Source of the DNA: Alitta virens | Taxonomy: Eukaryota; Annelida; Polychaeta; Phyllodocida; Nereididae | Direction of reading: 5' to 3' | NCBI GenBank assembly: GCA_932294295.1 | Contig: OW028580.1 | Coordinates: forward strand, 29,948,396 to 30,012,395 | Length of the DNA: 64,000 nucleotides | Part shown: positions 1-64,000 of the stretch, one piece after another | How the letters are laid out: every line of letters starts with the position of its first letter | Numbering within the stretch: position 1 is the stretch's first letter | The notes under the pieces: model-generated | Databases searched by the model: none | What the model was told of the DNA's origin: nothing | Seen by the model: the letters and a program-made list of their open reading frames with translations, nothing else | Made by a program: the position numbers and the translations under genes

Positions 1-589
1 CAAGGTGGCCGTTATTGACTTCACATTGTCCCGGCTCAGCAAAGGTTGGTTTAAGTAGTCTGGATCAGATTTCCGTCCATGCAGGTTGTAAGGAAATTTA
101 GATGTTTTTAACCGGTGTTAATTTGATATGTATTCTACTTTCAGATGGATGTCACATCTGTACTGATCTGTCAGCTGACCCGACACTTTTTGAAGGTCAT
201 GGTGATTATCAGTTTGACATATACCGCCTCATGAAAGAAGAAAATGGGTAAGTCAATGTATGGTTTAAAAAGACTGCTGTTTATCTTCATCTATGATCTT
301 GCATTGTACTAAGTGTGATCATTTGCACTAAGTTACTTAACTAAATTGTGCACCATTTGATTTCAGAAATTCCTGGAACGAATTTAATCCCTACAGTAAT
401 GTCTTATGGCTGCACTACTTGGCTGACAAGCTCTTGAAAGACAAAGTGTATGACCAACCAAATCTACAGCACAAAGCTCTCTCTAAGCTCTTGTCAAAAT
501 TCTTACGCTCTGCCCTTGAATATCAGAGTGCCCTTAACATTGTTCAAGAATGTGAACTGTTTTCTATATTGGAAGAAACTTTATCATGA
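1..589 (+). CDS. HASPIN: haspin kinase, 3' terminal exons (partial)
   Basis: C-terminal end of the atypical Ser/Thr kinase haspin, which phosphorylates histone H3 Thr3 in mitosis. Three exons fit: 1-44 (VIDFTLSRL, the haspin counterpart of the kinase DFG region), 145-247 and 367-589, with donors at 45 and 248 and acceptors ending at 144 and 366. The phases agree (the 44/145 junction splits a GAT codon, the 247/367 junction a GGA codon). Diagnostic strings are GDYQFDIYRLM and PYSNVLWLHYL, characteristic of the haspin C-lobe. The stop is TGA at 587-589. The upstream part of the gene, including most of the kinase fold, lies outside the window. This is the only clearly host gene here. Confidence 0.93.
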
Positions 590-1704
590 CCAGAAAAGTG
601 GATGTTGGAACAATCATTGATATTCGTCTCAAACCTTCGTGCCATGTGAACCTTGACAGGAATTTTATGTTAAATCATGTTAGCAAAGATTTCATCTTTA
701 ATATTTCTGATCATTTGTGATTATTCTAAATCATCATAATAAGTGTGTGTTAATTACAACAGTTTGATTAATACACAACAGTGTATGTAAACATTGTTAA
801 TTTGTCAGGGTATCTTAATTCTTACAAGGGATTTGTTTTATAAGAAATTTTAAGGTGTGCATTTGTTTTTATAAAATATTTTCCTTTTTTTTTTAAGGAT
901 GTTTGATTAAAGTATCATGAAATGACTGTATACAAAGGTGATTGTTTCGAAACTTAATTTGTTTAAAGCTTGGCGCGACTACTGTATCACAAGTGTCTGG
1001 GACCATAAAATGTTCTGGCGAAGGTTTTATATGAGGACATCTACAACATGGAATAATGCCGTTACAAATTGAATTCTCCACAGACAACTATATTCTACTC
1101 AAAGTTTGGTGTGTACAAGGGATGGTACCTGTAAGTAGGGTTGACTCTAATGTGAGTTAACCATTTACAAATTTATGAATGCATTTTTAGAGAAACTATA
1201 GACTTGTGGAACAGTTTGTTTGAAAATGCCTTGACAGCAGCAGCATGTGACTTTCATTCAAGTTCTCTATATATCGGTTAATATTTGCCTAACTTCTCAG
1301 TGTGTCATCAGAACTTGATGGGTGATGAAAATGCTTATTATTGGTAGCATGTGACTTTCATTTGATGCAATTTGTTTTGTGTTGTATTCTCAATACATGA
1401 CTTTAAGTCGGTGCATGATTGGATGATTGGTCTAGCTGGTCAATTTAATAACCAGGACGTGTGGCAATTTCAGTAAGCAGACTTTCATCTATACGTAAGT
1501 CAAAATGTCAGTTGAGGACATTGCAAGAATTTGATGTGGACGAACACCTAATTTTGACTGATTACATGTACGGTGTAATATTATAGATCTAATGTAAGGT
1601 GAATCTATGGGAACTCAATATTTATTAAATATCGAAAAAACTGGTCAAGTCTTTTACTGAAGTGAGCTTGACAACTATCTCTTGATGTAATTTGGATGAG
1701 TTGT
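590..1704. other. haspin 3' UTR and intergenic DNA
   Basis: No coding region, RNA gene or repeat recognised. The proximal part is presumably haspin 3' untranslated sequence, AT-rich with several poly-T runs. I did not find a convincing AATAAA within 300 bases of the stop. Confidence 0.5.
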
Positions 1705-1727
1705 TAAGTTTCTTTACTTAAAATACG

Positions 1728-1876
1728 AAACCCAAAACCACTTTAGGACTCGACATCGTCGGGTTCAATTCATCGTCGATAATATAATTAAATTAGCGTG
1801 GCTACCACAGCGCCGTCTACCGTATCACTCCTTCGCGCATGCGCGCCAACTCCTAGACCGCCATATTTTGATTTGA
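1728..1876 (+). repeat. left inverted terminal repeat of DIRS element
   Basis: Matches the reverse complement of 7033-7181 over its full length. It contains a CGCGCATGCGCG palindrome resembling an NRF1 site, which could contribute to promoter activity (inference). Confidence 0.92.
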
Positions 1877-1939
1877 CGAAGAAGATTGACACGCTCTGCA
1901 AAGAGCTAGGGTTCTTATAAGTCTTTTTAACACATATTT

Positions 1940-3394
1940 ATGGTATATTTCACAGCCGGTTTCCTGGGAAAACTATCTAACGAACGTTTAGTATGTTTCA
2001 GATGGATTCGCCAAGACGTAATAAAAGCGTCTCAGAGAAAAGAACGACGTCGCAGCGCCAGCAGGCATCATGGCCGTGACGACGTGGGTCGTACAGATAG
2101 ACGACGGAGCGAAGCGACAGAACGACGTTCCAGGTCTCACAGCAAGTCTTCACTACGCTCTAGATCACCTCCAATGAACAGTAGACATTGAGAGCAGACT
2201 GTGAGTAGTGCAAACGCTTTAATTCTAAATCCTGATGGCCCTGAGGAGGACAGGAAAATGGACCATGTTGTGCGATTGTTAACCGAGGTAGCCCAAGCCC
2301 AGAACCTCTCCACAACTTCACAGTCCTCTCTATCTGAACTATGCAAACAGCTGCAAATTAAATCGTATAAAGAGAGGGCTACGCAGGCCATGATTGCGGC
2401 TGGAGTCGCTCCCCCTGATGGCATCAGACCCCACACTCGGCCAGCCTTGTGCAACCCCAAACAGACTTCTGAAGTACGGGGTATTGCTTTCCCACTGGGG
2501 GAAATGATTGTGTCCAGAGTAGTAGACTCTTGGCGCTCCATGGCAGGGCTTAGGGGACAGGAATCCTGGCACCCTGATTGGGACTTTCCCCCTTCCAACC
2601 CGAACAAGATGAACAAAATGGTGCCCAAACCTTGTGTAAACATGGCGGACTACAGCTTTACCCCCAATGAGTTCCTATGTGCAAAGCCGCTTAAGTCTGA
2701 AGAGGCAATTGGGGAGAAAACCTCACCGGCCTCGCTACCTCTATCTAGATTAGAGGAGTGGGAAAACACTATATCATCAAGCCTTGGTATTATTAATATG
2801 GTTGATATATTTTCTTCTTCCCTCAACGCAGATATGAAGGCCATGTGGGACTGCCTGGATTCCTACACTGAGAACACGCTACCACCAGACTTAGTGAACC
2901 TCCATGGGGAAAGGCACCGAATCCAAGCAGATGCCGAAAGCAGAGCCAGAGCTCTCCAACATCTCACAGCAATGGTAACTTGGCTGCTAGCGGAAACGAT
3001 CAGCGTGAGAAGGGATCACCTGTTGAAACCCTCCAACCTAAGTGAACCATCCAGAGATGTCCTCAGAATGCAACCTTTTGGAGGCCCCTTCCTGTTCGGC
3101 GGTCGCTCTGACGACCTTCTCCACAGGGACTCTGACAGGAGAACTGCCTCCATGGTGTTACAGATAAACGACCACCTGTTCACCAAGAAACATGAAGGCC
3201 AACGGAGACAGCCCATCAAGAGCGCTAGCAGAGGGATGGGATCCTCCACCAAGCCTGCTACCTCAACCAGTAGTTCCACCTACCCCTCCCAGGGGAAACA
3301 GTCTTTTCGGGGTGGCGGAAGAGGGAACTTCCAGAAAAGAGGCCGCTCCTCCTATGCTTCGTCGCAGCGAGGAGGAAAACAGTACCCCAAATGA
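1940..3394 (+). pseudogene. DIRS Gag-like ORF with one in-frame stop
   Basis: One reading frame runs from ATG 1940 to 3394 but is cut by TGA at 2189-2191. The part before the stop is Arg/Ser-rich (repeated RRS and RSRS). The part after it is the larger Gag-like region and ends in a Gly/Arg-rich basic tail (GGGRGNFQKRGRSS) suited to nucleic acid binding. The stop is in the context CAT-TGA-GAG; a C-to-T change at a methylated CpG could explain it (inference). The end overlaps the start of the RT frame at 3192. Translation could also start downstream of the stop at ATG 2258. Confidence 0.75.
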
Positions 3395-5342
3395 CCCTGT
3401 TTGGGCCGCACGGCTCCCACTTGCACCAGTTCAAAGTCACAACGTTATGTTCACGCAAGTAGGAGCCAGACTGCACCATTTTTGGAAGTGTTGGGAAACA
3501 CTAGGGGCAAAACGTTCGGTGGTGGACATTCTACAAAACGGTTTAAAATGGGAGTTCACGGAAGAACCATTACTAAGACGCACACCGTGGACTGCACAGT
3601 TGCACATGTCCTTAAAGAAACTACAGGTCTTCAGAGAAGTGATAGACTCTCTTCTCCTGAAGGGAGCAGTGGAAGAAGTAAAAAATCCTGCCTCGGAAGG
3701 ACATTACTCAATCCTGTTCCTACGACCAAAACCTTCAGGGGAATGGCGCCCCATCATCGACCTGAAACAGCTAAACACAATAATAGTGAACCAGACATTC
3801 AGAATGGAATCCGCCAGGACGATCCAACACGCAATGGAAGCAGGTCAATGGGCGTGTTCCGTAGATTTAACAGATGCCTACTATCATGTTCCTGTACACC
3901 CTCGGTTCAGGAAGTACCTAAGATTCGCAATAGGAGGGAAAGCCTACCAGTTCATAGCTCTCCCTTTTGGATTGGTAATAGCTCCGAGAATTTTTACCAT
4001 GATTATGCTGGAGATAGCAAAGGTGTTGAGGAACCAAGGGGTCAATATTCACCAGTATCTCGACGACTGGCTCATAAAGAACAACGATCCAGAATCCCTA
4101 TCTGGTCAGGTACTGGCCCTCCTACTACTTCTAGAACAGTTAGGACTGGTAGTCAACCTGAAGAAGTCAGAGTTATCTCCAAGCCAACACTTCGAGTTTG
4201 TAGGAGTCCTATACGACCTAGCAGAGGGTCGAGCGTACCCCCCGACCACCAGGGTGGAGAAAATACGGACATTGACCTCAACGTTTCTCAACAGTTCGGA
4301 AGCACCAGCCGGGCAGTGGTTATCTTTGATCGGACTCCTAGGATCCGTCACGGACCAGGTACCACTCGGAAGACTGCATGTTCGTCCACTACAGCTTCAC
4401 CTACAAGAGTGGTGGAATCTATCTCAACCACGTCAAACGTCAGTCCCCGTTTCAGTCGACATCAAGACCCACATCCGCTGGTGGACCCAGTCGAATGCCC
4501 TGAGCGTGGGTGTACCACTTCAACCTGTCTGTCCGCAGGAGACGATTTACACCGATGCATCCGAAGCGGGGTGGGGAGCACACTGGAACGGCAGGGAAAT
4601 TTCAGGGAAATGGGTGCCCTACCGGCTCCACCACATCAATGTCCTGGAGATGATGGCAGTGACTCATGCGATCACACAGTTCGGACCTCTACTACATGGG
4701 AAACATGTTCTCATAGCTACGGACAACACATCAGTCCTAGCGTACATCAACCACCAAGGCGGAACGAGGTCAGCCCCACTAATGGAAGAAACCACACACC
4801 TCTTCAAGTCAGCTCAACAGCACAACATCACGCTGAAAGCCAGACACATTCCGGGGCGTCTGAATGTCCTAGCAGACAAACTGAGCCGCACCGACCAAGT
4901 CCTCCCCACAGAGTGGTCACTTCACCCCGATGTACTGAAAATGGTGTGGGAGAAATGGTGGACACCCATGGTGGACTTGTTTGCCACGAAAGAGAACAAC
5001 AAGCTGTCATCTTACGTGAGCCCCATTCCGGACGGGTACGCTATGGCCGTAGACGCCCTCTCCATGAACTGGGACAACCTCCTAGCCTATGCGTATCCCC
5101 CGACAGGACTAGTCGCCAAAGTCATTCAGAAACTGAAAACGCACAGGTGCAAGATGATTCTGATAGCACCATACTGGCCGGAGAAACCGTGGTTCCCCGA
5201 TTTGCTCCAGCTCCAAACCTCAGAACCATTACAACTGCCTGCCAGGGCCGACCTCCTGAAACAGCCAAAGAAGCCCATCTTCCACCTAAATCCGGCATTG
5301 TTAAACCTTCACGCGTGGAATCTATTCAGCGAGCGGTGCTAG
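3192..5342 (+). CDS. DIRS reverse transcriptase / RNase H polyprotein
   Basis: 716-residue uninterrupted frame starting ATG 3192, overlapping the Gag tail. It copies element RNA into DNA and degrades the template. The RT palm is visible: CSVDLTDAYYHVPV (motif A), FIALPFGLVIAPRIF (motif B) and IHQYLDDWLIK (the YLDD catalytic box). RNase H follows with YTDASEAGWGAHW, LEMMAVTHAI and ATDNTSVLAYI. The C-terminal 150 residues (WWTPMVDLFATKEN, MILIAPYWPEKPWF) match the region that DIRS elements carry after RNase H, described in the family as methyltransferase-like. The recombinase frame overlaps its end. No frameshift or internal stop was seen, so it may be functional. Confidence 0.93.
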   Translation: MKANGDSPSRALAEGWDPPPSLLPQPVVPPTPPRGNSLFGVAEEGTSRKEAAPPMLRRSEEENSTPNDPVWAARLPLAPVQSHNVMFTQVGARLHHFWKCWETLGAKRSVVDILQNGLKWEFTEEPLLRRTPWTAQLHMSLKKLQVFREVIDSLLLKGAVEEVKNPASEGHYSILFLRPKPSGEWRPIIDLKQLNTIIVNQTFRMESARTIQHAMEAGQWACSVDLTDAYYHVPVHPRFRKYLRFAIGGKAYQFIALPFGLVIAPRIFTMIMLEIAKVLRNQGVNIHQYLDDWLIKNNDPESLSGQVLALLLLLEQLGLVVNLKKSELSPSQHFEFVGVLYDLAEGRAYPPTTRVEKIRTLTSTFLNSSEAPAGQWLSLIGLLGSVTDQVPLGRLHVRPLQLHLQEWWNLSQPRQTSVPVSVDIKTHIRWWTQSNALSVGVPLQPVCPQETIYTDASEAGWGAHWNGREISGKWVPYRLHHINVLEMMAVTHAITQFGPLLHGKHVLIATDNTSVLAYINHQGGTRSAPLMEETTHLFKSAQQHNITLKARHIPGRLNVLADKLSRTDQVLPTEWSLHPDVLKMVWEKWWTPMVDLFATKENNKLSSYVSPIPDGYAMAVDALSMNWDNLLAYAYPPTGLVAKVIQKLKTHRCKMILIAPYWPEKPWFPDLLQLQTSEPLQLPARADLLKQPKKPIFHLNPALLNLHAWNLFSERC

Positions 5343-6397
5343 AACAAGGCTTCTCTAGTAATGTAGCTGAACACGTCACCCAGTCTGTCTGCGCCTCGTC
5401 CAGGAAAGTGTATGAAACGAGATGGTCCTACTTCTCTGAATGGTGCGTGGCACTTCTCATAGACCCGCCTAAAGCCACGGTCCAACAAGTCGCCAATTTC
5501 CTGTTACACCTGTCCACAGACAAGAATTCCAGCCTGTCGACTATTAAGGGCTACAGAACTGCTATTGCCAAAGTATTGTCCTATGACAGTGGGGTCAACA
5601 TCTCATCCCACCAGGTGATTTCTGATCTCATCGGGGCGCTGGAGCATAACAAACCCAAGACCGGACACAAGTTTCCGAAATGGGACCTATGCTTAGTTCT
5701 AGCGTACCTAAATAAACCTCCTTATGAACCGTTGGGCTCGGCGGACCTGAAAAGCCTCACCTTCAAGACGGTCTTCCTACTATGGCTGGCCTCGGGGGCC
5801 AGAAGGAGTGAAATGCATGCCCTCGACATCAAGAGGGTCACACATTACGAAAACTGGAAGGTGGTACGACTGGCCCCAAACCCTCAGTTCCTAGCCAAGA
5901 ATTTTAACTACAGCACGGGGAAAAGGAACTTTGATGGTTTCCTGATCGAAGCACTCCAACATAGGTTGGGTCCTAACCTGCAGGAGGAAAACAAGCTGTG
6001 CCCAGTCCGAGCTCTTCGCTACTACCTGGACCGAACAAACAGCTTAAGAGGAACCGCCACTCAGCTCTTCATATCGCTGAATAACAGAGAAGACCGGGCC
6101 ATAAGCAAGAACACTTTGGCCTCCTGGGTTAAGTCTTTGATCTGCAATGCCTACAAAGAATGCCCTACGTCAACAACCTCCACTCCCAAGATCTCTTCCC
6201 ACGAAATCAGAGCTCTAGCCATGTCAACTGCTTTCTATGGCAATGTGGCCATGGATGATATCCTTAGTGCAGGCAGATGGGCCAGTCAAACAACTTTCAC
6301 TAGCTTCTACCTGAGAGACGTCGCTACAGACCTGGAAGGCATCTACCAACTCGGGCCCGTGGTCACTGCTCAGAAGGTCATCTCGAAGCCCTCCTAA
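5280..6397 (+). CDS. DIRS tyrosine recombinase
   Basis: Tyrosine recombinase that would integrate the circular DNA intermediate. The frame is open back to 3401, but recombinase-like sequence begins only near 5280; everything upstream is the alternate frame of the RT gene, so the true start is uncertain and may depend on frameshifting or an internal start. Catalytic landmarks: Arg in LASGARRSEMHAL, the His-x-x-Arg pair in SSHEIRALAMS, and GRWAS...FTSFYLRDV with the presumed nucleophilic Tyr. The N-terminal core-binding region includes SRKVYETRWSYFSEWC and LSTIKGYRTAIAKV. Intact to the stop at 6397. Confidence 0.9.
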
Positions 6398-6897
6398 CAA
6401 CCTACAACAGCAGAGGGGGGGGGGGACATCCGAGAGGGAAATGACTGAGGAAGATCTGGCCGAACACTGTACGGAGTGGAGAGGAACCAACCTTCCTGAC
6501 CTGGTGAGCATCCTTATTCATAATCTCTTTAGGATAAGTACCAGCCGAGTCAGTAAGGTAAAGAGGCTATCTATATATATATATATATATATATCCACAG
6601 TCACCCATGAACAACCCGGCACGAATCCGTATTCGGAAGGGGTTTGAAATTCATAGGGAAGGTAAGGAGGGATGGGAGTGTGGTTGTCTCCCCCTTCAAA
6701 GAAAACCCTCCTTACTTGCAGAAATGGAAACTACTTCCTACAACCTGCACCAAAATTCCTACATCTGGTACATAAGGATGCTTGTCCTATCACATCCTGT
6801 GCCAAATTAGGGACCACCGCTACCGTTCACTCCGCTCAACTAAACCAAGACTTTTTAGACTTATACTCTGCCCACCATCCGGTTCAGGTAATTCTGT
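6398..6897. other. DIRS 3' noncoding region
   Basis: Between the recombinase stop and the internal complementary region. It contains a G run (6415-6425) and a TA dinucleotide tract (about 6573-6592). No gene supported. Confidence 0.6.
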
Positions 6898-6995
6898 CCT
6901 AAAGTGGTTTTGGGTTTCGTATTTTAAGTAAAGAAACTTACTAAAATTTTAGTAATTTCTATGTTTCTTTACATCTAATACAAACCCAAAACCAC
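6898..6995 (+). repeat. DIRS internal complementary region
   Basis: 6898-6944 is the reverse complement of the outer left end (1705-1750), and 6945-6995 is the reverse complement of the outer right end (about 7172-7225). In DIRS replication this template joins the two termini, so it fixes the element ends near 1705 and 7225. Confidence 0.9.
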
Positions 6996-7032
6996 GGAAC
7001 ATTCCCTCCCACCTCCCCGCTATATTTACCAC

Positions 7033-7181
7033 TCAAATCAAAATATGGCGGTCTGGGAGTTGGCGCGCATGCGCGAAGGAGTGATACGGTAGACGGCGCT
7101 GTGGTAGCCACGCTAATTTAATTATATTATCGACGATGAATTGAACCCGACGATGTCGAGTCCTAAAGTGGTTTTGGGTTT
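7033..7181 (-). repeat. right inverted terminal repeat of DIRS element
   Basis: Reverse complement of 1728-1876. About 40 bases outside it (7182-7225) are the terminus mirrored in the internal complementary region. Confidence 0.92.
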
Positions 7182-7225
7182 GTATTAGATGTAAAGAAAC
7201 ATAGAAATTACTAAAATTTTAGTAA

Positions 7226-7622
7226 ATTAGTGGTTCTTTGTAGGCTTACTCGGCTGGGATAAGTAAAGAACTCGCACATGGGGGTAACTCATGAATGTGC
7301 AACATGGTGTAGACTCCTCTGTCTACCAATCGACCCTTACAGGCAGCAAGAACGACTAAGACGATGTCTCATCTTTTCTATCCTGGGTGACTGTTACTGT
7401 GTTGGCCACTAGGGGTGGAGGTATCTTGAATGCGGAAAACATACAAAGTGCAGTGTAATGCCATTAATACTTGCTAAACTAGAGGTTAAACGTCCATTTC
7501 CAGTATATGAGGGTTGGATGCCTTTGTGAGCATGCCTGGTTTGAGTGAGGTCTTGTTTTACGATGAGGTCTTTCATGTCCTTGTTAATTTTGTCCATCTG
7601 TTGCTCATTTTGAAGGTAGGAG
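7226..7622. other. intergenic, nothing recognised
   Basis: No supported gene or repeat between the DIRS element and the TTCGGCC-rich element. Confidence 0.5.
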
Positions 7623-8462
7623 GTCGTTTCGGCCTTGAGCCTGTTCGGCCTCGCCAAAAACAAGTCGGTTCGGCTTTTTAGCGAAGTCAAAAACAAGACA
7701 GTTCGGCCGTTTAATTGAGTTGTTTCGGCCTTCTGCTTTTTTAAGTGCAATCTAGAATGAAAGGAATCGGTTTCCATTGATAAAGGAATAGAGAAAGAAT
7801 TGAATGCAAGTGGAAATGCTTTGTGATATTACTTGAAATAATAAAGAAATAATAAAGACCATTGATAAAGGAATAGAGAAAGAATTGAATGCAATTAGAA
7901 ATGCTTTGTGATATTACTTGAAATAATAAAGAAACAACTTTGTGATATTACTTGAATTGAATGCAATTGGAAATGCTTTGATATTACTTGAAGAATGTGA
8001 AACACAAATAAAACTAACATTTATATTTGTTTTAATTTATATTTTATTTACTAATAAATTTGTGTAGAATATATAATCTATTTAGATAAAAAACTAAATA
8101 TTAATACACATTTCACATGGCCTCCTAAAACATTCAGCAATATTTAAGATAATATTCCCCAAAGATATTACCAAATTATTTGCACAATATTTAAATTGTC
8201 ATGTAAATTGATATTATGTCAATATATGGAGAAAAGATTGTCACATTATAAAAGTGTGGACCCTAGAAAAGCCTGCAGAAATATTATAAATTATATTAAT
8301 TAGTAAATAAACTCGTCAAAATAATTTTAAGTATTTTTTGGCGGCCGGCCGAACCGGGTCTGTTCGGCTTCAATGCTAAAGTATAGGGAGCCGAACCGAC
8401 TTGTTTCGTAGGCCGAATCGAGTCATTTCGGCCTGGCCGAACTGCTCGAAGGCCGAAACGAC
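7623..8462. mobile_element. non-autonomous element with TTCGGCC-rich inverted ends
   Basis: Both ends start GTCGTTTCGGCCTT in inverse orientation (7623 inward and 8462 inward) and share further matching blocks (GTTCGGCC, AACAAGTCGGTTCGGCT). The heptamer TTCGGCC or its complement recurs many times within about 130 bp of each end, like subterminal transposase-binding arrays of DNA transposons. The 600-bp centre is very AT-rich and noncoding. No clean target duplication is visible, so the family is not assigned. Confidence 0.65.
7777..7990 (+). repeat. tandem repeat inside the TTCGGCC element
   Basis: A roughly 80-base unit (ttgataaaggaatagagaaa... to ...aataataaagaa) is present at about 7777-7855 and 7861-7935, with a shorter third partial copy to about 7990. 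Confidence 0.8.
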
Positions 8463-9314
8463 TAGCATTCATTTTGAAGACCTTGTGAATTTAGCATACA
8501 CTGGGATTGTAGTGCCTTTCAATTGTTTCGCACTACAATTGTGCCAATTGTGCCGGGCGCAGGCAAACGGAGCCCTTTGTTACGTAGCCTATTATGTACT
8601 TTGTAAAAATTCGGACTCCGACGTCCTGCGCCTGACTTGGATTACCTTGATTAAATGAAATATACGTGCTCGGAGTGTGCCCAACTCCAACCCACTTCTC
8701 AGAGCACAACATGAACTTAAGGGGGGTTTTCACATAGCCGGTTTTCCTGGTGAAGCCGTATTGCTCTCGTAGAATTACGTAATATTGCACAAAATTGGGC
8801 GTCCGTACCGCAACCGTGGTTATCAGAAAGTTGTCGTAGAAGACTGAACACACTTACTCGATTCCTAGCAGCCGTCCCTGAATCAAGAACAACCGCCAAT
8901 ATTGACGGATGTTTTGCTCATGAATGTTCGAAAATTCCATAGAAAACTTGCGGGTAATTGTTTATAGTTAGCAACCGTAGTCAAGCCGTTGTTGCCATAG
9001 AGGCACTCGTGGCATACGCCAAGTCACACATGAGACACTCGTAGAAGCCGGCGGGTTAACCGTCCCACACGTGGGTGTCAAGAACCCGGCGGGAGAGGTA
9101 CGTGTGTGACGATTAAACCTTCGGCTTCTACATGTGCACTCACGTGTACCACGGATAAGTCGCCGGTTTCTACGTATAGAAAAATCAATACCTACTTACG
9201 CTACGTGTGACTCAAGTGTGCCACGAGTAAGTCACCAGCTGCTACGTTAACGACCAGCAGTATATAATCATTCGCAGTGAGGTTAACTTCATTCACACCT
9301 TTGCCTTTGATAGA

Positions 9315-9504
9315 GGGCGGGGGCCTAGCTTAGAGGTAGCGCTCTGGGCTTCCAACCACTGGGTCCCGGGTTCGATTCCCGGTCGAGCCTAAGTTAGATG
9401 GCTGTTTCCTCCTTCGTCTCATTGCCATGGTCCCTGCCTGTCCTAATTAGCCCAACAGGTGCAAAAATACAGGATGTAAAGCCCTAATCACAAGCAAACA
9501 AATC
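9315..9504 (+). mobile_element. tRNA-derived SINE
   Basis: 190-bp insertion flanked by a 13-bp direct repeat TGCCTTTGATAGA (9302-9314 and 9505-9517). Its head resembles a tRNA, with an A-box-like TAGCTTAGAGGTAGCG and a B-box GGTTCGATTCC in a perfect T-arm (CCGGG/CCCGG). The anticodon loop would read CTTCCAA, as in Gly-TCC. Acceptor and anticodon stems are imperfect, so it is a SINE head rather than a working tRNA. The body ends A-rich. Confidence 0.88.
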
Positions 9505-9587
9505 TGCCTTTGATAGAAACTGATTGACCTCGCCGTATTCTTCTCTGCTGCTGTTGCTGTTTGCTGTTTCAACTTTACCTTTTCACC

Positions 9588-10170
9588 ATGGGACCTAAGA
9601 AGAGATGCAATGTTGGAAAGAAAAAAGTCACAGAAGAAGAGCCTTCTGCACTTGCCTCTGGGGAAGAATTATTTGAATCTAAAGAATCCAGTGTTCCTGC
9701 AGTTCTTTCTAGTCCTGCCAGTTGTACTTATTACGCTCCTACCTAGTCTCCTGTCAGGTCTTTTGCCAAGTCTCCTGCCAGGTCTTCTGCCAGGTCTTCT
9801 GCCTAGTCCACTGCCAAGTACCCAAGAAGAAGATGATGATAGTGATGCCAGTGATTTCCTGCCACCCAGGCCTCCTCTGCCACTGCTCCTGCTCCTGCTG
9901 CATCTCAGAAGAAGCCAAGAAGAAAGACTGAGAAGCTTTTTCTACCTCTCAATGATGAGCAAGACATCGCTGACTGGTACCGGGAGAATGACATATTCTA
10001 TGACAGGACCAGAAGTGACTACAAGGATCATCAGAGGAAGATGAAGCTCATCGAGGACAAGGCACAGACCCTCAGTGTCCCCTGTACGGGGCTACAGTTG
10101 AAGACCTGGGTTGAGTCAATCAGAACCAGTGCTAGGAAGCTCATCAAGCAGGGTCCTTCTGGTACATGAA
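9588..10170 (+). pseudogene. Harbinger accessory MADF/Myb-like protein, frameshifted
   Basis: Starts at ATG 9588 (basic N-terminus), then passes a tandem repeat of the type ctgccaggtcttctgc (9740-9815) that breaks the frame. A third frame at 9930-10165 encodes LNDEQDIADWYRENDIFYDR and DYKDHQRKMKLIEDKA, the helical MADF/Myb-like signature of the second protein in Harbinger elements. That protein is known in the family to help the transposase bind the ends and enter the nucleus. No single frame covers the gene now. Confidence 0.7.
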
Positions 10171-10462
10171 AAAGGCCATACATTATTTTGGAGTTTTCTT
10201 GTTTTTTCTACTGGAATATTTACTGCAACAGGAAGAGGAACAGGAATAGGATAAGGTGATTACTTCTTGAGACATCTGAGTCATAAGGAAGAACGAGATC
10301 ATCGGCTGGCTCATGTTGAGCAGAGGCGAACTGGCAGGAACATTGTCACTGGCAGACAGCAAGGATCCCACTGAAGGAGGGTTCAAGGAAGAAGAACCAG
10401 GCACCACTGGTGAAGAAGAAGCTCCTGCAGGCAGGGTTGTTTTGTGAAATCTTGCAGGCTTC

Positions 10463-11751
10463 TCAAATCATATCGTCTTGCCATGGGACACTTCCTTCCT
10501 CTGAGTTGACATATTCTACCAAGTACAGTCGTTGTAATTTGGCACTCTGGCTAGCATAGTTCCCTCTGATCCTATGTGGTGGCATTTCAGGAATTTCTCC
10601 AGCTTCCTGCCAAGCCCCAGGATTGACCCCATGGGTGACTGGATCTTCGTGGTCAAGCATGTTGTTCTGGGTTGTCCGATCTCTGATTCTCATGAGGTTG
10701 TGGAGGCAGCAGCATGCAAGGACAAAAGATCCACCATCCTGGTTTTCTGGGGCGTAGTGGTCAGCAGACAACTAAACCTTGATGCCCGGAAACAATTATT
10801 CTGGCTCTGGAGAGTCCGTTATTGTAGATCCTCTGCTGTTTGGTCATGTTGCGCAGAGGCAGTGGTTTCATCAGCCAGGTTCTCAAACGGAAGGCATCAT
10901 CCTCAACGATGAAGTGTGTTACAGGTCTGTCACCACCAGCAATAGGTTCAGGTGGAGGTAATCCAATGGTCCCATCTGCTAGAGCTTCCCTCAGGGCTGT
11001 AGCAGCAAAAACTCCTCCATCAGATCCAGAACCATTTGCTCCACAATCCACATAGATGAACTTGTAGCATCCATAAGAGCCATGAGTACAATGGAATGGA
11101 AGCCCTTGTAGTTAGCAGAGTGAACCTCCTTTGGGAGGACACCTGATGGCCACATGCTTCCCATCTATGACACCAATACAATGGGGAAAGTTCCATCTTG
11201 CCTCAAACAGCTGTGCAATTTCCCTCCACTCTTCTGGTGTTGTTGGACAGGAGATGACATCTTCTGCATACTATGGCTTCACGCACTTCAGGAATGATGT
11301 TGCTGATGGTGTTGTGGGCCACTCTGAAGCCATACATCAATGACTTAGCTGTTGCCAGTTGTCAAATACCTCAGGGTGATGGCAATCCTGGCTTCAAAGC
11401 TTTCCTCCAGAAGGTGTCTTGCTTGGTAATTATAGGTCCAACTTTGGCAAGCAGCTCTTGGAACATGGCTGGCTGCATTCTCACAAAGTTCTTGTAGTGG
11501 GTTCCATCCTCCATCAATAATTCATTCATCAAGCGTTCGTATTGGCTCATCTGAGGTCTTTGCAATAGCCATGGCGTCACCCAAAATCTCTTCCTTCTTC
11601 TCTTAGGGACTGCTTGTCTTCTTTCTGCCACTCTTCTGAACTGTTCTTCATTGTGCATAATAGCCTGTGCAATAGTTGCTAGCACATTTAATTCCAAGCT
11701 GGGCTGAGCCAATTTTACAATGGCTGTTGTTTGGGCTACTGCATGTGCCAT
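10463..11751 (-). pseudogene. PIF/Harbinger DDE transposase, broken
   Basis: Read on the minus strand from ATG 11751. The N-terminal part (to 11371) has a basic RRRKRFWV stretch and YKNFVRMQPAMFQELLAKV, typical of the family. After stops and frame changes around 11130-11370, the DDE core follows: CIGVIDGKHVAIRCPP (first Asp) and YVDCGANGSGSDGGVF (second Asp). The C-terminal frame (10463-10771) has FVLACCCLHNLMR. At least two frame changes and several stops make it inactive. Confidence 0.9.
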
Positions 11752-12245
11752 GGTCCTTTCTCTGTGGTAACAAGGAGCAGAATGAAGGCTACAGAGAAGC
11801 AGCCACTTATATATTCACGTCTGCCCCTCCACCGTGACAGCCGGCCTTCACGTAGTTAACTTGCCGGGTCGTTCCTTGTAGCATTCACAGTCGTCATTGA
11901 CACATGCTTGATACGCCCCTCACACATACAAGCCTGCGGGTCGTACATAGATGCCGTGGAGTCTCCCATGATAAACGTGATTTACCTGTGGCACACCCGG
12001 CATCAGACCAGGCATCATCCGTCGGGTTTGGTACGTATCCTATGTGTGATCCTCCGGGTGACCGTGATTCACACCTCGCTGCTGCCAACTCACCCGTCGT
12101 CTTAAGCTCCACCCCTTTTTGCTTCCAACAACCGTGGTGAAGTTGTCAAAATGGGGTATTACATAATTCTACGAGAGCAATACGGCTTCACTGGGAAAAC
12201 CAGCTATGTGAGAACCCCCCTTTAGACTTTTATACATGTTGAAGG

Positions 12246-12502
12246 AGCCCTCAAAGGTCCTGGGCCTCCACACGGCGTGGGTGGAAACACTTGGGGTGAA
12301 GTACTCCACAAGTCCCCCGTGGCTAAAACAGGACAGTGCGCATTGCACAAGCTGCTCCAGCTATCCAACGCAGACAATTATAGATTTTTTACATGCTTCT
12401 GGTTTCTACTACCAACTATAGATAATCAATCTTACCCTAGAGAGCCTATACATAGCCCACTCAGGTGCTGATGAGGCGTTAAACAATAACACTAACTAAC
12501 TA
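12246..12502 (+). mobile_element. short retroposon with 12-bp target duplication
   Basis: 257-bp insertion between two copies of ACATGTTGAAGG (12234-12245 and 12503-12514). The 3' end is a CTGATGAGGCGTTAAACAAT stretch followed by (AACT)n, like the tails of LINE-mobilised SINEs. No clear tRNA head is visible. It landed 13 bases outside the Harbinger element. Confidence 0.82.
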
Positions 12503-12777
12503 ACATGTTGAAGGCCGCCCCGTTTAGGAATCTAGCCAGGTCTCCAGCATGGCAATAAGAACAAGATTAAGTAACCTGGGAGGGTACAGGGTAGGGGGGT
12601 AATTATGTTGCCCATGAAATTAATGCGCAGATTTGTCTAGTAGGGCTCGTTGACAGCTTAAAATAGACCTGTACTGTTGTTGAACCTCTGAAATGTCAAT
12701 TGCCTGACTCAGCTCAATTCATTATTTCGCCATCCGACTGATAGAATGTGCTTTGTAAACACTGGTATCAATCCCTA

Positions 12778-13665
12778 AGTAAGTAAGTAAGTAAAATTTT
12801 ATTTAACGTCGGGGATGAAAACATTGTACAACACAAGCTATAAAGCTTTTAACCGACAATTAAAAATGTTGAAAATAAGATGAAATATTTACAGATGAGT
12901 CAATGATATGTTAAAATATACATGTTCGTATCTCTATACCTTGAAATTATCTCAAGTTATCGATTAAGCAGATTACGCATGAACCACATTGACAAGCATT
13001 AAATATGTTACATTTGACAAGTAGATTTTTAAATTTCTGTATATCTTGAGTACGTTTAACATTTACTGGAAGGTTATTCCATAACAATGCACCCTGATAA
13101 GAAATACTTTTATATCCGTACTGAACTGTATTATATCTAGGCTTCATTAATTTCATATTATCTCGCATAGAGTAAGGTGTACATTGTATTTTGAAGAAGG
13201 AGGGTTTCACTGGAAATGCAGTACCATTTAAGATTTTGAAAACTTGTTCGACGAGACCATATTTGCGTAAAATGCAAAGCATTGACTTCTTTGATTGACT
13301 TAAAATTTGTTTATATGTAGAGTCGTAGACAGGTAGTCATTACATACAAGTCTTAGTGCTCTTTCATTTAGTTTTTCTATCTTTCTATCATTTGTTATAA
13401 TGAAAGCGTCGTAGACAACTGAGCAATAGAGAAAGTTAGACACAATAAATGATTCATAAATTCGCATCTTAGTAGAAAAATCAAAATATTTGCATAATCT
13501 TTGCAGTACATTTATCTGCCTAGCCGCTTTCTTGCATATTACGGAGACATGATGGGAAAAAGTCAGTTTTCTATCTATGTGGACACCTAGTAGCTTGACT
13601 GTGCTTTCTGAATTGACTTTGCTACCATCTATTTCATATTGTATCCCTGCTAATTGCAACTGAGC
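12778..13665 (-). pseudogene. LINE reverse transcriptase C-terminal fragment
   Basis: On the minus strand, two frames (13300-13659 and 12947-13282) encode the C-terminal region of a CR1/L2/Jockey-like RT: VKLLGVHIDRKLTFSHH, NFLYCSVVYDAF and GALLWNNLPVNVK. A frame change separates the halves at about 13290. The element ends with a 3' TAAG-type microsatellite (12776-12795 on the plus strand). It is strongly 5'-truncated and dead. Confidence 0.85.
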
Positions 13666-15174
13666 AAGATACTATAGTGTGTAGTGATGCTTTACAAAAC
13701 TTTCTTATTCATTCTCAACTGAGCTCGTCTAGATAATCTCTCGTTGATAAGACTGAAATTTAACTACCACTGGACCTTGTCTTACTGCACCTGTCTTTCT
13801 GAGACCCCCAATATGGAATTGCATTTCATCCCTTAAGTCCAGTATGTGATATATCCTCAACAGATGCATCTACTTGTGGATGTAGTTCCTTTTTCACTCC
13901 AGAGAATCCTATGTGGTGTGCTGATATCGCTGATCTGTACCCATTTGCAGTACTGTTCACAAAGCCAGCATCAAACATCTCTGAAAAGAAATTTATGACA
14001 GATTAAATGTGCCTGGAAAGGATCAGTCTGTCTAGAACCACACCAGCCAGACACTTTCCCAGATGCTGCTAGCTTCTGTCAAAAGAGCCTCACCTACTGC
14101 CAATATCAAGCCCCCTTGTCGTATTACACGATGTGGATCACCCATGGGTAATGTCAGAAGTTTAGATGTGGGGTAACAGTAATGGATAATCCACTAGCAT
14201 TTCTAGAACCTGTGGGTACCACAATGGCCTGGGTTGTCCACACTGGTGCTACCAGTTTACTTCCGAACTTTCCCTATAGGCAACGTCAGATAAAATGGTA
14301 GGAATGAATATACCTCGCAACTCTGCCAGTTCACCAGAGAAAAAGCATTGACTGTTTCCGGGTAGGGTTTCCAACTGGCATATTCCGATCTAGTCCCACA
14401 AACTGCCTCACAACGATAGTTGTGAGTCAGATAACACTGCATTGGAAATTTCTTACAAACCCTGCGAGTGGGGAGCTTGCTCTGTCATTGAACATCTATG
14501 TGACATTGGGCAACACCAAACTGAGTATTACCTATTGCACTGTCCAATGAAACATAGATGACATTGTATATTCTAACACAAAGAGTGTATTGTTGAGAAT
14601 GTCTATACAACAACATGCGAACTCATGAAGGAGTTTTAGTCAACTGATTTATTCCAAATTACAAGTCAAGAAATCAATACAATCTGTTTGTATCAAGTTA
14701 TGTGAAATAGCATTTCAGTGGCATTAAAAGTCTTTGTGACAGTTCATGGTGTGAAGGCAGCGGTTTGTCAGTTGAGGTGTGAACCACCACAGTATCACCC
14801 TTTATATAGTCACATATATGTGGTGTTAAAAACTAAGTTTTCGTATTCTCCCTTGATTTATACTATAGTTATCATTTACTGGGTTATCCAAGTTACAAGA
14901 CCCTTAACATCATGTTTCTGGGAAATCCAGTGTAAAAAGTGCTGTGGAAATTGATTTATTAGGTGCGACAAATTTTTTGTCGCCTTGTGCTAGAAAACCC
15001 AATGCAATGTGCTCTGCCTCAAGCACGGCCTATCAATGTGCTTGCAAATGACAGTAATGTGTCGGTCTAATACCGATCTATACTGGTGTTCAACTTGTCC
15101 ACAAACTGGCATACAAACTTGTTACCTATCTTTCCGAGTGTTTTGTCAACAAACAGATCTACAATTAGTTTAAT
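13666..15174. other. intergenic, nothing recognised
   Basis: No gene or RNA supported in this 1.5-kb stretch. Short open frames at 14257-14442 and 14718-14954 show no recognisable motif. Confidence 0.5.
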
Positions 15175-15435
15175 AAAATACGGTTGACTCTAGCTGTCTA
15201 TAGCGACCTGTACCTGGCTGTGGTCTAAACATGCTAAAGCCAGCTGCTCCTGTCCACTTCTATAGCTAACAATCGGCTTACATCTATCACCAGATAAATG
15301 TAAACCTTGGTAAATGTAAGAAATTAATCTAACATATCATAAATATGTACTTTTAGATCTGGTTTTGAGTAGCCGGCTATGACAGCTTTGTCTAGGTTCA
15401 ATTCAACGGGCTGTTTTTAACGAAACTAAGTGTAT
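15175..15435 (-). repeat. dispersed repeat family, inverted copy
   Basis: Reverse complement of the repeat seen at 38020-38415, 42775-42990 and 44945-45265. Shared blocks, read on the minus strand: TTAGTTTCGTTAAAAA, GAACCTAGACAAAG, TACTCAAAACCAGATCT, TTTACCAAGGTTTA and TAAGCCGA. It lies 164 bases outside the left end of element 1. Family not identified. Confidence 0.8.
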
Positions 15436-15604
15436 GTGGTTGATCTGGGCTACACAAGATTTGTTTTCCATGATGGTAATGCGTGCCCTTCTTGTCTGGT
15501 GGGAACGCTTTCACCAGGAATTTTGCTGCTTTCATCTCTGGGATATTCATAAATTTGGAGTCATAAGTATACATCCCTGATGTCCGTCTTCAACATTCTA
15601 GAGT

Positions 15605-15730
15605 AGTAGTATAGGCTTCACCATGCAGACTAACGCATACAGCAGGTGGCGCTACTGTTGTACTGTGAGGTGCTGCCACCACACATCAGCCAGTTATGTG
15701 TGGTGCTGCCACCATGCTATGTATATATGT
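15605..15730 (+). repeat. left terminal inverted repeat of element 1
   Basis: About 126 bp, near-identical to the reverse complement of 37778-37903; similarity decays over the next 80 bp. It contains an internal direct repeat GGTGCTGCCACCA. TATATAAG (15733-15740), just inside, may be a promoter for the first rightward gene. Confidence 0.95.
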
Positions 15731-16017
15731 ACTATATAAGGATCTGTGAATCATGTATACACATAGGTGTAATTAATTACACTAATTAATCATATAGATA
15801 ATATATTTTAAATAAGGCACAGTGTTGTAATAAACAAGGATACATGCATAGCTGTCTTAGAACAGTGAATTTTGAAAGAACCAATGAGTGTTGGATATGA
15901 ATATAGCTTGTTGTACAAAGGACCAATGAAAACGGAGGTGTTGTTTATGTTACAAGTGTATTACCATTCTGTCTTGAAAGGGCTCAGTACTACAACAGAC
16001 ACTCTACAGACAACACA

Positions 16018-16596
16018 ATGGGTACAGTTTTCAGATGGCTACTTGTTGGAAGTAAGGAGTGCAAAGAAGAAGTTCACCATTTTATTCTCCATGAAAGTTC
16101 AGATAAATTTACATCGTTAGATCAGTGTAAAGCCAATTTTAAGGAATTTGAGGATTGTGACCAGCGTTTCAATGAAACACTATACAGCGTGAGATTCCTA
16201 TGTCGAGAACCAGTCATCAAAGATGTCATGAGTTTTGCTTTCAATACTATAGCAAGTACACAGTCAGATGATCCTATGTCATCATCTTCCGAAGAAGATG
16301 AAGATTCTACCAAGGATCACCCTAAGAGAGACAGAAAGGTTAAGGACTACCTTCACTACTATGATTACGAGGACTATGATCATAATGAAGATGGGGATGA
16401 ACACATCAAACAGGTTGTGTCTTGGGAAGCATACAGGAAGGCCAAGTGTACCGTTGATGGTCATTACACCCTTTTTAGACGGCATGATTACGTCTCAAGC
16501 GATATTGATGACTGCTTATATGATTTTTCGGATTATTTTTTCCACAAAATCCATGATTATCACCCACAATGGCGGGTTCACATGTATGGATTATAA
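16018..16596 (+). CDS. uncharacterised acidic protein
   Basis: 192-residue frame, first gene inside the left end of element 1. Not recognised. An N-terminal Cys-containing part (about residues 1-80) is followed by an acidic serine-rich linker (SSSSEEDED, about 92-100). Then comes a Tyr/Asp/His-rich segment (DYLHYYDYEDYDHNEDGDE) and a C-terminal region rich in Asp and aromatics. No signal peptide or membrane segment. A short frame upstream (15872-16120) overlaps in another phase, so a spliced 5' exon is possible. The next gene is 225 bases downstream with its own TATA-like box. Confidence 0.55.
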   Translation: MGTVFRWLLVGSKECKEEVHHFILHESSDKFTSLDQCKANFKEFEDCDQRFNETLYSVRFLCREPVIKDVMSFAFNTIASTQSDDPMSSSSEEDEDSTKDHPKRDRKVKDYLHYYDYEDYDHNEDGDEHIKQVVSWEAYRKAKCTVDGHYTLFRRHDYVSSDIDDCLYDFSDYFFHKIHDYHPQWRVHMYGL

Positions 16597-16748
16597 ACTA
16601 ACCGTTAAATTCTTTAAGAATTTCCCTCCTTAATTTTTCAAACCAGTTAGGACTTGTTAATTAAATATATTCAAAGGGACCAATGGTGATGTGTTTACAC
16701 AATGTTAACCAATCATAGCAAGAGTGCAAATGTTACAACAGCACATCT

Positions 16749-16754
16749 TATATA
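16749..16754 (+). promoter_or_regulatory. TATA-like box of CARD/PC4-like gene
   Basis: TATATA in the context cttatatacgg, about 70 bases upstream of ATG 16822. A CCAAT motif (gggaccaatgg) lies about 75 bases further upstream. Confidence 0.45.
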
Positions 16755-16821
16755 CGGTGATGCTAAGAGTTAACAGACATAGACACTAGGAAAACATTGC
16801 ACGCTGCACATCGTTTCAACC

Positions 16822-17664
16822 ATGGATATTCTAGCAAAGTATGCGGCTGTGATTAGTACCACAATAGATGGTATGGTTGTAGCACGACACTTGAAAAATG
16901 AAAAACTTCTCAACATGACAGCTTATCTAACACTGTTATATATGGAAAAACCAGATGACCAAGCGTTTGAGTTAGTGGAAATGCTGATACAACAGAACAA
17001 CACCAGAGGAATTGCACGTCTTTTTCACATCATACAGAAGGACTACAAGGATCTGGCTAGTACAATCCCCGAACTGTCATATGGTGAAAGGTTTTCAGTA
17101 AACCTTGGTGGTGATGTCTTTCTGAAAGTGCTTGTTAATGATGGGGAGGTAACAATTGACATCAGAGATATGCAGGTATGTGTATATTCCTAATTAACAA
17201 ATTTGAGTAATTTCACATATAGAGCTACAATTATATATTTCATATAATGTATTTTTCACTGTTCACAGCAGGATGATGTCCGAGATCAGTGCGACAGCTA
17301 TACCATACCTTTACAGAGGTACAACATGCTTGTACAGGCGGCTGATATCATAAAAAACAATGTTGGAACAGACTACTATTTTCACCTTGGAGCCAACTGT
17401 TTTATTGAAACCTTGTCAACATCAGAAAATATACATTTCGCCAAGTATGAAGAAATTTATGAAGATGTGCATGCTTTATCAGTTGATGAAGGGATTGCTC
17501 TTAACAAGTCACAGTTTAATGTCATTGTTGAAAAAATGTGTGAAATAGAGGCTGTGATTCCTGAACTCAGTGCTATTGTACCATGTTATTTAAGAGAGGA
17601 CCACCAAAATCAGCTTGGTGCCATGATGTGTCCAGAATGTAACCCTTCCAAAACATTTCTATAA
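16822..17664 (+). CDS. CARD-like plus tandem PC4-like protein (spliced)
   Basis: Two exons, 16822-17175 and 17269-17664, with a 93-bp intron (GTATGT...TTCACAG, phase 0), give 249 residues. Residues 1-80 form a helix-rich domain with the CARD pattern: a hydrophobic heptad run, the central LLNMTAYLTLL, then LVEMLI...RGIARLFHII and a terminal KDLASTI. Residues about 83-140 and 150-225 each resemble the PC4 single-strand DNA-binding domain (FLKVLVNDGEVTIDIRD; later EGIALNKSQFNVIVEKM). PC4 domains bind ssDNA and act in transcription or replication; CARDs mediate death-fold contacts. Combining them is unusual. AATAAA lies at 17742. The domain calls are motif-based and need a profile search. Confidence 0.65.
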
Positions 17665-17741
17665 TGTCCAAAACCCATGTGTAGCAACTTAAGCTATGTT
17701 GTTTTATTTTTGGAGAGAAAACACGGTTTTTTTACACTTTT

Positions 17742-17747
17742 AATAAA
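17742..17747 (+). terminator. polyadenylation signal
   Basis: AATAAA 78 bases after the stop of the CARD/PC4-like gene. Confidence 0.5.
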
Positions 17748-17945
17748 CCATTCATAACAAAACATTTCGTGTAGAGTTTTTATTTTTGACTTGTTTCACA
17801 TTAAATTTAACACAAGAAGGAGCCACCAGTCGAAATAGCAAGAAGCACAGTTACACATGCTTAGACATACATGTCACGTGATGTATGTAAAAAACCTTAT
17901 AAGTGTAACCTTACTGACACATCTTTCATCATTTTCAAGACAACA

Positions 17946-18242
17946 ATGGACGAGCATACAACCAACCGGTTGAACTCGCATACATCTGTAGTGTCAGCTG
18001 ACAAGTGGGTCGTTTTGGGGAAACATATACCAAAAAACGAGATTGTCTTTTTATGTCAGATGATTGTCATATACACCATTGTTATCAGTGCGATCATAAA
18101 CATCTCCTTGGGCAACAGTAAAGAGACGTGGTTATTTTTGTTGTCGACAAGCCTGGGGGCAGTGCTCCCGAGCCCCAAGTTGAAATCTGCAGCAAAAAAC
18201 GTTGTCACAAGGTACCAATCACCTGAAAATCCAGGTGTTTGA
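17946..18242 (+). CDS. small membrane protein conserved between both elements
   Basis: 98 residues from ATG 17946 (good context, 43 bases below a TATAAG box at 17898). The frame is open back to an ATG at 17871, but that start would overlap the TATA-like box. One long hydrophobic segment (MIVIYTIVISAIINISLG), then LLSTSLGAVLPSPKLK. The element 2 protein at 62345-62599 matches through the same core (IVIYIIIITSVINLS, SSLGCLMPNPRLK), so this is a conserved family placed next to integrase or capsid genes. Function unknown; a virion membrane or assembly role is an inference. It ends 10 bases before the integrase ATG. Confidence 0.82.
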   Translation: MDEHTTNRLNSHTSVVSADKWVVLGKHIPKNEIVFLCQMIVIYTIVISAIINISLGNSKETWLFLLSTSLGAVLPSPKLKSAAKNVVTRYQSPENPGV

Positions 18243-18252
18243 AGAATACAGA

Positions 18253-19380
18253 ATGGGTGAACGCCCAGCCGTTGACAAGTACTTGTCTGACATTTACTAC
18301 AAACCCGGTAGCCCTGCCAGTTTCTATGGAGTAGCAAAACTCTGGCAATACATCAAAGACAAAAGAGATAAACCCCCGGAAATTGACTACAACACTGTGA
18401 AAGATTGGCTGGATCACCAGACAACTCATGCCATTCATTCTACACCACCCAGCAAGTTTCCTACAGAGGCAATAGTTGTTGATTACATGGAGATGCAGTG
18501 GGATGCTGACTTGGTGCAAATGACTGACCTGGCAAAGTACAACAGAGGTTTCAAATATCTGCTTGTATGTATTGACCTGTTTTCAAGATTTTTGTGGTTA
18601 AGACCGCTCAAGACAAAAACATCAGTAGAAACGGCAAATGCTTGCAAGGAAATTTTCAGTGAAGGACGACACCCTGAAACGCTCAGGACAGACCAAGGGA
18701 AGGAGTTCTTAGGGGCACCTTTTCAAGAGTTGCTTCAAAGTTACGGCGTTGCACATACTATAGCCTACGGTGTCCACAAAGCCTCATATGCCGAAAGAGT
18801 TAACCGCACAATTGAAAACCGTCTCTACAAATACTTTTATGAGAACCAGACATTTAACTTTATCGATATAATAGATGATATAGCACGCTCATACAATAAT
18901 ACCACACATGGATCAATTCACATGCCACCAGCGACCGTTAACAGAGAGAATTCCAGGGCGCTCTATGAAAACGTGTATGTGCCTATCCTTAATAAAAGGG
19001 CCAAACAACGAGTCAATTTCTCATTTGAAATCGGTGATCTGGTCAGGTTAAGTCGTGCTCAAACGCCTTTCAAAAGAGGATACCTGGAGAGTTTCACTGA
19101 GGAAATTTTCAAAATCTGTAACAGGATACCGTCACATCCGCCACGTTACAAGGTGCAGGACCTATTGGGGGACATCATCAGAGGGTCATTCTACCTACAG
19201 GAGCTTCAGAAAGTTCCTTTAAAAGACGCAGAAGACATAGAGTATAAAATCAACAAGGTTCTGTCAACAAAGACAGTGCGAGGCAAAAAATTCAGTCTTG
19301 TGAACTGGTACGGATATTCAGATAAATTCAACACATACATACCGACACTCAACATAAAAAAATACACCGGAAAGGTGTGA
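18253..19380 (+). CDS. retroviral-type integrase
   Basis: 375 residues from ATG 18253; the frame is open upstream without another ATG. It would insert the linear element DNA, generating the 6-bp duplications. The rve core has the DDE triad: Asp86 in MQWDADLVQM, Asp147 in LRTDQGKEFLG and Glu181 in ASYAERVNRTIENR. An N-terminal helical region precedes it (YGVAKLWQYIK). The C-terminal end (RGKKFSLVNWYGYSDKF) is chromodomain-like, as in many Polinton integrases, and could tether to chromatin. Length and order are normal for the family, and no lesion is visible. Confidence 0.95.
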   Translation: MGERPAVDKYLSDIYYKPGSPASFYGVAKLWQYIKDKRDKPPEIDYNTVKDWLDHQTTHAIHSTPPSKFPTEAIVVDYMEMQWDADLVQMTDLAKYNRGFKYLLVCIDLFSRFLWLRPLKTKTSVETANACKEIFSEGRHPETLRTDQGKEFLGAPFQELLQSYGVAHTIAYGVHKASYAERVNRTIENRLYKYFYENQTFNFIDIIDDIARSYNNTTHGSIHMPPATVNRENSRALYENVYVPILNKRAKQRVNFSFEIGDLVRLSRAQTPFKRGYLESFTEEIFKICNRIPSHPPRYKVQDLLGDIIRGSFYLQELQKVPLKDAEDIEYKINKVLSTKTVRGKKFSLVNWYGYSDKFNTYIPTLNIKKYTGKV

Positions 19381-19392
19381 AAAAAAAACACA

Positions 19393-19818
19393 ATGTATAT
19401 CTACATTTCCAGCCAACAGAGTGATGACTTCTTTACAGACAACAGCGCAGAAGCCTTCAGAGTTAGGCTACCCAAACCACTTCATCTATCACCGATGTCA
19501 AGGTGGTATCTCGCCATTCTAGACATTGATCTACCTGTTCTTAAAGACGGCTATAGCACAGATTACATCACCATTAACAGTAGCACATGTGAACCCAGTA
19601 TTGTTAACACTACTTTGCAACCCATCCTCAACAGAATATACGACTATGAACTTCAAGTAGTCACACCTGTGACCTTTGACACCCCGCGCTATGTTCCTCT
19701 GACAGTGGACATCCTCGACACAGTTGACATCTATTTAACTGACAGTCAGGGGGGCACTCCGTCATTCGCACCTGGACAAGTGTCCTGCACGTTACATTTG
19801 CAACAAGAAGACATCTAA
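19393..19818 (+). CDS. putative minor capsid (penton) protein
   Basis: 141 residues, 12 bases after the integrase stop. It matches the element 2 protein at 59569-60012 over the N-terminal region (ISSQQSDDFFTDNSAEAF against YASSTDSKNIFTDNNPNDF, then a LAILDID/VELLDIR strand), and both sit between integrase and the pX-like gene. Predicted to be beta-rich with no membrane segment. In Polintons the gene at this place encodes the single-jelly-roll minor capsid or penton protein. The assignment rests on position, size and the two-element comparison, not on a recognised catalytic motif. Confidence 0.7.
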   Translation: MYIYISSQQSDDFFTDNSAEAFRVRLPKPLHLSPMSRWYLAILDIDLPVLKDGYSTDYITINSSTCEPSIVNTTLQPILNRIYDYELQVVTPVTFDTPRYVPLTVDILDTVDIYLTDSQGGTPSFAPGQVSCTLHLQQEDI

Positions 19819-19829
19819 AACTTTTCGTC

Positions 19830-20288
19830 ATGGCTTACAATACGCAGTACTATTCTACCGAGGGGGGTGGTGACTACAAGGCTTTCCTGGAACACTTTAA
19901 GAAACAGGCAGAGGGTGCTGACAGACCGCTGGTGTTCAACACTCGTGTTAACTGTACAGTTTTCAAGAAAGCGAGGACAGGCAGGGGGCATCTCATACTT
20001 GTTAACACCCGCAAGGACAGTGGTACAACTAAAAATGGCGAAAGGGTTACTAAATTAGAAATTGTTGACCCAAATGAGGCCGAGAGGAGGCGGGCGCTTT
20101 CCGAGGCGGTCAGGGATGAAGTCGAGGTCACTAAAGAAGCTGATCAAGAGACAAGTGTTCATTCAGCTCTGGGAGGTCGCAAGAGACGGACCAACACACA
20201 ACGTGCAGACAGTTCAAGGAACAGTAAGAGTGCAACGGCTGTTACAAAGTCTAAGATTAGGAGGGTCAAGGACGTTTTTGACGACTAG
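19830..20288 (+). CDS. pX-like basic virion protein candidate
   Basis: 152 residues, located between minor and major capsid genes as in element 2 (59289-59582). The N-terminal domain (DYKAFLEHFKKQ, then LVFNTRVN) corresponds to SWKKHYAAM and KIFVVN in the element 2 copy. The C-terminal half is Lys/Arg/Ser-rich (GGRKRRTNTQRADSSRNSK, SKIRRVK), consistent with a DNA-associated core protein. Adintoviruses encode small basic virion proteins at this position, compared with adenovirus core proteins. Exact role unknown. Confidence 0.6.
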   Translation: MAYNTQYYSTEGGGDYKAFLEHFKKQAEGADRPLVFNTRVNCTVFKKARTGRGHLILVNTRKDSGTTKNGERVTKLEIVDPNEAERRRALSEAVRDEVEVTKEADQETSVHSALGGRKRRTNTQRADSSRNSKSATAVTKSKIRRVKDVFDD

Positions 20289-20344
20289 AAAACTGGTGCT
20301 CTTTCATGAAATATATATTTTTTCCTTTTTAAAATTTTCTCAAC

Positions 20345-21835
20345 ATGACACAGACTGTTTTGTCAGATTCGTACGTTGGTTATTCAGAGGAGCTGGCTAT
20401 TTTTGAGAAGCCATTGCAAAATGTTGGGGTACGAAGAATGCACTCTTCAACATATTACCCCATCAATGACTTTTCAAATCAGGGAGTCATTCAGTTTAGC
20501 GTGCCGAATAACGGTGGATCTTATCTAGATCTGAGATCTACAAGGTTGAACATTACGTGCAAGATAGTGGGGCGCAATGGTGAGGAAATTAAACCCCCAG
20601 TATTTATGCCTGGTGTTAGCTCAGATGAATCTGATAGTGACGAGGATGATGGCGCAGGTGCCGATGCCGGTGCAGGTGCTGGTGCCACTGCAGGTGCTGG
20701 TGCCACTGCAGGAGCAGGTGCTAAGAAAGTGGAAGAAGCAGACGATGGGAAAATAGCTGCAGCCGTTTCAGTTGTTAATAACTTTATGCATTCCATGTTC
20801 AGCAGAGTTGATGTGGCCCTACAGAACAAAGTTCTGACTCATTCAGACCAGTCCTACCCCTATCTGTCGTACATGAAGGCTTTGCTATATACCAGTGAAG
20901 AAATGAAAAATGGTACTCTACAGATGGCCATGTATTACAAGGACACGGGCGGTGAACTAGGGGACACTAATTGGCAAACTTCAGACAATTTAGGTATGAA
21001 CACAAGAGCTAAGTATTTTCTGCATTCAAAAGAAGTGGACATGTGTGGACACCTATACAGTGACATCCTAGAACTGAGTCGCTTTATTCCTAACGGTGTA
21101 CCCCTGAGTTTAACCCTGTATCCTAGCACTCCAGAGTTCTGTCTCCTGGCCTCAAGCAATACACCTGGAAAATTCAAAGTTGTCATAACCAAGGCATCAT
21201 TGGACGTTGCAATGGTTGATGTTGATCCTATCATTTCTGTGGCTCATGCTGAACTGTTGCAAACAAGACCAGCAATTTTCCCATACATTAAAACTGAAGT
21301 AAAAAAATTCACTCTGGCCAAGGGGGTGTTCTCGGGAGAGTTCAATGACCCTTTTAATGGCAGGGTTCCTGCTGAAATGGTGTGCGGACTGGTGTCAGAC
21401 TCTGCAAACCATGGCACCTTGGGGGAGAACCCCTTCCTGTTTGAGCACAGCTGTCTGAACTTCATACAGGTCACTGTTGATGGTCAAGACCTCTCCCAAG
21501 GGCCCATACAACCTAGGTATGTTACATCGTCTACTGATAATACAAACAGTCAGTACATGGACGCTTACAAAACACTGTGCGGTGTTGACGGGTATGGCTA
21601 CGCCATACCTGTAACGAGAGAGGACTATCCAGGAGGTTACTGTCTTTACAGGTTTTTCTCTGAACCATCAAGCTCAGGGTCAAATGATGATGTCATACCA
21701 CTGAAAAGGAGCGGTAACATGAGAGTGTCAATAAAATTTGACAAGCAGCTGACAAGACCTACAACCCTAATAATTTTTGCAAAGTTCCCGGCTGCCCTGA
21801 AGATAGACAAAAACCGTGCAGTATTTGAAATTTGA
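20345..21835 (+). CDS. double-jelly-roll major capsid protein (hexon-like)
   Basis: 496 residues from ATG 20345. Major capsid protein building the icosahedral shell. It aligns with the element 2 protein (57968-59287) through FMHSMFSRVDVALQNK / SMFQKVDLSLQHQ, YPYLSYMKALL / YPYKYMLDTLL, YPSTPEFCLL / WPSTPEFSLL, FPYIKTEVKKFTLAKG / YPYINSKMRTHTIAKG and NPFLFEH / NPYFFSH. Residues about 83-125 carry an insertion absent from element 2: an acidic SDESDSDEDD run followed by Gly/Ala repeats, probably in a surface loop. No lesion. Confidence 0.93.
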   Translation: MTQTVLSDSYVGYSEELAIFEKPLQNVGVRRMHSSTYYPINDFSNQGVIQFSVPNNGGSYLDLRSTRLNITCKIVGRNGEEIKPPVFMPGVSSDESDSDEDDGAGADAGAGAGATAGAGATAGAGAKKVEEADDGKIAAAVSVVNNFMHSMFSRVDVALQNKVLTHSDQSYPYLSYMKALLYTSEEMKNGTLQMAMYYKDTGGELGDTNWQTSDNLGMNTRAKYFLHSKEVDMCGHLYSDILELSRFIPNGVPLSLTLYPSTPEFCLLASSNTPGKFKVVITKASLDVAMVDVDPIISVAHAELLQTRPAIFPYIKTEVKKFTLAKGVFSGEFNDPFNGRVPAEMVCGLVSDSANHGTLGENPFLFEHSCLNFIQVTVDGQDLSQGPIQPRYVTSSTDNTNSQYMDAYKTLCGVDGYGYAIPVTREDYPGGYCLYRFFSEPSSSGSNDDVIPLKRSGNMRVSIKFDKQLTRPTTLIIFAKFPAALKIDKNRAVFEI

Positions 21836-21869
21836 TCATTCCGGAGTCATCAGAAAAGCTGTTAACACC

Positions 21870-22550
21870 ATGACAAGTGTCCAGGGGTCTTTGACACAGT
21901 TCGAACTGCCTAAAAACATACTTGTCACAGGTTCAAGCCAGGCTGGAAAGACCTTTTTTGTGAAAAACCTCTTGCTACATCATGAGGAAATGTTCAAACC
22001 GCAGGTGAACAAAATCATATATTGTTTTACCATATGGCAAGATAAGTATGAAGAACTGGAGTCATCTCTAGGTGATCTGATTGAATTTAGGACTGATATA
22101 CCTACAAAAGATGAACTGGTGCAAATATGGCAGGACACCAAAGGTGAAACCCTTTTGGTGCTGGACGACAAAATGACCAGTCTAGAAGACAATGCACAAG
22201 GCAAAGCTGTGGTCGAAACAGTTTGCGTTCTCTGCCACCATTGCCACATCTCATGTGTAATCACTTTGCAAAACATGTACCATGCTAGCAAAGCTGTTAG
22301 AGAGATAGGTCTAAACTCGCAATACATATGCCTGTTCAGAAACAATAGAAGTGCACGTCAGATTAAAATGCTGGCTTCTCAAACTATGCCTACACAGATT
22401 CCTTATTTCATGGCTAGCTACGATCTGGCAACAGCTCAAAATTACGGATACCTCGTTGTGGATTTATCCGCAAATATTGATAACCGTTATAAATTGAAGA
22501 CTAACATTTTTCCACAGGATCAGACAGTTATTTACATGCCCAAAAAATGA
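21870..22550 (+). CDS. A32/FtsK-type genome-packaging ATPase
   Basis: 226 residues from ATG 21870, starting 35 bases after the capsid stop (the frame is open upstream but lacks another ATG). Walker A is GSSQAGKT (residues 21-28) and Walker B is TLLVLDDK. A downstream CVITLQNMY strand and YGYLVVDLS correspond to equivalents in the element 2 ATPase (62771-63418). It drives genome packaging into capsids. The stop overlaps the ATG of the next gene (ATGA). Confidence 0.94.
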   Translation: MTSVQGSLTQFELPKNILVTGSSQAGKTFFVKNLLLHHEEMFKPQVNKIIYCFTIWQDKYEELESSLGDLIEFRTDIPTKDELVQIWQDTKGETLLVLDDKMTSLEDNAQGKAVVETVCVLCHHCHISCVITLQNMYHASKAVREIGLNSQYICLFRNNRSARQIKMLASQTMPTQIPYFMASYDLATAQNYGYLVVDLSANIDNRYKLKTNIFPQDQTVIYMPKK

Positions 22551-22849
22551 ACCTGATCAAAGAAAATATCATATTTCTCCAAGCTGTTGCAACTTTGTCT
22601 AAGAAGCATGCTGAAAAGGACCAAATAAGGGCGATAGGTGAAATAGCCAAAAATGTCTTGACCAACAACCTTAGACCCCCTGAGTCTTATAAAGCTGTCA
22701 TGAAAAAGCATAGGTGGGCCATTAGAGCAATAGCCGAGGACAGAGCAGCACACCGTGTCAGACTACAGACCATTGTAAGAAAACCTGACGCTGTGTCACA
22801 CATGATCCGTGCCGTTCTGGACAAACTCACAGCTCTTACTAAACAGTAA
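22547..22849 (+). CDS. small basic helical protein conserved in Polintons
   Basis: 100 residues, starting inside the ATPase stop (ATGA overlap). Helix-rich, with a C-terminal basic segment KKHRWAIRAIAEDRAAHRVR followed by hydrophobic residues (MIRAVLDKLTAL). The element 2 counterpart (62013-62348) has SKHKKLISKITNKKN at the same place. A short KHxxxLRxLA-type protein of unknown role is common in Polinton-like elements. Its own stop overlaps the next ATG (TAATG). Confidence 0.65.
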   Translation: MNLIKENIIFLQAVATLSKKHAEKDQIRAIGEIAKNVLTNNLRPPESYKAVMKKHRWAIRAIAEDRAAHRVRLQTIVRKPDAVSHMIRAVLDKLTALTKQ

Positions 22850-23310
22850 TGGCCGAAGAACACATAGTATTACCAAGAGAACGCTATCAAAGAATGCTCG
22901 ATCAAATGGCTGAAAAGAAACAGGGTTCTGCAGAGGAAAGAGACAATTCACACCAGGAGGGCGAGAAAACAAATGAACAGCACGATCGTTCAACACAAGA
23001 GGACGCCACCAGTGACAGCCAGGGTAGCAGTGACCTAGAAAGGACTAGGGATGATGTTACAGAGGCCGGAATGCGTGCAGTTGAACATCGTGACATGGCG
23101 CCTCCAGGCATTACACCGGGGGATCTGAAAAAGCTTGTGGACACAAAACGCAAAAAAACACTCAAAACCAAGTCTCAACGCCAGACTCCCAGGGGAAAAA
23201 GCACCTTGTTAAGGTACCAGCGAGGTACACCTGCAGCAAAAAAATTTAAGAGGAAGCCTGCGTCCAAGGCCCTTGCCCATATTAAGAAGAACTGGGTGAA
23301 CATTGTGTGA
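22849..23310 (+). CDS. charged virion-associated protein candidate
   Basis: 153 residues, overlapping the preceding stop (TAATG). N-terminus HIVLPRERYQRMLDQM resembles the KKYVLIP start of the element 2 protein at 61417-62016. A hydrophilic Glu/Asp/Ser middle follows, then APPGITPGDLKKL (compare KPPPGVPITEKK in element 2) and a very basic C-terminus (KRKKTLKTKSQRQTPRGK, KKFKRK). It may be a divergent, shortened member of the same family. Last gene of the capsid block; AATAAA at 23834. Function unknown. Confidence 0.6.
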   Translation: MAEEHIVLPRERYQRMLDQMAEKKQGSAEERDNSHQEGEKTNEQHDRSTQEDATSDSQGSSDLERTRDDVTEAGMRAVEHRDMAPPGITPGDLKKLVDTKRKKTLKTKSQRQTPRGKSTLLRYQRGTPAAKKFKRKPASKALAHIKKNWVNIV

Positions 23311-24314
23311 TTGCGAAATATGAATTGCATGCAGAACCGGTTTTTGTAAAAAAAAGTTGTTGTTTTTAAAAATGACGGTTAAGGTCCATTAAACGCTCTT
23401 TGAACCCACAAGAGACGTGCTCATTTCATTGTTCCGCTGTTAATCATTTTTAATTGTCTAAATGAAAGATTTTTACGCAGTTAGACGTTTGACCATATTT
23501 GACCACATGTCGATGTGGACCGTGCATGAATTTGTCTATGTATGAATGGTGTTTTAAACAACGATGTGTTACCTATAATTTTTTAATTTGAATTGCGCAA
23601 TATTTTATTTTGTTATTCGTTTCAAACTGTGTATTATATGATGATACTGTGTAGCTATGCTAGACGCTAAAATGTTTGTTTTCACTGTTATGACGATGCC
23701 TAGTGCTAATCAGTTATACTAAGCAGTATTAGACTTTTGAAATTTTTCATTGTTTTTGCAAAGCCTTGTCAAAGTTGTTTTTACGAAAAATTGAAATATA
23801 TCTGACTAAAACATGTATATAAATTAACTATTAAATAAACTTTGTGAAAATTTTAATTTGTGTACGAGTTTTTGGATAAGTCCTAACAGGAAAAACTGTG
23901 GTGTCTTTTTTTTTGAGGGTGATAAACAAAAGACCAGTGTGTTAAAACCAGTTACACAACTTCCTTTTATTTTTACTGGTTTTAATGTGTCGCTAACCAA
24001 AATGGTAGCCTGTCAAGACGTGTCCAGTAGAGGAAACAGCTTACAGATGTCGACCATTGGCTAGAACCCTAGCACGTGCGTATAGATCCTCTCATAGCAT
24101 GTGGCGACCCTAGTGAGCGTTCGATGAAACAGCGTTGTAATTGGCTGAGATGTTCAAAAGTCCTCCCCTTCACACAAAACAAAGGTGAAAGTCATATAAA
24201 AGTAAAAAGAGCTCATTACACAAGCACCTACTGCTCCACCAGTTGACCAGCCTTTCAAGCATCCTTCCTGCCGGACCCCACGCTCTCAGCATCCACTGCT
24301 CACTCGTCGTCATC
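23311..24314. other. noncoding gap with promoter of PC4-like gene
   Basis: No gene seen. It contains the polyadenylation signal AATAAA (23834-23839) for the capsid block and a TATA box TATAAA (24195-24200), about 115 bases before ATG 24315. Confidence 0.6.
24195..24200 (+). promoter_or_regulatory. TATA box of PC4-like gene
   Basis: TATAAA in the context gtcatataaaagtaaaaag, placed for a start site near 24225; the first ATG of the frame is at 24315. Confidence 0.55.
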
Positions 24315-25642
24315 ATGTCAAAGTTAGCACGAAGTAACACATCTGAAGCGAAGGTGTTTCACACCGACTCGGGGACATTAGTTCGCGGAAAATTTTTATG
24401 GTTCCGCGAACTAGGCTCGCGAAAATTCCTGGTGCTGCAACGTTACAAAGGTTTGGTGAAGCTACATTTGAGAAATTACGTTTTGGAGGAAGAAGAATTT
24501 ACCAGAATTGAGCAAGGTCATCAAAAATGTAAGTTTTACTTTCAAAAATTATTCTATTTTATTGAAACAACACCCTTCAAGTGTTCTTTTATAAGTTCCT
24601 TTTAAAAATTTTTTTTTTTTTTTTTGCTTTTTCTCAGAGATTTTCCCCAAAAAGTAACTGATTTACTTAAAAAACTATTTTTTCACTGTATTAAAGCACT
24701 TGTATACAGCTCTTTTAAGTAAAGTAGTTTATTTTTAAAATAAACGTTTTTTCCAGAGATCTCCAAGAAAATTTAATTAAAAAAGTCAGCATGTATGTAT
24801 GTACGTATGTATGTATGTACGTACGTATGTATGTACGTACGTACGTATGTATGTATGTAGGTAGGTATGTAGGTATGTATGTATGTATGTATGTATGTAT
24901 GTATGTACGTGTAAAATTTTCAAGCACCGATTTGACACTTTTCTTGTATTTTTTTTAAAAAAAACAGGGCAAAGACTTTGACAGTGACGAGGAACTGCCG
25001 GCGGACACCAATACGGGGGCTGATGAATCGGGCCCCGTCATGTTTGATGACGATGACTGTGAGCCCGGCGATGCTGGGACTGGGGAGTGCCTCCACAATG
25101 GCACGGATGAAGACGGCTTCAGAGACTTCATTCCGGCCGAATTAAAACACCACGTGGGGGAAAACGTGTTCGCTGTTGCCAAGAAAGCGTACAGCTCCCT
25201 AGATGTACGCCATTACTTTTTTACGAATGAAAATCCTAAATCTGTGCATCCGACACGTAAGGGCATCAATCTAGGCGAGTACGAGTTCGAGAAATTAAAG
25301 AGGTTTCTACCTCAGTTGGAAGAAACGTGGCAAGGTTTAAGAGAGCTGCCAGAATGCAACACAACGCACAAGACGCCACTTTCGCAGGCACGTTGTGTTC
25401 ATTGCATGCCGATGCCTAAGAGCAACAACTTGCAGAACAAGGCTGGGCCGCCTCTCAGCTTTGAAAATGATGACACCCTGTTGGAAGATGCCGAGGGGTA
25501 TGTGCCCGAGCAGTTCACCAGCATTCTACCGGCGGCAACATCATCGCCACCGCCTCCAAGCACTCCGGCGAAGCGTCCCCGGCTAAGCGATGTGACCCCT
25601 GCCAGGCCCCTGAAGCGGCCCAGGGCATCACCGGCAGCTTGA
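24315..25642 (+). CDS. PC4-like ssDNA-binding protein (spliced, provisional)
   Basis: Exon 1 24315-24528 ends at a strong donor (GTAAGT). Exon 2 runs to 25642. The most canonical acceptor (CAG ending 24967) would shift the frame; the next AG, seven bases on (ending 24974), keeps it and gives 293 residues. Exon 1 holds KFLVLQRYKGLVKLHLRNY, like the first strands of PC4. Exon 2 holds an acidic linker, then SSLDVRHYFF...HPTRKGINLGEYEFEKLK, matching the D-I/V-R-x-Y and (R)KGI-x-L signature of the PC4 ssDNA-binding domain. A Pro/Arg-rich tail follows. A role in viral transcription or replication is inferred. The intron contains a long microsatellite. Confidence 0.62.
24791..24909. repeat. GTAT/GTAC microsatellite
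   Basis: About 119 bp of tetranucleotide repeat (gtat with gtac and gtag variants) inside the intron of the PC4-like gene. Confidence 0.95.
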
Positions 25643-27538
25643 GGGGTGCAAAAACGGCTGTGTCATAGGACGACTGGTGCCCCCCCACACACCGTTGTCT
25701 AAGCGTCTTTTTTTTATATTTTATGTAGTTTAGTGCTTTCAAAACAGGTGGTCTGGTTTCAAAAAGGGGCAGATGAGAGGGAGCAGCACGTCTACGTGAT
25801 GAGGACTGGACAACCTTGTCATAGCATCCTTCACCTGAAAAACCTGGTTGCACCAGTACCACCACGCGTGGTTATTGAAAAAAAAAAAGACGCACCACGC
25901 AATATTTAGCCTTTTTTCTTTTATAAGCGAAAATAGAGGAACAGTGTATCGTTTGTTAGCCTCAAAATGTGTGTTTACATATCTATCTCTACATCTTAAA
26001 ATTTTTTACAAACTGTTTTTTATTTTTTTGTTTTAGAAAACGAATGCTACGCATGTGTAGTTTTTTTTGTGGTAAAAAGTAAAAACCTATCATACGTTGT
26101 TATTACGTAACTACGTAACTACATACATATTCCTTTTTGATATGTCTTTGACACAGTATTTTTTTCATGTTAAAAGAGTATTTTAAAAATGTTCACTGCA
26201 AAATGATTTTTGGGTTTTTTTCAAAATAAAAATGCACTGCTATAGTTTGCTTGCGTAGTGTTTTTTAAAAGCTTATGTCAACTCGTCTGGTTATTATTTC
26301 TGTTTTTTGGATACGAAAAGAGAATTATCTATTAACTGAGAAAGCTTCACTTTTTTGAACATACAGTTTTGTTTTTTGTTCATAATTGTAATTAAAAAGC
26401 CCCTCTTCGAGTGAGTGGGAGATATATTATATTATATTATATTATATTTTATTATATTATCCGTTTGCAAAGTTTTACATTATTAATTGCAACGTCTGCA
26501 AAAAAAATAATGAAATGAAAAGATGCTGTTTTCAAAAACTATATATATATAGCCAACCAGCAGGCGGCGAAGCCGCCTGCTTAGGGGGGGTGCGTGCCGC
26601 GGCTCTTAAGAGCCGACCGGCACTCTGTGCCTCCGGGCGGTATTGTACCGCGCGGCCTTGTGCCACGCGGCCTTTGTGCCGTGCGGCACGTCGTGCCAAG
26701 CGGCATTTAAGGGGAGCCGCTCGCAGCCGTCTCTCTCGATCTCGATCTCGAACAAACAAACCAAAGAAAATGTACAAAAAAGAAAATATATTGTGTTTTT
26801 AAAAAATGACACCATTTATTAACCAAAACCCCCCCTCCCCCTCCCGCCCCACACACTGCGCCATACCCCCTCCCCCACCGTATATACACCCCACATATCC
26901 ATACACAGCACTCGTGCATACTATATATGCCAAAAACAACAACGTGGTAAAAAAATTACTGATATACAAGCGTCCATCAAAAAAAAAAAAAAAAGACACA
27001 AAACAGACAGACATACGGACAGGCTGCCAGGACTGTAAAAAACTAATTGTAAAAAATAAACTGCGCAAAAAAATATCAAAGTGAAGGGATCCAAACCTTC
27101 TACACGTGTTTTTTAAAAGTATTTTATATATACAATCTTAGGGCCAAGTTCAACTGTGATATGTTATACACATACATATATATTATATACATGCCATTTT
27201 ACGACGCCATCTTATGACGCGTCTATGCTAAGCGAGTATATTGTAAAAACGATTTCAAGTATAATATGTACATCTGAAAAATATTTTAAACGTATTCTGC
27301 ACTTTTATATATTTTATCCTGCACCATAACTTTGTATGACTAGACATTTTAAAACCGCATTTTTTCGTACATGTTTTTACAGTAAAAATATTTTACAACA
27401 CTTTTTACATTATACAGAACATGTCCTAGCACGCACAGACATTTTGTGGAGAAAATTTTTGTTTAAATATACAAACGCGTGCAACATCAAAAAACGGTAG
27501 GAAATCACACTCCCTGCCAAAAAATGGGAGGAGAGAGT
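25643..27538. other. noncoding convergence region of element 1
   Basis: Between the rightward and leftward gene halves, 1.9 kb. Mostly AT-rich with many T/A runs and an ATTAT repeat (26424-26460). The exception is the GC-rich hairpin cluster annotated separately. No coding region supported; apparent short frames within the GC-rich block follow from its palindromes. Confidence 0.6.
26553..26745. ncRNA. GC-rich hairpin cluster, candidate structured RNA or replication element
   Basis: An island of high GC in AT-rich DNA containing several strong inverted repeats. 26560-26580 is a perfect 9-bp stem with a GAA loop. 26594-26623 is a 14-bp stem centred on the palindrome CGGCTCTTAAGAGCCG with a 2-base bulge. 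26676-26689 pairs GTGCCG with CGGCAC, and 26685-26697 pairs GGCACG with CGTGCC, competing with it. GTGCCG/CGGCAC is reused across the block. A TA-rich run (26541-26550) precedes it. It could be a noncoding RNA, a transcription boundary or a replication structure; type and strand are not determined. Confidence 0.4.
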
Positions 27539-29125
27539 TCAGACAACTGTCTCACAAAATCCACTAATGTCTGCTTCATTGTCAAAGATGTTGAACTGGA
27601 CATCTTCATCAATAAGGACGCGGCGAGGCCATCTATCCATTCCAGCGGTAGCTTGAACATCAACCACGTGGCTGTCCGCCTGTATACCCTGCTGCTTCAG
27701 AGGCGTCGACAACTCGCCGAGTTCCTCGACGTATGCAGAGTCACTAAAGCAGGCTGTGGTGCCGGCCACATGTTCCTCAGGGGGTCTGCAGCCTGTACCT
27801 GTACCTGTACCTGTGCCGGTAGGACATCTGAAAACAATTGTGTTAATAAATTAAGCGTTTTTTTAAAAAATTGTGTTGAGCAAAAAAAAATTAATAAATA
27901 AAATAAAATAAATAATAATAATAATAATAATAACACATTCCATTTGTTTTTTGACCCTCCCCACCCATGCAGGAGAAAAGATGAAAAGCATGACCACTCA
28001 CTGCGTTGAGATGTCGATGACCTCTGCCACCGTTGATGCCAAATTTTGCAGGGCCGCTCCTCCGACAGGGCCTGCAAGGCAGGCGAGCAGAGCACGCCCC
28101 CAGGAACACCGGCAAAGGGCCTCCACCAGCCGAACGAATCCAGGGTGCCCCTGTAAAAAAAAAATAAATAAAAAATAAATAATGTGTTTAGTACAGTAGA
28201 GCACAGTATTACGAACCAAAAAATTTTTTATGCACATATTTCGAGGCCTTTAAAATTAACTTTTATCAAAATATTTTCACAAAGTTTTAAGTTCTAGCAC
28301 AATTAAAATAACATTTTTGGGGGTTTTACTGTACTTTTTTCCAAAATAATTAAACCCATTAGGATTATGAAAAACTAATAATGACATAAAATAATGTGTT
28401 TAGTACAGTATAGACAGTATAACGACCTCAAAAATGTTTTATGCACATATTTTTGGAGACCATTAGAATTAACTTTTATCACATATTTCACAAGTTTTAG
28501 GTTCTAGCACAATTAAAATAATACATTTTTTGGGGTAGATTAATTCAGGACCGGCACAAGTCGAAAATGCAAAAATTTAGGAACTTACACGTCTGAAGAA
28601 CACAAGACGCGTGGTGCACGTGGCAATGACAGCTACAAGGGCAATCACGCCGATGGAAAGGCCCGCGATGCCCAGAGCGTTGCCATCCTCAACGCTGTCA
28701 CTGTCTTCAAAAAACAATCCTGAGGGGAGCCTAGAAAGCCTGGACAGTTCGGGTGGTCGTGTAGTTGGTGCCTCCTCCACCACAGGGTCGCAGAGGATGC
28801 GTACGTCATGGAGCATTTGTCGTCGGATCAGCGGTCTGTCAGCACAGTAGGGCGTAGAAGACATAGCTATTGTAGATAAGCGGTCCATTTCTATTGCCGT
28901 GAATTCCGGTATGTACCTTAGCATGGCCCTACCGCTACAGTCGGCGAAGATTTCACGCCCTCCGTCGATGTAGTAGCAGGCGCACACGCGTCGTCCTGTA
29001 TCAGCCTGTCCGCAGTCATATTCATATCCATAAGTCCTAGGGTCTGGCGCAGTGTTCGTCGTCAACGGTATCAGCCCCGAAAAAAAATATGTTAAAAAAA
29101 TGGCATCTAAAAAAACCTTCCTCAT
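27539..29125 (-). CDS. spliced type I membrane protein with LRRNT-like module (glycoprotein A)
   Basis: Three exons, 29125-28589, 28150-28002 and 27827-27539, with canonical GT/AG sites and consistent phases (0, then 2), give 324 residues. Signal peptide about 1-25. The ectodomain has cysteines 38, 48, 50, 63, 94 and 112, in a C-x-C...DCSGR-x-L...IP context resembling an LRR N-terminal cap. A Pro/Thr-rich stalk and a membrane segment about 151-176 follow (GLSIGVIALVAVIAT). The first intron lies just after the membrane segment. Exon 2 adds another hydrophobic stretch, exon 3 an acidic tail. Glycoprotein B has the same C48-C50-C63-C94 spacing. Envelope or receptor-like function is inferred; no fusion motif is recognised. 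Confidence 0.72.
28178..28540. repeat. tandem duplication in first intron of glycoprotein A
   Basis: Two diverged copies (about 28178-28330 and 28390-28540, period about 211 bp), sharing aatgtgtttagtacagta, ttatgcacatattt and gttctagcacaattaaaata. Confidence 0.85.
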
Positions 29126-29946
29126 GCTCTTGTCTCTCTGTAAGAAATGACAAAAAGCATGTGATTAATACGACTGGAAAGAACTAATTTTAATCAACAA
29201 TATTTGCTCTGAAACATCTGGCTAATTAGGTCAGTTCTTAAACAAAAGCTTGCACCTGATTCTTTACAAATACGCAGACAATATTTGCGCTGAAACACCT
29301 GGCTAATTAGGTCAATTCATAACAAATACGCTAAGTACGCATTAGTTTAAAAAATCGCAATTACAGTAAATGTTCTGATAATTCAGACACGTAAAAGCGG
29401 CGATATAAGAGCCTGTTTAAATTCGCAATTTTTGGAATAAAAAAAAAATGTTGGCTATAGTAATGAAGATTTTTTATTTATTTATTTATTTTTTTTTTTA
29501 TTTTTTTTTTACCGTAAGAGTTCTGATTGCCGCACAATTTTGGAATACAGCGCTTTGTCGGTGTTAGTAGCGGTGATTTCTTATAGTAAAAAATTTTTTT
29601 TAATACTACGCATTGGGGGGAAATCAATTACCGTAAATGTTCTGATAGTTCAGACGCAAAAGTTGTGGCATAAACAGTTCTTTAGATTCTAAATTTTGGA
29701 ATACAAAATATTGTTGGCTATAGTAATGAAGATTTCTTATACAAAAATAAAAAAATGTTTACCGTAAGAGTTCTGATTGTCGCACATATGTTCACAATAT
29801 TTTACACTCTTGTTATATAAATGAATTAAAACCCAAAATGTGCTGTACATATGAGCCACTGCTAGGGGAGGGTAAAACAACGCCTGTAATGAAAATTATA
29901 GCTTCTTACCATAGCTAACAAAATTACAAATTATTTTTTTTTGGTC
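29126..29946. repeat. duplicated noncoding blocks upstream of glycoprotein A
   Basis: A short block ctggctaattaggtca with its flanks occurs at about 29199-29238 and 29280-29318. A longer unit with gtaaatgttctgatarttcagac, tggctatagtaatgaagatt and accgtaagagttctgattg occurs at about 29358-29540 and 29622-29790. It lies between the two glycoprotein genes and may hold promoter or enhancer elements. No coding sequence seen. Confidence 0.75.
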
Positions 29947-31200
29947 TTACCTAAAAGTTGTTAGGAGCACCTCGCCATCATCACCGTCAGTGTTTGAGGC
30001 TCGCCCCGCTGCACCAAAATATCTGTAGGGTTCAGGTGTGCTGGGCCTGTAAATTGCCCTGCCTCCCTCCTGTTGAACACACATATTTTTACACTTTTTC
30101 TGACCAGTCCTGATACACAACTGCAAAAAGCGTAAACATCATAGTATTTTTTATACAGTGACAGTTTTTTTTTTTTTTTAAAACCAAAAAACTGAAAATA
30201 TGTTTTTATATAAATTACAGTACACACATACCTTTACAACACCATACAGAATGATTAATGTCAGTAGACAAGTATCCGGTGACATTGTTATAGTAAACCA
30301 CGTGGTGGTTGATCTTTTGTCTGTGGCTGTTATCAAGGGGGCCATGTTTGGTTTGAAACTAACCGAATTGTTTTTGGTGTTGCTGATGTTGGGGCCAGCA
30401 TTAGTGGGTGTTCTCTCAGTGGTTGATTGTATACTGGCGAAGTTGTGCACTGTTTGTGTGGACGCTAGAAGTGTGGCGAGTATTACAGACGTCCTTGACC
30501 TTGTTGTAAATGTAGAGGCCTCTAGAGGTGTTGACAGTGACGTGGTTGCAGGGGGGCCCTCTTGGGGTCTTTCAACACCTTGTGTTGAGGTCTCTTCACG
30601 GATGTCAGACCTGTCTGTAAACGGTGAAGTCCCATGAGGTGGTGACAGTGATGTGGTTGCAGGGGTGTCCTCTCGGGGCCTTTCAATGCCTTGTGTTGAC
30701 GTCTCTTCATAGCTGTCAGACGGGGAAACACTTCTTGGGCTGTTGATGGTTGTTTGACGTGCTTCCTCTGGCTGTTGGGGGTGATGGGTCTGTTGGCCCC
30801 TTCCTTAGTTATATAAAAAAAAGAAATGTTGCATGAAATATTTTTCTACTAAAAATAAAAACAACACACACTGTTAGCAAGAAAACTTAAGACACTTACC
30901 AGCCGTCCTGTTGCACAAGATGACCACAGCTTCTTGATGCTCTATGTGTGACACTGATTGACAAAAAGCCGTTCCTCCCATGTCTATTGAAACCAGCATT
31001 TTTGTCAATGTCGATGAAAATGAGGGGATTTCTTGCAGTGTCGACGTCATTGTACAGTTAGCTCTCACTTTCTTGATTGTAGCATCATAATAGCATGAGC
31101 ATAGATTGTACTGTTCCCTGAGTTTGTAAGCACCGCATGTAAAGGTGTAACCGTGTGCGCAGGCAAGCGTGCAGATAAATGCTATTAAAACGATCGACAT
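29947..31200 (-). CDS. spliced mucin-like type I membrane protein with LRRNT-like module (glycoprotein B)
   Basis: Three exons, 31200-30900, 30803-30232 and 30120-29947, with canonical sites and consistent phases, give 348 residues. Signal peptide about 1-16 (start at ATG 31200; the frame upstream has no ATG). Exon 1 carries cysteines 22, 34, 36, 49, 80 and 96; the spacing 34-36-49-80 equals that of glycoprotein A (48-50-63-94), so they are paralogues. Exon 2 is Ser/Thr/Pro-rich with two or more diverged tandem copies of a unit of about 38 residues, typical of heavily O-glycosylated stalks. It ends in a hydrophobic LLTLIILYGVV segment. Exon 3 is a short hydrophilic tail. A virion surface role is inferred. 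Confidence 0.7.
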
Positions 31201-31588
31201 TTTAACGTGCGTGTTTTGCAAGAAATATGTTAAAATATCCTGAAATTTGCTAGACGTCTGATCTGATGAAAATCACTGAGGGTGTGCTATACTGGTGCCT
31301 AACAGATCAGCGCAGTCAATCTCTTGTTGGCCTAGGGAACTTAAAACGATAAGACCATATTGGATACATTTTTCCTGATTTTTGTAACACGATAAGCTCC
31401 AGTGAGGATGTCTAACACGGATATAAGTTGGCCACGCGCTTAACTATTGATACTAGAGTGCTTTAAAAACATTTTCTGTCTGGTTCATGTTAATAAGAAA
31501 TTATTGTATTTTCCAGAAAATTTACAAAAACGTGTGCAAAAAAAAAACCAAAAATGTATAGAAAAATAGGTGGTCGGTTAGGCCTATG
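31201..31588. other. gap between glycoprotein B and PolB 3' end
   Basis: Contains the presumed promoter of glycoprotein B and the 3' region of PolB. Nothing else seen. Confidence 0.4.
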
Positions 31589-34500
31589 TTAATATCCATA
31601 AGGGACAGTGTCAAAAGTGCCCTGTATAACAACACGTTTAGTGAAGACCTTTCTAAATATTTTGGACTGGGGTCTGTTGTATATTATCCCCATATGTTTA
31701 ACCCTTGAGATCTGACTGGCTACAGGGAGTTTGACAATTTGTTGACGACCTATGACAATGTCTTTCATCACATCAAAGTCAATTATCATGTTATTGGTAT
31801 GGTTCAAAGTTATACCTTTGATTTTGGTAACGCACGTGTCATCGTTCTGTTTGTAACAGTAACTCTTGGGGCCTGAAGACAGGAATGTTTTGATGTACTG
31901 ACCTCTTGGCAGTTCGTCTGTCAGTTCACCTAAAAGGTCCCCCACATGGAGAGTTTCGTGATTGTTCTTCTCTCTAAAAATTACACTATCGGTGTCGAAG
32001 TACAAGGTGTCTTCACCCGTTTTTTGCAAAATTTTCAACAGGTGCAGTCGTGCTAGAGATGTGGTGAATGTGCCAATTATTTCATTGGTGAAAGTGCTCT
32101 CTTCCTCAAACGTGTCAGCGTTTTTGAATTCTAACACTATGTATTCATCTGTAATGATGTGAAAATTTGTAACGCTCTTTGTGGGGTCATTGCGCACTTT
32201 TGCAAGATCAGCGCAGCTTTTGACATACATTGTCTGCCCTATGTTGGATCTCTGTACAAACTTTCCCCACGCAGAATTTGCATACAGTTTAGAAATAAGT
32301 CTCAGAGAAGCATTGTATTGGACATTGTCCTTTTCCAGAGAAATACCCTGTTTTTCTCTGTAATTTTCAAGGTATCTGTCTTTATCATCCTCTGAAACGA
32401 CCCAGTTGGGGTAGCCTGACGCCTCCTGCTTAACCTTCAGGAACATTTTTACGTATTCTTCAAAAATGTTGCCAGGGCAACCATCGTCCATGCTGGTCTC
32501 CGAGAAGTGATACACTTCATAAATTTTAACAACCTTGTAACCCGCCTGCACTGCAGCCTTGACCTCTTCAGTGGTCCATGTGCCAGTTATAGATCTGTCC
32601 GCATCTGAACACTTGCAGGGTCGCGATGTCTCCGTCCGTGAACATTTTGAACACAGGGGGAACTTAAGCTTGCCACCGCAACGGACGGGTAGAACTGGAA
32701 TGTACAGTTTGCGGGGTGGGAGAACCTTGAGTTTCACTAGGCCGTAGTAACTCTCGAGGGTGTAGTCAAAATCATCATGATTTGTTATAATATCACAATG
32801 ATTGGTTGGGTAACGCCCAGAAAGCGTTATAAAGGGGTATAACGAGGTCACGTCTAGATAACGGATCTTTTCATCTTCCAGAGCCTCATAGAAAAGCTTC
32901 ACTGGTGACACGCGTCCTCCAAAGAACGAATCGCGGATTTTCAGAGGCGTGACAGTGTCACATTTTGAGGCAAACGCCTGTAGCTCGCTGTTTGATTTTA
33001 GCATGGCGTCAAATTCATATTCCCACATAACCACTGTGCTGTAGCCCATGCTACGGATCTGCTGAAGTCTCAGCATTGTTCTCTGATACACGCTTTCTAA
33101 ACTGGAGTTTGTCCGGGGGTCATAGATCTTCTGTCGGTCTTTCATACAGTGGTGCCCGTGAAAACGGCAACCAAAAAATTCATACACCTTTTGTGACTCC
33201 TCATGAAAACCGTCCACACTAAAACGTGTGCCGGGGATACGGTGTTCACCACCATTTCTGGAATGTTTGATCTTCCGCTGGTTTTTATGAGCCACCCATT
33301 CCAACCACACTATGGCTTTATTGCTGTCATTGGTATGTCGCCCATAACCCCTTGCTGGTATCTGTGGTATGGGTGACTTGACAAATTTTGTCTCAGCTAT
33401 CATTACTGTGTCAACGGGTTCACCCTCAAAAACCCAACTGCCCCTTTTCAGAACACCTCGACCTTTGCGACCATCAACTAGTTCAACATCGTGCTCCTCG
33501 TACAGCATCAGCTGTCTAATGATCTGCATGGCACTGGATGCAATTGTGGCGTGCGCAAAGGGGTCAACGCCTTGCACTGCTGACCCTTCAAGTGTTGTAA
33601 TTTGTCTGATCAGATTACGAAATTTTACGCACGCTTCCCTCAGGATGGATACATCTGAACGTGTATAGGCTAAAATTTCCTTCTGGAAATCGAACTCTTT
33701 AGTCTTTACACCACTATGCCAAGCCATGAAATCTGCTCGATCTTTAACACTCATGTGGTCTGCCCCGTACAAATGCGGTGCCGGGTGTGTGGCTGACACA
33801 AGGTTCCAGTTGTCCTTTGTGTTAAGGAAATGTGGAAACTGCCCTTTCATTAACTCTTGGCCGAGATTGAGAGCCTGTGGCAACTTTTTTAGGGCCATGG
33901 GTAAGAAGTTTAAACTGTCAATAAATCGGAGGTCTACACCCTCGCCTATGGTCATGGTCATAATTTTTGAACCGGTGTAAGTAACATCTGGAAATATACC
34001 ATTTTCAACGCAGTGGTTGAGAATGAAATGGTTGTCAAAAGCTTTTGAGTTGTGTGCAATTACAACCATACCTTTGTGCTGGGGTGTAATCAGCCATTGA
34101 CAGAAATCACGGCATGTGTCCATACCTTTAAACACACGTTCGCGCATGCCACACAAACCATTGGTGCACAATGGTTTGGTGAAACTGTCTTTGTCACGTG
34201 TTCCACACTTTGAACACCTGTCACCGCAGTTCTCACAGAGCGAATCGTGTTTGAAAGGGTCATCTTGACATGTGTCACATGCTGACTGGCAGACAAGGTA
34301 GTTGGGCAAATGTCTCTGTAAACCGCAATAACTCCTTTTACAGTTGACACATTTTCGACACTTTGCACACAGTTGATTTGGGTGACAGTCAGGACAGTTA
34401 GGAAGAGATTTGCAAGTGTAACCATTTTCACATTGTATGACTGTATCTTGACAGGTTTCAAAATCATAATAAAGGAACCTTCCCGACGTGATCTTAGGTT

Positions 34501-35903
34501 TCTTAATTCTGTAGTAACACAGATGGTCGTTAACCACATATTCACCACAGCATCTGCAGAACCACTCGCCACAGATATGAGATTTAAAGTCTCTCTTTGT
34601 CTTATCGATAATTTTTGTGCACTTTTTACATCTGTGAAAAGTGTCACAAAGTGATAGGCGTTCTTCGCCTTTCTTTGCACCAATTTTGTACTCCCTGGCC
34701 TCCTTGTGTAAAAGATAGCACTTGGCGTTGCGGCACACCATGTTACAGTCTGGGCAGGCTAAAGAGTCCTCACCAAACATACACACTTGTTCCCCGCAAG
34801 TTTTGCACATAAATCTACACGAGTGTTTAACTTTCCTGGCATATGTTGTGAGACACTGCTGACACAACTTCTTGTTGACATAAAAACCATTGATGTTGAC
34901 AATACTATGGTAATGTTGGTCTTTCAAATAAAGAAATATCTTGTCTTTCATGACCTTGAAGCCTTTGTAAATCACAGTGTTACCCATGTCCCCAGAAATG
35001 ACAACAATTTGTATACCTAGTTTTTTTTCAAATCTACTGAGTTCTGTAACAGGTACAGCCCTACGCATTGACATTCCTGTATCTAGGTACAATCTAATAG
35101 CCCTCATTCTTTGAGACTTAGGATTGGCACTGTGGACATTTCTATGACTAATAATCATGTTGTACTCTTTTTTGTTCATGTTTTTCAGTTTGGCCATACA
35201 TGTTACTATAGCCCTGCCTGCACACAGATATTCACCTTCAACATCGGGTATGAAAACCATTGATCTTTTTTTCTTAATTGAGCAATCTTCCGAAGTGGTG
35301 TCTGTATTGGTAATGGCTTTTCGGCGCGCTGAACCATCGCCACCGCCCCCAGCCTCTGCATCATGCATTATACCCACATCCACCATGAAAGACTCATCTA
35401 TGTTCAGACTTTGGTTTGACTGCAAAACGGCACCCACTCTAAATTTAACAAGAAAACACAATGAAATAGAACAATAGAAGCATGATCTTGTAATATCGCT
35501 CAAAAAACATATATATATATATATATATTTTGACATTTTACACTAACCTTTCCATGATGACGTCGGTAGTTATATTGTGCTGGGGTTGACAGTGTATGAA
35601 AATCTCCCTATCAAGACCAGCATGTCTAATGGAGAGTCTTGTTCTGTCGTTACTGTTGACATGATTAGCATTCACATTCTCCAGAATATCTTCAAACATA
35701 TTGTGTAGGTCGTCTGTAACATCCAGCAATTTTTGACCTTGAAGGTTCTCATCAAATTTTGCCCTAAACGTAATTTCTTCGACATCATAACGTCTGGCTC
35801 TTCTCTCATTAATTCTTTCGATAACGTATGGCTTCCTGTCATTTTGATCATCATCGCTACTGGTTGAAACATTCCTCCTTTTCTTACCAGGAGGTTCAGC
35901 CAT
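31589..35903 (-). CDS. protein-primed family B DNA polymerase (two exons)
   Basis: Exon 1 35903-35548 (ATG 35903) and exon 2 35438-31589, a 109-bp intron with GTTAGT donor and TTTAG acceptor in matching phase, give about 1401 residues. It replicates the linear genome from protein-primed ends. Exonuclease motifs: YYDFET (near 34470), AHNSKAFDNH (34040), YTRSDVSIL (33655). Polymerase motifs: A DVTSLYPF (32850), B KLYANSAWG (32275), C YFDTDSV (31990). Upstream lie Cys-rich zinc-finger-like repeats (34200-34850) and a CAGRAIV...HYHSIVNINGF region resembling an OTU-like fold. A GCRFHGHHC nuclease-like insertion (33165) is typical of Polinton polymerases. No lesion. Confidence 0.93.
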
Positions 35904-36520
35904 CTTTGCCACATGCGAAAAAGTGGTTGTTTTTTGGGTGTAGATAGAAAACCGCGCCAAAACTCAATGGCCAATGGTAAGTCCTCGAAAAAGGGGGGTC
36001 CTTGTTTTAATTTATTACCAATAGAATGTGTACATTTTTGAGGTTCCCGCTATCATCATTTGATTTTTGAGGGGGAAAGAAACGTTTTTGACCTTTGGTG
36101 ATTTTGAAACACAACACCTCATGATGCTATTGTGTTTGAGCACTAGTGTCACAACATAACACAAAGTTATACGTGTGCTCATTTGGTTGCTCATTGTATG
36201 AACGCTCTCAGCACGTGCTGTCTACAAGCCTTCTTTTATTTTAACCAAACACAATACAGTGCTTAACAGTTGATTTGAGGTATGGGGTCGAACAGTCCTT
36301 AACCTTTGATGCTTTTGAAACAAAACCTCATGATGCTGGCATGTTTGAACTCTGGTACTGCCACGTGACACCATGTAGCACGCTTGCTCAGTTGATTAGT
36401 CATTGTTTAGAAGCCCCAACATGAGTTGTCCTCACGCTTTTTTTTTTTTTGTGTTATATTTCTTTTATTATTATCAAAAAGGGTACAGTATAAAACTGAC
36501 CATTACAAAGAAATATAATG
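35904..36520. other. PolB upstream region with duplicated segment
   Basis: Holds a diverged tandem duplication of about 200 bp (36087-36260 and 36290-36470), sharing ttttgaaacacaacacctcatgatgct-like sequence, a gctcatt block and a T-rich end. No gene seen. Probable PolB promoter region. Confidence 0.65.
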
Positions 36521-37117
36521 TCACATTGGTACATTGTACAGTGAAACACAAAATCGTTCTTTGCTCTCTTGTGCTGGTCTATGTACAAGAACACCGTCAC
36601 AGTATTTAACAAGAAGGTTACACGGAAAGCACAGGTCTGGATCTTCAGGAAAAGCTTGCAGATTCATTGAAACTGTCAAGAACGTATCGGCTCCATACAT
36701 TGAAGGCAAGGCTCCAGACATTGAAGGCAAGTATGTTTGTCTTTCAGGTGTGATTTCTCGCTTGCACACGCATGTCTTAGCATCTTCTGATAAAGGTGGT
36801 AGTTGTGGTGGATCACGGCTTGCCAAAAATCTCTGGAAATCCACAGTCTCACCTATGAGTTCCTTCAATTCTTCTAGAATTACACAGGTGTCAGGATTTT
36901 CTTTCTGGAGCTCCGTTGTTATAGTTATATCACTGTTTTCCCACACTTCATCACTGAAGAAACTGCTTGAAACTCTTGGATCACTGTAGACATCATAGAA
37001 ACGTGCGGCTCCCTTATCTTCATTAATGTCCAGTTGCAGAATTTGGTAGCTCATTTCACTTATTTCAGAGGTATCAATGTCAGACTGTGTTGGACAATGT
37101 TGTCGACTGTGCGCCAT
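36521..37117 (-). CDS. uncharacterised protein near right end of element 1
   Basis: 198 residues from ATG 37117. Not recognised. The N-terminal half is acidic (SDIDTSEISEMSYQ, DVYSDPRVSSSFFSDEV). There is a short internal duplication (LPSMSGALPSMYGA), and the C-terminal part has CFPCNLLVKYCDGV. No signal peptide or membrane segment. It is the outermost gene on the right, mirroring the acidic gene at the left end; such terminal genes in DNA viruses are often early or accessory, which is an inference. Confidence 0.55.
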   Translation of the reverse strand: MAHSRQHCPTQSDIDTSEISEMSYQILQLDINEDKGAARFYDVYSDPRVSSSFFSDEVWENSDITITTELQKENPDTCVILEELKELIGETVDFQRFLASRDPPQLPPLSEDAKTCVCKREITPERQTYLPSMSGALPSMYGADTFLTVSMNLQAFPEDPDLCFPCNLLVKYCDGVLVHRPAQESKERFCVSLYNVPM

Positions 37118-37777
37118 GGTTAGCCGTGAAGTTTTAACATGTGTATTATGCTACTCACTCAGAAAAACTACACATGCTGCCCCAGTTAAAATTTTAACCC
37201 ATTCAGAACTGGTGGCGTCCTCTCACTGATACAACTAAAGTTGCAACTGTGTACAGTTGTAACACAACTCTTAACATGTGATTTTACATATAAACACATT
37301 AAGGCTTACTGTGCGGTTTATATTGTTAAGAATACAATGTCTAGAAAAGCTACAATTAAATAGCACTTCTTTTATTACCTTAAAAAACATGGCCATCTGC
37401 AAATGAAAGAAATTCTATCTATTTCCAGCCCCCTCACTCTGTGATAATAACATTAGATGTACCAAATTGTGCAACACCATGATGTTATATGAAGGGTTTA
37501 AATATATATCAGTGAACACTACAATGCATATAATTGTGTATCATTGTACAAATTATGGCCAATCAAATCTTCATCAAAATCTTTCATTAAGACATTATGA
37601 TAATAATTAATGTTTTTAATTAACATCAATAATTAGTCTTGCATATGCTTACACCTCTGAAAAACTTTTTATTATTAAAAAACCTGTAAAATATCTGCAA
37701 CTAATTAATCATATATTAATTAGGATCCCTTGATTACACATGTGTACACATATAACTTTGATAAATACATATATAAT
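37118..37777. other. noncoding right flank inside element 1
   Basis: AT-rich, no gene recognised. Presumed promoter of the gene at 37117, followed by the decayed inner part of the terminal repeat. Confidence 0.5.
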
Positions 37778-37903
37778 GCGTATATACACAGCATGGTGGC
37801 AGCACCTCACATAACTGGCTGATGTGTGGTGGCAGCACCTCACAGTACAACAGTAGCGCCACCTGCTGTATGCGTTAGTCTGCATGGTGAAGCCTATACT
37901 ACT
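37778..37903 (-). repeat. right terminal inverted repeat of element 1
   Basis: Reverse complement of 15605-15730 with few differences. Followed directly by tagagt (37904-37909), the copy of the target duplication at 15599-15604. Confidence 0.95.
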
Positions 37904-38019
37904 TAGAGTAGTGTCTGCAACATCAACAAGTTCTCCATTTTGAAGCCTCAAAATTGAGTACTGGAAAGGAACACCTCTCTGATAGTCTGCTTTTTTTACT
38001 CCTTCATTACAATTAGTTT

Positions 38020-38415
38020 CATAAAAAAGTGGCGAATTGAACCTAAACAAAACTAGACAACTTAGGCTAAATAGTGTGTTACCTGCCACTAAACGGAACT
38101 GTTTGGCTATAGCTGTCTAGTCAAAGTACATGCAGCACCATTTGGTGCATAAGTTGAGAGTAATTCATATTTGCCATTTTTGTTGAAAATATGCATGTCT
38201 AATGTACAATATTTTACATACATATTTCTAATATATTAGAGACATTTCTTACATTTACCAAGTTATATTTTTTCAGTGGTTGTAGGTGTAAGATGACTAT
38301 ATGCTAGGAGTAGACAGACGTGGCTGACTTTAGCCACTCGGGCTTACTGGAGTGGCTTTAGCCAGCTATACCTACATCCATGAATAGATTGGTACAGCTG
38401 TCTGGAGTTAACCAT
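38020..38415 (+). repeat. dispersed repeat family, copy
   Basis: Shares TTAGTTTCATAAAAAA, GAACCTAAACAAAACTAGACAACTT, TACCTGCCACTAAAC, GGCTATAGCTG and AGTGGTTGTAGGTGTAAG with the copies at 42775 and 44945, and inversely with 15175. It lies 111 bases outside the right end of element 1. Confidence 0.82.
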
Positions 38416-40140
38416 ATTTTATGAAACTACCTGTACCTCTGTGTGTACTAACACTCTCTGAGTTGGAGAGAATGGCAATACAGGCATTTGCCTCCTTGAC
38501 TGGGTTTCTCCACCAGATCTAACCGATACCCTGAAATCGCGAAAATTGTGGGGTCTTGTATTATCAATTCCAATTTCACACAATGTTTCAGATCGCCACC
38601 AATTGACAATGGTGGCTGGCTGTTCACTTCCCACCTACATTCTTGACTTGCTCCCATATACATACCTGCTACGAGGTTGCTTCGTTGGCTGATTTATCAT
38701 CGACCTCTTCCTACCTCTCTTCCTACCTCTCTTCCTACAGTGGATGCGCCAGGTGTAGTTGGTGCAGGACTAGTCATGATCTATAGCACCATATTGGCCT
38801 ACAAATTTGGCAGACAGCCATGCACCTTAGCAAAAATTCCTCATTACATGCCTGGCCTTGCCACAGGGTTGTAAAAATCATGATTTATTTTTTTAAATCT
38901 GATTTTTAAAATTTTAATCTGATTTTTTTTTTCTAAATATGCAATAAGGGCTGTTCTGTCTATCATGAGCCAAGTTTTAATCATTTTTCCAGAATTCCTT
39001 CTTAAATTCACTAAACTGTGCTTTGAAAATGAACAGAAATTTGATTTATTTAACAATTTGAGTTTTTGAAAAAATCATAATTTGAGTCGTAAAAATTTAT
39101 TCAACCGAATAAACTTGTTAAATTAAAACAAAAATTAAATAAATAAAAAAACATTATTTAAATCGCTTGTCAATTTAAATCTGTCAAACCTGCCTAGCCG
39201 TGCTTCACTTCGGAGTACTATGCATCAGGTTGTAACCCACAATGTCTGACCCATTTCTTCATTTTACATGTGTTCTTTGCAATCTTATAGACAATTTCCT
39301 TAAAGTGTTCCGCCCGCCCTCCTGCCTGGCGGATGGATGCTAAATAATTTTAATGAGGGTGTTGCTGCAGCGCAGCCCATGTTTTTTTAATATCCTATTT
39401 TATCTTCTTTCTTTCTTCTCTTTGTATCTTTTTCCTCTCTTTTCCTTTCAGCTCTTCTTTTTCTTTTTTTCTTTCTCTCTTCTCTTTCGTTCTCTTTTCT
39501 AAAAATATATTTTTTATAATTTTTTTTAATTCCTCAACAAGCACAAAATCAATACATTATATAGCTGATAACAAGATGTTCCAATAATTTCATTAAAATT
39601 GTTTCCAAATTTTCTGTTTATAATTATGTTCTGTACTTTTAGCAATGTTACTAAACGTTTTTATAAATCATTGATATCAATTTATTTTCAAATTTACAAC
39701 AATTTCGCTCTTTCATACAACAAAACGAGTAATAGACAAAAGCATATTTATAACATAAGCCGGATCTTCTCTTCTTAGCAATCCACCTAATACTATTCTC
39801 AAATCCATACTTAAATCCTCTCCTAGTACTAATTTAACTGCACATTTCACTAATGTTCCAGGTTTTCTTCTGTATGCAAACATACTGCACATACCATCAG
39901 AATATCTCATTTCAAACTTTTTTTTCTGTCATAATTTTACCATGAAAAAGTTTCCAATTAAAATTATTGCATTTTCTAGGGTTCAGAATATTTTTAAAGA
40001 GAACCACAAATCAAAATCTATATCCATATTATTGTGAAATTCAATATTTGTGTATAAATAGTGATAAATAAATGTGTGGAGCACCTGTTTTAGAAATGTT
40101 TTCTGCTCAGTGGCGCTTTGATTAAGGAAGCCTATTGTTC
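38416..40140. other. intergenic DNA, nothing recognised
   Basis: Includes a short triplicated CTTCCTACCT run (38704-38739), A/T-rich stretches (38880-39180) and a pyrimidine-rich tract (39395-39500). The short minus-strand frame 39713-39910 has no recognisable motif. Confidence 0.5.
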
Positions 40141-40149
40141 ATAGCCTCA

Positions 40150-40660
40150 TAGGAAGTTTTGAATAGATTATTCTTTTTAAATTTCGATCCTCTTAAAGCC
40201 ATAATTTGTAGTGATCTGTTTGATGTCTTCAGGTAATTTGTTCCAGAGGTGAGGTACTGCCTCTGAGATTTATTGTTTGCTGAGGCTGTTTTTCAATAGA
40301 TTTGATATATAAGATGGCGCCTCATTGTTAAGTGCTTTCCAAGTCATATTGAGACGTTCGAATTCAATTCTGGAACTAATGGGCAGTCAGTGAAGTTCCT
40401 TCCTGGTGAGAGTGATCCTCAGTCTTTCTATCAATCGTGCTGCCGAGTTCTGGGCTACTTGTAATTTTCTAAAATCCATTTACATACCATTGAGGAGAGC
40501 ATTTCCATAGTTCAGATGAGGTAGCATTGGCAGCAGTTTTGGCGTCTTCTTTATTTAAACTCTTCCTTATCCTTGAGATGTTTTTTATTTCCAGGAATGC
40601 CTTTTTGCACACGTAATTTACATGTGATTCCATTGTCATTGACTTGTCTAACATGACTCA
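40150..40660 (-). pseudogene. LINE reverse transcriptase fragment
   Basis: Minus-strand frame 40469-40654 encodes MESHVNYVCKKAFLEIKNI, the segment after the RT catalytic core in CR1/L2-like LINEs. The downstream part (to about 40150) retains related but broken sequence. Confidence 0.65.
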
Positions 40661-41429
40661 AAGGGGCAATATAAGAGTTGAACAATATTGGACCTAATTG
40701 GGAGCCTTTTGGTACACCATGGTTTATATTACTTTTTAACCCCCCCCCCCTTGCATCCGCTACTGCTCGTTGCCTAATTTAAATGTATTTGGCTCTGACA
40801 CCCGACTCTGCATTTTAGTGAGGCTTCTGTCAACTTTGTTTCCAGTTACAATCACTGGTATATGCTTATAAGGCTTCATGGAGCCCTCGTCTCAAGGCCG
40901 TAATTTGTGCGAGGTATGAGGTGTAATGCTGTTTCAAGTGAAAGAAATCATTTGACGTTTTAGCCCGTCCTTAAGGCAAAGTAATTTGGTTGTTAAGACA
41001 GATTGACGGATATAAAGACAGACGCTAGAACTAAATGTCACATTAAGGTAGTTATCTGATTGTTTAATAGTGAAACAGGCAAGTGGCGACACCTTGTGAA
41101 AATGGCACCGAGAAGCAGCAAACATCTACTAGTTACCTATGAAAAGATGATGTGAACATGATTCATGATGATGGCTATGATAAGAGCTATTGGATGAATG
41201 AATCAATAAGTTAAATAAACAAAATAGCTAATTGGTATAGGAGGAAATACATTGATGAAAGATTAATTTCACCACTTAATATAGTTGACCAATAGTAAAT
41301 AAAAAGATAGTAAAATCATTACAGCCGTCCTTCCAAAGGGCAAAAAATACAATAACGCATCAATTAAAATTACGATTTCATCATTTCACAGTACACGCAA
41401 TGGATATTGTTATTGAGTGTGTGAACAGA

Positions 41430-42680
41430 CAGCAATTTTCGATATTACAGCTTATAGAATAGGAAGAAAGTCGATAATCTTTGACTTTAGCTTGAAATGT
41501 ATTGATAATTGCTGTTGAATAGTTTCTCTAATACTCAGGTAGGTCATTCCAGCCACTGGCTACTTTCACAGATAACAATTGGGAATTGATTTTTCTCCTA
41601 ATGGGTGCAGTGTTAACTGTTTTACTCTGGCAGGCATTGTACTGATGTGAGTGACTCTTCTCTTATTGACAGTAGATTTGAAATGTGCTGGGGGCAATAA
41701 TTATATAATTCATTTAATTTCTTTCAGGCAATTTTGCAGCATTGAAGTTTGAATAGATCATTTACTTTTAGTGTATTTTCTCTCTTAAAAAGGGGATGTG
41801 TGTGAGAGTTGTACCTGGCTTTACTGATAATACGGATGGCTCTTTTTTGAAGGACAGTTAGAAGTTCAATGATTTTATTATCTTTGTTAGTCATGTTTCC
41901 CCAAGCAGTAATTCCATAACTGATGTAGAGCACTATTAAGGGATGGTATAGAGTTTTAAGTATTGACATTGAAATAGTGTTCTTTCACCTTGATATAATA
42001 GCTAAATTTCTTTATACTTGGGTACAAATTTAATCAAAATGATTTTGCCAGTTTAATTTTTCATTTATGGTATCCAAGGAATTTTATGTGAGTAACTTTT
42101 TTGATATTTCTATTATTTATTGATATTGCCAGTACAATGGGAGGTGGGAATGGATGTGGTTCAAAGAGTATGAATCTGCTTTTAACTTATTCTGTGAAAA
42201 CCCGTTTGACAATGTCTTTAATTCTGAGTTAGGTTTTATGATGAGGTTATTCAGGTTACTAGCACAGTAAAGGAGGTTGGTATCATCTGCGAATAAGACA
42301 GGCTTGCCATTGTTACAGAGAGTGGTATTATCGTTAATATATATGAGAAACAGGAGGGGCCCAAGGATAGAGCCTTGGGTGACACCACATTTTATCATTG
42401 AGAGAGTGGATCGCTCTGACATGAACTAATAAATTGATATCTATTTGAGAGATAGCCACTAAATCAGTTATTTATGATACCTCTAATTCCGTATTGTCTT
42501 AGGTTATGGAGCAACATTTTGTGGTCGAGGGTGTCAATTGCTTTCGAAAGGTCAAGGAATATACCGATGCACCATTTATTATTAGACAGATTGGAAAGTA
42601 CATGATTTTGAGATTTTAATATTGCTAAGTCTGTGGGTAATCCTTTTGAAAGCCGTACTGAGAGGGAATGAGGATTATGT
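41430..42680 (-). pseudogene. LINE reverse transcriptase fragment with FADD box
   Basis: Minus-strand pieces in different frames carry successive RT motifs: IFLDLSKAIDTLDHK (about 42520-42570), GVTQGSILGPLLFLIYIND (about 42330-42400), VLFADDTNLLY (about 42260-42305) and the C-terminal YISYGITAWGN (41724-41969). Frame changes and stops make it inactive. CR1/L2/Jockey-like. Confidence 0.85.
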
Positions 42681-42774
42681 TGGATTTCAAGTACATATAT
42701 ATAGACTATTGTAAGCTAATAATGTGGTCTATCTTTTATGTCCAATAACACTACATGTGCAGTGGTGTCCTTCA

Positions 42775-42990
42775 GTTAGTTTCATTAAAAATGGCCTGTC
42801 AAATTAAACCTAGACAAAGCTAGATAACTGCTGCTTTATGATACTACCTGCCACTAACCAGAACTGTCTGGCTATAGCTGGCTACTCAAAGCTGGATCTA
42901 AAAGTACATGCATCATCATATCAGAGAAATTTCATACATTTACAAGGTTTATATTTTTTTTGTGTAAGCCGACTACACTTTTCATATCCC
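42775..42990 (+). repeat. dispersed repeat family, interrupted copy
   Basis: Same family as 38020-38415. Interrupted at about 42990 by a LINE 3' fragment; repeat-like sequence resumes at about 43453 (aagctaggaatagacaagtg...). Confidence 0.8.
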
Positions 42991-43453
42991 CCATTTCCAA
43001 ACAATGACATATGGCAATAAAAGTTTTCGGTATTAAGGAAGTAAATTGTGGATGCATATACCAAGTAACATCAGAAGCAAAGTATCACTCAGTAGCTTCA
43101 AATCCGCTGTGACTAGCTGGCTGAATTCTCAAAATAATACGAATATAAACTAATCTTGTCAAATTTGTGCATTGAAATATTTAAGAATCATTTGTGCAAT
43201 CTTTATTTCCTCTAAGGTGCTGAACTGTACGATGGAGTGCTTTATATGTGTGCTATTATTATTATTATATATACTATATTGTAGAATAGATTTGTTTTGT
43301 AGATTACCTCTATACTTATACTTTCCAAACTGTATATTATTGTCCCTAATATGTCGTACAGAAGCTTCGGCTTGGGTCATATATTTTGTATTGTACATTG
43401 AATGTAACACTGTGATTTAAAACGACTTTAAATAAAATTTTACTACTACTACA
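42991..43453 (+). mobile_element. LINE 3' end fragment inserted in the dispersed repeat
   Basis: Encodes a short RT C-terminus (SLSSFKSAVTSWLNSQ followed by a stop at about 43151), a 3' untranslated region, AATAAAA and a (TAC)n tail at 43441-43453. 5'-truncated insertion into an older repeat copy. Confidence 0.75.
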
Positions 43454-43499
43454 AGCTAGGAATAGACAAGTGAAAATTCGACCATATTTTATAAAACTG

Positions 43500-44944
43500 A
43501 AGGATGTTGGCATTGAAAGCCTTGATTCATTAAATGTCTAGCTGCTCCTTGTTGTTTTAGAGGTCTGTGACAGATAACATGGGCCCACATTCATATAGGC
43601 CTATTAGTCTTCTTGCTGTTGCCAGGTCATGGTTGATCTGAATATGAGAGCAATAACCTAGGAAAGCAGCTAATCTGCCCACTCCACATCAAGTCTCCAA
43701 ATGGTCAACTTATTGCAGCCCCTATCCCCGGATCATATGCCTGCCAGCCCCGTAATATCTGGGCTGCCAAGCCATCACTCTTCCATTATGCACCAATACA
43801 AGCCTGCTCAACTGACCGCCAGGGGGATTTACCCCGCAACCGCCACGGGGATTAGTGAACTGGTAACGGTTGCATGGGCTTTTGGGCTACTGGTTGGTGG
43901 GATGGTAGATTTAAGTAAACATTATATAGGTATAGCATTTTCGGTTAACATCTGATTTCATTTCAATAATAAGCCTGAGGTGAATGTCCTGACATACTTG
44001 TTGAGAAAAAAATTTGTTGAGACATTGAACTCCTTGTGATATGCCTTTTTCAGCGTTGAGGCAGCTGGTTGACTCCAGGTTGAGGTCTGATCGTCAGTTT
44101 GGCTGGGACCTCACATTTTCAATGTTAAAGGCAGAGATGCGCGCGTACGCTACCGGGAGGAATCCCTTCCGGCTAATGCAGCCCCTACGCGTACTGCGTC
44201 AGCTAGTTGCAGCGGGCCAGCGAAATCGTCAGTCTGACCAACTTCCGGTAGAAGAGGGCGCCCTCCAACGGCATTTGTAATGCCAGGTAATGCCAGGTGA
44301 CACCAGGTGACACCGTCGCAGGAATCACGTGGTCGCACGTGGCCACAGCTAATCTGCAGAAAGGCGCATGTGGTTGACTGAACTTGTTAATACAATTTGT
44401 CAGTGGAGGTTGGCCAAAGTGCCTGACCATTACAGTTAAGTTATTAGATTGCAGGAGCGCCCTACGACCTGACTACCAGAGGTCACCACCAGGCACCGAG
44501 GCGCATGCGCCGTGCCCTCACTGAATGTGACAAGTCAAAGTGGATGCTGGCGAATTGACGGGTCCTCAGAGCACACCTGAGCTGCCTTCACACACGTACC
44601 TGCCATTTGCACATTGTACTGTCGTGAAATAGCTTTAGCTTTAGAAATGGTCGCCTAATGGTGTTATCTTCGCAGTCCCTGGCCCTAGGCTTCCTTAACT
44701 TGTGTGGGCCAAAACCAACAGTCCATTTGCCATTCAAAGTCTTTTCATCAAAGAAACCAGTCCTGTTTGTGGATTCCAAGATTCAAGATTATAGTGCCGT
44801 GCTGATGTTTGCTTGGGCCACATGGGGTCACGTGTGGGCCTCCGAGGCTCCGTCTGGAAATGGACAGGCACGGAATTAATTTGCGTTTGACCTTGACGAT
44901 GTCACCAGAATTAAGTTTCACCAACAGGGTGCTTCCAGAGGGAC
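43500..44944. other. intergenic, nothing recognised
   Basis: No gene or element supported. A tandem tgccaggtaatgccaggtgacaccagg run occurs at 44281-44309, and GCGCATGCGCCG at about 44502. Confidence 0.5.
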
Positions 44945-45265
44945 ATACAGTTTAATTTCATTTTAAAAAAAACGGCCTGTTAAATTGAACCTAGACAAAG
45001 CAAGACAACTTCTGCTATATGATGCTACCTGCCACTAAACAGAACTGTCTGGCTATAGCTGGCTACTCAAAGCCGGATCTCAAAGTACATTATTATATAT
45101 TAGATAAACTTCTCACATTTACCAAGGTTTATACTTTTCAGTGGTTGTGGGTGTAAGCCGACTATAAGTTAGAAGTAGACAGAAGCAGCTGGCGTGATAG
45201 CTACAGCCAGGGATAGGTGCCATGGCTACAGCTGTCTAGAATCGACTGTATTTTATGAAACTAAC
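44945..45265 (+). repeat. dispersed repeat family, copy
   Basis: Best-preserved copy: GAACCTAGACAAAGC, TACCTGCCACTAAACAGAAC, ACTCAAAGCCGGATCT, TTTACCAAGGTTTATA and GTAAGCCGACTATA. Followed by a LINE-like 3' tail (about 45290-45371) ending in TCTG repeats. Confidence 0.82.
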
Positions 45266-45371
45266 TAAAAATATAACTGTGTTCCCTTGATCCAAATATA
45301 ATTTCCTTTGTGCAAACTTTTGTACATATATATGTTATTGGATCGAAATAATGTTTCTGTCTGTCTGTCTA

Positions 45372-46006
45372 TAACTGTTCTTCAGATGGCCTGTTAGTTG
45401 AGGTAATTGGGTTGCAAGGGCGCATCAACAGGACCCAAATTAGAAAATTAGTGTATGCCTGGGTTTGCTACCGACAATAACCTAATCAACCCGCAAAGTA
45501 CTCGGGTGATATCTGGATCCGAGGCAGGAGTTCGAGGCAGAGCTCCAAAAGTTTCCAGAACAATGATGGTTGCAGGACAAAAATGACTTGAGATTGGACC
45601 GCTAACAGTAGTAAAGGGCCGAGCTCTACAGACGTCAAAGGAATCCACTTGACATTTGGTGAAACGGAGGTAGTAAGGTAGCAACATCAAAGGGAAACCC
45701 ATTGTCTTTTGGAGAACAGGATGAAGTAGGGTAGTAATTAAATTTCACACTCCAATGCATCCGGTGAAGCTAGGGTAGCTTATGTGAAGGAAGGGTAGGT
45801 AATAAATCGCACACCTGTCAAAGTCATCACGTCATAGGAAACCCCCAATTCTAAAAATAGAAAATCCATTGCACCCTGCTGCGATGAAGTCATTTTCTAA
45901 AAATAACTCGCCATCCTGTAGCGGGCCAGCAGGCCAGCAGGCCAGCAGGCCTGCATTGAAATCACCATCATAAAAGCGATTGGTACTCTTGTTCCTCATC
46001 ATTGAA
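45372..46006. other. region containing the unplaced left end of element 2
   Basis: Between the TCTG repeat and the PolB ATG. No inverted repeat matching 63420-64000 was found by eye, so the terminus is not located. A GGCCAGCA repeat (about 45925-45955) lies shortly upstream of PolB. Confidence 0.4.
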
Positions 46007-49000
46007 ATGGCAGAGAGCAGAGATGACGCTTTGATCAATGAATATTTTCAAAGTAACAATGGTCTCAGCGAAGTCTCTCAAGTTAGAGATAGATACAATC
46101 AGCTAACAACAAATGATTCAGCGTACAATGATTTTAAACAAATGCTTCAAAATTTCACAAACTCGCACGATTTAATGCTATTCGCTCATAGAAACGATCT
46201 AACCCAAGACCCTCAGGTTAAAGATAGACTTTCTCAATTCACTAGCAATAGCAATTATCTGGTAACCGCATATGACGATTTCACACATATGATTCAAAAT
46301 TTCACAAACGAACAAGATTTAATACAGTTTGCACACAGAAACAATCTGATTGGGGATGCACAAATTCAAAGCAGACTTCAGCAGTTAAACAACCATCTTT
46401 ACTGTCAAAAATGTTTCAAACAATTCACCAATAGAGTCTTTCAAGAACTACATCAAAGCAATTGCCAAGGTAATATTCCCATTCAAACAGTCACTCATGA
46501 TCCTTTTCCTGAATTCAATCAACCAGTACAACCAGTACAACCAGTAAAACCACTACCGCATAACTGCAATGTTTGTGGTAAATCTTTCACCACTAGCTTT
46601 AAGAGGAACACACATCAAAAGAAATGTACAGGATTCAAAAAATGCGTACAATGTCATGCACAATTTACTTCAGTTTCTTTATTCGGTGTACATAAATGTC
46701 AGGAAATGATGAAATGTCAGCACTGTAACAAACAATTTCAAAGTTTCTATGCAAAGCAAAGACACGAACTTAAATGTCAACTTCCTAAGGGAACAAAACA
46801 CAAATTTATTAGTCAAAAAAATAATCCAACTGATCTCCAACTACTGCAAAGTCTGCAGGTACCGCAGGTACCGCAGGTACCGCAGGTACCACAGCAGACT
46901 TTTTCGTGTCCAAATTGTTGCAAAACTTTTAAGAAAAAACCCTCATTAACCGAACACATGAAAGTTTGTGAGGGAGTGTTTGACTGTCAAAAATGTAAGA
47001 AAATTTTCACCAACAGCCTAGCTCATGATTCTCACTCGTGCGAAATTAAATGTCACTCATGTCACGCCATATTCAAATCAGAAAAAAGTTTTGGAAAACA
47101 TATTTGTAAAAAAACTCGAAAAAGGACACTTACTGATTCACACAACACTGACAACACTGTGCAACCATGCAAACGAAGTTGTAATAGCGTACAAACAAAT
47201 CAAACCGCAATTGTTCAGCCATGTGTTCAGTCAACCATTCAGTCAATGATTCAGTCACCTGTTCAGTCACCTGTTCAGTCAACCGTTCAGTCACGAGATG
47301 TGCTATGCGAAGTTTGCGGGAGGATTTTTAACTCTGAAAAGAGCCTGAGTATCCATAAACGTTATCACAAAAAAAATCAAAGAATTAGATGTAGACGATG
47401 TTTAGAGGAATTTCAGGATAGACACTCATTAAATATTCATGTAAGAGATTCTCATTTCCAACGAGGTAGAGGTCGAGCTCAAATAGTATCATTAGAAGAT
47501 GAGAAATTGCAAGAATTTTACAATAGATACCACTCATTCATTTATGATAACCACGAATTAGGGCAACCGCAAAGCTTTTATAATTATCCAGTAGTTGAAG
47601 ATTTCAGCATTGAAGACCTTATGGGTTTTGCTAACGAAATATTCGATGACCAAAGCCAATCCTTTAAGTTAAATCTATCTTTTGGATCCATTTTACAACA
47701 TATTGAGTCTGGAAAATACCGTTATTTCAAAGCCTATTCTAATGATCCCCTATTTGATCTACCCATTAGCATTTCAAATAGAGCAGATTTAGAGAAGCTC
47801 AGAGATCAACTGACTGAGATAGACGTTACAGCACATATTACTAAAGAGAGGCCTTCCACGAAGTGGAAATTAGTTCTTATAACAAATGTTAGATTCTACA
47901 TTACTTCAACAGGGTTCCCTTTAGGATCGGGTGAACTTCCCAAATATATCAGAAATAGTAAATCTATTATATCCCTTATACATAGTTTTAAGAGTAAAAA
48001 GAAATATGAAGACAACCTTTGTCTATTCAGGTGCTTAGCATTCCACAAACACAGAGATCTATATAAAAAGACTGAACATTTCGAAGAGAAAGTTCACAAA
48101 TATTACCAAGAATTCGCAAACGCTTGCGAGCAAGATTTGGAAGGAGGAGTTGACCTGCAGTTAATTCCAGATTTTGAGAAATTTTTTCAGTTAAACGTCA
48201 ACATATTTTCTTTACACGAAGATGAAACTGCACACCCCATATTTAAATCAGGTCATAGATACGTCAACAGTATGAATTTGAATCTTTACCAGCATCACTT
48301 ATCATATATCACTGATATTAATAGATATTGTAGTAAATATCAATGCTCAAACTGTGAAAAACACTTCAAAACTTTCTTCATATGTAAAAGACACAGCCAA
48401 ACGTGTACATTAGCAACGAAATATCAATTTCCGGGTGGTTTTTACGATATGAAACGAAATATTTTTGAGCAGTTAGAAGAATTTGGAATAGATGTCTCCA
48501 ATGATGAACGATTTTACGAATATTTTATAGTCTACGATTTCGAGGCATATTTGAAAAAAATAGAGAATGATTCGGTAGAAAATACAATGATTACAGCAGA
48601 GCACATTCCAATTAGCGTTAGTATTTGTAGTAATGTCCCAGACTTTGAAGAAGCTCACTGTATTGTCGAACAAGATCGCGAGACGCTTGTGAAGGCAATG
48701 CTCGCATATATGACTAGAATTCAATCAACCGCGCAAGCGCTTGTTCAAGAAAAACTTAGTTTTGTAATGCAGGAACTGGAATCTCAATTGAATACTTGGA
48801 ATACTGAAGTAGATGAGAAAGAAAGCTTCAATGCCATAATGCGTACAAAAATCCAAAACATGATTGACGCATTCGAACATTATTACACTCAGATTCCAGT
48901 TTTAGGTTTTAACTCTGCAAAGTATGACATAAATTTAATCAAAAGAGAAATAGCTAGATGTCTAGAATTGCACAATTCAGAACGCAAGTTTATAGTCAAG

Positions 49001-51418
49001 AAAAACAGTTCATACTCCTGTCTTGCTAATGAGAGTTTTAGATTCTTAGATGTGATAAACTACTTAGCACCGGGCACGAGTTATTCTAGCTTTTTAAAAG
49101 CTTTTAAAATTCAAGAACAGAAAGGATATTTTCCATACGAATTTTTTGATGATCCCTCCAAGTTAGATTATCCAGAATTACCTCCGTACGAAGCCTTCTA
49201 CTCTAACCTAAAGCAATGTAATGTCCTGGAGACATTTGAAAATTACCAATGGTTGAAAACAGTTTGGTTGAGCGAAAATATGAGTTGTTTTAAAGATTTT
49301 CTTATATGGTATAATAATTTAGATGTGACACCATTCGTTAAAGCAGTTATGAAGCTGCAAGACTTTTATAAGGTTAAGCGAATAGATATTTTCAAAAGCT
49401 CCATTAGTGTCCCAGGAATTGCTAGGCAATTAGTTTTTCAGAGTGCAGAGAAAAATGGTGCCTATTTTTCTCTGATTGACCAAAAAAATTCGGACCTTTA
49501 CTTCTCCTATTTACAGAATATAATTGGAGGAGCTTCTATTATTTTTCACAGACAAGCTCAGAGAGATAAGACATTTATTCGGGGTGGTAATAATCGGGTG
49601 AAGAGAATAATAGGATATGACGCTAATGCGTTATATCTATACGCCTTCAGCAAAGAATTTCCAGTGGGTTCATTCATTAGAAGACACGCGAAAGATGAAT
49701 TTAAACCCGTGGTGAGGGATAGATATGATAACATGTTCTATTGGATGGATTATTTAAGTCATAAAAGAAATCTAAAGATTTGGCATAAACGAAATGGAAA
49801 TAAGGAAAAGAGAGATGGTCGTTTCTTTGCTGATGGAGTATCTTGTTCAAATAATATAACTAAAATATATCAATACGATGGTTGCTATTTCCACCATCAC
49901 GGTGGTGATTGTCCTCTAATGAATAAAAATTTATCTGAGAAAGAAAAGAAAAAAGGGTTACTCGCGCAGAAAAGAAGACAAGATAGGAATAACTACTACA
50001 AAAAGTTAGGATACGAAGTTGAGGAAATATGGGAATGCAAATTTCTGAAAATGATTAAAGATACTCCGGACTTGCAAAAATTTGTAGAAAACCAAAGACC
50101 CAAGTTTTTCAAAAAACATAAGAAAACTCTGACAGAAAAGGAAATTTTAGAAGCGGTGAAACGGGATGAACTATTCGGTATGGTAGAAGTAGACATCGCA
50201 GTTCCCGAAAAATGGGAACAAGGTTTCAAACAGCCGGATAACTTGACACCATACAAATATTTTAGTGAGATGTCACCGATATTTTGCACTACCGATATTC
50301 CATTCGAAGTAATAGGTGAACATATGCAAAATTTTGCTCGTGATTCAGGAATGAATACAAAACCTAGAAGACTGTTGGTAGGAGGAATGAAAGCTAGGAA
50401 AATGCTATTTGCTACACCTTTGTTGAAATGGTATTTAGAGCACGGTTTAGTCGTATCCAAAATTCACCAAGTCATAGAATATAACAGAATGAAGTGCTTT
50501 CAGGAATTTGTTAGCGATGTGACAGAGGCCAGGAGAGCGGGAGATAGAGATCCAGATTTATCAATAATTGCTGATTTATCAAAACTTATAGGAAATTCCG
50601 CCTATGGATCAACTATCCTTAATAAACTGAAGCAGACCGATGTTAGATATGTAGAAGGTGAGAATGAGGCTTGCCTCAAAGCTAACGAGAAAGGATTCAA
50701 ATCCATGACCCAACTTTCCGATGATTACGAATTTTATGAAATCGAATCTCAAAAAAACAAGATTAAGTTAGATTTACCAATTCAAATAGGTTTTTTCATT
50801 CTGCAATATGCCAAGTTAAGAATGTTAGAATTCTATTACGATTTTCTCTGTAAATACGTTCCTAGAGATAAGTTTCAAATGCTTCAGATGGATACGGACA
50901 GCAATTACTTTTCAATAGCAGGGGAAACATTGCAAGATGTGATTAAACCAGAACTCTTAGATGAATATAAACATAAGTTAAATGGATATTGTTCGGTTAG
51001 AGACATTGATGCTGAAACTCATTGGTTTCCAAGAACTTGTTGCCCAGAACACACTAAATATGATAATCGTTGCCCCGGGTTATTTAAACGTGAATACGAA
51101 GGTGAGATATTCTATGGACTCTGTTCTAAAACCTATATCGTAGCCGACAAAGACCATTGTAAGTTTAGTTCTAAAGGTATATCCAAAAACAGAGTCAAAA
51201 ACCCTCTAGAAATATTTAAAAGCGTTTTGGAGACTAAGGAAAGTCGTAGCTCTACCAATGTAGGATTTATCAGTAAAAGTAATACTATTTTCACGTACCA
51301 ACAGAATAGAGCCGGATTCGCTTATTTTTATCCTAAAAGGGAAGTATTAGCTGATGGTATCTCAACCAAACCCTTAGATATAATATTAGAACCGATACGA
51401 ACGAAGTATTTCAGGTAA
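46007..51418 (+). CDS. protein-primed family B DNA polymerase with zinc-finger array
   Basis: 1803 residues from ATG 46007, single exon. The N-terminus has two diverged repeats (FKQMLQNFTNSHDLMLFAHR; FTHMIQNFTNEQDLIQFAHR), then about eight C2H2-type fingers (46399-47110; 47299-47450) separated by VPQ and VQS repeats. Next are a Polinton PolB N-terminal region and an OTU-like NLCLFRCLAF (48016). Exonuclease: VYDFEAY (48540), GFNSAKYDINL (48905), WYNNLDV (49311). Polymerase: A YDANALYLYA (49620), B KLIGNSAYG (50584), C MDTDSN (50888). A GCYFHHHGGDC nuclease-like insertion lies near 49885. Longer than the element 1 polymerase because of the finger array. No lesion. Confidence 0.95.
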   Translation: MAESRDDALINEYFQSNNGLSEVSQVRDRYNQLTTNDSAYNDFKQMLQNFTNSHDLMLFAHRNDLTQDPQVKDRLSQFTSNSNYLVTAYDDFTHMIQNFTNEQDLIQFAHRNNLIGDAQIQSRLQQLNNHLYCQKCFKQFTNRVFQELHQSNCQGNIPIQTVTHDPFPEFNQPVQPVQPVKPLPHNCNVCGKSFTTSFKRNTHQKKCTGFKKCVQCHAQFTSVSLFGVHKCQEMMKCQHCNKQFQSFYAKQRHELKCQLPKGTKHKFISQKNNPTDLQLLQSLQVPQVPQVPQVPQQTFSCPNCCKTFKKKPSLTEHMKVCEGVFDCQKCKKIFTNSLAHDSHSCEIKCHSCHAIFKSEKSFGKHICKKTRKRTLTDSHNTDNTVQPCKRSCNSVQTNQTAIVQPCVQSTIQSMIQSPVQSPVQSTVQSRDVLCEVCGRIFNSEKSLSIHKRYHKKNQRIRCRRCLEEFQDRHSLNIHVRDSHFQRGRGRAQIVSLEDEKLQEFYNRYHSFIYDNHELGQPQSFYNYPVVEDFSIEDLMGFANEIFDDQSQSFKLNLSFGSILQHIESGKYRYFKAYSNDPLFDLPISISNRADLEKLRDQLTEIDVTAHITKERPSTKWKLVLITNVRFYITSTGFPLGSGELPKYIRNSKSIISLIHSFKSKKKYEDNLCLFRCLAFHKHRDLYKKTEHFEEKVHKYYQEFANACEQDLEGGVDLQLIPDFEKFFQLNVNIFSLHEDETAHPIFKSGHRYVNSMNLNLYQHHLSYITDINRYCSKYQCSNCEKHFKTFFICKRHSQTCTLATKYQFPGGFYDMKRNIFEQLEEFGIDVSNDERFYEYFIVYDFEAYLKKIENDSVENTMITAEHIPISVSICSNVPDFEEAHCIVEQDRETLVKAMLAYMTRIQSTAQALVQEKLSFVMQELESQLNTWNTEVDEKESFNAIMRTKIQNMIDAFEHYYTQIPVLGFNSAKYDINLIKREIARCLELHNSERKFIVKKNSSYSCLANESFRFLDVINYLAPGTSYSSFLKAFKIQEQKGYFPYEFFDDPSKLDYPELPPYEAFYSNLKQCNVLETFENYQWLKTVWLSENMSCFKDFLIWYNNLDVTPFVKAVMKLQDFYKVKRIDIFKSSISVPGIARQLVFQSAEKNGAYFSLIDQKNSDLYFSYLQNIIGGASIIFHRQAQRDKTFIRGGNNRVKRIIGYDANALYLYAFSKEFPVGSFIRRHAKDEFKPVVRDRYDNMFYWMDYLSHKRNLKIWHKRNGNKEKRDGRFFADGVSCSNNITKIYQYDGCYFHHHGGDCPLMNKNLSEKEKKKGLLAQKRRQDRNNYYKKLGYEVEEIWECKFLKMIKDTPDLQKFVENQRPKFFKKHKKTLTEKEILEAVKRDELFGMVEVDIAVPEKWEQGFKQPDNLTPYKYFSEMSPIFCTTDIPFEVIGEHMQNFARDSGMNTKPRRLLVGGMKARKMLFATPLLKWYLEHGLVVSKIHQVIEYNRMKCFQEFVSDVTEARRAGDRDPDLSIIADLSKLIGNSAYGSTILNKLKQTDVRYVEGENEACLKANEKGFKSMTQLSDDYEFYEIESQKNKIKLDLPIQIGFFILQYAKLRMLEFYYDFLCKYVPRDKFQMLQMDTDSNYFSIAGETLQDVIKPELLDEYKHKLNGYCSVRDIDAETHWFPRTCCPEHTKYDNRCPGLFKREYEGEIFYGLCSKTYIVADKDHCKFSSKGISKNRVKNPLEIFKSVLETKESRSSTNVGFISKSNTIFTYQQNRAGFAYFYPKREVLADGISTKPLDIILEPIRTKYFR

Positions 51419-51509
51419 AAAAATTTATTATAAATATTAAAAAAAATTTATTATAAATATTAAAAAAACACAAATTTTCGCAATAAGAATAAAATAAAAT
51501 TAACAATAT

Positions 51510-52243
51510 TTATAAAGACGATTCGGCGTATCGTTTGGTTCTTGTCTGGGTGGCGTGGACGTAGGCGATAGCGGGTGGGGTAGAGGAGCGACGAGATGGG
51601 GAGTGAGCCGATGGGGAGTGAGCCGATGGGGAGCGAGCCGGGGATCTGGGACCGGGAGTGAGAAGAGTTGGGAAACTCCATCGGTGTGGGTTGGATGGGG
51701 AGATTGGGAGGGTTGGGATGGTAAATACCGGGGTATTACCCCTTACGGAATCATCTCCGGTATAGCTCCCTTCCAAGTCTCGGTTTCTGAAAAGAAAAAG
51801 GATTATTTTTGAGATATTTTTCTATATGATTGAGTAATAGTTATAAATACACACAGAATTATCCAGAATACTTGTGAAAATAAACTTACTGCTCCGTTTC
51901 CGTCGATGCATTTTGAGTAAATGCTGACAACCTCTCAGCGCAAAAGTGAACAATTTTCTTTGTCCTGGCTGCACCCTAAAAATTAGGAAAAAATATCATT
52001 ATAAAACCGTAAATTGCAATGATATTCGAGTTATCTATAAATTTATATCACCGTTAAATTCCACTAATTCGTTATAACATAACTATTTATATATAAATTC
52101 ATAAAATTAGAGAGGTGAATTATTGTTTAAATTCCACTTACGAATAGTTGAATGCTTAATACTAGCATGATCCCTGCCAGTATCGTATACCCCAGGTATA
52201 AAAGTTTAACATCAGTTGCTGGGCAGTTGCAAGTAGAATTCAT
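51510..52243 (-). CDS. small spliced membrane protein
   Basis: Three exons, 52243-52142, 51975-51890 and 51786-51510, with canonical GTAAGT donors and pyrimidine-rich acceptors and consistent phases (0, then 2), give 154 residues. The short N-terminus is Cys-containing without a cleavable signal; a membrane segment sits at about residues 14-34 (GYTILAGIMLVLSIQLF), and the first intron falls exactly after it. The basic and Ser/Pro-rich tail has PSAHS repeats. Antisense to and between PolB and the CARD gene. No homologue recognised; it shares with the larger glycoproteins an intron directly behind the membrane segment. Confidence 0.65.
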
Positions 52244-52955
52244 CTCAGAGTGTGGTTCTGTAAATGCTTATTGCTGTCTATGAAGATTGTGATGCTATTT
52301 AGAAAAAATTCTGGACCTTATATTCCATTTCCAGGTGACACTACTCAACTTCAAAGTTTATTGTTTAAAGTACGCTTAACTATACGCGAGTTCATCTTAA
52401 TGCAATGATACCACGATTGTTTCACACCCCATCCATATATTCAGAAGCTACGAAAGTTGACTTAGAGTAAATTGCAATGAAACCACGACTAGGAGGGTTA
52501 ACAGAAACCCTATCAGGGGGAAACCCCAGAAGCTACGATTTTAAACAGGTGCATAAAACAATTTATGGTTGGTTTACTGCATGGTTGGTTTACCTGGATG
52601 GTTGAATACAGAGTTGAACATACGGTTGAAAAAGACAATTACTCATTTTTTTTGGTATTATTTAGCAGGGATTTTAGTTCCCGCATTCGACGCACAGTTG
52701 AAAAGACTCATTTTTGGTGTTATTTAGCAGGAATTTTAAAGCCCGCATTCGACGCACGGTTGAAAAGACTCATTTTTGTTATTATTTAGCGTCCACATTC
52801 GACGCACGTGTCCAAGCGTGCGCGCGCACCCAAAAGCGTGCCTAAGCGTGCTCAAGCGTGACCGCACGTGAGCGCGCGTGCCCAAACCTGCTCAAGCGCG
52901 ACCCCCACGCGCTCTATCTAAATAAAATATTTTTAGTTCGAAACATTTCCTCAAA
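52244..52955. promoter_or_regulatory. repeat-rich upstream region of the CARD gene
   Basis: Three tandem copies of a 50-70-bp unit ending cattcgacgcac (about 52623-52694, 52695-52756, 52757-52806) with ggttgaaaagactcattttt. Then a CpG-rich stretch (52806-52916) with repeated aagcgtg and gcgcgc, and TCTAAATAAAATAT at 52917-52930 as a possible TATA region. The array looks like an enhancer-promoter (inference). Confidence 0.5.
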
Positions 52956-53252
52956 ATGCTCAGATGCGATCGTGATGCTTTGCGTAGGAACTTTGTAGTT
53001 TTGGTTAGAGAAGTACCTTGTACAGAAGTGCTTTCATTTCTTTATCAAGACGGAATTCTCAATCAGCAAATGGTAACTGAAATATTAGAAGAAGCACCAT
53101 CGAAACGAAATTACTCCCTTTTATTTCTGCTACAGATGCGAGGACCCGCTGCATTCGCATCCTTCCTTAACGCATTGAAGGAAACAAAAAGAACCGATCT
53201 AGCTAATCTCTTAACCAATCTCGAAGACGAATTCACAAAAGTATCGATATGA
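52956..53252 (+). CDS. CARD-only protein
   Basis: 98 residues, nearly the length of a single caspase recruitment domain. The six-helix pattern is clear: RRNFVVLVREV (helix 1), EVLSFLYQDGILNQQMV (helices 2-3), LLFLLQMRGPAAFASFLNAL (helices 4-5, with the conserved RGPxAFxxF turn) and TDLANLLTNL (helix 6), closest in feel to caspase-2/caspase-9-type CARDs. CARDs bind each other in apoptosome and inflammasome assemblies, so a stand-alone viral copy could be decoy or adaptor; that is inference. It has its own repeat-rich promoter region and overlaps the next gene by ATGA. No lesion. Confidence 0.88.
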   Translation: MLRCDRDALRRNFVVLVREVPCTEVLSFLYQDGILNQQMVTEILEEAPSKRNYSLLFLLQMRGPAAFASFLNALKETKRTDLANLLTNLEDEFTKVSI

Positions 53253-53581
53253 GTACTATGAGTACTACGAGTGATGATTTGGATTGGAACATTGCTTTGT
53301 TAAATGAAGAATTATTTGAGACAAAACCTAATCCAAAAATCCTTGTGAATCTTTTTGTTTGCATTCTGAACTCGGTATTAAGTCATACCGAATCCAATAG
53401 CCACCAAACCAATCTCTGTCAATGTCATAATTTCATCCAAACCCATAGACTCAATATTTTGGAGTGTAACATTCAAAATTATGCTTCCACTACTATTCAA
53501 ACTAATCCAAATTCTTGTTGGATTATGCAAATGTCTGATAAATACAGACTCTTGAAACAGATGTATTTAAGAATAGGCTAG
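53249..53581 (+). CDS. uncharacterised protein coupled to the CARD gene
   Basis: 110 residues; its ATG overlaps the stop of the CARD gene (ATGA), suggesting reinitiation from one transcript. Not recognised. Mostly helical by composition, with a hydrophobic ILVNLFVCILNSVL stretch, a Cys/His cluster (CQCHNFIQTH) and a C-terminal KYRLLKQMYLRIG. The stop sits at the edge of the adjacent minisatellite. Confidence 0.55.
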   Translation: MSTMSTTSDDLDWNIALLNEELFETKPNPKILVNLFVCILNSVLSHTESNSHQTNLCQCHNFIQTHRLNILECNIQNYASTTIQTNPNSCWIMQMSDKYRLLKQMYLRIG

Positions 53582-53582
53582 C

Positions 53583-53818
53583 TAGCTAGCTTGTAGCTTT
53601 TAGCTTGTAGCTTTTAGCTTGTAGCTTTTAGCTTGTAGCTTTTAGCTTGTAGCTTTTAGTTTGTAGCTTTTAGTTTGTAGCTTTTAGCTTGTAGCTTTTA
53701 GTTTGTAGCTTTTAGTTTGTAGCTTTTAGTTTGTAGCTTTTAGCTTGTAGCTTTTAGCTTGTAGCTTTTAGCTTGTAGCTTTTAGCTTGTAGCTTTTAGC
53801 TTGTAGCTTTTAGCTTGG
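53583..53818 (+). repeat. 15-bp minisatellite
   Basis: About 15 tandem copies of ttgtagcttttagct with a c/t variant position, followed by a TA tract (53829-53844). Confidence 0.97.
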
Positions 53819-53864
53819 CTACTGAAATATATATATATATATATTTGGCTCGATTTGTATTAAA

Positions 53865-53970
53865 AAATGTGACTCGGTGTCAACTTCCTTTCGTAAGGAG
53901 ATGGTTGAAGGATCTAAATCTCCGCCATCTCGGTGTGACAGCACCACTCATAAATGGCTGAGTCGCTTAA
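53865..53970 (+). ncRNA. candidate structured RNA (weak)
   Basis: GACTC (53871-53875) can pair with GAGTC (53960-53964), enclosing GAGATGG/CCATCTC (53898-53904 with 53925-53931), GGTG/CACC (53932-53945) and TCCTT/AAGGA (53886-53899; overlaps the second stem by two bases). This makes a compact multi-stem fold at the convergence point of element 2. No family recognised; it could be chance. Confidence 0.25.
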
Positions 53971-54308
53971 TTGTGTACAATACGCTTCATTTCATATTCA
54001 CCCACTGTGGAAGGGAAAAATCCGACCCGGGTTAGATTTAACCATCCACATCATAAAGAGGGAGAGAAAACGAGTCACAAAAAAATTTAAAAATTAAAAA
54101 AATTTAAAAAAAGGACAGATTTCAACTGTCTATATTCCAAATTATGCTCAACCGTGCTCTGCGATCTTCCCGTGATGTTGGGCGAATGTGAGAGAAGTGT
54201 TTAATAGCTGTTCACAGCTAACATTTTTTTCATAACAAACTGGCAGAGTGTCTTTTGAAAAAAAAAATCAAGTCATAATATCATTCAATCATCTTTAATA
54301 TATAATAA
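53971..54308. other. noncoding convergence region of element 2
   Basis: AT-rich, with GGGTTAGATTTAACC palindrome-like sequence near 54028. No gene supported. Confidence 0.4.
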
Positions 54309-55724
54309 TTAAAGCCCGCTCTCTACATCTTTGGGGCGACCACGAGGCGTCTCAGCAGCGGTAGCGGCAGCAGCAGCGGTGGCGGCAGCGGTAGCGGCAG
54401 CAGCAGCAGCGGCTGTCATGGACCTCGTCACCGGGCCACTCACTGTAGGAGACGGGGATGGCGCACCCACCAAGTCCTGCAGGGTTCTCGGGAGTCTCAA
54501 TCCGCGTGGAACTGAAATAAAAAATAATAAACTTAATATCAGCATTTTTCCCCTATTATTAAAACTAATTTACTCTTTACAACGATCCGAGGATTCCCTG
54601 CTGGGATATCCCCCGCTGGTATGACGTCATTTTTAGGATCTCCCCAGCGGAGCCAGCGGAGCCAGCAGCGCCAGCAGCGCCAGCAGCGTCAACAGCGCCA
54701 CTCTTTACGTTGCGGAGGATAATAGAAGCTTCAAGATACCGCATCGCGCATGCGTTGTAGCGCACAGCGTCAAGGGTATTCCCTCCCGGGTGACGTCATT
54801 TTTAGGATCTCCCCAGCAGCGCCAGCGGAGCCAGCGGAGCCAGCGGAGCCAGCAGCGCCAGCAGTGTCAGCAGCGCCGCTCTTTTTACTACGGAGGAAAA
54901 TAGAAGCTGCAAGATACCGCATCGCGCATGCGCGAAGCGATGCTTTTTTTAGATCTAATAATGTAAACATTAACGCGTGGGTAGTGCTATACAGTAAGAC
55001 GCATAAACGTTCGGTTAATAATAAAAATTTAAATTTAAAAAGACTTACTTTCTAGAGAAGGGGGAGCCCTTCTCTTGCAAGCTTGACAGCGGCACATGAA
55101 CATTATCACCCGGTGTATGATTTTCTGTAGCCATAATATCGTGGAAACGGAACAGGGTGGTGGTGGAGCTTGTCTTCTGAATTGGTTGATTCTTCTCCAT
55201 GTCTTCAGCAAACCGCACATAACGCTTACATTCAACGTCAACAATCCAGCCAAAGACACAGAGAAAAATCCGAACCACCCTTCAACCTCCACATCAAACA
55301 TTTCATCATCATCATCATCATCTTCATCATCCGTTTTGTCTTCATCATCCGTTTTGTCTTCAGCCACATCATCCACATCATCCATGACAACAGTTGATCC
55401 ATCACCGGATTCGTCATTACACCCATAACTCCACTTCCTCAGCCGAGAGATACCACACACACCATAAAGTTCAACATGAAGATAACCTTCTAAATCAGAA
55501 GTCTTAACTCCATATCCATCATGCTCATCACTGAAGTGTACAACCAACACAGTCTCAGTCCTTCCTTCCAGAGGTAGGAAGGGCACAACATTGCCACACT
55601 TCATTACTGCATCTTCACAGATACAGTAATTCCCCTCCAAACACAAAACCTGAGTTTGGACAAACTCAAACGAACCAAAAAACAATAACAATTCAAGCAA
55701 TCCAAACATAGTGAAAAAAATCAT
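54309..55724 (-). CDS. spliced type I membrane protein with LRRNT-like module (glycoprotein C)
   Basis: Exon 1 55724-55049 and exon 2 54511-54309 (GTAAGT donor, TTTCAG acceptor, phase 1) give 292 residues. Signal peptide about 1-24. A cysteine module with Cys 28, 34, 36 and 43 (C-x-C-E-D-A-V-M-K-C) resembles the LRRNT caps of the two element 1 glycoproteins, and Cys 90 and 102 follow. Then an acidic run (DEDDDDDDE) and a membrane segment about 151-173. The basic cytoplasmic part continues into exon 2, which has a long Ala-rich tract. Surface or receptor-like function is inferred. The 537-bp intron holds a duplicated GC-rich block. Confidence 0.68.
54613..54955. repeat. 169-bp tandem duplication with CRE- and NRF1-like sites
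   Basis: Two diverged copies start at about 54613 and 54782, within the intron of glycoprotein C. Each has TGACGTCA (54622-54629; 54791-54798), a run of agcggagccagc-type repeats, and a GCGCATGCG site (54746; 54924). The sites match CREB/ATF and NRF1 consensus palindromes, suggesting a promoter or enhancer. A coding role (GSAGSAG-like repeats on the minus strand) is less likely. Confidence 0.7.
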
Positions 55725-56469
55725 GTGCTCCTCTCCAATGAAAACTAGAGAATGGGGTGGAACTTGGATTTAGCAGTGAATTCTTCAGTCATATCACTAA
55801 TTAATAGTAATAAAGATAAATTAACTCTACATCAAAGCACATTATGCTTCTGATTAATGAACACAACAAAGACCTCCTTCTAGGATCAATACATCCTTGA
55901 TCATTGGAGTGATTACACAGTAGGTGGGATTGGAGCAATATGAAATGATAAGACAAGATACCTTAATCCTTAATGAGTTTGAACCTACAGACACCAAACA
56001 GCTGTCAGCCCTATCAGTCTTACATCTAATCTGGGATAAGGTCAATTATGCTATGGTGGCATACCAAACCTAGACCAAACTGTGATTTGGGATAAAGGAG
56101 TTGGGTAATAGGTTTATAGCCTCAATGGATGCCTATCAAACTTTTAATCTGAAAAAACTCTTTCAAAGTTTACTGTTTAAACATAATAGCTGTATCTCCT
56201 CACCTCAGCAATTTTTTGAATGCACTTAATGAATGTAATGCACCCACATGGGTTATATCCTCAGCAATTTTTTGAATGCACTTAATGAATGTAATGCACC
56301 CACATGGGTTATATTTTAGGAAATGAAAGGGTTTTGGTTCAATTTATTGATCCATACCCCATTGCACACATGCACACATCACTGCATTTTTTTAAATTAT
56401 GCGAACTAGGGATTTTTTCAAATTTCACTTCAGTTGTGATTAGTCCACTACAGGAAAGAGATCACTAAC
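55725..56469. other. noncoding gap with 56-bp tandem duplication
   Basis: Between divergent glycoprotein C and RING genes, so it contains both promoters. A 56-bp unit (cctcagcaattttttgaatg...) is duplicated at 56203-56258 and 56259-56313. No gene supported. Confidence 0.7.
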
Positions 56470-57132
56470 ATGGATGTGTGTGTAATATGTTTGGTAGATG
56501 GTGGTAAGCAATTGTTCTGCTGTAATGCCATAATTCACCACTCATGTTGTTCAGCATACATTAATAATTTCGATTTCGTCATTTATGGTGCTTTGAAATG
56601 TCCACACTGTCGTAAAGAGTGGCTTTTTGAAGAATTAAGCAAATTTTTACATGAGAATTTGGAGGAGAATCCAATGCTGGAAGCGCAGGAGAATCCAATG
56701 CTGGAAGCGGAGGAGAATCCAATGCTGGAAGCGGAGGAGAATTCGGAGGAGAATTCGGAGGAGAATTCGGAGGAGAATTCGGAGGAGAATTCGGAGGAGA
56801 ATTCGGAGGAGAATCCGGAGGAGAATTCAATGCTGGAAGCTGAGGAGAATTCGGAGATAGGAATTGAGAGGGAAATGGTGGTATTAGAGGTGGATCAGCT
56901 GGAAGCTGGGGAGGGTGGAGATCCTCAGGTAAGTGTTGGATCACCACAGGATATTTTTGAAACGGAAGACTTTCAGGTAGGACCTTCAATTTATTATGAC
57001 TCATCAATTGATGAGATGGTGGTGGATTACAGCAGAGTCTCATTTCAAACCATCTCTGATGCAATGGTTAGAATTGTTAATGGTAGATTGGAGAGTGTTG
57101 AGTGGGAAGCTGATGAATTTTCGAGATTTTAA
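56470..57132 (+). CDS. RING-finger protein with acidic repeats
   Basis: 220 residues. Residues 1-50 carry a RING-type Cys/His cluster: CVIC, then CCNAIIHHSCC, then CPHC. This suggests an E3 ubiquitin ligase, an accessory activity found in several large DNA viruses. Residues about 62-125 are in-frame 12-base expansions (EENPMLEA and EENSEENS repeats). The C-terminal third is acidic with no recognised domain. Target unknown. Its 3' end faces the protease gene across a triplicated hairpin repeat. Confidence 0.75.
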   Translation: MDVCVICLVDGGKQLFCCNAIIHHSCCSAYINNFDFVIYGALKCPHCRKEWLFEELSKFLHENLEENPMLEAQENPMLEAEENPMLEAEENSEENSEENSEENSEENSEENSEENPEENSMLEAEENSEIGIEREMVVLEVDQLEAGEGGDPQVSVGSPQDIFETEDFQVGPSIYYDSSIDEMVVDYSRVSFQTISDAMVRIVNGRLESVEWEADEFSRF

Positions 57133-57247
57133 CTAGTTTTGGGGTATTAGTTCCAACTATTTATTACTTTTTAAAAAGTGATAAACAGTTGGATCCAACA
57201 CTGACCACGTGGAGGTTCCCCAAAGTACAGTGTCACTAGTCCTAAAT

Positions 57248-57450
57248 ATTATTTTTTGGTGTTATGATGTTTACAGATTTCTCAATCCTGCCAGTGACAT
57301 CATAACTTTTTTTTATTTTATTTTTTTTGGTGTTATGATGTTTACAGATTTCTCAATCCTGCCAGTGACATCATAACTTTTTTATTTTATTTTTTTGGTG
57401 TCATGATGTTTACAGATTTCTCAATCCTGCCAGTGACATCATAACTTTTG
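57248..57450. repeat. triplicated hairpin-forming repeat between convergent genes
   Basis: Three tandem copies (about 57257-57307, 57329-57376, 57397-57445). Each begins gttatgatgt (or gtcatgatgt) and ends acatcataac, so each can fold into an approximately 10-bp stem. T-rich spacers separate them. Possibly a 3'-end or transcription-termination module for the facing RING and protease genes (inference). Confidence 0.85.
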
Positions 57451-57536
57451 AAAATTGAAATTTTTTTTTTTTTTTGCAGTTTTATTTTTTCAGTGCGTTA
57501 TTTTGACTTATGGGTAACTTAATACCGCGACAGAGG

Positions 57537-57971
57537 TCAGATAACGCTCTCATACATTAGAGAATATATAAAACTATCAAGATTCACATTTTTCAACAAA
57601 CGAACGATAGAAGAAAATTCTATTCCCTGACTACGCAAAATAGTATAGAATATACAAAATTTACCGCAGTCATCGGATTTAAGGTTTTGAAGAGCGATAT
57701 CATTGTATACGTACCTACCGCACTTTTTAATTAAAAACTTGTGCCAATAAGAATGATAGTTTTCCGGGTTTTCACCCAAAGAATCAAAAAATTCGCAAGT
57801 ATGATTATTCACAAATACAGCAACCCAATGAGTGCCTGCACTATTGGCTTCATCGGTATTCAATATAGCTATAGTGTTATCTTTGATTAAATGAATATGG
57901 TTAGCAGGGTAAACCCCACCAAACTCTGGATAGTGTCTACGTAAAATGTTAGTTATTTCCGAAGTGTTCAT
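57537..57971 (-). CDS. adenain-type maturation protease
   Basis: 144 residues. Cysteine protease of the adenovirus maturation type (C5/Ulp1 fold), expected to process capsid precursors. The catalytic order is visible: His48 in GTHWVAVF, Asp63 in CEFFDSLG, Gln95 in IALQNLKS and Cys102 in DDCGKFC. Length is somewhat shorter than adenovirus protease but normal for Polintons. The ATG overlaps the capsid stop (ATGA), so it ends the capsid block. Element 1 shows no counterpart. Confidence 0.93.
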   Translation of the reverse strand: MNTSEITNILRRHYPEFGGVYPANHIHLIKDNTIAILNTDEANSAGTHWVAVFVNNHTCEFFDSLGENPENYHSYWHKFLIKKCGRYVYNDIALQNLKSDDCGKFCIFYTILRSQGIEFSSIVRLLKNVNLDSFIYSLMYESVI

Positions 57972-59287
57972 TGTGTAGTAATGTTTCGTGCAGCATCGAT
58001 ACTCAACAAGCCTTTAAATTTCCCATACAGAAAGACTACTATTGAGTCTTCCAGAGCTTTTAAAAATCTAAGTTCGAGTTTGGTTGTTCCTGTGTGCGAA
58101 ATTGGAAGCAACTCTTCAAAATTTTCTCTATTCCCTAGATCGAAGCAGAATATTGTGTATCCTCTATGGAAATCTTCGAAAGAAATGATAGAGTCTGGGT
58201 TCAGTCTGTGAAGTCTCTGCCAAGCCTCTAAATAATGAGATTGGTAAGCTGTATCACCGAATTTAACTTGAAGTGGTTTAGCTGGGAGAGAAATGTTGTT
58301 TAAATACAATCCTATCTCACTGATGTTAAAGTGACTAAAAAAATATGGATTGTGTTGGAATGAACCGCTGACAGCTGTAGATTTAGCCATACAAACGATT
58401 AATTGTTCTGGGCATTCGGTTCCGAATAAATCATTAATCGTAGCCACTTGACTACCTTTAGCTATAGTGTGAGTTCGCATTTTTGAATTGATATAAGGAT
58501 ATTGAGCTGATTTAAGTTTTAGGGCATCACTGATAGCAACACCAACTGCTGGGTCTAAGGTAACATGACATAACACTAGCTTAGCATCCAATATTTTAAT
58601 ATTAAATTTTTGTGTTAATTCGGAAGAGAGCAAGGAAAATTCGGGTGTAGAAGGCCAAAATTTCAATCCAATGTTGGTGTTGTGTAATAATAACCTTTTC
58701 TGTTTCATGAAATCCACTCCAATAGATCCAGTCATAACAAACTCTTGCCCCTGGTTAACAAACTTTGTTCTTTTTTTCAATGCAGGGTTCCCATCCGTAA
58801 CGGCATTATCAGTTCCTGCTACTGCCTTGAAATTACTACAAGTATTTATCGCAGTACTTAGATCTTTGGTGAATAATATTCCCAGTTGTTCGTCTACTTT
58901 ACTCGTTAAAAGAGTATCCAGCATATATTTATAAGGATAGCAGTAAGTAGGGATATCATTAGATATCGATTGATGTTGTAAACTGAGGTCAACTTTCTGA
59001 AACATTGATGCGATTAAACAATTTGTAGGTGCTACATCACCGGTAGCATCATATTTCTCCAATGATTCAACAAATTTGATAGGATCATTCTCCCCTATAA
59101 CAATTTTACACCTAAGTTGAATGTGTGAACGGGAAAAGTCGATAAAATTTTGTGAAGTTACACTAAATTCCACACATCCGCTGGATAGTTGTGAGATTGG
59201 AAGATGTTCTATCATTTGAGATTGCGATATTGCTTTGTTGGTAGGTTGTACGCAAAAAAGGTTGAGAGAATCATCGTGAGCTTGCAT
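57968..59287 (-). CDS. double-jelly-roll major capsid protein (hexon-like)
   Basis: 439 residues from ATG 59287. Homologous to the element 1 capsid at scattered but collinear motifs (SMFQKVDLSLQHQ, YPYKYMLDTLL, WPSTPEFSLL, YPYINSKMRTHTIAKG, NPYFFSH). It lacks the acidic Gly/Ala insertion present there. Flanked by the pX-like gene (one base upstream) and protease (four-base overlap), the usual Polinton capsid module. No lesion. Confidence 0.92.
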   Translation of the reverse strand: MQAHDDSLNLFCVQPTNKAISQSQMIEHLPISQLSSGCVEFSVTSQNFIDFSRSHIQLRCKIVIGENDPIKFVESLEKYDATGDVAPTNCLIASMFQKVDLSLQHQSISNDIPTYCYPYKYMLDTLLTSKVDEQLGILFTKDLSTAINTCSNFKAVAGTDNAVTDGNPALKKRTKFVNQGQEFVMTGSIGVDFMKQKRLLLHNTNIGLKFWPSTPEFSLLSSELTQKFNIKILDAKLVLCHVTLDPAVGVAISDALKLKSAQYPYINSKMRTHTIAKGSQVATINDLFGTECPEQLIVCMAKSTAVSGSFQHNPYFFSHFNISEIGLYLNNISLPAKPLQVKFGDTAYQSHYLEAWQRLHRLNPDSIISFEDFHRGYTIFCFDLGNRENFEELLPISHTGTTKLELRFLKALEDSIVVFLYGKFKGLLSIDAARNITTQ

Positions 59288-59288
59288 T

Positions 59289-59582
59289 TTATCGTCTCCT
59301 TCTTACAACCTTTTTCTTAGTCTGTCTAGTTTTAGTGTTCTTGCTCCGGTGTTTAGATCTAGACTGAGGCGATTTTTTCTTTTTACTCGATTTTATAGCT
59401 TTGTTAATGATAGAGCGTGACATGTTATCTTTCTGTGCGGCTGCAGTTACAACTTGCAAACCTTTGCCCGATTGAGTAGTTGAATCGTTTACCACAAATA
59501 TTTTTTGATTTGGTAAAATTTTTCCATCAATCATTGCAGCGTAATGCTTTTTCCAACTATCGTAATCATTAATAACTGACAT
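59289..59582 (-). CDS. pX-like basic virion protein candidate
   Basis: 97 residues. N-terminal SWKKHYAAMIDGK and IFVVNDSTTQSGKGLQVV, then an extremely basic C-terminus (KSSKKKKSPQSRSKHRS, KKKVVRRRR), fitting a DNA-condensing or membrane-active core protein. Position and N-terminal similarity match 19830-20288 in element 1. The start overlaps the minor capsid gene. Confidence 0.65.
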   Translation of the reverse strand: MSVINDYDSWKKHYAAMIDGKILPNQKIFVVNDSTTQSGKGLQVVTAAAQKDNMSRSIINKAIKSSKKKKSPQSRSKHRSKNTKTRQTKKKVVRRRR

Positions 59583-60012
59583 TGTGAAAACGAAGTGTTA
59601 CGTTCAGTTCCGAAAGTGATAGTGGTGGTGATGTGGTTTCTCTGGGTTTTATATATATTCTGAAGCGATTGAGTTGTCCTTGAATAGTTTTCAATTTAAT
59701 CGGGCGTACGAATTCTGTGTGAGAAACCTTCAACCCTGGTAATTGAAAAACTCGCAAGACTGGTGACAATTTTCCGTATAGAAAAGATTCCTGACACACA
59801 TCGCTAAAAATATATATCTCTTCTTTGGTTCTTTCGTTAATTCTACATCTAATGTCTAGCAATTCCACATAAGATTCCGCGCAGAGGTTGATATTTCTAT
59901 CTAGTTGCACTATAAAATCATTAGGATTATTGTCAGTGAAAATATTTTTACTATCTGTACTAGAAGCATACACCACAAACGATGTCATGATTAAGAATGT
60001 TCTTTTTCTCAT
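59569..60012 (-). CDS. putative minor capsid (penton) protein
   Basis: Frame of 147 residues from ATG 60012; the homologue in element 1 favours the internal ATG at 59988 (139 residues). Shared start VYASSTDSKNIFTDNNPNDF against ISSQQSDDFFTDNSAEAF and a following VELLDIRCR strand. Sits between integrase and pX-like genes as in element 1. Beta-rich appearance; penton or minor capsid by position. Confidence 0.68.
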   Translation of the reverse strand: MRKRTFLIMTSFVVYASSTDSKNIFTDNNPNDFIVQLDRNINLCAESYVELLDIRCRINERTKEEIYIFSDVCQESFLYGKLSPVLRVFQLPGLKVSHTEFVRPIKLKTIQGQLNRFRIYIKPRETTSPPLSLSELNVTLRFHNVSY

Positions 60013-60054
60013 TCACCGCTGTGTAATATACTACCGGGTACTTGTACGCAAGAG

Positions 60055-60335
60055 TGCACCCCAGGGTTGCAGCCCTGGGTTGGAACCCCAGGGTTGGAGA
60101 CCTGGATGTACCAGTTCTTAGTCTAGGTCACAAAACTAGGTCACAAAACTAAGTCACAAAACTAGGTAATAAAACTAGGTCACAAAACTAGGACACAGGT
60201 CACAAAACTAGGTCACAAGACTAGGCCACAAGACTAGGTCACAGGTCACAAGACTAGGCCACAGGCCACAAGACTAGGTCACAAGACTAGGACACAAGCC
60301 TAGGTCACAAGACTAGGTCACAAGACTAGGTCACT
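60055..60335. repeat. cccagggttg repeats and 14-bp minisatellite
   Basis: 60055-60105 contains four related ccagggttg/ccctgggttg units in both orientations, able to fold. 60124-60335 is a minisatellite with unit about aggtcacaaaacta, roughly 15 copies with variants. It reaches into the integrase gene, whose last codons and stop (CTAGTGACCTAG) are made of repeat sequence. Confidence 0.93.
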
Positions 60336-61438
60336 AGTGTTGCTTTTTGGAGATGTTCTATTTCACTTTTTTTCATCCATGTCGAGTGTTTCTTAGGCCA
60401 ACCTAACCATTTAACCAACACTTTATCTCGTTTCCTTTTAAGTATTTTTTCTATGAGGTAAGTCTGATTATCATCAACTACCACTTTCTGCAGCTCGTTT
60501 TCTTGGAAATGCCCGTTTAAGACTTCGTTTTTCAAGTCTTTTACTACATAGATTGGTTTGATATCTCTCATAATTCTATCAGCAATGATGAAATGTTCTC
60601 TTGTCCACGATTCGTCAAATGCTCTCATGAATGGGTGTCTGACTACACTTATCCTAACCGTATCGTGTATATTAAAACGAAAATCGGTTTGTATCTTATC
60701 AGGTTGCTCCGTTTCATATAACTGCTTCCATATTTTGTATTCATCCGATACTGTAACGGAAGCAGGAGTCTGTTTAATACTGCTATGATAAGAGTGATTG
60801 TAGGAATTTGTTGCTTTCTGCAACTGATCAACCCATTTGTGTGTATTTTGAGCAAGCATATAGGTAAACAATAACTTTTTTAAAGTCTTGAAAAATCTCT
60901 CAACTATGTTGGCTTTTGTTTCTGTATTATTAGTAAAAAAATGATTTATTCTCAGTTTCTTGAATAAATTCTGTGTCGCACGGGATCTGAACTCGGGACC
61001 TCTATCAGAACGACAGTTGGTTATAGTCCCTAATTTTAACAACAAGCTTTTTAAAGCTGGAACAAATTCTTGCGATTTCAAACTTTTCAAAGCTACTGTA
61101 TGAGCAACTTTACTGAAGCAATCAATCCCAGCTAAGATGTAGATATATCCGGAATTATCTTTATCGTACTGCGGTATATGAGCTGTATCCAAGTCTATTT
61201 GATAACCAATATATGGAGTTACAACTCGATTTCTAACAATGTTAGTATTCACTTGTCTAAGTAATGTGTAATACTCTCGACTTTGTAGAAATTCTTTGAT
61301 TTGTTTTCTGGTTAAGATATGTTTATTATCTTTTTTTATAGCTCTGTAGAATTTATCAACGCTACTATAGGCTCCAGGAAAGTTAAAATCTTGAAATTTT
61401 TCCAGAAGATAGTTTCTCACATCTTGTGCCAAATCCAT
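60326..61438 (-). CDS. retroviral-type integrase
   Basis: 370 residues from ATG 61438. rve core with the DDE triad: Asp in YQIDLDTAHI, Asp in NCRSDRGPEF and Glu in NIVERFFKTLKK. The N-terminal part has KFYRAIKKDNKHILTRKQIKEF, a family helical region. The C-terminal IEKILKRKRDKVLVKWLGWPKKHSTW is chromodomain-like and clearer than in element 1. Its start overlaps the upstream Ala/Pro/Val-rich gene by 22 bases in another frame. The last codons derive from the adjoining minisatellite. Confidence 0.95.
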   Translation of the reverse strand: MDLAQDVRNYLLEKFQDFNFPGAYSSVDKFYRAIKKDNKHILTRKQIKEFLQSREYYTLLRQVNTNIVRNRVVTPYIGYQIDLDTAHIPQYDKDNSGYIYILAGIDCFSKVAHTVALKSLKSQEFVPALKSLLLKLGTITNCRSDRGPEFRSRATQNLFKKLRINHFFTNNTETKANIVERFFKTLKKLLFTYMLAQNTHKWVDQLQKATNSYNHSYHSSIKQTPASVTVSDEYKIWKQLYETEQPDKIQTDFRFNIHDTVRISVVRHPFMRAFDESWTREHFIIADRIMRDIKPIYVVKDLKNEVLNGHFQENELQKVVVDDNQTYLIEKILKRKRDKVLVKWLGWPKKHSTWMKKSEIEHLQKATLVT

Positions 61439-62016
61439 CTCTCTTTTTTTTCAGTAATAGGAACACCGGGTGGTGGTTTTCTCTGTGAACTTTGTTTCCG
61501 AATTATCCCTGAGCCATTCTGAACTAGAGTTTGAGGTATATTGCTATCTCGCAGTGCTACTCTAAACTGATGTAAACCTTCTGGTTGTACATTTTTATAA
61601 CGGTAAAGCATGCATTTTATCAAATCAATGATGTGACTGTTTGGTATAAGATTTTGATTAATTATTACCTCACCCTTTTTATTCCAAGTTATATTTTCGT
61701 CATTATCCTCAATATGTTGTAGTATAGCTCGAGCTTTATATTTGATATTCTGAGGGATTGATGACAGAATACTATCAGAACTTAGTTTAGGAGTTGCTGC
61801 AGCTGCTGCTGCAGGTACTGCAGGTACTGCAGCTGCAGGTACTGCGGGTACTGCAGGTACTGCAGGTACTGCAGTTGATACTGCGGGTACTGCAGTTGTT
61901 GTTGTAGCAGCTGCAGTTGCTACTGCGGGTACTGCAGGTGCTGCAGGTACCGCAGGTGCTGCAGCTGCTGCTGTTGCACTACTGTTGGTGAATGGAATTA
62001 AAACGTATTTCTTCAT
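61417..62016 (-). CDS. Ala/Pro/Val-rich conserved Polinton protein
   Basis: 199 residues. Start KKYVLIPF, then about 80 residues of APAVPA repeats encoded by gctgcaggtactgc-type DNA repeats (61795-61975). A conserved C-terminal domain follows, with ARAILQHIEDND, ITWNKKGEVIINQ, IPNSHIIDLIKCMLYR, GLHQFRVALRDSNIP and KPPPGVPITEKK. This C-terminal pattern recurs in Polinton-like elements near the capsid genes, function unknown. Overlaps genes on both sides (stop/ATG overlaps). Confidence 0.72.
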   Translation of the reverse strand: MKKYVLIPFTNSSATAAAAAPAVPAAPAVPAVATAAATTTTAVPAVSTAVPAVPAVPAVPAAAVPAVPAAAAAATPKLSSDSILSSIPQNIKYKARAILQHIEDNDENITWNKKGEVIINQNLIPNSHIIDLIKCMLYRYKNVQPEGLHQFRVALRDSNIPQTLVQNGSGIIRKQSSQRKPPPGVPITEKKERWIWHKM

Positions 62017-62348
62017 TTTAAGACTTTAATCAGGATCTTTTTAGCTGATAGCAAAATGTTGTGAATCTTGGATGAATTATTTCTAATGATAGAATAATTC
62101 TTTTTATCGGAATTCTTTTTATTGGTTATTTTTGAAATTAACTTTTTATGTTTGGAAAGCAATTTTTGGGTTTGAGGTGATAATACTGAGGAGTTGAGTG
62201 TAATATTATATATGATGATTACTGTGTTAGCTACTTGTTCTTCATTAGCCGTTTCTAATAGGGCTATGGCTTGATTTTTGCTACAAGAAAGAAGTAGATG
62301 AAAAAAATTTGTTTGAAAATTTTTTTTTTGAAAAAAAATTTTTTTCAT
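62013..62348 (-). CDS. small basic helical protein conserved in Polintons
   Basis: 111 residues, rich in Lys, Asn and Ser. FFHLLLSCSKNQAIALLETA, then SKHKKLISKITNKKN, as in the element 1 protein at 22547-22849. Overlaps both neighbours by four bases (ATGA-type junctions). A/T-rich coding. Role unknown. Confidence 0.65.
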   Translation of the reverse strand: MKKIFFQKKNFQTNFFHLLLSCSKNQAIALLETANEEQVANTVIIIYNITLNSSVLSPQTQKLLSKHKKLISKITNKKNSDKKNYSIIRNNSSKIHNILLSAKKILIKVLK

Positions 62349-62599
62349 GGTAAAATATTTTCATTAATTTTGTGATTTTTAACCCCTTTCAAACGAGGGT
62401 TAGGCATGAGACAGCCCAGGCTGGAAGCTAGCAATGTAGACCAGAGAGTTTTATCACCGTTTTCTATGGAAAGGTTGATTACAGAAGTAATAATGATGAT
62501 ATAAATTACGATAATCTGACTGATGAATCCGAACTGAGATTTCGGACATTTACGTGTGAAGCAATACCACTCTTCGTAATTAGATGTTCTCTCTTCCAT
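62345..62599 (-). CDS. small membrane protein conserved between both elements
   Basis: 84 residues. Hydrophilic N-terminus, then the hydrophobic IIVIYIIIITSVINLSIEN and SSLGCLMPNPRLKGVKN, matching 17946-18242 of element 1 almost motif for motif. A TATA-like ATATAAAT on the minus strand lies about 50 bases upstream (near 62650). Confidence 0.82.
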   Translation of the reverse strand: MEERTSNYEEWYCFTRKCPKSQFGFISQIIVIYIIIITSVINLSIENGDKTLWSTLLASSLGCLMPNPRLKGVKNHKINENILP

Positions 62600-62770
62600 T
62601 CCGACCCTGTAACTAATTTACTTTCCTATATTTCATTCATTTATATCATTTAGACGCGCACGAGCGGGCGAGCGCCCCGCTCGGGCGAATATAAAGCACC
62701 AAGCGATAGTTAATCGGAACGCTCCAGCCTGCTACTTCAGGGTATCGCTTCAGTGGGTGCACTAGGTATT
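62600..62770. promoter_or_regulatory. intergenic hairpin and promoter region
   Basis: Between the ATPase stop and the small membrane protein start. Contains CGAGCGGG/CCCGCTCG (about 62662-62684), an 8-bp stem in a GC-rich patch, and TATA-like sequences on both strands. Confidence 0.45.
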
Positions 62771-63418
62771 TCAATCTTTTTTGTATATAATAGTATCTTC
62801 CATGGGGAATATTTTTGTTCTGAGTCGTAATTCATCAGGGCATTGCGCTGTTAAATCTATAATGAGATACCCGTACTGCTCATTTTTCATTATATCATTA
62901 TAAGCTTGGATTAACAATCCAGGGATATGAGGGAAGATTTGACTATTAAGATATGATAATTGTAATAAACTACGAGGAGAACGAAATACTTCCATGTATT
63001 TTGTGTTAAGATTTATTGTCACTTGCTTCTTTCCTTGAATGAAAGCATTCTGCAGTATGTAGAAACATGTGCAATTCCTATGGTGACTTATTCTTGTAAA
63101 TAACAATTCCATAACTGAGGAATTAGCTGCTTCATCCATGAGATCATCCACAATTATCAAACTATGTTTTTCTGGATCAGTAAATGCTAACAATTCATCT
63201 TCAGTAGGTAATCCTTGCTGAAAACTAATGTTTTCTATGATTTCTTGTATTTGGTCATAGGTATTTTGCCAGATGCCGTAGTAATATTTTATAATAGATG
63301 GTGGCTGTTCACCGAATAAATGCTCCTTATTTTGTAGTATTCGCTTAATAAAATTAGTCTTTCCCGATCCTGACTGACCAAATAAGATATGCGTGGATCC
63401 GGGTTCAAACCCCAACAT
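62771..63418 (-). CDS. A32/FtsK-type genome-packaging ATPase
   Basis: 215 residues from ATG 63418. Walker A is GQSGSGKT (residues 14-21), Walker B is HSLIIVDDLMDE, followed by CFYILQNAFIQGKK and YGYLIIDLT as in element 1. Located upstream of integrase here, whereas in element 1 it follows the capsid gene, so the module has been rearranged between the two lineages. Confidence 0.94.
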   Translation of the reverse strand: MLGFEPGSTHILFGQSGSGKTNFIKRILQNKEHLFGEQPPSIIKYYYGIWQNTYDQIQEIIENISFQQGLPTEDELLAFTDPEKHSLIIVDDLMDEAANSSVMELLFTRISHHRNCTCFYILQNAFIQGKKQVTINLNTKYMEVFRSPRSLLQLSYLNSQIFPHIPGLLIQAYNDIMKNEQYGYLIIDLTAQCPDELRLRTKIFPMEDTIIYKKD

Positions 63419-64000
63419 GTTTACCGTATCACAACTCGTGAATAAATGTTAAGATATTTCGTATATTAGCACTTTTATATCAACACAGAATATCCAGAAT
63501 ACGGAATTGTGCAGACCGGTGTGCAGAGCAGTGTGCAGAGCAGTGTGCAGCAGTGCGATAAGCTACATTCTCAAATGCTTTCAACCGTACAAAAAAGCAT
63601 TATTAGGACAAACCATGGCTGGTTGAACCCCTAACAACCACTAAACAGCTGATTTGGGGGAGCTGGTTATCAAAAGAGTTGAAGTATAACAGATTCCAAC
63701 TCATTGATTACTATTCTCATTTAATCAGCATATTCTACAAACAACTAGTGGGATGATGGTGATGAAAATTTTATTTGATCATGAATGGAATGAAAATGAT
63801 AGTGGTGGTGGGTTTTGAATTGATTGTTGGGTTGGAACTGTCAGTTTGAAGCTTTTAGTCAACAAGTTACACAGTCTTGTAAAAGCAACAATAATGTGTA
63901 ACCTGTTTTACAATGTCGCGACGTGAACGCAAGCTTGTGACATCATAATTTTGTACAGCCATTTTGCTGATTTTTTTTAGAATTGGAGGGTTTTAAAATT
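63419..64000. other. region right of element 2 ATPase, nothing recognised
   Basis: Contains gtgtgcagagca repeats (about 63510-63555). No gene or terminal repeat found. It may still be inside element 2, whose right end could be beyond the window. Confidence 0.4.

Follow-up and report, generated by a model that had tools for sequence, protein, structure and literature searches.

A stand-alone CARD protein encoded by a high-copy Polinton in the genome of the annelid Alitta virens

It has long been asked whether Polintons are viruses in addition to being transposons. Among viral proteins carrying a caspase-recruitment domain (CARD), gammaherpesvirus E10 nucleates the assembly of host CARDs and turns on a pro-survival or NF-kB-type response. 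GIV-CARD of grouper iridovirus, a protein of 91 aa, was reported to lower the activities of caspase-8 and -9 and to be anti-apoptotic (PMC4457926), and frog virus 3 without its vCARD (64R) was described to trigger more apoptosis (PMC4974522). On the host side, ICEBERG, COP, and INCA are presented as CARD-only regulators (PMC4457926). As for vertebrate Mavericks, the end motif described most often is a doubled AGT/ACT, and a virophage-based defence has been considered as a possible role for these elements (PMC8097293).

The window analyzed in this study, a stretch of 64,000 nucleotides from A. virens, holds two Polintons of different types, designated element 1 and element 2 (Table 1). Element 2 extends from 45607 to 65044 in the numbering of the window (19,438 bp), its right end lying 1,044 bases past the window. 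Its ends read AGTAGT and ACTACT, and its terminal inverted repeats were 99.1% identical over 226 bp. The 1803-aa ORF showed no PolB match of its own in Pfam, in which only a C2H2 zinc-finger match below the cut-off was obtained, and a PDB search gave zinc-finger matches only among its best 60 rows; the sister copies of this ORF, meanwhile, matched by tblastn the PolB of element 1, which was identified by PF03175 at an E-value of 1e-44. Based on the inverted repeats, the 6-bp target duplication, the integrase, the protease, and the kinship of the sister copies of its probable polymerase and capsid-like ORF to the counterparts in element 1, we call element 2 a Polinton, and the first-pass annotation, which had placed the CARD gene in a Polinton/adintovirus-like element, was upheld by the repeats and the GCTAAC duplication. 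Element 2 shares with Polintons/Mavericks and adintoviruses the integrase, the protease, the inverted repeats, the AGT..ACT ends, and the 6-bp target duplication, but differs from them in its CARD gene, for which no report in Polintons was found in the literature searched, the adintovirus part of which was covered incompletely.

Table 1. Coordinates of the features in the window (positions are those of the window).
Feature	Position	Strand	Basis and remarks
Element 1, second complete Polinton, other type, 22,299 bp	15605-37903		PolB and integrase by Pfam
Target duplication of element 1, TAGAGT	15599-15604 and 37904-37909		Flanks both ends
Diverged CARD-like protein of element 1, 123 aa	16822-17193	+	CARD-like residues about 2-82, predicted C-terminal strands
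Target-site duplication of element 2, GCTAAC, left copy	45601-45606		6 bp, flanks element 2 on both sides; right copy outside the window
Left terminal inverted repeat of element 2	45607-45828		End AGTAGT; partner ends at 65044, outside the window
Probable DNA polymerase B with N-terminal zinc fingers, 1803 aa	46007-51418	+	tblastn with sister copies
CARD-only protein, 98 aa	52956-53252	+	PF00619, predicted fold, purifying selection
Companion ORF, 110 aa	53249-53581	+	Start overlaps the CARD stop (ATGA); no Pfam match
ORF, 229 aa, membrane-protein-like by eye	55035-55724	-	Conserved in sister elements
ORF, 220 aa, RING-like by eye (Cys/His spacing only)	56470-57132	+	Conserved in sister elements; no Pfam match over the cut-off
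Adenain/Ulp1-like protease	57537-57971	-	PF02902 (E 3.6e-6) and PF00770 (E 2e-5), both over the cut-off
Putative major capsid protein, 439 aa	57968-59287	-	Sister copy in L010 matches this ORF and its element 1 counterpart; no match in PDB sequence search
Putative minor capsid protein, 147 aa	59569-60012	-	Named by position only; conserved in sister L010; no match in Pfam search
Retroviral-type integrase with chromodomain	60326-61438	-	PF00665 (E 6.3e-9) and PF00385 (E 2.9e-6), both over the cut-off
A32-like packaging ATPase	62771-63418	-	PF04665, E 0.0013, 18.7 bits, below the cut-off of 22.8

Two further kinds of ORF were noted by eye. In the 220-aa ORF, an acidic repeat tract follows the RING-like spacing, and its product may be a ubiquitin ligase aimed at the host. 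Membrane-protein-like ORFs occur in both Polinton types (window 55035-55724, and 1528-2007 of the locus L013 described below); having a signal-like start or a Thr/Ser-rich stalk together with a hydrophobic stretch, they are possible surface proteins.

The CARD gene of element 2 consists of 98 codons, with ATG as the start and TGA as the stop. Its product was matched by the Pfam CARD profile PF00619 with an E-value of 3.8e-10 and 40.1 bits, over the curated cut-off of 23.9, the match covering residues 6-88 of 98 and positions 1-84 of the 85 in the profile, and no other Pfam domain exceeded its cut-off. The turn RGPxAFxxF is kept as RGPAAFASF. The protein is thus firmly a CARD and little else, as the first-pass annotation had claimed from the domain and its turn. 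A profile built from 12 CARD sequences (A3) gave 19 matches in the PDB at E <= 0.01, namely 18 apoptotic CARDs (RAIDD, Dronc, caspase-9, CED-3, and Apaf-1) and one designed protein; because of this outcome the CARD match is not a chance one, and judging by profile the CARD of element 2 is of the apoptotic kind. In addition, the predicted model (pLDDT 87.6) was composed of six helices (residues 3-18, 22-31, 37-45, 48-62, 64-76, and 80-96), and a fold search with this model retrieved the CARDs of Apaf-1 and caspase-9 as the top matches. The profile and fold searches that had been suggested as a check thus both returned members of the death fold.

Among the viral structures, the CARD proteins of lymphocystis disease virus and cod iridovirus came first and herpesvirus E10 proteins came next, at ranks 3 and 4; the iridovirus match was modest (E 0.05, 18% identity, probability 1.00). 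Like the CARD-only proteins of iridoviruses (GIV-CARD, frog virus 3 64R vCARD, and those of lymphocystis disease virus and cod iridovirus), which consist of a CARD and little else, have about 90-100 aa in those cases for which a length was available, and belong to dsDNA viruses, the protein of element 2 is small and self-contained; unlike them, it is carried by an integrated high-copy Polinton of about 19 kb, and the likeness observed is structural. With the host regulators it shares a single CARD without an effector domain and the logic of a decoy, but its profile kinship is to the apoptotic CARDs, and ICEBERG appeared only lower in the fold search, at rank 25.

Several charged residues were conserved in the CARD family, namely the acidic D32 and E42 and the basic R51 and R79, along with R10 in all sequences but one. 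Arginines 13, 52, and 56 of caspase-9 are what we take to be its contact with Apaf-1; in the alignment of A3 with the PDB sequences, arginine 52 corresponded to R51 of the CARD, and arginines 13 and 56 to F13 and Y53.

A search of the genome (671 Mb, 23 contigs) revealed at least 150 CARD matches, the counts being lower bounds as 150 of the 220 candidate matches were scored. All 98 residues were identical in 30 of the scored matches, and internal stop codons occurred in four. The gene falls into four subfamilies with mutual identities of 50-66%. We inspected the neighbourhoods of 17 CARD loci of about 10 kb, eight short loci, and two further 10-kb loci. In 13 of the 17, a polymerase of the element 2 kind, degraded in some copies, was situated on the 5' side of the CARD. 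These polymerase-linked CARDs were 90-100% identical to that of the window over the matched part in L014-L016, L020, and L021, 62-65% identical in L010, L022, L023, and L026, and 50-53% identical in L011, L012, L017, and L024. L018 proved to be a shortened copy with only remnants around it.

The further subfamily, represented by L013, L019, L025, L029, and L030, was 57-58% identical to the CARD of the window, and none of the five 10-kb stretches contained element 2 genes besides the CARD. The L013 element showed identities to element 1 of 40% for the polymerase, 44% for the integrase, 27% for the capsid protein, and 32% for the ATPase, the last being slightly nearer to element 2 (36%). Its inverted repeats were located at L056:1146-1911 and L013:6148-5241, and the CARD lay immediately inward of the right one. 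Judging from these sequence relationships, the one traced copy of the fourth subfamily is in a different Polinton type from element 2. At least 18 identical copies of this CARD were present among the 150 scored matches.

To gauge selection, dN/dS values were calculated by NG86 and ranged between subfamilies from 0.16 to 0.34 where dS was defined; since dS often exceeded 1.3, single values are rough, and dS was undefined for the 12 pairs between the window group (the window and L014-L016) and L013, L019, and L025. In a test free of dS, the same nucleotide changes were spread randomly over the first 90 CARD codons in 2000 trials per pair. For all six between-subfamily pairs, every one of the 2000 random trials gave more amino-acid changes than observed, and the four within-subfamily pairs were weaker, the observed number being equalled or undercut in 3, 26, 8, and 0 of 2000 trials. 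Between subfamilies, the CARD is under purifying selection. Furthermore, comparison of the window with L026 over 2.1 kb showed that the shared DNA comprised the CARD ORF, 12 bases before it, and four bases after its last sense codon, long shared DNA resuming only about 600 bases beyond the CARD.

The companion ORF begins within the ATGA overlap in the window, L014-L016, and L012, which represent two subfamilies, and 15 bases after the CARD stop codon in L010, L022, L023, and L026, being shorter in L010 and L022. In L017 and L020, the CARD frame continues into the companion, and no companion of at least 60 aa was seen after the CARD in L011 and L024. Homology, at 38-39% identity, was found between the companions in the window group and those in L023/L026 (alignment A4). 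Judged from this arrangement, the CARD and its companion could possibly form a two-gene unit with linked translation. The idea that the companion might itself be a death fold found no support, as Pfam gave no domain and comparison with the host CARD profile no likeness.

Before the phylogenetic analysis, loci that were copies or near-copies or had an altered end (L001-L008, L012, L017, L020, L021, L025, L029, and L030) and domains below 12 bits were left out. In the resulting tree, built from 40 CARD rows of this genome, 16 element-type rows, among which L050, L053, and L055 were counted on the basis of their grouping, formed a single group (89/95, not starred), and the 24 rows from the 22 host loci fell outside it. 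Host proteins with CARDs included a CARD-plus-death-domain protein in L034 and tandem-CARD proteins in L038/L039. A phylogeny with host CARDs had also been proposed in the first pass, and its outcome is this separation. Public databases yielded 13 relatives at E <= 1, which were 44-98% identical to the CARD of the window, 73-155 aa in length, and situated on contigs of 514-3,389 bases; two of them had been named caspase 2 by their source. When ten public relatives were added, with L018, L031, L032, L046, and L051 further left out as shortened or long-branched, the 25 element-type rows stayed together (94/94, not starred), and the branching order of the subfamilies within the group was without resolution. 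No clear donor of the CARD emerged among the 22 host loci sampled. The nearest of them, L035, was set aside as a candidate, having a long branch and an unsure placement; likewise, a position of the type-1 CARD beside L011 (97/93 in the 40-row tree) lost its resolution in the larger tree. Scans of IMG/VR with two CARD alignments gave 93 and 72 pattern matches, none of which was confirmed as a relative, and a scan with the capsid protein gave no relative. A tblastn search of phage records returned four weak matches (E 0.4-0.8), all of which fell short of 80% query coverage.

Element 1 encodes a diverged CARD-like protein of its own. Against PF00619 this protein scored 12.6 bits (E 0.14), below the cut-off of 23.9, and we therefore call it CARD-like and do not file it as a Pfam CARD member. 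Several results speak against a CARD in element 1. Among 15 members of this kind, three matched the CARD, with a best E-value of 0.063, and one matched LFE_1968-like at 0.052; among six members, one matched the CARD (E 0.14) and another matched Nup54_C better (E 0.013). A single-sequence PDB search retrieved one unrelated chain only (E 0.82), and no direct profile kinship to the CARD of element 2 was detected. As a side observation, another ORF of element 1 (25040-25642) gave a weak match to the PC4 coactivator, with an E-value of 0.0038 below the cut-off. The one CARD noted in the first pass is real, but its extent was understated in view of the at least 150 matches, the second Polinton type, and the CARD-like protein of element 1; the conservation in related elements, on which that annotation had made its proposal depend, is evident from these matches, the polymerase-linked copies, and the purifying selection.

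By analogy with the viral CARD proteins, we favour, with a probability of roughly 0.6, the reading that the CARD of element 2 serves as a captured decoy. An ancestral Polinton would have acquired a CARD of the apoptotic type (RAIDD or initiator caspase) and retained it as a gene by itself, and the small protein, made inside the cell where the element is active, would bind a CARD in a host adaptor or an initiator caspase. Carrying no caspase, death, or nucleotide-binding domain, it would block or cap the caspase-activating assembly, and the host cell would survive long enough for the element to replicate. The decoy reading is drawn from the apoptotic-type profile, the lack of an effector domain, and two anti-apoptotic viral precedents; we infer that the CARD came from an animal host and is expressed, that it has such a partner, and that it inhibits instead of activating. 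The interference with host apoptosis suggested in the first pass accordingly holds by inference, from that profile and the reported anti-apoptotic iridovirus CARD (PMC4457926).

Against the decoy reading stand the caspase-9 contact, of whose three arginines one alone has an arginine counterpart in the CARD, and the searches, which gave no confirmed relative in the two CARD scans of IMG/VR and no clear donor among the 22 host loci sampled. The conserved acidic and basic positions also fit an activating or self-assembling CARD, and the E10 proteins stood close behind those of iridoviruses among the viral folds. It is nevertheless unlikely that the CARD of element 2 activates, nucleating a host CARD assembly toward a pro-survival or NF-kB-type response, since the E10 targets, viral CARD proteins as well, are 511 and 311 aa long and carry much that is absent from the 98-aa protein, and since the match in size is with the iridovirus CARD proteins, the one tested of which is described as anti-apoptotic (PMC4457926). 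We regard it as improbable that the CARD is directed against competitors, altering host death signalling in such a way that a cell infected with another virus or Polinton dies or resists, a virophage-like mutual benefit; the high copy number, the two CARD families in one genome, and the defence discussed for vertebrate Mavericks (PMC8097293) would agree with such a role, but a CARD serving only the element would be expected to be under selection just as much. There is likewise little probability that the CARD fold has a role internal to the element, as a regulator or scaffold perhaps acting with the companion ORF instead of on host signalling: copies of three subfamilies have a companion behind the CARD, in two of them with the ATGA overlap, but the type-1 carrier keeps the CARD with no such companion seen, and the charged positions are conserved. 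Host exon capture by DNA elements is common, but a functionless exon carried by chance is barely credible and already contradicted by purifying selection between subfamilies only 50-66% identical, by the rarity of internal stops (4/150), and by the constant position next to the polymerase in three subfamilies.

The decoy reading bears on the infectious past, beyond transposition only, that the first-pass annotation had drawn from the CARD. That suggestion is reasonable, and an element that harms the cell while replicating would be expected to carry a gene acting on host cell death; such a gene proves neither particles nor transmission, and an infectious past is not compelled because the CARD would also help an element replicating only inside the cell. 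Somewhat short of an even chance, the Polintons of this animal may be read as having an accessory slot for death-fold proteins, in which at least two CARD lineages, the 98-aa CARD and the 123-aa CARD-plus-strands protein, were captured and exchanged between Polinton types, making up with a linked companion ORF an anti-death module. The exchange is suggested by the traced type-1 Polinton of L013, which has a CARD of the element 2 kind and in which no 123-aa protein of the element 1 kind was seen. If true, an anti-death module would make sense given a viral replication phase in which the host cell tries suicide. A gene that blocks or steers host cell death and that selection has maintained in several lineages of Polintons would answer to the need of a replicating virus. 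It would also offer a route for seeding a single animal genome with very many CARD genes, and some of these could in turn become genes of the host.

Two minor observations concern neighbouring mobile DNA. In L022, a piece of another Polinton (1943-2484) is nested between the degraded polymerase pieces, with 96% identity to a 199-aa ORF of the window and 91% to the start of the integrase. At 2258-6397 of the window, overlapping long ORFs pointed by eye to a tyrosine-recombinase (DIRS-like) retroelement.
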